DNA of 36,640 nt from an uncultured Spartobacteria bacterium (lineage in GTDB: Bacteria; Verrucomicrobiota; Verrucomicrobiia; Chthoniobacterales; Terrimicrobiaceae). How positions within the stretch are numbered: position 1 is the stretch's first letter; each line of letters opens with the position of its first letter. The notes under the pieces are model-generated. The model saw only the letters and a list, made by a program, of their open reading frames with translations. It had not been told where the DNA came from and made no database searches. The stretch covers positions 1 to 36,640 of the forward strand of contig CALFPA010000103.1 of NCBI GenBank assembly GCA_937919825.1. The letters run 5' to 3'. Position numbers and translations under genes: made by a program. This document shows, piece after piece, positions 1-36,640 of the stretch.

Positions 1-54
1 TAGAGCGTCTCGTTCGCAATGAGAAGGCCAGGGGTTCGAATCCCCTTACCTCCA
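1..54 (+). tRNA. tRNA-Ala (anticodon CGC), 3' part
   Basis: The visible part folds as the 3' portion of a tRNA. The D-stem 3' side is at 3-6, an anticodon stem is at 8-12/20-24, and the 7-nt loop 13-19 has U33 and anticodon CGC at 15-17. A 5-nt variable loop and a perfect 5-bp T-stem (30-34/42-46) around TTCGAAT follow. The acceptor 3' strand is 47-53 with discriminator A54. The fifth acceptor base (T51, tRNA position 70) would allow the G3:U70 alanine identity pair. No CCA is encoded at the 3' end. The 5' acceptor and most of the D-arm lie outside the window, so the Ala call rests on the anticodon and U70. Confidence 0.85.
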
Positions 55-70
55 CTCCCCTCCCCTTCGC

Positions 71-1186
71 ATGACCACCGTCGCCGACGATGTCCGGACT
101 TGGGCGGCGATCGATCTCGATGCCATTCGCCACAACATCGGCGTGGTTCGTCGCCGGATCGGTTCGCAGGCGGAAATCCTCGCCGTGGTAAAAGCCGACG
201 CCTACGGGCATGGCGCGACTCCCGTGGCTAGAACTCTCGCCGCCGAGACATCGATTTTCGGCGTGGCGAATCTCAAGGAGGCACGGGATGTCGCGGCTCT
301 GGGAACCGGTCGCGACATCATGCTCCTGAGCGCGTGCCTGCCCGCCGAGCGGCACGGTGCGGTGGAGGAAAAATTCATCGTCACCGTCTCGGGTGCGGAG
401 GAGGCCGCGGCGTTCGCGGATTGCGGACCGGCGCGGATCAATTTCAAAATCGACACCGGCATGGGCCGCATCGGCTGCTCGGCGGACTCCGCCTTGGAGT
501 CCCTGCGGGCGGTCCGGCAAATGCGAAATCTCGAGGTCCATAGTATTTCCACCCACCTGCCGAGCGCCGATGAGGATTTGGTTTTCACCGGATCGCAGCT
601 CAAGGAATTCGCCGCGATGAAAAATCAAATCCGCGAGATTTTTCCCGCCGCGAAAAACCATGCCCTCAACAGCGCGGGGATTTTAAACCACCATGTCGAG
701 CCTGGTGAAATCGTGCGCCCCGGCCTGATGCTCTACGGAGCGTCGCCGATCCTCTCGATGCAAAAGGAACTCCGGCCCGCGCTGACCTGGAAAGCCCGGG
801 TGGCCATGGTGCGCGATGTCGCCAAGGGGTCCTCGATCAGCTACGGGCGCACCTTTATCGCTCCGGAGAGAATGCGCGTGGCTGTTCTCGCGCTGGGCTA
901 CGCCGATGGGTTTCCTCGCCATGTTTCAGGCAACGGCTCGGCGGCACTTCTTCATGGGAACCACTGCCCGATTCTCGGCCGTGTGACGATGGATCAAATC
1001 GTCGTTGATATTGCGGCCTCGCCGGATGTGCGTCCAGGCGATGTGGCCACGCTCGTGGGAAATGATGGCGACCAGCAAATCACCACCACAGAACTCGCCG
1101 CGCAAGCCGGCACGATTGCGTGGGATATTTTCACCGGCATCGGACAACGCGTTCGGCGTTTCCACCACGACTCGGCCGTTAATTGA
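71..1186 (+). CDS. alr: Alanine racemase
   Basis: PLP-dependent enzyme that interconverts L- and D-alanine in the cytoplasm, supplying D-Ala for peptidoglycan. At 371 aa it has the usual family length. The N-terminal TIM-barrel begins with AAIDLDAIRHNI and carries the PLP lysine K41 in AVVKADAYGHG. The C-terminal beta domain has the second catalytic base Y258 in SYGRTF, followed by LGYADGFPR and GRVTMDQIVVD. The ATG at 71 lies 16 bp after the tRNA-Ala 3' end and is the first in-frame ATG giving the expected N-terminus. No strong Shine-Dalgarno is visible. Its stop overlaps by 8 bp the stop of the convergent membrane-protein gene. Confidence 0.97.
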   Translation: MTTVADDVRTWAAIDLDAIRHNIGVVRRRIGSQAEILAVVKADAYGHGATPVARTLAAETSIFGVANLKEARDVAALGTGRDIMLLSACLPAERHGAVEEKFIVTVSGAEEAAAFADCGPARINFKIDTGMGRIGCSADSALESLRAVRQMRNLEVHSISTHLPSADEDLVFTGSQLKEFAAMKNQIREIFPAAKNHALNSAGILNHHVEPGEIVRPGLMLYGASPILSMQKELRPALTWKARVAMVRDVAKGSSISYGRTFIAPERMRVAVLALGYADGFPRHVSGNGSAALLHGNHCPILGRVTMDQIVVDIAASPDVRPGDVATLVGNDGDQQITTTELAAQAGTIAWDIFTGIGQRVRRFHHDSAVN

Positions 1187-1574
1187 AAAAACGGATCGTC
1201 ATCGGAAAACGGTAGAGGACTCCATCGCTTGCCTTGATCGCTCCCAGGACTCCGTAGATAACCCAAGCGACCAGAATAATCAGCGGGAATACGAGCGGGA
1301 TAATCAAGCAGCCGAAGAGCCCCACGAAAATCCAAGACAGTGCCCACCACAGCGACCAGGAAATTTGGAAATTCAGAACATTCCGGCCGGCGGCATCAAG
1401 GCCGGGAACCTCGTTTTTTTTCATCAACCACACGATCAGCGGAGCGAGAATTTGGCCGAATCCGACAAGCAAAAATCCCGCGAGCGCGCTGATATGGAGA
1501 ATCGTGATCCATTGACGGGAATTCGGGGAATCCACGGGCGGGGGCGGCGTTTCTTGTTGCGGTGAGTCGTCCAT
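1179..1574 (-). CDS. DUF4870-type small membrane protein
   Basis: About 131 aa. A short Pro-rich polar N-terminus is followed by a segment WITILHISALAGF and a hydrophobic stretch containing ILAPLIVWLMKK. A polar link with NVLNFQISWSLWW comes next, then two closely spaced membrane segments. The 'hydrophobic, P-L-I-x-W-L-x-K-K, then L-N-F-Q-I-S' pattern fits the DUF4870 (Tic20-like) family, whose function is unknown. I chose ATG at 1574 (MDDSPQ). A TTG start at 1610 would add 12 residues without clear similarity. The gene converges on alr and shares 8 bp with it. No partner gene is adjacent on the same strand. Confidence 0.83.
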   Translation of the reverse strand: MDDSPQQETPPPPVDSPNSRQWITILHISALAGFLLVGFGQILAPLIVWLMKKNEVPGLDAAGRNVLNFQISWSLWWALSWIFVGLFGCLIIPLVFPLIILVAWVIYGVLGAIKASDGVLYRFPMTIRFFN

Positions 1575-1651
1575 GCCGGAGAGCCTTTCAGCGATCCTGG
1601 CGGGGTTCAAGCGGGTGATTTCCCCGCACGGAAATTAACGGCCCTTGCCGC

Positions 1652-1680
1652 TTGACCGATGTTGACCCACCCCCCATAGT
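1652..1680 (+). promoter_or_regulatory. Candidate sigma-70-type promoter for the nusA operon
   Basis: TTGACC at 1652-1657 is followed after exactly 17 bp by CATAGT at 1675-1680. The site lies in the 174-bp gap before nusA, at the head of the long + strand cluster, leaving a leader of about 60 nt. The -35 matches five of six consensus positions and the -10 four of six. This is visual matching only. Confidence 0.4.
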
Positions 1681-1748
1681 TTCCGATTCCGAAAAAGTGC
1701 GGCGGTCGGGAAATCCACCCGCCAACACATTCCGGAACCGAGAGATTT

Positions 1749-2999
1749 ATGAATTCTGAACTCATCACTATGCTGGACTTGTTGGAGCGTGAAAAGGGCA
1801 TCAAGCGCGATGTTCTGATCGACGCCATATCCACCGCTATCCTCGCGGCCTCGAAGAAAAACTTTACCTCTGGCACCAGGGATCTTCGGATCGATATCGA
1901 CCCGAAAAATGGCGGAATTCGCGCCATCGCGAAGCTCATCGCCCGCGAGAAATTGGATAATCCCCATGATGAAATCGCGATCGCCAAGGCCCGCAACATC
2001 AAGCCCGATGTGGTAGATGGCGAAGAGGTGGAAATCGAGGTGACACCACGCGATTTCGGCCGCATCGCCGCCCAAGCCGCCCGCCAAGCGATCAACCAAC
2101 GCCTCCGCCAGATCGAGCGGGAGATGATTTATGAGGAGTTCAAGGACCGGGCCGGCGAGATCGTCACGGGCACCGTCCGCCGTTTTGAAAAATCCGATGT
2201 GATCATCGACCTCGGCAAATTTGAAGGCATCATGCCCTCCCGCGAACGCGTGATGACCGAGGACTACAATGTCGGCGACCGACTCCGCGCCTATGTCGTG
2301 GCCGTCGAGAGCAGCAACCGCGGCCCGGAAATCATCCTTTCCCGCAGCCACCCGAATTTTGTCCGCCGCCTTTTCGAACTCGAAGTCAGCGAAATCGCCG
2401 ACCGCACCGTGGAGCTTAAGGTCATCGCCCGCGAAGCCGGCTTCCGCACGAAAGTCGCCGTCCACAGCGCTGATGCGAAGGTTGACCCCGTCGGGGCCTG
2501 CGTCGGCATGCGCGGCGCCCGCGTCAAAAATATCGTCCGCGAACTCAACAACGAGAAAGTGGACATCATCCGCTGGGATCCGGATCCGTTGAAGTTTGTC
2601 ACTGCGGCCCTGAAGCCCGCGAACATCCGCTCGATCACCACCAACGACGCCAAGAAGACGATCCATGTTCTCGTTCCGAAAGAAGACCTCTCCGTCGCCA
2701 TCGGCCGCCGCGGTCAAAATGCCCGACTCACTTCCAAAATGTGCGGTTGGGATGTCGATATCCAAGAGGACAAGCGCAAGGAAGAGGCCATGCAAAACCA
2801 GGCCGCCGAAGCCGCCCACTCGCTCACTGAATCCCTCGGAATCACCGAGGACGAGGCCAACAAACTGGCCAATGCCGGCATGACCTCGATTGAGGTGATC
2901 CAACTCGCCGGCCCGGAGGATATCGCCGAAGCACTTGGCGCGGATGTCGCCATTGGACAACGAATCCTTGAGGCCGCCCAAGCGCTCCAAAAAGCCTAG
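1749..2999 (+). CDS. nusA: Transcription termination/antitermination protein NusA
   Basis: RNA polymerase- and RNA-binding elongation factor that modulates pausing, termination and antitermination. The 416-aa protein starts MNSELITMLDLLEREKGI, the typical N-terminal domain. The S1 domain is around residues 130-200 (GEIVTGTVRRFEKSDVIIDLG). Two KH domains follow (VGACVGMRGARVKNIV and VAIGRRGQNARL), then a short C-terminal helical domain (LGITEDEANKLANAGM). RimP, often encoded just upstream, is absent: a 174-bp gap with a candidate promoter precedes nusA. It is the first gene of a long co-directional cluster, with infB 36 bp downstream. Confidence 0.98.
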   Translation: MNSELITMLDLLEREKGIKRDVLIDAISTAILAASKKNFTSGTRDLRIDIDPKNGGIRAIAKLIAREKLDNPHDEIAIAKARNIKPDVVDGEEVEIEVTPRDFGRIAAQAARQAINQRLRQIEREMIYEEFKDRAGEIVTGTVRRFEKSDVIIDLGKFEGIMPSRERVMTEDYNVGDRLRAYVVAVESSNRGPEIILSRSHPNFVRRLFELEVSEIADRTVELKVIAREAGFRTKVAVHSADAKVDPVGACVGMRGARVKNIVRELNNEKVDIIRWDPDPLKFVTAALKPANIRSITTNDAKKTIHVLVPKEDLSVAIGRRGQNARLTSKMCGWDVDIQEDKRKEEAMQNQAAEAAHSLTESLGITEDEANKLANAGMTSIEVIQLAGPEDIAEALGADVAIGQRILEAAQALQKA

Positions 3000-3035
3000 G
3001 GAGTATGAAAACCTGCTCCCTTCCGAAAAATTATC

Positions 3036-5177
3036 ATGGCAGAGAAAACCAAGAAAAAACCTACCGAAAGCAAGCCGACGGCGACCGCCCGGCGATCGGG
3101 CGCTTCCACGCGTTCCACCCGTCCGGCCGCTGAATCACCGGCCCCCTCCCCTGCCAAAGAAAAGGAACCCAAAGTCCAAGGCCCGACCGTCGATCTCCTA
3201 AATCCGGAGAAAAAGGTCAAAAAAGTCTCCACCCGCGCGGGCATCAAGCCATTCGGCTCGAAAACCACGCCAACTCCTCCCCCACCTGCTCCCGAGCCAG
3301 AGCCTGTTGTTGAATCCACTCCCGCGCCCGAGACAGTCGTCGCCATCGAGTCTCCGGAGCCCGAGACGCCATCCGTGACCGAGGATTCCTCCGGCAAGAA
3401 AATCCTCCAAGTTAAGCCGCCGGTCAGCGTCAAAGTCCTCGCTGAACTTCTAGGCCTCAAGCCCTTCCAGCTCATCAAGGACCTCATGTCCTTGCAAATT
3501 TTCGCAAATCTCAACCAAACCGTGGAGGCCGATGTCGTCGCCAAGGTTTGTGACATTCACGGATTCATCTTCGAGCGAGAGAAAAAGGACACCTCCAAAG
3601 GCCATCACAAGGTCGAGCAGAAGGTCGAAGTTCCCAAAGCTCCCGAGCCCGAAAAACTCGTCGATAAGCTCCAACTCCGCGCCCCGATCATCACTTTCAT
3701 GGGCCATGTGGACCACGGCAAAACCTCGCTGCTCGACGCGATCCGCAAAGCCCGCGTGGCCGCTGGCGAAGCGGGTGGAATCACCCAGCACATCGGCGCT
3801 TACAGCGTCAACCGCAAGGGTCACAAAATCACTTTCCTCGACACCCCCGGCCACGCCGCCTTTACCGCCATGCGCGCCCGCGGTGCGAATGTTACCGACA
3901 TCGTAATCATCGTCGTCGCTGCCGATGACGGTCTCATGCCACAAACTCTCGAGGCCATTTCCCACGCCAAGGCCGCGAAGGTGAAAATCATGGTCGCCAT
4001 CAACAAAATCGACCTCGCCTCCGCCAATCCTGATCGCGTCAAAAAACAACTCCAAGAGCAGGGCCTCACTCCCGAGGACTGGGGTGGCGATACGATTTGT
4101 ATTCCTGTCAGCGCCACCAAAGGCACCGGCATCGACGAACTCCTCGACCTCATGCTCCTCGAAGCCGAAATGCTCGAACTCAAAGCCAGTAGCTCTGTGG
4201 ACGCCCGTGCCACCGTCATTGAGGCACAGGTCGAGCAAGGCCGCGGACCGACCGCTACGGTCATCGTCCGCATGGGCACCCTTCGCTACGGCGATGTGTT
4301 CATTTGCGGCAACCACTGGGGCAAGGTGAAACAACTCATCGACGACATGGGCAAGCCCGTGAAGGAAGCCGGCCCCTCGACCCCGGTGAAGATTCTTGGC
4401 CTCAGCGGCCTGCCCAACGCCGGCGATGAACTCGTCGTAATGGAATCGGAAAAATCCGCCCGCATTCACAGCGAGGAACGCCTTTCCGATCTCCGCGACT
4501 CGAAGCTCTCGACCCCGCAACGCGCCACTCTCGAGAACCTCTTCGCCAGCATCGCCTCGGAGGCCAAACCCTCCCTCAACGCGATCATCAAATGCGATGT
4601 CCAAGGCTCGCTCGAAGCCGTCGTCAACTCGCTCAAGGATATCCCTCAAAAGAAAATCTCCCTCGAGATCATCCACTCCGCCGTTGGGCCGATCACCGAG
4701 TCGGATGTCCTCCTCGCCAGCGCGTCAAACGCCATCATCATCGGCTTCGGCACCAAGACCGAAAACACCGCCGCGCAAGCCGCCAAGCGCGAAGGCATCC
4801 AGATCAAACTCTACAGCATCATCTACGAATTGATCGACCAGGTCCGCGAGGCCATGAGCGGATTGCTCGCGCCAGAACACCGCGAAACCGTCATCGGCCA
4901 CGCCGAGGTGAAGCAGGTTTTCGACCTCACCAAAGGCAAGGTTGCTGGTTGCGTCGTTACGGACGGACGCATCGCCCGCACCGCCCGTGCCCGCGTGTTG
5001 CGCCGCAAGCAGCCGATCTACGACGGCGGCCTCGCCACGCTTCGCCGCTTCACCGATGATGTGAAGGAAGTTCGCTCCGGTCTCGAGTGCGGCATCAAGC
5101 TGGGCGACTTCTCCGAATACCTGCCCGAGGACATCATCGAGTGCTACACACTCGAGAAAGTCCCTCAGCAACTCTGA
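3036..5177 (+). CDS. infB: Translation initiation factor IF-2
   Basis: GTPase that places initiator fMet-tRNA on the 30S subunit and promotes subunit joining. The 713-aa protein has a low-complexity Lys/Pro/Glu-rich N-terminus of about 130 residues. An IF2_N-like helical segment follows ([20 protein letters not shown]). The G domain starts near residue 217 with G1 [10 protein letters not shown]3 DTPGH, G4 NKID and G5 SATKG. The following beta-barrel and C-terminal initiator-tRNA-binding domains end in [12 protein letters not shown]. The N-terminus is shorter than in enterobacterial IF2. It lies between nusA and rbfA, the classic order. Confidence 0.99.
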
Positions 5178-5185
5178 TAAAAACC

Positions 5186-5205
5186 GGCGCGGCCCGACCC
5201 GCGCC
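5186..5205 (+). other. GC-only hairpin between infB and rbfA
   Basis: A perfect 7-bp inverted repeat, GGCGCGG at 5186-5192 and CCGCGCC at 5199-5205, encloses a 6-nt loop. It sits 8 bp after the infB stop and 10 bp before the rbfA ATG. No T-tract follows, so it is not a typical intrinsic terminator. It could affect rbfA translation or mRNA processing, which is inference. Confidence 0.5.
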
Positions 5206-5215
5206 ACCCAGCTTT

Positions 5216-5569
5216 ATGAAAAACCGCCTCGCCAGGGTGTGTGAAGTCCTCAAACGCGAAATCGGAGTCCTCGCCACGCGAGACTTCGATTTCCACGGCG
5301 ACCTCATCACGATTTCCTCCGTGGATATCACGCCGGACCTCAAGCAGGCCCATGTTTACATCTCCGCCCTCGGCTCCCCCGGAGCGAGTCGCCGCGCGCT
5401 GGAATTGTTTGAGAAAAACCGCACCCACTTGCAGACCGAACTTTCCCGCCGGGTGCAGATCAAACACACGCCCCATCTCCATTTCCACATGGACGAGTCG
5501 ATCGAGCGCGGCACCCGCGTGATCGGCATCATGGAAGAACTCGGCCTCCTCGACGAAAACAAGAAATGA
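5216..5569 (+). CDS. rbfA: 30S ribosome-binding factor RbfA
   Basis: Small KH-fold factor (117 aa) that assists 16S rRNA 5' end maturation and late 30S assembly. Family features are the basic N-terminus (MKNRLARVCEVLKREIG), the central SVDITPDLKQAHVYIS strand-helix region, and the C-terminal RTPHLHF-like element, here KHTPHLHFHMDESIERGTRV. The reading frame is open upstream, but ATG 5216 gives the standard N-terminus, and the infB stop is only 38 bp before it. Its TGA overlaps the ATG of the next gene (ATGA), pointing to translational coupling. Confidence 0.96.
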   Translation: MKNRLARVCEVLKREIGVLATRDFDFHGDLITISSVDITPDLKQAHVYISALGSPGASRRALELFEKNRTHLQTELSRRVQIKHTPHLHFHMDESIERGTRVIGIMEELGLLDENKK

Positions 5570-6540
5570 CCACCTTCGAAACCATCGCTGAAACCCTCCG
5601 CAACGCCGAAACGATCGGCGTCGCCAGCCACCTCCGTCCGGACGCCGACGCGCTGGGCTCCACCATCGCGTTCACGCTCTGGCTTCAATCCCTCGGCAAA
5701 ACCGTCCATGCCTTCAACGAAGAGGGCTCAACCGGAAAATTCCACTACCTCCCCGGCCATGAAGTCGTCGCCCTCCCGCCAGCCACGCCGAAGAAGTTCG
5801 ATGTCTTCGTCGCCCTCGACACCTCGGTGAAAAACCGCCTCGGCACCGTGCTGGATGCCATCGCGCCCGGAACTCCGCTCATCAACATTGACCACCATGT
5901 GAGCAACGAGAACTACGGCGACCAGAATTTCATCGACCCCACGGCTCCCGCCACCGGCCAAATTCTCGTGGAATTTTTCCAAAAGATCGGTGCGCCGATC
6001 ACCCGCGACATGGCAACCAACCTTTTTGCCGCGATTTCCACCGACACTGGCTCATTCCAATACGCCGGAACGAACGAGCGCACCTTCGCCGCCGCCTCGC
6101 ACCTGATCGCCTGCGGCGTCGATGTCCCAGGCCTCTCGCGCGCGATGTATGACAGCCAACCACGACGCCGCTTCAACCTCTTGCGTCACGCACTGAACAC
6201 CGCCGAGTTCCACAGCGACGACCGCATTGCCACATTCTCTCTGCCGCTCGATGTCGTCGAGGAACTCCAAGTCCTGCCCGAGGACAACGAGGGCATCATC
6301 GACCACCTCCGCTCGATCGAAGGCGTCGAGGCCGCTGTGTTTTTCGAGGAACTTCCCGAAAACAAGGTCCGCGTCAGCGCCCGCTCGAAAATCCCGGCGA
6401 TCGATGTCTGCAAGGTCTGCAAGCAGTTCAAGGGCGGCGGCCATCCGATGGCCTCCGGCGCCCGCGTCCCCGGCTCCCTCCAGCAGGTGAAACACGTTTT
6501 TCTGAAAGCACTCGACCATGAAATCCGGAACCGAAATTGA
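5566..6540 (+). CDS. nrnA: DHH-family oligoribonuclease / pAp phosphatase (NrnA-like)
   Basis: Predicted cytoplasmic Mn-dependent phosphoesterase of the DHH/DHHA1 family. It would degrade nanoRNA and may dephosphorylate pAp. The 324-aa protein has the N-terminal metal motif SHLRPDADALGS, the DHH motif in NIDHHVSN, a STDTGSF motif, and a C-terminal DHHA1 domain with GGGHPMASGARVPG. Length and domain order match NrnA. The start overlaps the rbfA stop (ATGA), and the 3' end overlaps truB by 23 bp. An rbfA-nrnA-truB order is common in bacteria. Activity on both substrates is inferred from the family. Confidence 0.93.
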   Translation: MTTFETIAETLRNAETIGVASHLRPDADALGSTIAFTLWLQSLGKTVHAFNEEGSTGKFHYLPGHEVVALPPATPKKFDVFVALDTSVKNRLGTVLDAIAPGTPLINIDHHVSNENYGDQNFIDPTAPATGQILVEFFQKIGAPITRDMATNLFAAISTDTGSFQYAGTNERTFAAASHLIACGVDVPGLSRAMYDSQPRRRFNLLRHALNTAEFHSDDRIATFSLPLDVVEELQVLPEDNEGIIDHLRSIEGVEAAVFFEELPENKVRVSARSKIPAIDVCKVCKQFKGGGHPMASGARVPGSLQQVKHVFLKALDHEIRNRN

Positions 6541-7240
6541 CGGTGTTCTCCTAGTGGACAAGGCGCCGGGGATGACCTCGCACGATGTCGTCGCCATCAC
6601 CCGCCGCGCCCTCGACACCAAAAAAGTCGGCCACTGCGGCACCCTCGATCCCCTCGCGACCGGGCTCCTGATCCTCACCCTCGGCCGGGGAACAAAAATC
6701 CAAGACCTCCTCATGAGCGAGGACAAGGAGTATGTCGGCACCCTCCGCCTCGGCGAAACCACCGATAGCCAGGACTCCGACGGCCAGATCCTGGAAACCA
6801 AGCCCGTGCCAGATTTTTCCCAGGATCAAATTGAAGCCGCCTTCTCCAAATTTCATGGCGATTTCTACCAGACCCCGCCCATGGTCAGCGCGATCAAGAA
6901 AGACGGCGTGCCGCTCTACAAGCTCGCCCGCCAAGGCAAGACCGTCGAACGTGAACCGCGATTCGTGCATGTTTACGCCCATGAGATTCAGACGGTGCGC
7001 TTGCCGGAAATCGATTTTTGCGTCGTTTGCAGCAAGGGTTTCTATGTTCGCACCTACGCCCACGATATCGGGCAGGAACTCGGCTGCGGCGCTCATTTGA
7101 AATCCCTCCGCCGCACCAAGTCCGGCCGCTTCTCGGTGGACGGCGCGGTGACTGTGGAGGAACTCAAGAACGGCCCGCGCGAGGCGATCCTTCAGCGCGT
7201 TCTCAGCCTGCCCGCCGTCTCCCGCTTGCGCGGCGCGTGA
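6518..7240 (+). CDS. truB: tRNA pseudouridine-55 synthase TruB
   Basis: Forms pseudouridine 55 in the T-loop of elongator tRNAs. At 240 aa it is a compact TruB. It has GVLLVDKAPGMTSHDVV, the catalytic aspartate D44 in GHCGTLDPLATGLL, the TPPMVSAIKKDGVPLYKLAR segment, and GFYVRTYAHDIGQELG. The long C-terminal PUA domain of enterobacterial TruB is mostly absent. The start lies inside the nrnA 3' end (23-bp overlap), and the TGA shares its A with the ribF ATG (TGATG), so the genes are tightly coupled. Confidence 0.97.
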   Translation: MKSGTEIDGVLLVDKAPGMTSHDVVAITRRALDTKKVGHCGTLDPLATGLLILTLGRGTKIQDLLMSEDKEYVGTLRLGETTDSQDSDGQILETKPVPDFSQDQIEAAFSKFHGDFYQTPPMVSAIKKDGVPLYKLARQGKTVEREPRFVHVYAHEIQTVRLPEIDFCVVCSKGFYVRTYAHDIGQELGCGAHLKSLRRTKSGRFSVDGAVTVEELKNGPREAILQRVLSLPAVSRLRGA

Positions 7241-8181
7241 TGCGAGTCCTCCGATCCATCGAAGGGTTGGCGGAAATCCAAGGCCCGGTGGTGATAGCCG
7301 CTGGGGTTTTTGACGGAATGCACCTCGGGCATCAGGCGGTTCTCAGCGAGGCCCTGCGCGAGTCGAAAAAAATCGGAGCCACCGCCGTCGCTCTCACCTT
7401 CGATCCTCACCCGACAACTGTCCTTCGTCCGGACGCCGTGCCGGGGCTGCTCACGCCGACACCGTTTAAACTTCGGCTCATGGAGCGCATGGGCGTCACC
7501 CACGCGCTGGTGGTGACATTCGACAAGGACTTCGCCGCCCTGCAGGCCGAGGATTTCGTCGAACAACTCTGCGCCGCCGCGAATCCCCTTGCCGGCATCT
7601 GCATCGGCAAGGGCTGGGCCTTCGGCAACCAGCGGCGAGGAAACATCGACCTTCTCCGCCAACTCGGTCGCGAAAAAAATTTCTTCACCTGCGAGGTTCC
7701 GCCCGTTCGTATTGACGACATGGTGATCAGCAGCACGATGATCCGGCTCGCCCTTTCCGAGGGACGCCTCAGCGACGCTGGCCAACTCCTCGGGCGAGAC
7801 CACACCATTGCCGGCCCCGTCCTTCGCGGCGCGGGTCTTGGTCGCCAAATCGGCTTTCCCACCGCAAACCTTGCCACCGACCATCTCCAACTCCCGCCCG
7901 ACGGAGTCTACGCCGTCGAGGTTTTGGTCGAAGGAAAACCCCATCCCGGCGTGGCCAACCTCGGCATTCGTCCCACGGTCGATAAAACCCGGACCCGTCT
8001 CCTGGAAATCCATCTTTTCGATTACGCAGGCGACCTCTACGACCGCGAGGTCGAGGTCCGTCTGAAACATTTTCTCCGGCGCGAACAGCGTTTCGACTCG
8101 CTCGATCTTCTCAAAAGCCAGATCGCCCGCGACGCCGAGGCCGCTCGGGAATTCCTCGCCAACCAACCCGCCGCCGCATGA
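7240..8181 (+). CDS. ribF: Bifunctional riboflavin kinase / FAD synthetase
   Basis: Phosphorylates riboflavin to FMN and adenylates FMN to FAD. The 313-aa protein has the N-terminal adenylyltransferase domain with AAGVFDGMHLGHQAVL and FDPHPTTVLRP, and the IGKGWAFGNQRRGN loop. The C-terminal kinase domain (from about residue 185) has GRQIGFPTANL and GVANLGIRPT. The ATG at 7240 overlaps the truB stop. Upstream in-frame starts lie well inside truB and were rejected. Its own stop overlaps the start of the ATP-grasp gene (ATGA at 8178-8181), so a housekeeping gene is directly coupled to the less characterised genes that follow. Confidence 0.97.
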   Translation: MRVLRSIEGLAEIQGPVVIAAGVFDGMHLGHQAVLSEALRESKKIGATAVALTFDPHPTTVLRPDAVPGLLTPTPFKLRLMERMGVTHALVVTFDKDFAALQAEDFVEQLCAAANPLAGICIGKGWAFGNQRRGNIDLLRQLGREKNFFTCEVPPVRIDDMVISSTMIRLALSEGRLSDAGQLLGRDHTIAGPVLRGAGLGRQIGFPTANLATDHLQLPPDGVYAVEVLVEGKPHPGVANLGIRPTVDKTRTRLLEIHLFDYAGDLYDREVEVRLKHFLRREQRFDSLDLLKSQIARDAEAAREFLANQPAAA

Positions 8182-10694
8182 GCTCTCTCTGGCATTTCCG
8201 CACCTTTGACGAAAACTTTGGTCCGGACGGCCAGCCTCGCGAAGTCTATCGCGATCTCTTTGAGCGTCTGAACCGCCTCCCGCGCCACGAGGTGCGTGCG
8301 CTGGATGGCCGCCTAGAAGCCACTATGCGCGAGATGGGGGTGACCTTCGATATCTACCGCGAACTCCCATGGTGCAAACGCGGGTGGTTTTGCGACCTCC
8401 TTCCCCAGATTTTCACCCCGGCGGAATGGGATCCGCTCGCCGCCGGAATCCGCCAGCGGCTTCGCGCGTTCGAGATGTTCCTGCAGGACATCCACTCCAA
8501 AAAACAAATCCTCCTCGATGGCATTCTTCCCGAGCGACCTGTGCTCGGCAGTGAGTATTTCCAGCGGGCGGCATGTGGCGTGCCCGCGCCGGGCGGGGCG
8601 TTTTTGCACCTCAGCGGAGTGGCTGTTTGCCGCTTGCCCGACGGCCAACTCGCCGTGAAGCACCAATATTTCAGCAACGCGTCCGGCATTTCCTACATGA
8701 TGCAGAACCGCCGCGCGCTCACCCGCGTGATTCCGCAATCGTTCCAAGATACCGGCATTCACTCGATCTCGGATGTGCCGACCGGCATCGTCGAAACGCT
8801 CCGCGCCCACTCGGACGACGCCGATCCGATGGTCGTGCTCCTGACGCCCGGGCCGCTCAGCCCCGCCTACTCCGAGCACTGCTTCCTCGGCCGCCGCATG
8901 GGCATTCCGCTCGTGCAAGGCGGCGACCTCCTCGTTCTCAACGACAAGGTCTACCTGAAAACCGTCTCCGGCCTGAGCAAGGTCGGTGTCATCTACACCC
9001 GACTCTCCGACCGTTGGCTCGACCCGGTGGCCTTCCGCCGCGACTCGATGATCGGCGTTCCCGGCCTCGTCCATTGCATCCGGAAAAAAAGCGTCGCAGT
9101 CGTGAATGCCATAGGCGCGCAACTCGCTGACGATCGCGCGCTCCTGCCCTTCTCGGCCCAAATCATCCGCTACTACCTCGCCGAGCGTCCGCTCCTGCCG
9201 ACGGTGCCGACCTATTGGCTCGGCGATGTCGACCAGCGCCAGATGGTGCTCGACGATTTGCAGAACTTCACGATCCGCATTCTCTATGGCGAACGGATCG
9301 TTCTCGGTGGAGACGGGAATTTGCCCAGCCACGAAAAACTCGAAGCTGCCCGCGCCGAGATTTTGAAAAATCCAACGCAGTTTGTGGCCCAGCCGCAGGC
9401 TTGCGATGCGGAGACCATTTCGTTCCAGGACGGGGACCGCCGCCGCCGTCGGCAGGATCACATCATTTTCTCACTGCGCGAGGCCGACGGGGACCTCCGA
9501 GTTTTTCCGGGAGCGCTGACCCGCGTTTCCACCACCGAATCGGAATTCACCTCGTCGGAACTTGGCGGCGGTTCGAAAGACACTTGGGTGCAGGCCGGCG
9601 CGGATTCGCGGGCCGACGAGTGGGATGCCTCTCATCAGGCAGACAGTCAGATTCCCTCGCATGGAGTCACCAGCCGCGTGGCTGAGGCCTATTACTGGAT
9701 CGGCCGCTACCTCGAGCGTGCCTACGACCTCGCCGGAATGATCGGCGCGATCGAGTCGCTGGAACTCGAGGAATTGAATCCCGTCGAGCGAATGAACTAC
9801 CGCCCGGTCTGGAACCGCATCCTGCCGATGCTGGAAGTGGCCGGCTCCGCCTCGCGCCGCACGATTTCGAATCCAGAAGGTCGCTACCGATTGACCTTCG
9901 ATCCGTCCGAGCCCGGTTCCGTGCTGAGCACAATCCACCGCGCGTTCGCCAACGCCGAGTCTGTTTTGGAAACCCTGAGCCTCGAGGCGTGGGGCGTGAT
10001 GAGCCAGCTTCGCGAAAAATTCGATGCTGTGGCGTTCGATCCCGCCGCCCCGACCGAATCCCTCGCTGCCGCCAGTCGCGAGTTGTGCCTCTTCGCGCGT
10101 CAGGCGATCCCGCAATTTTTCGGAACCTCGAAAGTCACCATGCTCGCGGATGACGGTTGGAGTTTCTGTGAAATCGGCCAACTGATCGAGCGCGCGGCGA
10201 TCACGGCCAATGCCACAACCTCGCTTTCCGCCTCGCTGGTCGATCTGTCACGCGACCGCCATGGGCCTCACGCCCGCGAGATTCGGCTCTCCGCTTTTCT
10301 TCGAATGCTCGGCAGCCGCGACATCTACCGCCGTGTTTACCAGATGCGCATCGAGCCACTCCCGATGCTTGAGCTGCTCTGGAAAAATCCTGTCGCGCCC
10401 CGCTCGGTCCTGCGTTGCCTTACGGGCTGCGCCTCCCACACCCGCGAGAGCGAAAGCAATCTCTCCCCGGCCACCGGCCGAGCTCTCGCCGCGATCGAAG
10501 CGCTCCAGCAAGCGATCCGTAGCACCGATTGGGAAACGCTTCTGGAAATCCTCCCAGCCGGATCGGCGAAATCCAAACTCCAGGCCCACTCCGAGGATTT
10601 GCTGGCGCGCCTTCTCGCGCTACACACCACGATTTGCGACAGCTTCTTGAACCATCAGGTTCTCATCCACGGCGAGACGGAATCGCTTTTCTGA
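8178..10694 (+). CDS. Circularly permuted ATP-grasp / alpha-E fusion protein (predicted amidoligase)
   Basis: An 838-aa fusion. Residues about 1-480 are a circularly permuted ATP-grasp domain (DUF404/DUF407 type). Motifs include KHQYFSNASG, VVLLTPGPLSPAYSEH, a VGVIYTRLSDRWLDP strand, NAIGAQLADD, IRYYLAERPLLPTVPTYWLG, FVAQP, FPGALTRVS and GGGSKDTWV. From about residue 495 an alpha-E (DUF403) helical domain begins with SRVAEAYYWIGRYLERAYD and runs to the C-terminus. The family is predicted to make amide or peptide bonds with ATP, and such genes often sit beside transglutaminase-like proteases, as here. The real substrate is unknown. The VIY-R-R pattern known in many relatives reads VIYTR here. 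Its ATG overlaps the ribF stop, and a 3-bp gap separates it from the next gene. Confidence 0.93.
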   Translation: MSSLWHFRTFDENFGPDGQPREVYRDLFERLNRLPRHEVRALDGRLEATMREMGVTFDIYRELPWCKRGWFCDLLPQIFTPAEWDPLAAGIRQRLRAFEMFLQDIHSKKQILLDGILPERPVLGSEYFQRAACGVPAPGGAFLHLSGVAVCRLPDGQLAVKHQYFSNASGISYMMQNRRALTRVIPQSFQDTGIHSISDVPTGIVETLRAHSDDADPMVVLLTPGPLSPAYSEHCFLGRRMGIPLVQGGDLLVLNDKVYLKTVSGLSKVGVIYTRLSDRWLDPVAFRRDSMIGVPGLVHCIRKKSVAVVNAIGAQLADDRALLPFSAQIIRYYLAERPLLPTVPTYWLGDVDQRQMVLDDLQNFTIRILYGERIVLGGDGNLPSHEKLEAARAEILKNPTQFVAQPQACDAETISFQDGDRRRRRQDHIIFSLREADGDLRVFPGALTRVSTTESEFTSSELGGGSKDTWVQAGADSRADEWDASHQADSQIPSHGVTSRVAEAYYWIGRYLERAYDLAGMIGAIESLELEELNPVERMNYRPVWNRILPMLEVAGSASRRTISNPEGRYRLTFDPSEPGSVLSTIHRAFANAESVLETLSLEAWGVMSQLREKFDAVAFDPAAPTESLAAASRELCLFARQAIPQFFGTSKVTMLADDGWSFCEIGQLIERAAITANATTSLSASLVDLSRDRHGPHAREIRLSAFLRMLGSRDIYRRVYQMRIEPLPMLELLWKNPVAPRSVLRCLTGCASHTRESESNLSPATGRALAAIEALQQAIRSTDWETLLEILPAGSAKSKLQAHSEDLLARLLALHTTICDSFLNHQVLIHGETESLF

Positions 10695-10697
10695 ACC

Positions 10698-11564
10698 ATG
10701 CTGTTCGAAGTCGTCCACTCCACCTCCTACCGCTACGCCGAGACGGCGATGGAGGCGTATCTGGAGGCGCGACTCACCCCACCTGAACGCCCGACCCAGC
10801 AAATCCTCGCGCACCACATCGAATTTCTCCCGAACGCCCAAGCCTCCAGCTACACGGATTATTTCGGAAACCTGACGGCCTTCTACTCGATGACACTTCG
10901 GCATCCGCAGCTCAAGGTCGTCAACCGCTTGACCGCCCGCACCGCCACGCACCGACTCCCCGCCGGAGGCCTCGCGCCCTCCGTCGCCGAAACCCGCCAA
11001 ATCCTCGGTTCCGCTGGCCCTGTGATTTTCGACTACCTCCAGCCCACCCCGACGGTTCCGCTCGGAGGCCCTTCGTCCAACTGGGCGCGCGAATTTATTC
11101 GTCACAACCTCCCCCTCGGCGATTGCCTCGAGCGCCTGAACTCCGCAATTTTTTCCGAGTTTAAATACCACTCCGGCGCGACCGATGTGGACACCCCGCT
11201 GGACCAAGTCTGGGAGCGGCGCGAGGGCGTCTGCCAGGATTTCGCCCATGTCATGCTTTCGGTCCTCCGCACGGCGGGCATTCCCTGCCGTTATGTCTGC
11301 GGCTACATCGAGAGCGAACCGGCGGCGGACGGGCCCTTGATCGGCGCGGTCGCGACCCACGCTTGGGTCGAGGTTTTGGTTCCGGGCATGGAATGGGTCG
11401 CCCTCGACCCCACCAACAACAAATGGCAGGGCGAACAACATATCGTCGTGGCGGTGGGTCGCGACTACCTTGACACCACCCCGGTGAAGGGAACATTCAA
11501 AGGATCAGCCTCGCAAAAAATGAAGGTGCGTGTGACCATGCGCCGAATTCCTGAAAAACCATGA
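10698..11564 (+). CDS. Transglutaminase-like protein 1 (predicted cysteine peptidase/amidase)
   Basis: 288 aa. The N-terminal region (about 1-90, HSTSYRYAETAMEAYLEARL) matches the bacterial transglutaminase N-terminal beta domain. The core carries a complete triad: C179 in REGVCQDFAHVM, H221 in THAWVEV and D237 in ALDPTNN. Bacterial members of this family generally act as peptidases or amidases rather than crosslinkers. No signal peptide is apparent, so it is likely cytoplasmic. It starts 3 bp after the ATP-grasp/alpha-E gene, and its TGA overlaps the next ATG. The linkage fits a role in cleaving or editing the ATP-grasp product, which is inference. Confidence 0.93.
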   Translation: MLFEVVHSTSYRYAETAMEAYLEARLTPPERPTQQILAHHIEFLPNAQASSYTDYFGNLTAFYSMTLRHPQLKVVNRLTARTATHRLPAGGLAPSVAETRQILGSAGPVIFDYLQPTPTVPLGGPSSNWAREFIRHNLPLGDCLERLNSAIFSEFKYHSGATDVDTPLDQVWERREGVCQDFAHVMLSVLRTAGIPCRYVCGYIESEPAADGPLIGAVATHAWVEVLVPGMEWVALDPTNNKWQGEQHIVVAVGRDYLDTTPVKGTFKGSASQKMKVRVTMRRIPEKP

Positions 11565-12409
11565 AACTCAAAATCAAAAAGGAATCGCTCTACACCTACG
11601 CGGAGCCCATTTCATTCTCGCCCCACCATGTCCGGATTTTCCCCCGCATGGATTTGTCGGTGAAGGTCGAGAAAGTCGTTTTTTCCACATTGCCCGATGC
11701 GGATGTCCAATACCGACAGGACATTTTTGATAACCAGATCGCCTATTGTTTCTACCCGAAGCCGGGCTCGACTCTTTCTTTCGACATCGAGCTGGAACTC
11801 GAAGTGCGGGAGAAAAACCCCTTCCACTTCCTCCTTGAATCCACGGGCTTTAAAATCCCGCCGGAATACAAACCCGATCGCGCCGAAATTCTTGCTCCCT
11901 ACCTCCGCCACGAGGGATCTTGCAAACTTCCCGAGCCCCTGGCCCCCACCGTGGCTCGGCCGACCGTCGAAACGCTCGTAAATTTCAATTACTGGATCCA
12001 CGAAAATATCGCCTACGAGGCCCGCCTCCACGGAAAACCTTACACGCCAGAGGAAATTTTGAAAAAAGGCTCGGGCTCTTGCCGGGATTTCGCCGCATTG
12101 CTCGTCGAAGTGCTTCGCCAAAATGGTGTTGCCGCACGACTCGCCAGCGGGTTCGTGTGGGAGGGGGACAAGGCCGAGAAGGATAAACGCGCCTCCAGCG
12201 CGATGCACCTCTGGGTGGAAGCCTGCCTGCCTGGAGCTGGCTGGATCGGAATGGATCCCACGAATGGCGTTCTGACCGACCACCACTTCATCACGACAGC
12301 CGTCGGCCGCAACCACGAGGATGTTTCACCGATCTCCGGCGTTTTCTACTCCTCCAAACCCGTAGAGCATGAGCTGACAACTCAAGTCCGTGTCGAAAAA
12401 ACAGCGTGA
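11561..12409 (+). CDS. Transglutaminase-like protein 2 (predicted cysteine peptidase/amidase)
   Basis: 282-aa paralogue-like neighbour of the preceding gene with the same architecture but clearly different sequence. The N-terminal beta domain (KESLYTYAEPISFSPHHVRI) is followed by a transglutaminase core with C174 in GSCRDFAALL, H216 in MHLWVEA and D232 in GMDPTNG. The C-terminus ends in QVRVEKTA. No signal peptide is seen. It starts with an ATGA overlap, so the pair is probably translated together. Two different transglutaminase-like proteins beside one ATP-grasp/alpha-E protein is a recurring arrangement. The stop is followed by a 59-bp gap before the SDR gene. Confidence 0.92.
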   Translation: MKLKIKKESLYTYAEPISFSPHHVRIFPRMDLSVKVEKVVFSTLPDADVQYRQDIFDNQIAYCFYPKPGSTLSFDIELELEVREKNPFHFLLESTGFKIPPEYKPDRAEILAPYLRHEGSCKLPEPLAPTVARPTVETLVNFNYWIHENIAYEARLHGKPYTPEEILKKGSGSCRDFAALLVEVLRQNGVAARLASGFVWEGDKAEKDKRASSAMHLWVEACLPGAGWIGMDPTNGVLTDHHFITTAVGRNHEDVSPISGVFYSSKPVEHELTTQVRVEKTA

Positions 12410-12468
12410 GTTTTCATAAAAGTCGGGAATCCCTTTTTGCACCGGGCTCGTAAGACTTTCACTGTATC

Positions 12469-13284
12469 ATGATGAGATTCTTTCAAGGTTGCACCGCGCT
12501 CGTCACCGGAGCCTCTTCCGGTCTAGGAGCCGAGTTTGCCCGCCAACTCGCCCCCCTCGCCTCCCGCCTGGTTCTCGTTGCCCGCCGCAAAGACCGCCTC
12601 GAGGAACTTGCGAAGGATCTCCGCCGATTCCATCCAAACCTCGATATCCGGATTTTCGCAGCCGACCTCACCTCCGCCGACCCCCGTCTCGCCCTCGCCG
12701 ACTGGCTTACCGCAGAAAAAATCGACATCAATTTCCTCATCAACAACGCCGGCCTCGGCGACCACGGGGAATTCCACTCGAGCGACTGGGCGCGTGTTCA
12801 AGCCATGCTGGACCTCAACATCACCGCCCTCACGCATCTGAGCCATCTCCTAGTGAACCGCATGATCGTCCAAGGCCGCGCAGCGATCTTGAATGTCAGC
12901 AGCGTGGCCGGATTTTTCCCGCTGCCTACGATGTCGGTTTACTCCGCAACGAAGGCCTATGTGACCAGTTTCTCGGAATCCCTCGCCATGGAACTCCGCC
13001 CGCAGGGCATCACCGTCACCGCGCTTTGCCCGGGCCCGGTGCCAACCGAGTTTTTCGAAGTCGCCACGCGCCCCGGTGACGAAGACCGCGCCGATAGTTT
13101 CAAAACCTGCCCCGCCCTCGTGGCCTTGCCCTTCGAAGTGGTTCGCGCCGGCCTGGAAGCCGTGGCCCGCGACCGCGCGCGGGTGATCCCAAATCCTCTC
13201 CTCGCTGCCACCGTGGCCATCGGACTCGCAATTCCGTTTTTTATCGTTCGAAGGATTCTCGCCGCCCGCGCCTCCAATCACTAA
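12469..13284 (+). CDS. Short-chain dehydrogenase/reductase (DltE-like)
   Basis: NAD(P)-dependent oxidoreductase of the classical SDR family, 271 aa. The nucleotide-binding motif is TGASSGLG near residues 14-21, NNAG follows near residue 92, and the catalytic residues are S145 and Y158-x3-K162 (YSATK). CPGPVPTEF follows the active site. The C-terminus is hydrophobic (AATVAIGLAIPFFIVRRIL), suggesting membrane association. Two adjacent ATG codons (12469 and 12472) could serve as the start, and no clear ribosome binding site is seen. Substrate unknown. Many relatives are annotated for acyl or sterol-like substrates. It lies 12 bp before the polyprenyl synthase gene. Confidence 0.9.
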   Translation: MMRFFQGCTALVTGASSGLGAEFARQLAPLASRLVLVARRKDRLEELAKDLRRFHPNLDIRIFAADLTSADPRLALADWLTAEKIDINFLINNAGLGDHGEFHSSDWARVQAMLDLNITALTHLSHLLVNRMIVQGRAAILNVSSVAGFFPLPTMSVYSATKAYVTSFSESLAMELRPQGITVTALCPGPVPTEFFEVATRPGDEDRADSFKTCPALVALPFEVVRAGLEAVARDRARVIPNPLLAATVAIGLAIPFFIVRRILAARASNH

Positions 13285-13296
13285 AATTCCTCAACC

Positions 13297-14310
13297 ATGC
13301 CAGCTGAAACCAGCCATAACCGGTCCGCCGCAAACGAGGGTATCTCGTTCGCTGAGGCGTTCGATTTGATCAATCCGCACCTCTACACGGTCGAGGAACG
13401 GATTCGAGCGCAGGCCAAGGCATTCGATCCCGCCGTCGAAGGTTACATCTCTTACATCTGCGGTGCCGGCGGCAAACGCCTCCGCCCCGCGCTCGCGCTT
13501 CTCGCCGCTGGAGCGACCGGAAAAATCACGCCCGCCCATGTTGATCTCGCGGTGATCCTCGAACTCATCCACATCGCCACGCTGGTTCACGATGACATCA
13601 TCGACGGCGCGGAACTCCGCCGCGACCAACCTTCCGCCAACGCGAAGTGGGGCAACTCGATCAGCGTCCTCCTCGGCGATGTCCTCTTCGCCCACGCGCT
13701 CAAGCTCTCCACGAATTTCAGCAACTCGGACATCAGCCGCCGCATCGCCGATGCCGCTGCGGAAGTCTGCTCCGGCGAGATCATTCAAACCCAGCGCCGC
13801 TTCGACTTGAAGCTCACGACCACCGACTACTACCGCATCATCGAGATGAAGACGGCCGCACTTTTCTCCGCCGCCTGCGAGCTCGGTGCGTTCATCAGCG
13901 AAGCCAGCCCGACCATCATCAGCGGCCTCAAAGCCTACGGCACCAAGCTCGGCGTCGCCTATCAGATCTACGACGACATCCTCGACATCGCCGGCAGCGA
14001 GGAGGAAACCGGAAAAACGCTGGGCACCGATTTGCAGAAAGGAAAATTCACCCTCCCGATCCTGCTCCTGCTCCAGTCGGGCAAAGACCTCGGCTCGATC
14101 CGCGACCTCCTACTCAAGGACGATCCATCCGCCATTACCGAACTCGCCTCGATGGTCGACCGCAGCGGCGTGCTGGAAAATTCCAAACGCATCGCCCGAA
14201 CCAAAATCTCGGAGGCCGTCGAGCATTTGGGCGCCATTCAGGAAAACCGCTACGCCGGCGGACTCCACGCCATCCCGAATCACTTGTCGCACCTGCTGGA
14301 TCAGCTTTGA
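13297..14310 (+). CDS. Long-chain trans-polyprenyl diphosphate synthase
   Basis: Adds isopentenyl units to an allylic diphosphate to make the side chain of a quinone or another long prenyl chain. The 337-aa protein has GGKRLRPAL, the first Asp-rich motif DDIID at 99-103, and a second Asp-rich motif DDILD at 226-230 in YQIYDDILDIAG. GKTLGTDLQKGKFTLPILL is typical of IspB/HepT-type octaprenyl or heptaprenyl synthases. Chain length cannot be read with certainty. No quinone-biosynthesis gene is adjacent. Its TGA is overlapped by a possible TTG start of the next gene, and the preferred GTG start lies 8 bp downstream. Confidence 0.93.
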   Translation: MPAETSHNRSAANEGISFAEAFDLINPHLYTVEERIRAQAKAFDPAVEGYISYICGAGGKRLRPALALLAAGATGKITPAHVDLAVILELIHIATLVHDDIIDGAELRRDQPSANAKWGNSISVLLGDVLFAHALKLSTNFSNSDISRRIADAAAEVCSGEIIQTQRRFDLKLTTTDYYRIIEMKTAALFSAACELGAFISEASPTIISGLKAYGTKLGVAYQIYDDILDIAGSEEETGKTLGTDLQKGKFTLPILLLLQSGKDLGSIRDLLLKDDPSAITELASMVDRSGVLENSKRIARTKISEAVEHLGAIQENRYAGGLHAIPNHLSHLLDQL

Positions 14311-14318
14311 TCGGTCCC

Positions 14319-16241
14319 GTGGCGCGTCTCCCCCTCCCCCTCCTCCTACTTCTCGTCCTCGCAGGAACAGGAACGCTCGCCGCCCTCGATCTTGCAAAAC
14401 CTCCCGATCCCAGGGAAATCCGATCACTGGCAGCCGATTCCTACCCCGCCATCGCGCACAAAATTTCCGTAGCCCTGATGGCAGCCTATGTCCCCGGTGC
14501 CCGCGGCCGGCCCGGCATTTCCGGAAACCCTGCGTTCTCCACATGGCTCGATTTTTACCGGGGCTGCGAGTTGTTGGCCCGCCCTTGCAGCGCCGAGACG
14601 ATCCCGCTCGTGCGACGCTACTTTTTCCGCGAACGGGCGACTGGAAAAATCTTCTTTCTCCAAACCGGAGTGGTTCGGCCAGAGGCTTTGGAGAGCCTGC
14701 CGGAGTCGGAATTGGCCGCCATGGCCGAGCACCAGCAAATCCGCGCCCGACTCGAAGAAGCCGCCCTGCCTCCGGGCTCGACTCTGGCCACCGGCACACT
14801 GGGCGAAATCGCGGGGACGAAATTATCGGGCGAGTTTCTTTCGAATCCCTCTTTCCTCGCGGCGTTCTTTTCAACGGTCTCGGAACGCGACTACACGCCG
14901 CTCGTTCTGAAAAATCTGCGCGAAATCCTCGAGTCCCAACCGGGCAAGTGGCGCGAATACCAAAACCTCGCCATCGCCCTCGCGGTGGTGAACGACTCGC
15001 CGCTGCCCGAGTTCTGGCCGCACATCCAAGTCACCCCCTCCCTCGTCCCAAAAGAAATCCCCTCGGTCAGTGCCCAATTCTCGCGCTGGGTCGCGGCCAA
15101 CGAGTCCAAAAAGCTCGACCATGACCTCCGCAAGCTCCCGCCCGACCAACTCAAATTCGTCGTGGATGCCTTTGTCACCGAATCCGAGATCGACTGGGCG
15201 CGGAAGAATGTTCGTTTCAGTCGCTCAAATTTCGACCGCGCCTTTTCCGAGGTCGCCTACCAGCCCGACCGCATCAAAAACAAACGCTTCTTCTGGAAAG
15301 CCTCGCCCTACACGCTCGAAAACATCCGTCGCACGGGTGGCATTTGTGTCGACCAAGCCTACTACGCCATGATCGCGGGAAAGGCCCACGGACTCCCGAC
15401 CCTCTTTTTCACCGGCCAAGGCAAGGACGGCGGCCACGCCTGGTTCGGCTACCTCAAGCGCGAAGACAAATGGGAACTCGATGTCGGCCGCTATGCCCAG
15501 CAGAACTACGCCATCGGCCAAGCCCTTGATCCACAATCTTGGCAACCGATCAGCGACCATCAACTCCAACTCCTCGCCGCGCGCTTTCGTGATAAACCCG
15601 AATTCGCCGCCTCGATGAACGACCTCGCCATGGCCTCGATCTTTGAAAAAAACGGGGATCTTGCCCGCGCCGATGCCGCCCTCGCGAGTGCGGTGCAAAC
15701 CTGTCCGAAAAATCCCGACGCTTGGGAACAGCGTGGCGAATTCCTTGCCCGCGCCAACGCGCCGCTGGAGCAGAGGCGCGAGTTTCACGAGGAGGCCATT
15801 CGCCGCCTCGGCTCCAGCCCCGACTTGAAAGTCCGCCACCAATCCGCCCTCGCCAACCTCCACCGCGAATCCGGCGACCAATCCTCCGCAAACAAAGTCG
15901 AGCGGGCGATCATGACCCAAAACCGCCGCGACCGCACCGACCTGAGCGTCGGCATCGCCGCGCAAAAAGTGAACGCCGCGATCGCCACCGGCGACCTCGA
16001 CGCCGCTGCGTCCGAGTTCCACAAACAACTCCACTCGATCGGAGAAAACGCTGGCGGCGATTTTGTGAAACAAGTCGGTGTGCCGTTTCTCGAAGCCCTG
16101 ATGAAGAACGGCAAAAACACACGCGCCCGCCGCGCCATCGACACCATGCGTCAGCAACTCTCCCCCGACCCCGGCAGCCTCCTCGACATGGCCCTCCGCG
16201 AACTCGAACTCTCGACCAAAAACCGCACAAAGGTTCCGTGA
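14319..16241 (+). CDS. Exported protein with divergent transglutaminase-like triad and C-terminal repeat region
   Basis: About 640 aa. The frame is open far upstream, but that part overlaps the prenyl synthase. GTG 14319 gives a convincing signal peptide (MARLPLPLLLLLVLAG...). TTG 14307 is an alternative. No named family is recognised for the first 320 residues. The central part resembles a transglutaminase/papain-like core: C343 in GGICVDQAYY, then LPTLFFTG, H373 in GHAWFGYL and D388 in WELDVGRY, in the right order and spacing. After residue 430, helical TPR-like segments follow (DLARADAALASAVQTCPKNPDAW). The likely location is the periplasm or envelope. This would be the third transglutaminase-fold protein in 6 kb. 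The fold is my inference from motif order and the enzymatic role is unknown. Confidence 0.78.
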   Translation: MARLPLPLLLLLVLAGTGTLAALDLAKPPDPREIRSLAADSYPAIAHKISVALMAAYVPGARGRPGISGNPAFSTWLDFYRGCELLARPCSAETIPLVRRYFFRERATGKIFFLQTGVVRPEALESLPESELAAMAEHQQIRARLEEAALPPGSTLATGTLGEIAGTKLSGEFLSNPSFLAAFFSTVSERDYTPLVLKNLREILESQPGKWREYQNLAIALAVVNDSPLPEFWPHIQVTPSLVPKEIPSVSAQFSRWVAANESKKLDHDLRKLPPDQLKFVVDAFVTESEIDWARKNVRFSRSNFDRAFSEVAYQPDRIKNKRFFWKASPYTLENIRRTGGICVDQAYYAMIAGKAHGLPTLFFTGQGKDGGHAWFGYLKREDKWELDVGRYAQQNYAIGQALDPQSWQPISDHQLQLLAARFRDKPEFAASMNDLAMASIFEKNGDLARADAALASAVQTCPKNPDAWEQRGEFLARANAPLEQRREFHEEAIRRLGSSPDLKVRHQSALANLHRESGDQSSANKVERAIMTQNRRDRTDLSVGIAAQKVNAAIATGDLDAAASEFHKQLHSIGENAGGDFVKQVGVPFLEALMKNGKNTRARRAIDTMRQQLSPDPGSLLDMALRELELSTKNRTKVP

Positions 16242-16290
16242 TCGATTCGAATTATCGCCAATCCTCCTCACGCCTGATTAAGTTTTCGAA

Positions 16291-17133
16291 GTGGCCATCC
16301 TTGGAAAACTCAATCGCCTGACCGTCCTGAAGGACTCCAGCCCCGGTCTGTATCTCGACGGAGGCGACTTGGGCGAAATCCTCCTGCCTGGTGACGCCAT
16401 CCCCAAAGGTGCCGCCCCCGGCGATGAGCTCGAGGTTTTCGTGTATCGGGACTCCGAAGACCGACTCGTTTCCACAACCCTCAAGCCCCTCGCTCAAGTT
16501 GGCGACTTCGCCCCGCTCGTCGTTCGGGAAGCCCACCCCCGTCTCGGAGCCTTTTTAGATTGGGGCCTCCGCAAAGACCTCCTCCTCCCCATCGCCGAAC
16601 AAGAGCGCCGCGTCGAGGAAGGCGAGACCGTTGTGGTGTTTGTTTTCATCGATTATCAAACCGAACGCATCATCGCCACCACGCGGCTCTTGGCCCACAC
16701 CGACCATACCCCACCCCCATACAAAACCGGCTACGAAGTTTCCCTCCTCATCTCCAGCGAGACCCCGCTCGGCTACAATGCCATTATCAATAACTCCCGC
16801 ATGGGCCTGCTTTACCGTGCTGAGCTCGGCACTCCGCTACGCATCGGCCAACGCTGCGAAGGCTTCGTGAAAACCATCCGCCCCGATGGAAAAATCGACC
16901 TCAGCCTCGACCCAGCCGGCTACGCCCGGGTCAAACCGCTCGCCGAGCGAATCCTAGCCACCCTCCGCGCCAATAACGGCCACCTCGCCATGAGCGACAC
17001 GAGCCCCCCCGAAGCCATCCGCGACACCTTCCAAGCCAGCAAAAAAGCTTTCAAGCAAGCCCTCGGCACCCTTTACCGTAACCGCCTCATCGACCTCACC
17101 CCCTCAGGAATCCAGCTAAAAACTCCCCGGTAA
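16291..17133 (+). CDS. cvfB: S1-domain RNA-binding protein, CvfB family
   Basis: 280 aa. The N-terminal and middle parts look like tandem S1-type beta-barrels: GKLNRLTVLKDSSPGLYLD, then GAFLDWGLRKDLLLPIAEQ, then MGLLYRAELGTPLRIGQRCE with DGKIDLSL. A C-terminal winged-helix segment (about 215-280) ends in LTPSGIQL. This matches the CvfB/YitL architecture. The family binds RNA and affects virulence or stress genes in Firmicutes, and its exact role elsewhere is unclear. The start is GTG at 16291, since no suitable ATG exists nearby. It is the last gene of the + strand cluster and converges on the next gene with a 19-bp gap. Confidence 0.9.
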   Translation: MAILGKLNRLTVLKDSSPGLYLDGGDLGEILLPGDAIPKGAAPGDELEVFVYRDSEDRLVSTTLKPLAQVGDFAPLVVREAHPRLGAFLDWGLRKDLLLPIAEQERRVEEGETVVVFVFIDYQTERIIATTRLLAHTDHTPPPYKTGYEVSLLISSETPLGYNAIINNSRMGLLYRAELGTPLRIGQRCEGFVKTIRPDGKIDLSLDPAGYARVKPLAERILATLRANNGHLAMSDTSPPEAIRDTFQASKKAFKQALGTLYRNRLIDLTPSGIQLKTPR

Positions 17134-17152
17134 GAGCTTCTCCAACTCCGCA

Positions 17153-17782
17153 CTAGGCCGACTCTCTTGGAGCAGCGACTTTTGCGGATTTCACCTCGTC
17201 GATCGCAGCCTCCAACTGATCCAATCGCTGCTCTCGCGAACCCCACAATTCCACCAATAGCGGAGCATTTTTCTCCGGCAAAACCTGAAAGCGGCCCTCG
17301 CGATAGATTTGTTTGAAAATCGCATCCACCTCATCGCGATAAGCAGGATCGACCGGCCGGATGCCATCGGTTTCCATCTCCACGGGCCAGGCATCGGATT
17401 TCGGCACAAAGGCCAGAATGTCCAAATGATCCAGCGATTCCCTGACGGCAGGAACCATCGACTCCACAAAAGCGCCATCGATATCCGTGCTGCCTTGGTT
17501 CGCAGTATATTGGGAATAAGCGATATAATCCACTGGCGCGCGGTCAAAAATCACATCGTCCGTGGATTTGCCATACCGATGAATCCTGCTGATGTTGTAA
17601 TATAATTGAATCCCATTTTGCAGCTTCGTGGAGGCATCGCGAAAGAGAATCTCATACGGCCCGTAAAGCCCCAGCGCACGGTAGGGCTCTTCCTCGCGAA
17701 CGAAATGGGAATTTTTCCCAACCCATTCATTGACAACTGTTGACTTCCCCAAAGAGTGAGATCCAGAAATGGCGATGCGCAT
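17153..17782 (-). CDS. P-loop ATPase/kinase-like protein (NadR/AAA_28-like)
   Basis: 209 aa. The N-terminus has a Walker A motif, GSHSLGKST at residues 7-15, directly after a short strand (MRIAI). A Walker B-like DVIFDRAPVDYIAYS follows near residue 95. The order fits the AAA_28 / NadR nucleoside-kinase-like group, with a polar helical C-terminus. The substrate cannot be deduced. It is alone on its strand. Its base composition is visibly less GC-rich than the flanking genes, which together with the neighbouring secreted protein suggests a recently acquired or accessory gene. Confidence 0.78.
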   Translation of the reverse strand: MRIAISGSHSLGKSTVVNEWVGKNSHFVREEEPYRALGLYGPYEILFRDASTKLQNGIQLYYNISRIHRYGKSTDDVIFDRAPVDYIAYSQYTANQGSTDIDGAFVESMVPAVRESLDHLDILAFVPKSDAWPVEMETDGIRPVDPAYRDEVDAIFKQIYREGRFQVLPEKNAPLLVELWGSREQRLDQLEAAIDEVKSAKVAAPRESA

Positions 17783-17830
17783 GCTTGGGTTTTGTTGCTC
17801 ATAGCCTGCACCTTGAAAGCCGGTTGAAAA

Positions 17831-17873
17831 TAAAAATCCCGACTCCGGCAGCGGGAAAATTCGCTGCCGGAGT
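17831..17873 (-). terminator. Intrinsic terminator of the Cys-containing secreted protein gene
   Basis: A perfect 12-bp inverted repeat (17842-17853 and 17862-17873) encloses an 8-nt loop. On the - strand the stem is followed by a T-rich run (positions 17838 down to 17831). It lies 22 bp after the stop of the gene at 17896-18273 and before the ATPase gene on the same strand, so the two are probably separate units. Confidence 0.75.
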
Positions 17874-17895
17874 TGGGTTTGTCTTTGGAAGCAGA

Positions 17896-18273
17896 CTACT
17901 TCAGGCGGGCAAGAAACATGCAGGACTCACCTTGGGCGTTGACGATATCCATTTTTAGTTCAGGGCCTCCGGTCTTCCATGTCGGATTTTTCCAAACCAC
18001 TTTGTAATGTTTTTTGCAATCCTTGCACTCGATCATAGACCCCTCGGCGCACATTTTCCGAGCCTGTTTCTCATCTTTGATGTCGATGATCGTGATAGTA
18101 TTCGACGACTTGCAAACAAGGACGAGTTGGGATTTTGGTCCAAGCTTCTCCACATCGGATTTCTTTTGGATGATATCCATCGGTCCGCCCTTCCATGGCG
18201 GCAGAGCCAAGGCAGTGGATACGAAGATCGCACAAAGGAATGCGGTGAGTGTGAGAGATTTTAGGTTTTTCAT
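17896..18273 (-). CDS. Small secreted Cys-containing protein, unknown function
   Basis: 125 aa with a clear signal peptide (MKNLKSLTLTAFLCAIFVST, cleavage probably after ALA near residue 24). The mature part is Lys-rich and has five cysteines, one pair as ECKDCKKHYKVVW, plus two PxWK..GGP-like motifs (PPWKGGPMDI and PTWKTGGPELKMDI). The repeated W-K-x-G-G-P ... M-D-I pattern suggests an internal duplication or a two-part fold. No family is recognised. It would act in the periplasm or outside the cell. It has its own terminator, and a palindrome lies upstream between it and the divergent membrane gene. Confidence 0.72.
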   Translation of the reverse strand: MKNLKSLTLTAFLCAIFVSTALALPPWKGGPMDIIQKKSDVEKLGPKSQLVLVCKSSNTITIIDIKDEKQARKMCAEGSMIECKDCKKHYKVVWKNPTWKTGGPELKMDIVNAQGESCMFLARLK

Positions 18274-18300
18274 TATGATGGTTTCTAATTTTAGGTTTTT
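18258..18300. repeat. 13-bp direct repeat around the start of the secreted-protein gene
   Basis: ATTTTAGGTTTTT occurs at 18258-18270 and again at 18288-18300, a 30-bp offset. On the - strand the downstream copy covers codons 2-5 of the gene at 17896-18273 and the other copy lies in its leader. It may be a small duplication or a regulatory RNA or DNA site. Only the repetition itself is seen. Confidence 0.6.
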
Positions 18301-18408
18301 AACTTTGTTGCTTTCTGCTCTGCCAAACTAAACGCGCAGTCCTTGGCCTCCAACGGGGTGTTTCCCTCAAGTCAGAACTCCGAATCCTAAAAAACGACTA
18401 ATCTCAAT

Positions 18409-18420
18409 GGGTGATCACCC
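18409..18420. promoter_or_regulatory. Palindrome GGGTGATCACCC, candidate operator
   Basis: A perfect 12-bp dyad in the 183-bp gap between divergent genes, 36 bp before the ATG at 18457. Flanking bases extend it imperfectly (AAT on the left, CATT on the right). Its position suits binding by a dimeric regulator. No regulator gene is adjacent, and the protein that would bind it is unknown. Confidence 0.42.
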
Positions 18421-18456
18421 CATTTTGAAAAGGCACGCACCATTCGACCTTGAGAC

Positions 18457-18891
18457 ATGAAAACTTTAATCTTGCTGTTATCGGGTGGGATTGCCGGGAC
18501 CATGGCTATGACCCTTTTTCTTCTCCTTCCCCGCTGGCTCGGCTGGGCTCATGTGGATGTCATTCGCGCGGGAGGGTCGCTACTTGTTGGACCTGGCAAT
18601 CGGTCCGCTTATCCTGTGGGGATGGGCCTTCACATCGGCATGGGGATCGGCTTCGCGTTCGTTTACTATGGGTTTCTGAGTCTTTCCTCGCTGCCATTCA
18701 ACGCCCTCACGGGCTTGTTGCTCGGCAGTATTCATGGAGTCATCGCCATGCTGCTCGTCTCGATTTTGATCATGGAGCACCATCCGAATTCCAAATACCA
18801 CAACCGGGGACCCGCCACCGGACTCGCCCAGTTGGGCGCCCATATGATCTACGGCACCATCGTCGGATCTGTTGCGAGTTTATTGCGTTAG
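18457..18891 (+). CDS. Small integral membrane protein, unknown function
   Basis: 144 aa with about four hydrophobic segments. The first contains the glycine-rich SGGIAGTMAMTLFLLLPRW, followed by GMGLHIGMGIGFAFVYYGF, then LLLGSIHGVIAMLLVSILIM, then a C-terminal GAHMIYGTIVGSVASLL. Several histidines (HIGMG, IHGV, EHH, AHM) lie in or next to membrane segments. No named family is assigned with confidence. The gene is transcribed away from the secreted-protein gene and converges on the RND adaptor gene, 18 bp apart. Confidence 0.75.
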   Translation: MKTLILLLSGGIAGTMAMTLFLLLPRWLGWAHVDVIRAGGSLLVGPGNRSAYPVGMGLHIGMGIGFAFVYYGFLSLSSLPFNALTGLLLGSIHGVIAMLLVSILIMEHHPNSKYHNRGPATGLAQLGAHMIYGTIVGSVASLLR

Positions 18892-18909
18892 CCAAGCCAA
18901 ACCCGCGGC

Positions 18910-20037
18910 TTAATTATTCTCCGGCGTGGGAGCTTTTGAAGGTTTGGGGGCGAGGGAGTTGTCGATATTCACTCCGGCGCCGGTGCGGAGTTTGAAGGCG
19001 CCGGCGGAGGCTACGGTGTCGCCGGTTTTCAATCCCTCGGTGACAGCGATGAAATCACCCATCGTGCGGCCGGTGCGGATGAAGCGTTGCTCGACGAATG
19101 GCTCGGTTTTGCCATCGGCGGCGGGGCGTTCGAGAACGACGAAGACCGAGTCGCCGTAGGGGGCGCGGAAGACGGCGGTGAGCGGGATGCGGAGGACCTC
19201 GTCGGCGCCGCCTTGGAAAATCTCGACTCGGGCAAACATGCCGGGGCGCAGCGCGCCGTCGGCGTTTTTGAGGGTTCCCTGCAGGCGGATGTTGCGGGTG
19301 ATGCGGTCGACCTCGGAGTTGATGGCAGTTAATTCGCCCTCGAATACCCGGTCGGGATAGGCATCGGTGCGAACGAGGATTTTTTGGCCGGGAGCCATGG
19401 TCGAGATCAACTGCTGGGGCAGGAGGAAATCGACAAAGATGGGATCGAGGGATTGGAGTGAGACGATTTTGTCGCCGTTTTTCATGAACTGCCCGAGGTT
19501 CACCTCGCGAATGCCGAGGCGGCCGGAGAAGGGCGCGCGGAGTTGCTTTTTGGAAATGGTGGCGCGGAGTTGCTCCACGAGGGCGGTGACTTTGCGGAGC
19601 TGCGAGGCGGCGGCATCGAGGTCGGACTGCGGAATCGCATTCGTCGCGCGGAGAGTTTTGGTGCGCTCGTAAACGGTGCGGGCGAGGTCAGCCTCGGCTT
19701 CGGCGGAGCGGAGCGTGGCCTGCTCGGCCTCGGTGTCGAGTTCCACGAGCAAATCCCCCTCGCGCACCTCGGCACCATTTTCAAAAAGAATGCGCGAGAC
19801 GATGCCGGGCGTCTCCGTGCTCAGATCCGCTCCCTGAAAGGCTCGCAGCGAACCCACCGACTCCACGCTCCGCACCCATTCGTCGGTCTCGACCACCGTG
19901 GTGCTGATGGTCTCCACCGGCTTCGTGGTTTTTTTCCCAGATTCAATCAAGGCCCCGATCTGGAGCGCTTTGATGCCAACGATCGCCCCGACCAGCACAA
20001 CAATGCCCAGCGCGGTGAGAACAATTTTTTTCAACAT
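18910..20037 (-). CDS. RND efflux periplasmic adaptor (membrane fusion protein)
   Basis: About 375 aa. An N-terminal membrane anchor (MLKKIVLTALGIVVLVGAIV) is followed by a biotinyl-lipoyl-like half (LSTETPGIVSRILFENGAEV), an alpha-hairpin (AEADLARTVYERTKTL), and the second lipoyl half (RAPFSGRLGIREVNLGQF). A beta-barrel (RTDAYPDRVFEGELTAI) and a membrane-proximal domain (LRIPLTAVF, VTEGLKTGDTVASAG) complete it. These are standard features of MexH/AcrA-type adaptors. An upstream ATG at 20055 would add six residues. I preferred 20037 because it starts at the anchor. It is the last gene of a - strand group with the Old Yellow Enzyme (36 bp apart), but no RND pump or outer-membrane channel is next to it. 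Confidence 0.92.
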   Translation of the reverse strand: MLKKIVLTALGIVVLVGAIVGIKALQIGALIESGKKTTKPVETISTTVVETDEWVRSVESVGSLRAFQGADLSTETPGIVSRILFENGAEVREGDLLVELDTEAEQATLRSAEAEADLARTVYERTKTLRATNAIPQSDLDAAASQLRKVTALVEQLRATISKKQLRAPFSGRLGIREVNLGQFMKNGDKIVSLQSLDPIFVDFLLPQQLISTMAPGQKILVRTDAYPDRVFEGELTAINSEVDRITRNIRLQGTLKNADGALRPGMFARVEIFQGGADEVLRIPLTAVFRAPYGDSVFVVLERPAADGKTEPFVEQRFIRTGRTMGDFIAVTEGLKTGDTVASAGAFKLRTGAGVNIDNSLAPKPSKAPTPENN

Positions 20038-20073
20038 AACAGCGTTATCGCCCATGCGCCGCGGTCGGGCGAT

Positions 20074-21147
20074 TCAATTTGCGGCGGGATAGTCCGTGTA
20101 GCCCTCGGGACCGGGCGAGTAGAAAGTCGCGGGGTTCGGAGCGTTGAGCGGCGCGCCGGAGCGGAGGCGCGCGGGGAGATCGGGGTTCGCCAGGAACGGA
20201 GTTCCGAATGCGACGGCATCTGCTTTTTTAACGGCAACCACCTCGGCGGCTTCGTCGGGCGTGAAGCCCATGTTCAGCACGAGCGGGCCATGGAAATGCT
20301 CGCGCACGGGAGTAACAACATCGCCGTGTTGTTGGCCGAAAAAATCGGCTCGCATGAGGTGCAGGTAGGCGAGGCGGCATTCATTGAGGCGCTTCACGAG
20401 CCAAGTGGCGAGGCCGATGGGGTCGGAGTCGCACATGCTGTTGTAGCTATTGAGGGGAGAAATGCGGACGCCGACGCGATCGCTGCCGAGGATTTCGGAG
20501 ACAGCACCGATGACCTCGAGGAGCAGGCGGGCGCGGTTTTCGATGGAACCACCGTAGGGCCCGGTGCGCTTGTTCGCTCCGTCGCGGAGGAATTCATCGA
20601 GCAGGTAGCCATTGGCGGCATGGATTTCCACACCATCGAAACCGGCGGCTTTGGCATTGGCGGCGGCTTTTTTGAACCCGGCCACAATCCCCGGCAATTC
20701 CTCGTCGCGCAGTTCGCGCGGCACGGCGTAGGGCTTCTTGCCATCGGGCGTATTCACCTCGTCGCCAGTGATCGCGATGGCGCTGGGAGCGACGGGTTGC
20801 GCGCCGTTATTGAAAAACGGATGGCAAGCGCGTCCGCCGTGCCAGATTTGAAGGAAAATCCGCCCGCCCTTGGCGTGGACGGCGTCGGTGACGCCGCGCC
20901 AGCCGGCGATCTGGGCTTCGTTATAAATTCCCGGCTCGGCGTAAAAGGCCGAATTGCCCTCCATTGCCATCGTGGCCTCCGCGATGATCAGCCCCGCCGA
21001 GGCACGCTGGGCGTAGTATTCCGCCATGAGCGGTCCCGGCACATGACCGGCCTCAGCGCGGCAGCGGGTGAGCGGAGCCATGAGAATGCGGTTGGGCAAC
21101 TCCAGAGGACCGAGGCGGAGTTTTTCAAAAAGTGGAGCGGGATTCAT
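20074..21147 (-). CDS. Old Yellow Enzyme family NADH:flavin oxidoreductase (NemA-like)
   Basis: FMN-dependent ene-reductase, 357 aa, cytoplasmic. Motifs are PNRILMAPLTRCRA, the LIIAEATMA strand, FLQIWHGGRACHP (with the His-Gly-Gly), the substrate-binding GVEIHAANGYLLDEFLRD, and KRTGPYGGSIENRARL. Near the C-terminus comes DAVAFGTPFLANPDLPARL, which binds FMN phosphate. The start at 21147 gives the normal N-terminus MNPAPLFEKLRLGPLEL. The longer frame overlaps the upstream gene. It follows the DoxX gene by 5 bp, so they are probably co-transcribed. OYEs reduce alpha/beta-unsaturated carbonyls, nitro compounds or quinones, and the natural substrate here is unknown. Confidence 0.94.
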   Translation of the reverse strand: MNPAPLFEKLRLGPLELPNRILMAPLTRCRAEAGHVPGPLMAEYYAQRASAGLIIAEATMAMEGNSAFYAEPGIYNEAQIAGWRGVTDAVHAKGGRIFLQIWHGGRACHPFFNNGAQPVAPSAIAITGDEVNTPDGKKPYAVPRELRDEELPGIVAGFKKAAANAKAAGFDGVEIHAANGYLLDEFLRDGANKRTGPYGGSIENRARLLLEVIGAVSEILGSDRVGVRISPLNSYNSMCDSDPIGLATWLVKRLNECRLAYLHLMRADFFGQQHGDVVTPVREHFHGPLVLNMGFTPDEAAEVVAVKKADAVAFGTPFLANPDLPARLRSGAPLNAPNPATFYSPGPEGYTDYPAAN

Positions 21148-21152
21148 CACGA

Positions 21153-21551
21153 TTAGTTCGAGGATTTCACAAAGCTCAAAATCGACCGACCGGCTGAGAG
21201 AACCTGCCAAGCGGTGAGCACGGCGATGCCGATCATCATCGGATCAAGCAACGAAGCCGGGCCGAAGAAAAAGACATGGAAGGCGAAAATATTCACGATG
21301 ATCGGGCCAAGCACGAGCAGGCCGAGATTTCGAGTGGCCGGGATGGCCATCAGGACGCCGCCGAGGATTTCAAGAACCTTCACAAAAGCCAGCATCCCCG
21401 AAAGAAACATCCCACCCATGAACATCGCAGCCGGCGAGCCTTCGGGAGGCTTGGGGATCGGGATGAACTGGAGGAAGAAATTCACACCAAAAACGATGAA
21501 GACGAGTCCGAGCAGGGCGGCAGAGATGCGGTTAAGAATTTTCATGGGCAT
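21153..21551 (-). CDS. DoxX-like membrane protein
   Basis: 132 aa with four hydrophobic segments. The N-terminal part ISAALLGLVFIVFGVNFFLQFI, the middle FVKVLEILGGVLMAIP and the C-terminal GIAVLTAWQVLSAGRSI fit the DoxX/DoxD-like family. The family is often found near redox enzymes or quinone-linked functions, and its biochemical role is poorly known. Two ATGs lie close together (21551 and 21545), and either could be used. It is the first gene of a - strand set followed closely by an Old Yellow Enzyme and an RND adaptor. A 469-bp gene-free region lies upstream. Confidence 0.86.
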   Translation of the reverse strand: MPMKILNRISAALLGLVFIVFGVNFFLQFIPIPKPPEGSPAAMFMGGMFLSGMLAFVKVLEILGGVLMAIPATRNLGLLVLGPIIVNIFAFHVFFFGPASLLDPMMIGIAVLTAWQVLSAGRSILSFVKSSN

Positions 21552-21652
21552 GCACTATTACGACCTGTGGATGCCCGCGCGCTAACAAAAACATTGAGCG
21601 GCGCGCGGCCGGCCTTCGGTTGCACGATGACTTGCATCATCCCCAATGCTAC

Positions 21653-21665
21653 GCCCCTTTGGGGC
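21653..21665. repeat. Short hairpin GCCCC-TTT-GGGGC
   Basis: A perfect 5-bp stem with a 3-nt loop in the DoxX-fabV gap. It resembles the short GC-rich palindromes that recur in some GC-rich environmental genomes. Only one copy is present in this window, so repeat status cannot be shown here. Confidence 0.4.
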
Positions 21666-21773
21666 AAACTTTTAGCTGCTCTTCCTTCGGCTTTCCCAAG
21701 CTTTCGGTTCTCGCGCCTGCCCCCGCGCTCGATTGTGGCTAAATAAACTCCCTTGATCTGAACCACTCTTTCA

Positions 21774-21839
21774 GGAACGCCGAGGTCCTCCTCGGCCCAG
21801 AGACATGCCGATTAAAGCCAACGGGGACGTTGGCGTTCC
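21774..21839. repeat. REP-like element with nested inverted repeats
   Basis: The ends GGAACGCC (21774-21781) and GGCGTTCC (21832-21839) are exact inverted repeats. Within and overlapping them are two hairpins: GCCGAGG/CCTCGGC (21779-21785 and 21790-21796, 4-nt loop) and GCCAACG/CGTTGGC (21817-21823 and 21828-21834, 4-nt loop). The two hairpins share bases with the outer arms, so alternative structures compete. This layout is typical of REP or BIME-like dispersed elements. A second copy is not present in the window. Confidence 0.55.
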
Positions 21840-21873
21840 CGACTGAGGCGTCAGCTGAGGGTTTGGGATGGCA

Positions 21874-21892
21874 TCGGAGCCTCCGACTTTTT
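21874..21892 (+). terminator. Terminator-like hairpin without an upstream gene
   Basis: TCGGA (21874-21878) pairs with TCCGA (21882-21886) across a 3-nt loop, followed by C and five T residues. In form it is a short intrinsic terminator on the + strand. No + strand gene ends nearby, so it could end a small RNA starting in the gap, attenuate the fabV leader, or be part of the adjacent repeat. The stem is only 5 bp. Confidence 0.3.
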
Positions 21893-22020
21893 CACCGAGG
21901 ATTTCTGGACGCATTGAAGAGACGCGGTGATTTGAAAAAAAATTACCCCTTGAATCGCGGTTACGGGAGTATTCCCGCTTGCTTCGGATTTTTGGAATCT
22001 GCGAGTCTGCGCCCCTACCT

Positions 22021-23214
22021 ATGATCGTCGCTCCCAAAATCCGTGGATTCATTTGCACTACCGCCCACCCAACCGGCTGCGCCAAGCATGTCGCCAACCA
22101 GATCGCCGTTGTCAAAAATCGCGGCCCGATTACCAACGCGCCCAAGAAGGTTCTCGTGATCGGGGCTTCGACCGGTTACGGCCTCGCCTCCCGCATCGCC
22201 ACGGCGTTCGGTGGTGGAGCGGCGACGATCGGTGTGTTTTTCGAACGCGGCGCCGAGGGCGACCGCACCGCCACGGCGGGTTGGTATAACACTGCTGCTT
22301 TCGAGCGCGAAGCCGCTGCGGCGGGACTTTACGCCCGCTCTTTCAATGGCGACGCCTTTTCCGACGAACTTAAAAAAACCGTTGTCGAGGCCGTGAAGCA
22401 GGATCTCGGTCAGGTCGATTGCGTGGTTTACAGCCTAGCCTCCCCGCGCCGCCAGCACCCGCGCTCGGGCGAGGTTTTCAAATCCGTCCTCAAGCCGATC
22501 GGCCAGTCCTACTCGAATAAAAATCTCAACACCTCGAACGGCCAGGTGAACGAAGTTTCGATCGAGTCCGCCAACGACGAAGAGATCGCCCACACGATCG
22601 CCGTGATGGGCGGCGAGGATTGGGAAATGTGGATGGATGCCCTGCAAGAGGCCGGCACGCTGGCCCCCGGAGTCCGCACGCTCGCTTATTCCTACATCGG
22701 GCCATCGCTGACTTGGCCGATCTACAAAAACGGCACCATCGGTCGCGCGAAGGAAGACCTCGAGCGCGCCCAACGCGACATCGAAGCCAAGCTCGCCCCG
22801 CTCGGCGGCAAGGCGTGGGTCTCGGTGAACAAAGCCCTCGTCTCGCAGGCCAGCAGCGCGATCCCCGTCGTGCCGCTCTACATTTCGATTCTCTACAAGG
22901 CGATGAAGGCTGCCGGGAACCACGAGGAATGCGCCGAGCAGATGGACCGCCTCTTCCGTGAACGCCTCAACTCCTCGACTCCCGCAATCGATGACGCCGG
23001 CCGAATCCGCCTCGACGATTGGGAAATGGCTGAAGACCTCCAAAACCTCATCGCCGACCGCTGGGCGAAGGTGACTACCGAAAACCTCGCCGAGCTCGCC
23101 GACTTCGCGGGTTATCAGGAAAGTTTCCACCGCCTCTTCGGCTTCGCCCTCGCTGGTGTGGACTACGGTGCGGATGTGGATGTCCAAGTCCCCATCCCGT
23201 CGATCAAAGCCTGA
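22021..23214 (+). CDS. fabV: Trans-2-enoyl-ACP/CoA reductase FabV
   Basis: NADH-dependent enoyl reductase that completes the fatty-acid elongation cycle, an alternative to FabI and typically insensitive to triclosan. The 397-aa protein has the N-terminus MIVAPKIRGFICTTAHP, the nucleotide-binding loop GASTGYGLASR from G48, a VYSLASPRR segment, and the active-site Y-x8-K as Y235 and K244 in IYKNGTIGRAK. The C-terminal domain contains FAGYQESFHRLFGF. Length and positions match the family closely. ATG 22021 is chosen because upstream in-frame residues show no similarity. It converges on the FIST gene with a 6-bp gap. Confidence 0.97.
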   Translation: MIVAPKIRGFICTTAHPTGCAKHVANQIAVVKNRGPITNAPKKVLVIGASTGYGLASRIATAFGGGAATIGVFFERGAEGDRTATAGWYNTAAFEREAAAAGLYARSFNGDAFSDELKKTVVEAVKQDLGQVDCVVYSLASPRRQHPRSGEVFKSVLKPIGQSYSNKNLNTSNGQVNEVSIESANDEEIAHTIAVMGGEDWEMWMDALQEAGTLAPGVRTLAYSYIGPSLTWPIYKNGTIGRAKEDLERAQRDIEAKLAPLGGKAWVSVNKALVSQASSAIPVVPLYISILYKAMKAAGNHEECAEQMDRLFRERLNSSTPAIDDAGRIRLDDWEMAEDLQNLIADRWAKVTTENLAELADFAGYQESFHRLFGFALAGVDYGADVDVQVPIPSIKA

Positions 23215-23220
23215 CCGATC

Positions 23221-24366
23221 TTAAGCTTCGCGCTCGATGAGCACGGCGGCGGCAGCGGTGTTTCCGTGAAGGGCATTCAGCCCGCGCACGGGCGCGATCT
23301 CGCCGTTGCAGAAAAATCCCGCGCAGGGCTTATCGCCCAAAGCCTCGGAGAGCGTCACGGCATCCTGATCCTTTTTTCCAAAGAACCGCGAACCGCGTCC
23401 CAGACACGAAAACAACAGGGCGCCGAAGGCTTGATCACTCACGGCGCGGGCGGGTTCGAACGCCCGGCGCAAATCCTCCACCGCCGCCTCGCGGTCGCGA
23501 ATTTGATATTGGAGGGTTTGGCCCACGCGGGGAATTCCCCCGATCACCACCGCGCCGGAGTCCGGGTCCGCACCGAGGATGTTTTTGATGAGAAAATCGC
23601 CCGAGCCGAAATCATCGAGGTATTCCGTGCCCGCCAAACCCGCGAAGAGATTACCGCGCGCATTGGATTTTTCGCCTTCCGAGAGCGTCTCGAAAGCGCT
23701 CTCCAAAACACGGTAGGCCGACTGGCTGCCAAGCGCGTAGAGAATATTGTGGTCGGCGCGGGTGACTGTGAGCGGTTCGCCGATCGGCCGGCATCCCTGG
23801 CTCACCACCGGAACAATCTCCGTGCGCCCGATAGCTGGCACCGCCACCGCATCCACGATCCGGTCGTTCACAAAAACCACGGTGTCCTCGAACGACCCGC
23901 CGCTGGCGAGACCTCCCACGGTTGGGATGCCACGAAAACGGCGGTTCCATTTTTTCAACCAGTCCTCGACCGGAAACGAAAACGGATTCGAGAGCGTGAT
24001 CCAGCCATTCGGCTCGAGGATTGAATCTGGCAAAACCGCCTCGCCCTCCTCCGTGGATTCAAGCACCACGGGGTCGCCAAAATCTCCTCTCAGCGCAAGA
24101 AGCACAAAGCCCGAGCCGCGCTCCATCTCGCGCCGGCCCTCGATCCGACCGCCGCAGGTGCAGCCCACGAGATCGCGGATATGACCATCCACTCGCAGAA
24201 TTTCGGAAAGTTCAGGCAGGTGCGCGGCGTAGTTCGCGCTAAAAAACAAAAAACCGATCCGAGCCGGCCCGCCGAGGTTCTTGCGAACACGCCGCGCCGC
24301 CTTGAGGGCGGTTTCGGGTTTGTAGGGACCGGGAATCTCACACCCGAACGCTTGGAACGAAGCCAT
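23221..24366 (-). CDS. FIST domain sensory protein
   Basis: 381 aa, with FIST N-terminal and C-terminal (FIST_C) domains. The N-terminal half has RIGFLFFSANY, a DLVGCTCGGRIEG segment and PTVGGLASGG near residue 185. The C-terminal half includes FLIKNILGADPDSGAVVIGG, and it ends with ALLFSCLGRG and the typical GFFCNGEIAPV and LHGNTAAAAVL. FIST domains are predicted to bind small ligands such as amino acids and are often fused to or encoded beside signalling proteins. This one stands alone. ATG 24366 (MASFQAFG) is chosen, and a longer frame to 24468 has an Arg-rich, unlikely N-terminus. It is divergent from hflX with a 110-bp shared upstream region. Confidence 0.9.
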   Translation of the reverse strand: MASFQAFGCEIPGPYKPETALKAARRVRKNLGGPARIGFLFFSANYAAHLPELSEILRVDGHIRDLVGCTCGGRIEGRREMERGSGFVLLALRGDFGDPVVLESTEEGEAVLPDSILEPNGWITLSNPFSFPVEDWLKKWNRRFRGIPTVGGLASGGSFEDTVVFVNDRIVDAVAVPAIGRTEIVPVVSQGCRPIGEPLTVTRADHNILYALGSQSAYRVLESAFETLSEGEKSNARGNLFAGLAGTEYLDDFGSGDFLIKNILGADPDSGAVVIGGIPRVGQTLQYQIRDREAAVEDLRRAFEPARAVSDQAFGALLFSCLGRGSRFFGKKDQDAVTLSEALGDKPCAGFFCNGEIAPVRGLNALHGNTAAAAVLIEREA

Positions 24367-24476
24367 GCCCAAATCATCACCAACGAAACCTCCGGAGAGA
24401 AGAAAGAAGTCGGCGCAGTTTTCCCTCACCCGCCTTGCGGTAGCGCGGCGACGCTGGCAATGTCCCACTCCTTCGG

Positions 24477-25751
24477 ATGTTTGAGATCAAGGAAAAGCCA
24501 AAGATGGTGGAGAGCGCCCTACTTGTCGGGGCCTACACGCGCGACGAGGAGCGGGCCGTGGCGGACAGCCTGCTCGAGGAACTCGCGGAACTCGTCAACA
24601 CCCTCGGTATCCCGATCGTCGGCCGCGAACTCGTTCACCATCGCGAAAACCATGCGCGGTTCCTGATGGGCTCCGGCAAGGCCGAGGAGGTCGCCGCCCG
24701 TGCGAAGGAGCTCGCGGCGGATGTCGTCATTTTCGACAACGAACTCACGCCCTCCCAGCAGAGGAATTGGGAAAAACTCACCACCGGCCTCGTCATCGAC
24801 CGCCAGGAGGTGATTCTCGATATCTTCGCGAAGCGCGCGCACACCCGTGAGGCGCGGTTGCAGGTCGATCTTGCCCGCATGGAGTATTCCCTCCCCCGGC
24901 TCGTCCGAGCCTGGACCCACCTCGGCAAGCAGGGCGGCGGCATCGGCTCCAAGGGCGAGGGCGAATCCCAACTCGAGCAGGACAAACGCAAAATCCGGGG
25001 TCAAATCGATCGCCTCAAGCGCGACCTCGCCGCCGTGAAACTCCAGCGCGCCACCCAGCGCAAGGACCGCAAACGCGCCCCGGTGCCGAACGCCGCGATC
25101 GTCGGTTACACGAACGCCGGCAAATCCTCCCTCCTCCGCGCCCTCACCGGCGCCCAAGTCCTCGTCGAAGACAAACTCTTTGCCACCCTCGACACCACCA
25201 CGCGCAAGATCGAACTCCCGAACAACCAACCCCTCCTCCTCACCGACACCGTGGGGTTTGTCCGCAAGCTCCCGCACGGACTGGTCGAGGCCTTCAACGC
25301 CACGCTCGAGGAGGCAGTGCTCAGCGATTTTCTCATCCATGTTCTCGACGCCAGCCAGCCCGAGGTTTTGGAATTTTACGAAACGACCCGCTCTGTCCTC
25401 GCCGAACTCGGAGCCGACTCGCGGCGGACGCTGATCGTTTTCAACAAAATCGACGCCATCACCGAGCCCGACTCGATCCCCGCGTTGCGCGACCGTTTTG
25501 CCGACGCGGTCTTTATTTCGGTAAAAACCGGCGCCGGTCTGCCCGAACTCATCGCCCGTATCTCGGAATTTGTTGCCGACGATCTGATCACGCTCGAACT
25601 CCGCATCCCCCAATCCCGCGCCGACCTCATCGCCCGCCTGCACCGCGATGCGGACATCCGCCACACGGACTACGAGGGAAACGATGTTATCCTCCGCGCC
25701 CGCCTCGCCCCCCGCGCCGCCGCCGCCTACGCGGAGTTCACTCAAGATTGA
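24477..25751 (+). CDS. hflX: GTPase HflX
   Basis: Ribosome-associated GTPase that rescues or splits stalled or hibernating 70S ribosomes under stress. The 424-aa protein has the N-terminal HflX domain (FLMGSGKAEEVAA, FDNELTPSQQRNWE, DRQEVILDIFAKRAHTREA). The linker contains the glycine-rich GKQGGGIGSKGEGESQLE and a coiled-coil helix. The G domain has G1 GYTNAGKSS from residue 210, G2 ATLDTTTR, G3 DTVGF and G4 NKID. Length is typical. ATG 24477 gives the usual N-terminus. A candidate promoter lies in the 70 bp between its stop and the iron-regulator gene. Confidence 0.97.
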   Translation: MFEIKEKPKMVESALLVGAYTRDEERAVADSLLEELAELVNTLGIPIVGRELVHHRENHARFLMGSGKAEEVAARAKELAADVVIFDNELTPSQQRNWEKLTTGLVIDRQEVILDIFAKRAHTREARLQVDLARMEYSLPRLVRAWTHLGKQGGGIGSKGEGESQLEQDKRKIRGQIDRLKRDLAAVKLQRATQRKDRKRAPVPNAAIVGYTNAGKSSLLRALTGAQVLVEDKLFATLDTTTRKIELPNNQPLLLTDTVGFVRKLPHGLVEAFNATLEEAVLSDFLIHVLDASQPEVLEFYETTRSVLAELGADSRRTLIVFNKIDAITEPDSIPALRDRFADAVFISVKTGAGLPELIARISEFVADDLITLELRIPQSRADLIARLHRDADIRHTDYEGNDVILRARLAPRAAAAYAEFTQD

Positions 25752-25783
25752 GCCAGAGCCTTTTTGGCTTTCCTCTCTAGGCT

Positions 25784-25812
25784 TTGACATCTCCTCGCCA
25801 CCGACGCATTTT
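25784..25812 (+). promoter_or_regulatory. Candidate promoter of the feo genes
   Basis: TTGACA at 25784-25789, a perfect -35 match, is followed after 17 bp by CATTTT at 25807-25812, which matches the -10 consensus at three positions. It sits just upstream of the DtxR-FeoA fusion gene (ATG 25822), giving a nearly leaderless transcript or requiring a start slightly further in. No obvious Fur or DtxR box was recognised around it. Confidence 0.38.
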
Positions 25813-25821
25813 CTTGGACTC

Positions 25822-26745
25822 ATGCCCTACCGAATCGGGGAGTCCAACGCGGTCGATGTCCTGCAGGTCCAAGCCGGGGATGCTCTCAAGCATCTCCATG
25901 AGTCCGAATATTCCAAAACTTCGGCGACGACCGCGAGCGTGGCGGGGGCTTTGTGCATCAGCCTCCAGCGGGCCGGCGAGATCGTCGGGGAACTCGCGCG
26001 CGCCGGCCTGGCGGACTCGCACGGACCATCGATTCAGTTGACCGGGGCTGGACGCGAGGAAGCCCGCCATTTGCTGCGCGCCCACCGGCTCTACGAAACC
26101 TATCTTGCCAACGAGACGGGCGTGGCGACCGAGGATTGGCACCGGCGCGCGGATTTGGTTGAGCATACTCTAACGCGCCAAGAGGTCGACGCGCTCTCGA
26201 ACCGCCTCGGGCGCCCGCCCTATGATCCGCACGGCGACCCGATTCCCACGCGCGACGGCTCGCTACCACCGCAACGAGGCCGACCGCTGCTCGAAATGCC
26301 GGAAGGCTCCTCGGCCGAAGTTGTCCACCTCGAGGACGAGCCCGCGAGCGTTTACCGCCAGGCGGCGGATGCGGGGATTTTGCCCGGCGCGCGGATGCAG
26401 ATTTTGCGCCGCGGAGCGGATTTTTTGCGAGTGGCCGTCGAGGACCGTGAGTGCGAACTGCCACTGGTCGTTGCCGGCGCGATTCAAGTGGAACCCTGCG
26501 AGACTCCGCCGGCGGTGAAGCCACTTTCCTCGCTGAGCCGGGGAGAGTTCGGGCGCATCGCGAGTCTTTCGGCAACGCTGGTTGGAGGGGAGCGCCGGCG
26601 GATGCTCGATCTCGGGCTTGTGCCCGGCACGAAAATCGAGCGGGATTTCGACAGCATGTTTAGCAGCCCCACCGCCTATCGCGTGCGCGGCGCCGTGATT
26701 GCCCTCCGGCGCGAGCAGGCGGAGCGGATTTTTTTAGAGGCCTAA
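25822..26745 (+). CDS. DtxR/MntR-type metalloregulator fused to two FeoA (SH3-like) domains
   Basis: 307 aa. Residues about 1-75 form a DtxR winged helix-turn-helix (TTASVAGALCISLQRAGEIV). The dimerisation and metal-binding domain follows (about 76-140). H88 and E92 (AHRLYE), H107 (DWHRRAD) and E115-H116 (LVEH) align with known metal ligands. The position of DtxR Cys102 is D111 here. PYDPHGDPIPT closes this domain. Then come an SH3-like FeoA domain (about 165-225) and a second one (about 235-305, SLSRGEFGRIASL, MLDLGLVPGTKIE). It should sense Fe(II) or Mn(II) and repress transcription. Location directly before feoB suggests it controls iron uptake, and the FeoA parts may also contact FeoB. 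A 4-bp gap separates it from the next gene. Confidence 0.9.
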   Translation: MPYRIGESNAVDVLQVQAGDALKHLHESEYSKTSATTASVAGALCISLQRAGEIVGELARAGLADSHGPSIQLTGAGREEARHLLRAHRLYETYLANETGVATEDWHRRADLVEHTLTRQEVDALSNRLGRPPYDPHGDPIPTRDGSLPPQRGRPLLEMPEGSSAEVVHLEDEPASVYRQAADAGILPGARMQILRRGADFLRVAVEDRECELPLVVAGAIQVEPCETPPAVKPLSSLSRGEFGRIASLSATLVGGERRRMLDLGLVPGTKIERDFDSMFSSPTAYRVRGAVIALRREQAERIFLEA

Positions 26746-26749
26746 AGGA

Positions 26750-27520
26750 ATGTCGAACTGCGCACCCACAACCTGCGAGACCTGCCCAAGCCCTCACGCG
26801 GAACTCCGCCGACTGGGCTCGAAGTCGGACCGCTGGGACCATACCGTCGCCCTCGCGGGAAACCCGAATGTCGGCAAAAGCACGGTCTTCAATCTCCTTA
26901 CCGGCCTGCGTCAACACACCGGAAACTGGCCTGGGAAAACCGTCTCCCGTGCCGAGGGGGCATTCGATCTCGACAGCCGACGCTACAAAATTGTCGATCT
27001 GCCGGGCACTTATTCCCTCCTTGGAACCACGCCCGACGAGGAAGTGGCAAGGGAATTCCTGCTCTTCGGCAAACCGGATGTGACGCTTGTCGTGGCCGAC
27101 GCTACCTGCCTCGAACGCAACTTCATCCTGCTCCTGCAAATCCTCCAGATCACTCCGAGGGTTGTTCTTTGCATCAATCTCCTCGACGAGGCGCGCGCCC
27201 ATGGGATCGACATCGACACGCGAGGACTCTCGCGCGAGTTGGGAATTCCCGTCGTGGGCACGGCCGCTAGACGCGGCGAGGGTTTGGCGGAATTACTCTC
27301 GGCCGTGCGTGATGTGGCTACCGGAGCGTTTGTTTGCGCGCGCCAGGCTCCTGAGTTTGTTCCGGCCGCCCTCCGTGACGCAGTGGGAAAACTTTCTCAA
27401 AAACTCGGCGCCACCTATCCCTCGATGGAAAATCCTTCATGGATCGCTCTGCGCCTTCTCGAGGGCGATCCCCGCATCGTCGCCGCGCTGAAAAACGGGG
27501 AGTTCAGTTCCGCCACATGA
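26750..27520 (+). CDS. feoB: Ferrous iron transport protein B, GTPase half (split FeoB, N-terminal)
   Basis: 256 aa corresponding to the cytosolic part of FeoB. The G motifs are G1 GNPNVGKST (37-45), the G2 region NWPGKTVS, G3 DLPGTYSLL, G4 NLLDEA and G5 GTAARRGEG. A helical GDI-like region continues to WIALRLLEGDPRI. The protein stops just before the membrane part of a normal FeoB (700-800 aa in one chain). The N-terminus is Cys-rich (C4, C9 and C12, CAPTTCETC), which is unusual for FeoB. The stop overlaps the ATG of the membrane half (ATGA), so the halves are coupled. It is most likely a true split gene. A frameshift is the alternative. Confidence 0.92.
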   Translation: MSNCAPTTCETCPSPHAELRRLGSKSDRWDHTVALAGNPNVGKSTVFNLLTGLRQHTGNWPGKTVSRAEGAFDLDSRRYKIVDLPGTYSLLGTTPDEEVAREFLLFGKPDVTLVVADATCLERNFILLLQILQITPRVVLCINLLDEARAHGIDIDTRGLSRELGIPVVGTAARRGEGLAELLSAVRDVATGAFVCARQAPEFVPAALRDAVGKLSQKLGATYPSMENPSWIALRLLEGDPRIVAALKNGEFSSAT

Positions 27521-28935
27521 GTCCAACCGAAGAAATCCTCCTCGACGCCGAGTCGGCCAGATGGGAGCTAGGCCCCCGCTTTCAGGATGAAGTGGCGGCG
27601 CGAGTTAGCGAGGAAGCCTCGCACCTCGCCTCGCGACACATGCACCGAAAGGGGGATGGTTCGCGATTGCGTTGGCAGCGCGGGCTGGACCGGGTTTTGA
27701 CCAGCCGAATCACCGGGATTCCGGCGATGGCGTCGATTTTTGCCATCGTGCTCTGGCTCACGATCGAAGGCTCGAATGTGCCCTCCGCCATGCTGGCGGA
27801 GCTTTTGGTGGACACCCTGCACCCCTGGCTGAAAGCCCATGCGCTCGCGCTCGGCATGTGGGCTTGGCTTGCCGGTTTATTGATCGACGGCATGTATCTC
27901 TCCGGCGCCTGGGTGGTCAGCGTGATGCTTCCACCGATGGCGATTTTTTTCCCGCTCTTCACGCTCCTCGAGGATTTCGGATATCTGCCGCGTGTGGCGT
28001 TCAACCTCGACCGGCTCTTTCAAAAAGCGGGCGCCCACGGCAAGCAGGCCCTCACGATGACGATGGGCCTCGGCTGCAACGCCGCTGGCGTCGTGGCCAC
28101 GCGCATCATCGATTCCCCGCGCGAACGGCTCATCGCGATCCTCACGAACAATTTCTCTCTTTGCAACGGCCGCTGGCCCACCCAAATCCTGATGGCCACC
28201 GTCTTCCTCGGAGCCGTGGCCCCGCCGGCGCTCGCGGGCGTGGTCGCCGCTGGTTCTGTTTTTTGCGTGGCGGTGCTCGGGTTTCTTTTTGCCTTCGGGA
28301 GTTCCTGGCTGCTCTCGCGCACGGTGCTCAAGGGCGAGTCCTCCACTTTCAGCCTCGAGCTTCCGCCCTACCGCCCTCCGAACCTGCTTCGCACGCTGCA
28401 CACCTCGCTCGTGGACCGCACCATTATCGTTCTCTGGCGCGCGGTGGTTTTTGCCGTTCCCGCCGGCGCGGTGATTTGGCTCTCGGCGAATGTGAGTGTC
28501 AGCGGCCACAGCGTGGCCTGGTGGGCGATCGGAGCCCTCGACCCGCTCGCGTGGGTGATGGGCCTCACCGGCGTGATTCTTTTCGCCTATGTGATCGCCA
28601 TTCCCGCCAACGAGATCGTGGTGCCGACGATTTTGATGCTGACCGTTCTGGTTTCCGGAACGCCTGTGGCCGATGCGCCGGGCGTGGGAGTGATGTTCGA
28701 GGCGGACGACAGCACCCTTCACACAATGCTCGTCTCGGCCGGTTGGACCACTCTCACCGCAGTGTGCCTGATGCTCTTCAGCCTCCTGCACAACCCATGC
28801 TCCACCACGCTCTACACGATCCAAAAAGAAACCGGCAATTGGCGTTGGACCGCCCTCTCCGCCGCGCTCCCACTCGCTCTGGGGTTTCTCGTGTGCACCG
28901 CCGTGGCCTTCGTCTGGCGCCACTTCGCGGGGTGA
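27517..28935 (+). CDS. feoB: Ferrous iron transport protein B, membrane half (split FeoB, C-terminal)
   Basis: 472 aa forming the Fe(II) permease part of FeoB. It begins with a short cytosolic helix (EEILLDAESARW), and the LDRVLTSRITGIPAM element normally found before the first membrane helix follows. About eight hydrophobic segments follow. Conserved FeoB elements are the first gate motif MGLGCNAAGVVATRIID with its Cys, the second Cys-containing segment FSLCNGRWPTQ, PANEIVVPTILM, and the C-terminal HNPCSTTLYTIQKETG. ATG 27517 overlaps the stop of the GTPase half. The open frame upstream of it does not look like FeoB. Together the two halves would make a complete FeoB. Confidence 0.92.
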   Translation: MSPTEEILLDAESARWELGPRFQDEVAARVSEEASHLASRHMHRKGDGSRLRWQRGLDRVLTSRITGIPAMASIFAIVLWLTIEGSNVPSAMLAELLVDTLHPWLKAHALALGMWAWLAGLLIDGMYLSGAWVVSVMLPPMAIFFPLFTLLEDFGYLPRVAFNLDRLFQKAGAHGKQALTMTMGLGCNAAGVVATRIIDSPRERLIAILTNNFSLCNGRWPTQILMATVFLGAVAPPALAGVVAAGSVFCVAVLGFLFAFGSSWLLSRTVLKGESSTFSLELPPYRPPNLLRTLHTSLVDRTIIVLWRAVVFAVPAGAVIWLSANVSVSGHSVAWWAIGALDPLAWVMGLTGVILFAYVIAIPANEIVVPTILMLTVLVSGTPVADAPGVGVMFEADDSTLHTMLVSAGWTTLTAVCLMLFSLLHNPCSTTLYTIQKETGNWRWTALSAALPLALGFLVCTAVAFVWRHFAG

Positions 28936-28941
28936 GTGGAA

Positions 28942-28968
28942 TTGACACCCTTTCGTGGAGCGAATAGT
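28942..28968 (+). promoter_or_regulatory. Candidate promoter of the small HPCQLC protein gene
   Basis: A perfect TTGACA at 28942-28947 lies 7 bp after the feoB stop, with AATAGT at 28963-28968 as the best -10 match (15-bp spacing, shorter than ideal). The ATG at 28983 is 14 bp downstream. It suggests the small gene is a separate transcription unit, but spacing weakens the case. Confidence 0.3.
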
Positions 28969-28982
28969 CACACGCTCTTCGC

Positions 28983-29384
28983 ATGCTCAACCGGTTTTCC
29001 ATTTTTCGAGCCATGGCCTCCGTGATGATCGGGCTGGCCTTGTTTCTGACGACCGGCGGGCATTTGGCGATTTTGCAGGGGGTCGCGTGGACCAACATGG
29101 TTCGCGATTTCGCGAAAACCGAATCGATCGGAACCGCGCTTGAGAAAACTTTCGACGGCCAGCATCCCTGTCAGCTTTGTAAAACTATCACCGAAACCGG
29201 AGCCGGGAAAAAAGACGACGGCATGGCTTCGGCCAAAATCAAATTGGGTGAGTTCGTAGACCAAGCGCACTGCAAGCTTCCCGCCCCCGCCGATAAACCT
29301 TTTCAATACCCAAGGGCTGCTTTGATCAAGCCCGCGGAGATTTCCTTCGCTCCCCCCGTGCCGGTTCCCATTTTCGTCGGCTAA
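28983..29384 (+). CDS. Small exported protein with HPCQLCKTI motif, unknown function
   Basis: 133 aa. The N-terminus is a membrane or signal segment (SVMIGLALFLTTGGHLAIL). The rest is periplasmic, with a single CxxC in GQHPCQLCKTI near residue 61 and another Cys-His group in QAHCKLPAP near residue 95. The C-terminus is Pro-rich (FAPPVPVPIFVG). No family is recognised. The H-x-C-x-x-C arrangement and location between feoB and a TonB-dependent receptor make metal or redox binding a reasonable guess, but it is only a guess. Two hairpins follow the gene and may terminate its transcript. Confidence 0.68.
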   Translation: MLNRFSIFRAMASVMIGLALFLTTGGHLAILQGVAWTNMVRDFAKTESIGTALEKTFDGQHPCQLCKTITETGAGKKDDGMASAKIKLGEFVDQAHCKLPAPADKPFQYPRAALIKPAEISFAPPVPVPIFVG

Positions 29385-29387
29385 GCT

Positions 29388-29407
29388 TCCTCGACTCCGA
29401 GGATTTT
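29388..29407 (+). terminator. Short hairpin with T-tract after the HPCQLC gene
   Basis: TCCTCG (29388-29393) and CGAGGA (29398-29403) pair around a 4-nt loop and are followed by TTTT. It lies 3 bp after the stop codon. The stem is only 6 bp, so it may act together with the next hairpin. Confidence 0.5.
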
Positions 29408-29417
29408 GCATTGCCCA

Positions 29418-29443
29418 ACCCCAGCCGTGTCGGCTCGGGTTTT
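29418..29443 (+). terminator. Second hairpin with T-tract upstream of the TonB receptor gene
   Basis: ACCC-C-AGCCG (29418-29427) pairs with CGGCT-C-GGGT (29431-29440) with one internal mismatch and a 3-nt loop, followed directly by TTT. It is a better intrinsic terminator than the one just before it. It could also attenuate transcription entering the receptor operon from the feo side. Confidence 0.55.
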
Positions 29444-29498
29444 CTCTAATCTATCCGGCCAATTGCGCCTAAATTCTAACGCCAAATTTTTTAGTTAA

Positions 29499-31691
29499 GT
29501 GAATTTTTACAAGTATATTGCGGTCATATCGGCGCTCGTTTGCGCCACAACTGGGGCGTTTGCTCAAGCGGTCGCCCAACCCTCTCCCTCCCCAACGCCA
29601 CAGCCTGCCGCCCCGCAGGTGCTCCCTGAGACCGTGGTCAGCGCGAAACCCGAATCGCTGACCAACCCATCCATCCGCACCCTGCGCGAGCAAATCGCGG
29701 AAATCCCCGGCGCCGGCGAGGTCATCGATGCGGAGTATTACAAATACGGCCGGTCCACCACGGTGAAGGACGCCCTCGACTACGCGCCGGGCGTTTTCGT
29801 TCAGCCGCGATTCGGCGCGGAGGAGGCGCGCATCTCGATCCGCGGATCGGGCATCCAGCGCACCTTCCATGGCCGGGGCCTCAAGCTCTTGCAGGACGGC
29901 GTTCCGATCAACCTTGCGGACGGGAGCTTCGACTTCCAAGTGATTGAGCCGCTGGCTGCCAAGGCGATCGAGGTCTTTCGTGGATCGAACGGCTTGGAAT
30001 ACGGCGCGACCACGCTCGGCGGCGCGGTGAATTTCATTTCCTACACGGGCTATGACGCCCCACTGCTCGATGCCCGGTTCGAGTATGGCAGCTACAACAC
30101 CTACCGGGCCCTGCTCTCCAGCGGTGAGGTCGTCGGGCCGTTCGACTACTTCGTTAGCCTCTCGCTTTTTTCGACGGACGGCTACCGCGAGCACAGCTCG
30201 CAAAACAACCAGCGCCTCTTCGCGAATCTGGGCTACAAAATTAATCCCGAGTTGGAATCCCGATTCTACTTCGCCTATGCGCAAACCGATTCCGAGCTGC
30301 CTGGAAACCTTTCCGAGGAACAGATGGATATCGATCCGCGCCAGGCCGCGCGCGTTCCCGCGAATCTGCGGACCCTGCAGCCGGTGGCGCGTTTCGATTA
30401 TGTGACCAGCGATTGGAAGCGCGACTACACGCTCCTGCGCGTGGCGAACAAGACGACTTGGGAGATTGACGACAATCGCCTGAGCTTGAGCGGATTTTGG
30501 TCCAGGAAAGACCTCGACCACCCGATTCTTTTCGTAATCGACCAGCTGACGAACGACTTCGGTGTCGGCTTCCGCAATGACTACATGGCCGATCTTTTCG
30601 GACATAAAAACAACTTCACCCTCGGGTTCACGCCGACTTGGGGTTATGTGAGCGATACTCGGTATGTGAACAATTTTGGCTCTCGTGGCGCGAAATTCGC
30701 GGACACCGACCAGTTTGCCCTGAACCTCGATGCCTATGCGCTCGAGCAATTTTGGATCACTCCCCAATGGGCCGCGCTCGCGGGGTTGCAGGTCAATTAT
30801 GTCGAGAGGACCAGCACGGATAATTTCCCAACCGGCCCAGACAATAGCGACTCGCAAAACTGGTGGGGCTTCAGTCCCAAGCTGGGTGTGCTCTACCAAC
30901 CGGTGGAGCAGGTGCAATTTTACGCCGACGCCAGCCGGAGTTTCGAGCCGCCGACCTTTGGCGAACTCGTGGAGGCGTCGGACGGCCAAGTCGGCCTCGT
31001 TCAACTCGACGCCCAGACCGGCACCACAGTGGAAATCGGCACCCGCGGCCGTTTCAAGCACATCACCTGGGACCTCTGCTACTACTACGCATGGCTGGAA
31101 AACGAACTCCTCGCCTACGAAATCCAGCCCGGCCTGTCGCAGACGGTGAACGCCGAAAATACCCGCCACCAAGGCATCGAGGCCGCCGCGAACTGGGATG
31201 TTTTACACAACATTTTTACCAACAAGACACCCGAGGAAAAAAGCTTCAAGGTCGAATACGCCTCGGAAAAGCCGAACTGGGACCGCCTGCTCCTGCGCGT
31301 GAATTACCTCTGGAATAACTTCCAGTATGTGAACGACGCGGTGTATGGAAACAACGCTCTGCCCGGCATCCCCGAGCACTACATCCGCGCGGAGCTTGTC
31401 TATGAGCACCCGTGCGGCTTCTACATCGGGCCGAACTTCGAATATGTGCCCGTCGGCTACAGCATCGATTCGGCAGGCACCGTCTTCACCGACAGCTACG
31501 CCCTGCTCGGAGCGAAGATCGGCTGGCGGTCGGCGAAGGGGCTTTCGGTCTATTTCGAAGTGAAGAATATCGTCGATACCACCTACACCGCGACGAGCGG
31601 CGTGGTTGCCGACGCGGGCGGCCTCGATGTGGCCCAATTCCTGCCGGGCGAAGGGCGCGGGTTTTATGGAGGAGTCGAATGGCGCTGGTAA
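29499..31691 (+). CDS. TonB-dependent outer-membrane receptor (probably ferric-chelate uptake)
   Basis: 730 aa, 22-strand barrel type. GTG start, then a signal peptide (ISALVCATTGAFAQA). A TonB box-like LPETVVSA lies near residue 42. The plug domain has DALDYAPGVFVQPRFG, RISIRGSGIQRTFHGRG, LLQDGVPINLADGSFDF and RGSNGLEYGATTLGGAVNF. The long beta-rich barrel ends with YGGVEWRW and a terminal aromatic. PepSY, ExbB, ExbD and TonB genes follow in the same operon, and feoB lies upstream, so iron (siderophore or another chelate) is the likely substrate. The exact ligand cannot be read from sequence. The stop overlaps the next ATG (TAATG). No Shine-Dalgarno is visible. Confidence 0.93.
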   Translation: MNFYKYIAVISALVCATTGAFAQAVAQPSPSPTPQPAAPQVLPETVVSAKPESLTNPSIRTLREQIAEIPGAGEVIDAEYYKYGRSTTVKDALDYAPGVFVQPRFGAEEARISIRGSGIQRTFHGRGLKLLQDGVPINLADGSFDFQVIEPLAAKAIEVFRGSNGLEYGATTLGGAVNFISYTGYDAPLLDARFEYGSYNTYRALLSSGEVVGPFDYFVSLSLFSTDGYREHSSQNNQRLFANLGYKINPELESRFYFAYAQTDSELPGNLSEEQMDIDPRQAARVPANLRTLQPVARFDYVTSDWKRDYTLLRVANKTTWEIDDNRLSLSGFWSRKDLDHPILFVIDQLTNDFGVGFRNDYMADLFGHKNNFTLGFTPTWGYVSDTRYVNNFGSRGAKFADTDQFALNLDAYALEQFWITPQWAALAGLQVNYVERTSTDNFPTGPDNSDSQNWWGFSPKLGVLYQPVEQVQFYADASRSFEPPTFGELVEASDGQVGLVQLDAQTGTTVEIGTRGRFKHITWDLCYYYAWLENELLAYEIQPGLSQTVNAENTRHQGIEAAANWDVLHNIFTNKTPEEKSFKVEYASEKPNWDRLLLRVNYLWNNFQYVNDAVYGNNALPGIPEHYIRAELVYEHPCGFYIGPNFEYVPVGYSIDSAGTVFTDSYALLGAKIGWRSAKGLSVYFEVKNIVDTTYTATSGVVADAGGLDVAQFLPGEGRGFYGGVEWRW

Positions 31692-32407
31692 TGAAAACCT
31701 CAACGATCCGCTTCCTTCACCGCTGGCTTGGGCTGATCTTCAGCCTTGTTGTGCTTACCTCCGCCCTGAGCGGCCTGCTTCACACCATCATGGCCCGCAA
31801 GCAAGCCCCGCCACCATCCGTTCGACCGTCAGGCAATGGCATTGTCGCAGGCGAGATTCAAACTGGAGTCCAGGAGGCCCTCGAGCGGTTGGGGCCAGAC
31901 TTCGGCCAAGTCAGCGCGGTGAACCTTCGGATGATTGGCGGCGAGCCGTGGTATCAAATCTACGGCGCGCCCACCGCCCCGGCTTATGTCAGCACCGTGG
32001 ATGGAAAGGTCGATCCCACGCAGGATGCCAAATTCGCAGCCCAGATCGCGGCGTCGTTCCTGGGCGGCGCGGAGGTTCGGCAGACCGACTACCTGACGGC
32101 GTTCAACCACGAGTATGTGAACATATTTCGGATCCTGCCCGTCTTCCGCTTCGATGTGGATGACGGCGCGGGAACCCGCGTTTATGTGAGCACCACGACG
32201 GGCACGGTCACCCGCCACACGGACAACGAAAAGCAATTCGAGGCGAATGTGTTTTTCCTGTTCCACAAATTCGGCTTCATCCCGAACAAAAACACCCGCG
32301 ACACCGTGCTGGTCTCGGCCATGGCCGGCATCTCGCTGGTGGCTCTCGGTGGCGTGGTGCTGTTTTTCATGACCCGTCCCCGCCGGAAAACCTCGCAAAC
32401 ACCATGA
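31691..32407 (+). CDS. Two-helix PepSY membrane protein (possible ferric-chelate reduction partner)
   Basis: 238 aa. TM1 is near residues 8-33 (RFLHRWLGLIFSLVVLTSAL, with H10 and H31). The periplasmic part contains two PepSY-like segments (GEPWYQIYGAP, PAYVSTVDG, and TRVYVSTTTGTVTR), and TM2 is near 208-230. H192 (LFHKFG) precedes TM2. The H-R-W-L-G-L...S-G-L-L-H start matches PepSY-associated TM proteins, which usually have four helices and are linked to siderophore reduction. This one has only two helices. Histidines near the membrane could bind heme, which is untested. It overlaps the receptor stop and the exbB start (ATGA), so it is tightly tied to the TonB operon. Confidence 0.82.
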   Translation: MKTSTIRFLHRWLGLIFSLVVLTSALSGLLHTIMARKQAPPPSVRPSGNGIVAGEIQTGVQEALERLGPDFGQVSAVNLRMIGGEPWYQIYGAPTAPAYVSTVDGKVDPTQDAKFAAQIAASFLGGAEVRQTDYLTAFNHEYVNIFRILPVFRFDVDDGAGTRVYVSTTTGTVTRHTDNEKQFEANVFFLFHKFGFIPNKNTRDTVLVSAMAGISLVALGGVVLFFMTRPRRKTSQTP

Positions 32408-33003
32408 TTGAAATCTTCATCAAAGGCGGCCCGATCATGTGGCCGCTTCTCGCCCTCTCGCTGGTCGCCTTTACTGTCGTTCTCGAGAGGCTGATCTTTA
32501 TCGTGATGGAAAAATGCCGGCGGCGGCCGAGCCTCGTTGGCGAAATCCTCACGCTCGTGGAGCGGGGAGATCCCGAATCGGCCGCGCGGTTGGGCACTGA
32601 GTCGAAAGACTTCGTGGCCCGCGCGCTCGGGTATGCGTTGTCGCACCGCGAGAAATCCTTCAGCGAGGCGATGCTTCGCGCCGCGAACCGCGAACTCAAA
32701 CGATTCAATCGCGGGCTCACGATTCTGGATACCGCCATCACGCTGGCGCCGTTGCTGGGCCTGCTCGGCACGGTGACCGGCATGATCGGGAGTTTCAACA
32801 TGCTTGGCGGGGAGGAACTCGGAGCGCCAACGGCCATCACGGGAGGAATTGCCGAGGCGCTCATCGCTACGGCCTTCGGCCTCGGAATCGCCATCGCGGC
32901 GCTGCTGCCATTCAACTACCTGAACGCCCGTGAGGAGGAGGCGCGGCTCGAAATGCAAGACGCCGCGAGCCATGTGGAACTCCACCTGCGGGACCGGGCC
33001 TGA
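32404..33003 (+). CDS. exbB: ExbB/TolQ-type proton channel protein
   Basis: 199 aa inner-membrane protein of the MotA/TolQ/ExbB family that with ExbD uses the proton gradient to energise TonB. TM1 is near 10-35 (PIMWPLLALSLVAFTVVLER). A cytoplasmic helical part follows, then TM2 with LAPLLGLLGTVTGMIGSF and TM3 with GGIAEALIATAFGLGIAI. These are the family signatures. It starts by overlapping the PepSY stop (ATGA) and ends overlapping exbD (TGATG). Neighbour genes make TonB, rather than Tol-Pal or gliding, the partner. Confidence 0.94.
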   Translation: MIEIFIKGGPIMWPLLALSLVAFTVVLERLIFIVMEKCRRRPSLVGEILTLVERGDPESAARLGTESKDFVARALGYALSHREKSFSEAMLRAANRELKRFNRGLTILDTAITLAPLLGLLGTVTGMIGSFNMLGGEELGAPTAITGGIAEALIATAFGLGIAIAALLPFNYLNAREEEARLEMQDAASHVELHLRDRA

Positions 33004-33416
33004 TGGAAATTCCCCGCCTCCAAGCCAAGCGCCGGGCACGCCTCGAAATCGTGCCCCTCATCGACATCATCTTTTTCCTGCTGGCCACCTTCGTTCTGGT
33101 CTCCCTCTCGATGGTGAAAAACAAAGGCATCCCCGTGGTTTTGCCGAAGGCCGCAACAGGCGAATCCACCGAGCGATCGGAGCATGTTGTGGTTGCGATT
33201 TCGGAGGCAGGGCAATTCTACCTGGACAAGCAGGAACTCCCCGAGGCCGAGCTTTTCGCCGAACTCGCCCGGCTCAAATCCTCGAATCCAGAACTCAAAG
33301 TCTTCATCCACGGCGACGAGAACGCCCGCCTCGGCCTCGCCATCGCCGTGCTGGATCAGACCCGCCGGATCGGAATCACCAAGGTGACCTTCGAAACAAA
33401 TCCCGCGAAACGCTAA
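33003..33416 (+). CDS. exbD: ExbD/TolR-type protein
   Basis: 137 aa, partner of ExbB. It has a short basic cytoplasmic N-terminus, one TM helix with the essential proton-carrying aspartate D21 in IVPLIDIIFFLLATF, and a periplasmic ExbD/TolR domain (VVAISEAGQFYLDKQEL, KVFIHGDENARLG). Length and motif position match ExbD. The ATG overlaps the exbB stop and tonB follows after 3 bp, so stoichiometric co-translation is likely. Confidence 0.94.
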   Translation: MEIPRLQAKRRARLEIVPLIDIIFFLLATFVLVSLSMVKNKGIPVVLPKAATGESTERSEHVVVAISEAGQFYLDKQELPEAELFAELARLKSSNPELKVFIHGDENARLGLAIAVLDQTRRIGITKVTFETNPAKR

Positions 33417-33419
33417 GCC

Positions 33420-34133
33420 ATGGCGCGACTCGCCGACTCCAGAACCATTCTGTGGCTCAGCGCCGCTGTCGTCGCCGCTGCCCATGCCATGGTTCTTTTC
33501 GCGTGGTCGCCATCCCCAGAAACGCCGGGCGTGCTTTTAGAGGAGGAGTCGCCGGGCGGCGTGGAGGTCGAACTCGTCGCCTCAGCAGAACAAGCCTCCG
33601 AGGAAGTCCCCGCACCTACCGAGGAGACTCCGCCAACGCCGCCAGAGCCAGTCGAGCAGCCCACGCCGGAACCAACACCTCTCCCCGAAGAAGCTTCCCC
33701 TTTGGAGGAAAAGCCAGAGGTTTTGCCTGAACCCCAATCAACTCCCGCACCGCAGCGTCCCGCTCCAAAACCTCCGACTCCAAAACCCAAGAAATCCGCC
33801 GCCTCACCTGCTGGAAAACCCAATACCAGCTCGCAAAAGACCGGCCTCATCGGAAGCGGTTCTCCGAATGTGAATGCCTCGCAGGCATCCTTTGCCAAAA
33901 GACCCTCCCTCATTTACCCGGTCGAATCCCGCCAAGCCCGCGAAGAGGGAGCGGTCGTCCTGCGCATCACGGTGGACGCCCGCGGTCGCCCTACGAATGT
34001 TGCGATCATCAAGGGCAGTGGCTTCCCACGACTCGACCGCGCCGCCATCGAGGGCGCCTGGCGTTGCCGAATCAAAAATGCCAAAGCCGGCACGACGCTG
34101 GATGTTCCCCTTCGATTCGATTTTGAAGAGTGA
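33420..34133 (+). CDS. tonB: TonB energy-transducing protein
   Basis: 237 aa. An N-terminal TM helix (residues about 9-28, TILWLSAAVVAAAHAMVLF) is followed by a long Pro/Glu-rich periplasmic linker (about 45-140). A short linker rich in Ser, Lys and Asn and a C-terminal TonB domain complete it (about 160-237: PSLIYPVESRQAREEGAVVL, RGRPTNVAIIKGSGFPRLD). It couples ExbBD to the TonB box of the receptor. It is the last gene of the receptor operon. aroD begins 57 bp downstream. Confidence 0.93.
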   Translation: MARLADSRTILWLSAAVVAAAHAMVLFAWSPSPETPGVLLEEESPGGVEVELVASAEQASEEVPAPTEETPPTPPEPVEQPTPEPTPLPEEASPLEEKPEVLPEPQSTPAPQRPAPKPPTPKPKKSAASPAGKPNTSSQKTGLIGSGSPNVNASQASFAKRPSLIYPVESRQAREEGAVVLRITVDARGRPTNVAIIKGSGFPRLDRAAIEGAWRCRIKNAKAGTTLDVPLRFDFEE

Positions 34134-34190
34134 TCCGCTCGCGATGAGTTGCGGATTGATTTCGGGATGGCGAGACCGCATGAAAGCGGG

Positions 34191-34874
34191 ATGAGCAAGC
34201 GCCAAATCAAATCAATTCCCATAGCGGGGCTCACCTCCACGGCGGTCGTGGGGATCGTCGATTCCCCGGCAGCTTTCCGGGCGGCCGCGCGCTTGCGGCG
34301 CGGCGAGGTTGATCTCCTCGAATGGCGTGCGGACTTTCTCGGCACCGGAATTGTAAAATCCAAGATCCCGTGGATTGTCACAGCGCGCCATCCGGCCGAG
34401 GGCGGACAAAACGCGATGTCGGCCCACGCTCGGCGCGAGGCCTTGCTTGAGTTGCTACCCGCCACCGCGTTGGTGGATATCGAAATCCGCTCTCTGAGCG
34501 GGATGGCGAGGGTTTTGAGCGAGGCGCGGAAGGCAGGAGTGGGAATAATCACCTCGTTCCATGATTTTCAAAAAACACCACCGGCGTCGCGGTTGGAGGA
34601 TTTGGTGAAAAAAGCGAGCGACGCCGGGGCGGATGTTCTGAAAATCGCAACGCGCACGGACTCGCCGGGGGATGTCGCGCGGCTCCTGGATTTGCTTGAA
34701 AAGACGCCGCTGCCTCTGGCGGTGATGGGAATGGGCCCGCTCGGCATGGCCTCGCGCGTGATGCTCGCAGCGGCGGGTTCGGTGCTGAACTACGGTTGGC
34801 TGCACCAGCCGAATGTCACCGGCCAATGGTCTGCCAAAGAGCTTCGGGGAGTTTTGACAGCGCTTCGCACCTGA
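34191..34874 (+). CDS. aroD: Type I 3-dehydroquinate dehydratase
   Basis: Shikimate-pathway enzyme converting 3-dehydroquinate to 3-dehydroshikimate through a Schiff base. 227 aa. EWRADF is the substrate-binding region. The catalytic pair is H124 (TSFHDFQKTP) and the Schiff-base lysine K151 (VLKIATRT), 27 residues apart as in known enzymes. MGMGPLGMASR binds substrate. ATG 34191 (MSKRQIKS) is preferred, and a TTG start 14 codons upstream is possible. Aromatic biosynthesis after a TonB system may be chance, or reflect supply of catechol-type precursors, which is speculation. A REP-like palindrome follows the stop. Confidence 0.93.
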   Translation: MSKRQIKSIPIAGLTSTAVVGIVDSPAAFRAAARLRRGEVDLLEWRADFLGTGIVKSKIPWIVTARHPAEGGQNAMSAHARREALLELLPATALVDIEIRSLSGMARVLSEARKAGVGIITSFHDFQKTPPASRLEDLVKKASDAGADVLKIATRTDSPGDVARLLDLLEKTPLPLAVMGMGPLGMASRVMLAAAGSVLNYGWLHQPNVTGQWSAKELRGVLTALRT

Positions 34875-34879
34875 AGTTT

Positions 34880-34902
34880 GGGACGGCTCGGCGAGCCATC
34901 CC
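34880..34902. repeat. REP-like palindrome / possible bidirectional terminator
   Basis: GGGA-C-GGCTC (34880-34889) pairs with GAGCC-A-TCCC (34893-34902) with one mismatch and a 3-nt loop. It lies between the convergent aroD and LTxxQ-like genes, 5 bp after the aroD stop. There is no T-tract. The form GGGACGGCTC...GAGCC-TCCC resembles short dispersed palindromes, but only one copy is in the window. Confidence 0.6.
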
Positions 34903-34911
34903 TACCTGGGG

Positions 34912-35544
34912 CTAGATTTCCTTCACCGGCTTGCCGCAGATTTTGGCGAAGGTCTCGGCTTGGGTGGGGGTGAGGATTTTTTTAATCTCGGCGGATTGGT
35001 CGATGCGGTAAGCGCGCAGGACTTCGAGGCGCTTGTCGTGGTTCATTGTTCCCTCCTCGAAGGAGCGGTTTGCTTGAGCAACGAACTCGAGACCGCGGAT
35101 GCGGATTTTCTCGATTTTGCGGAACTGCGATTGGGAGAGACCGAGTTTTTTTTGAACCCTTGGCGAGAAGACCATCGTGTATCCGAGCATCCGGTTCTGG
35201 ATTTCGTGGAAGCGATTCAACTGGTCCGGCACGAGCACGGCGAGGGCCTCGGCATTGTTGAGGTCGATCATCCCGAAGAGCCGCTGATCGGTCGTCAAAC
35301 CCGAGGATTGGGGCGACTTGGATTTTTTCAGGATCGCCTTGGTTTTCGCATCGAGTTCCTTGCGGATCGTTTTGAGTTGGGATTTCTGTTTTGAGCTAAT
35401 GCCGAGGTCGGAGCGCACGGCGGGGAGGTCGAGCAGGATCGAAACGGAACCGGGGTAATCGGTGGCGCGGGTGGTGGCGTGAAGAGAAGCCACGGCGACG
35501 CTGAGGGCCAGAGCAAGAACCGCGAGTGATCTTTTAAATGTCAT
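34912..35544 (-). CDS. Secreted helical protein with LTxxQ-like motifs
   Basis: 210 aa with a signal peptide (VLALALSVAVASLHA). The mature part is mostly alpha-helical and charged. Motifs of the L-x-x-x-Q type recur: LGISSKQKSQL, LGLSQSQFRKI and LTPTQAETF. They resemble the LTxxQ helices of Spy/CpxP-like periplasmic chaperones, but the overall length and arrangement differ. Probably periplasmic. The function is not known. It follows the transaldolase gene by 5 bp on the same strand, so the two may be co-transcribed despite unrelated roles. Confidence 0.75.
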   Translation of the reverse strand: MTFKRSLAVLALALSVAVASLHATTRATDYPGSVSILLDLPAVRSDLGISSKQKSQLKTIRKELDAKTKAILKKSKSPQSSGLTTDQRLFGMIDLNNAEALAVLVPDQLNRFHEIQNRMLGYTMVFSPRVQKKLGLSQSQFRKIEKIRIRGLEFVAQANRSFEEGTMNHDKRLEVLRAYRIDQSAEIKKILTPTQAETFAKICGKPVKEI

Positions 35545-35549
35545 CCCGG

Positions 35550-36512
35550 TTAGAAACTCTTGGCGACGATTTGTTCAAGAGAAACGATGTCGGCTGCAAA
35601 TTTCCGGATGCCTTCGGCGAGTTTGTCGGTCGCCATGGCGTCTTCGTTGAGCATCCAGCGGAAGGTTTTTTCGTCCATCGCAATTTTTTCGATGTTCGCT
35701 TTGGCAGCGTCGGCGGCGTCGAGTTTTTTGACGATCGGCTGGTTGGATTCCTGGAGTTCCTTGAGCAACTCGGGCGCGATGGTGAGGAGGTCGCAACCGG
35801 CGAGTTCGCGGATTTGGCCGGTGTTGCGGAAGCTGGCTCCCATCACCTGCGTGTGGTGGCCGAATTTTTTGTAGTAGTTGAAAATGCGGTTCACCGACTC
35901 CACGCCGGGATCCTCAGCGCCTTGGTATTCTTTTCCGGTCTTGGCCTTGTAGTAGTCGTAAATGCGGCCGACGAAGGGCGAGATGAGCCGCACGCCCGCC
36001 TCGGCACAGGCGATCGCCTGAGGCATCGAAAAAAGGAGCGTGAGGTTGCAGTTGATGCCTTCTTTTTGGCAGACGGCGGCGGCCTGCGCGCCTTCCCAGG
36101 TCGAGGCGATCTTGATGAGGATGCGCTCGCGCGGGGTGCCGAGTTTTTCGTAGAGGCCGATGAGGTAGCGCGCCTTTTCGACAGTGGCTTCGACATCGAA
36201 GGAAAGCCGGGCATCGACTTCGGTGGAAACGCGGCCGGGGACGATCGAGAGGATTTCGCGGCCGAAGGCGACGAGAAGGTCGTCGATGACCTTGCGATGC
36301 AGCGCGGCGCCGGAGAGCGAGCTGGAGCGGTTGTCCGCGACGGCTTTCGCGAGGAGCGGCTCGTATTCGGCCTGCTGGACGGCCTTGAAAATCAGCGTCG
36401 GATTGGTCGTGGCGTCCTGCGGAGCGTAGGCGCGGATGCTTTCAAAGTCTCCCGTGTCGGCGACGACGGTGGTGAATTGCTTGAGTTGGTCAAGGGAATT
36501 GGTCTGGCTCAT
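35550..36512 (-). CDS. tal: Transaldolase
   Basis: Pentose-phosphate pathway enzyme transferring a dihydroxyacetone unit between sugar phosphates. 320 aa, the length of the TalB-type subfamily. It has [29 protein letters not shown], the Schiff-base lysine K134 in [35 protein letters not shown] and [10 protein letters not shown]. The ATG at 36512 gives the usual N-terminus ([17 protein letters not shown]). It is upstream of the LTxxQ-like gene, 5 bp apart. A 54-bp gap separates it from the partial gene at the window end. Confidence 0.97.
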
Positions 36513-36566
36513 AAAATCCCCGCGACATTGAGAAGGCTGGACCCGAATTGCAATCGGTAATTCCGA

Positions 36567-36640
36567 TCACACGATCATGCCGGCGGCGACCGTCTCGTGC
36601 GTGCCGGGGTCGACGAGGATGAACGACCCGGTGAGGCGGT
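36567..36640 (-). CDS. cysN: C-terminal end of a CysN-type sulfate adenylyltransferase subunit 1 (partial)
   Basis: Only the last 24 codons are in the window. They read RLTGSFILVDPGTHETVAAG and end MIV before TGA at 36567-36569. The pattern (N)R-x-T-G-S-F-I-L-V-D-...-T-V-A-A-G-M-I is the signature C-terminus of CysN or the CysN part of CysNC. It is the GTPase subunit that with CysD makes adenosine 5'-phosphosulfate for sulfate assimilation. Because the stop follows directly, a CysC kinase domain is not fused after it. A short sequence limits confidence. Confidence 0.8.
   Translation of the reverse strand, partial: RLTGSFILVDPGTHETVAAGMIV

Follow-up and report, generated by a model that had tools for sequence, protein, structure and literature searches.

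The role of the widespread gene sets that combine ATP-grasp and Alpha-E domains with transglutaminases, together with either Anbu or DUF2126, has been in question since these sets were predicted. One of them lies directly behind ribF in the window analyzed here (36,640 nucleotides, the whole of a contig from a 2.71-Mb, 99% complete genome), and it raises the question of whether such a set still makes and cleaves an amide linkage, as a sequence-only reading had proposed. The named relatives of the source genome are Chthoniobacterales/Spartobacteria of the Verrucomicrobiota, the nearest being a Lake Pavin metagenome genome (92%). Genera and families are labeled g1, g3, f6 and so on, and genomes G000, G001 and so on; the source genus is g1 and its own genome G000. 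The features of the locus are as follows.

7240..8181, plus strand: ribF, bifunctional riboflavin kinase/FAD synthetase (NF004160 above cut-off, TIGR00083); its stop overlaps the fusion start (ATGA)
8178..10694, plus strand: CP-ATP-grasp/Alpha-E fusion of 838 aa, type A, a probable pseudo-ligase (Pfam; predicted fold; catalytic residues replaced)
8403..9530, plus strand: CP-ATP-grasp domain of the fusion, aa 76-451 (CP_ATPgrasp_2/1; Pfam)
8622..8669, plus strand: Mg-ligand hairpin of the fusion, with A149, H162 and Y164 at the positions of D, E and N in type B and E. coli GspS
9135..9278, plus strand: ATP-lysine positions of the fusion, with both lysines replaced by arginine (R320 and R367) and the SGGYG glycine-rich loop missing after R367 (alignment)
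9669..10649, plus strand: Alpha-E helical domain of the fusion, aa 498-824 (Pfam), both ER motifs retained (E513-R514, E671-R672)
10698..11564, plus strand: TG1, transglutaminase-like thiol enzyme of 288 aa, triad C179/H221/D237
11561..12409, plus strand: TG2, transglutaminase-like thiol enzyme of 282 aa, triad C174/H216/D232

Pfam searches bore out the families first assigned to the fusion, TG1 and TG2, none of which matches an NCBIfam model, and the tight chaining of the four genes also held, with an ATGA overlap between ribF and the fusion, a 3-bp gap before TG1 and a second ATGA overlap between TG1 and TG2. Since CP_ATPgrasp_1/2 and Alpha-E are carried by a single ORF, the first protein belongs to the CP-ATP-grasp and Alpha-E fusion family, while TG1 and TG2 each contain Bact_transglu_N and Transglut_core. 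Profile matches identified NusA, IF-2, RbfA, a DHH phosphoesterase and TruB upstream, and a short-chain dehydrogenase (SDR) and a polyprenyl synthetase downstream. Between positions 5000 and 14500 no sigma-70 promoter-like site was found, an uninformative result with 1.6 expected by chance, and no small ORF for a tag precursor adjoins the set, in which intergenic gaps do not exceed 3 bp, with 59 bp after TG2. Elsewhere in the window, a minus-strand ORF of 348 aa (15225-16271) has no Pfam match and is partly conserved in the nearest relative, and positions 25648-28932 form an apparently ordinary ferrous-iron uptake region, in which the gene for a fusion of an iron-dependent repressor with FeoA domains precedes that for a FeoB-like C-terminal/Gate protein.

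The set had been likened to those found beside the proteasome-like Anbu, with the remark that Anbu is missing from the window. This absence extends to the whole 99% complete genome and to the entire genus (0/16 genomes), as judged with an Anbu protein from the same order as query, given that the PF00227 profile alone overlooks the diverged Anbu of this order. The same query matched g3 and g13 at 52-54% identity, and also g24, g32 and two f6 genomes, in each case on a contig other than that of the type A set or at a great distance from it. The locus contains neither an Anbu gene nor separate ATP-grasp and Alpha-E genes. An Anbu-type identity was rejected on the grounds that Anbu occurs in none of the 16 congeners and that the ATP-grasp and Alpha-E domains share one ORF. 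The analogy was thus misplaced, as the companion of the fused type in this order is DUF2126, which has been lost here.

A tree of the ATP-grasp half resolved three clades, which we named types A, B and C in this analysis: type A is that of the window and fused, in type B the ATP-grasp and Alpha-E genes are split, as they are in Anbu operons, and type C is fused and stands beside a full TG-DUF2126 protein. Type A was found in this order only, both in the phylum sample, where sequences of other orders reach at most 40% identity, and in a pattern-based scan of genome contigs. A fused protein also occurs in the cultivable Chthoniobacter flavus Ellin428 (L070). The source genome has type A in the window and type B on contig C91, where locus L033 (5799-9669, minus strand) encodes a GNAT acetyltransferase, an intact split ATP-grasp (485 aa), an Alpha-E protein (319 aa) and a squalene/phytoene synthase, with neither a transglutaminase nor Anbu at that locus. 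The GNAT-ATP-grasp-Alpha-E order recurs in g1, g3, g4 and f6.

To locate the catalytic positions, type B was placed in a multiple alignment with E. coli GspS, YgiC and YjfC, in which identity to GspS is low. The GspS residues (letters verified in its sequence) D318, E330 and N332, which we take to be Mg ligands, and K498 and K533, presumably the ATP lysines, correspond to D153, E166, N168, K326 and K373 of the type B protein of the source genome, and a profile-profile alignment independent of MAFFT matched identical columns. All five positions are kept in 15/15 type B proteins and none is kept in 48 of the 49 type A proteins, including that of the window, which also lacks the glycine-rich loop. 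The claim that the set both makes and cleaves an amide is not supported, and the absence of these residues is an outcome that the sequence-only reading had itself named as refuting. Relatives that retain DUF2126 carry the same replacements, so the residue changes are older than the loss of DUF2126. Outside the order, the fused proteins of the TG-DUF2126 sets of Granulicella (L160) and Caballeronia (L161) are likewise degenerate at these residues; none of the five has been replaced in the split proteins of Klebsiella (Anbu operon), Deinococcus, A. caldus and Caballeronia. A rule emerges from the sequences examined: a split ATP-grasp keeps its catalytic residues and one fused in a set with DUF2126 does not. 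On the plasmid of Caballeronia sp. Sq4a (L161, 3234-14039) an intact split ATP-grasp/Alpha-E pair clusters with TG-DUF2126, a degenerate fusion and a TG, an arrangement suggesting that an active ATP-grasp can operate alongside a pseudo form. From these comparisons, the ATP-grasp domain of the fusion is probably a pseudo-ligase.

Absence of the canonical residues is no proof of lost catalysis, because the K to R changes are conservative and residues that are newly invariant in type A (H163, Q176, R320, H428, C72, C300, D350 and D352) could form a different active site. The fusion might then still be an ATP-using amide ligase with a rebuilt site, in which His, Tyr and Arg stand in for Asp, Glu, Asn and Lys, and would complete with the two transglutaminases a full cycle in which a peptide or protein tag is made and cleaved. 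Its predicted structure (mean pLDDT 85) retains the fold fully (3n6x Z 39.3, glutathione synthetases about 22, GspS about 20), the new residues do not vary within the order, and the ATP-grasp half is under strong purifying selection (dN/dS 0.066, with 0.059 for the Alpha-E half). However, 48 of 49 proteins have lost the three Mg ligands together with the glycine-rich loop, whereas the split paralog in the same genomes is intact, and the ancestral set already had a separate GS-like ligase, so that we regard a rebuilt ligase as unlikely. Slightly less probable again is that H163, Q176, R320, D427-H428 and their neighbors, which are invariant or nearly so throughout the order, constitute a new metal- or nucleotide-dependent site that carries out a different reaction with the two thiol amidases. 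None of the papers searched was found to report an experiment on a fused member, and on catalytic residues and DUF2126 the literature search gave nothing usable.

In g3, g4, g5 and other families a DUF2126 domain of 650-700 residues either comes directly after TG2 or forms one protein with it, and TG2 of the window is the counterpart of the N-terminal TG domain of the TG-DUF2126 proteins of these relatives, minus the DUF2126 part. A structural model of DUF2126 (mean pLDDT 84) gave glutamine synthetases and gamma-glutamylmethylamide synthetase as top matches, with weak scores, and TG-ligase fusions such as Rv2566 have been described as GS-fold carboxylate-amine ligases (PMC2588565). Because fusion coincides with a dead or altered ATP-grasp site in the sequences examined, the ligase role would shift to DUF2126, which is the more likely ligase of the fused sets. 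The set of the window combines a fused ATP-grasp-Alpha-E protein with two TG modules and encodes no DUF2126 with them. None was detected at the locus throughout genus g1, nor anywhere in the genome in 14/16 congeners, including the source genome and one that is 100% complete; G004 and G007 of the same genus have DUF2126 at separate genomic sites, with its invariant residues present. Neither the window, including the surroundings of TG2, nor the second locus holds a remnant of DUF2126. DUF2126 is also missing from G036 and from seven f12 genomes that retain the rest of the set, and at least three losses are likely, a count that excludes G045 and G061, in which contig ends interrupt the locus.

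What remains after this loss does not look like an accidental assembly. Among 97 relatives surveyed, 59 have a type A fusion, and TG1 of the kind found in the window is present in 57 of these 59 and in none of the 38 others (Fisher p 6e-25, not corrected for kinship); of the two exceptions, one is an 86% complete genome and the other a contig end. The co-occurrence of fusion and TG1 is not due to chance. The Cys-His-Asp triads of TG1 and TG2 are complete, as first noticed in the sequence, and are invariant in 23/23 aligned TG1/TG2 sequences, from which a role of both proteins as thiol hydrolases or transferases acting on amide bonds is predicted. In three species (G001, G009 and G015; loci L152, L154 and L153, respectively) TG1 is gone from the operon and a different TG1 is found at a distant site, where it clusters with genus g4 and not with the operon copies (tree support 93/91). 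This distant TG1 adjoins a YacP-like (YacP/NYN-domain) gene, and in G025 the whole set lies beside such a gene. That TG1 was replaced in trans is good evidence that a TG1 has to accompany the fusion and TG2.

Relative to the nearest relative, dN/dS was 0.067 for the fusion, 0.133 for TG1 and 0.097 for TG2, with 0.171 for ribF and 0.116 for the SDR gene, and thus the set is maintained by purifying selection despite the loss of DUF2126. This selection and the replacement of TG1 in trans show that the remaining genes function jointly. These data also bear on the idea that the set is a degenerating leftover, which has survived the loss of DUF2126 only through its location in an essential operon. 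The loss itself, the degenerate ATP-grasp site and a fast-evolving copy in one congener (G006) would fit such decay, but dN/dS values of 0.07-0.13 are near those of the neighboring genes, both triads are intact, TG1 was replaced in trans in three species and the residue changes predate the loss. We consider this reading very improbable and rejected a decaying remnant on the strength of dN/dS and TG1 replacement. The G006 copy (L037, 5057-7456) sits on a long branch at the same ribF junction, its identity of 46-48% comparing with 67-92% in the other congeners, and reflects either fast evolution or replacement in place.

The tie to ribF, from which expression at housekeeping level had been derived, proved to be genus-wide, as every congener whose junction is assembled (15/15) shows the ATGA overlap of ribF and fusion. 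It is fixed within the genus but is not general, given that in g3, g4, g5 and nearly all others, including most other families, ribF lies apart from the set. Movement of the set without ribF, the other outcome named beforehand as refuting, is seen outside the genus. In G026, which belongs to another family, an M24 metallopeptidase gene is located between ribF and the fusion (L084, 3445-8101); with this arrangement, proximity to ribF may have evolved twice or may predate the genus. Because ribF and the set are apart in other genera, a functional connection to riboflavin is unlikely. The link is consistent with steady co-expression and not with a shared pathway, and expression of the set at housekeeping level is plausible.

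The explanation that we favor, with somewhat better than even confidence, is that of a reduced, vertically inherited set in which a pseudo-ligase/Alpha-E platform serves two thiol amidases or transamidases. The ancestral set in this order of bacteria would have had four parts, namely fusion, TG1, TG2 and DUF2126 amidoligase; genus g1 has lost the last and has the other three behind ribF, where they are probably translated in a coupled manner with the nusA-infB-truB-ribF operon. The fusion's ATP-grasp, devoid of Mg-ATP residues, most likely performs no ligation and may bind or present the substrate together with Alpha-E. The cysteine of TG1 or TG2 would then attack an amide or isopeptide bond, leading to hydrolysis or to transfer to another amine. 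For any amide synthesis that remains, the likeliest ligase would be the intact split ATP-grasp/Alpha-E pair on the other contig, which could supply the product in trans.

This split pair could also have a more specific part, in nitrogen storage or peptide recycling, if TG1 and TG2 hydrolyze a reserve or tag polymer made by it and the fusion acts as recognition subunit. The split ATP-grasp is intact in 16/16 congeners, the split ATP-grasp of the Yersinia Anbu operon frees phosphate from ATP (PMC6376114), nitrogen limitation induces Anbu (PMC6376114, PMC5666114), and in marine metagenomes domains of this kind are correlated with those of urea metabolism (PMC3597751). Yet no direct link was found between the split-pair and fused-set loci, and the split pair also occurs in genomes that do not have the fused set. 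Such a role is a fairly improbable alternative to the reduced set with a pseudo-ligase platform.

The locus represents a reduced form of a peptide-ligation/peptidase system that had been predicted before. Genus g1 can be regarded as a natural knock-out of the DUF2126 ligase in which the rest is under selection, thereby separating the two halves of the system, and its set offers a minimal version for experiments.

Compared with known systems, the set resembles those of the TG-DUF2126 kind (Rv2566-type, as in Granulicella L160 and Caballeronia L161) in its fused ATP-grasp-Alpha-E protein beside two TG modules and in its degenerate catalytic residues, but in genus g1 DUF2126 is absent, TG2 stands alone, the set is linked to ribF and the ATP-grasp falls in a separate clade. 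With the Anbu operon (split ATP-grasp, Alpha-E, TG and Anbu; Klebsiella L164) it shares the same domain families except Anbu, whereas here the ATP-grasp is fused to Alpha-E with its residues replaced, there are two TGs and the genome has no Anbu. The fold of the N-terminal half of the fusion is common to the ATP-grasp carboxylate-amine ligases GspS, YgiC and YjfC and to eukaryotic glutathione synthetase (Z 18-23), of whose five catalytic residues the fusion retains none. The closest solved structure, M. flagellatus Mfla_0391 (PDB 3n6x, 34-35% identity), is unlike the fusion in being of the split type, with an intact ExN motif and glycine-rich loop and no Alpha-E domain.
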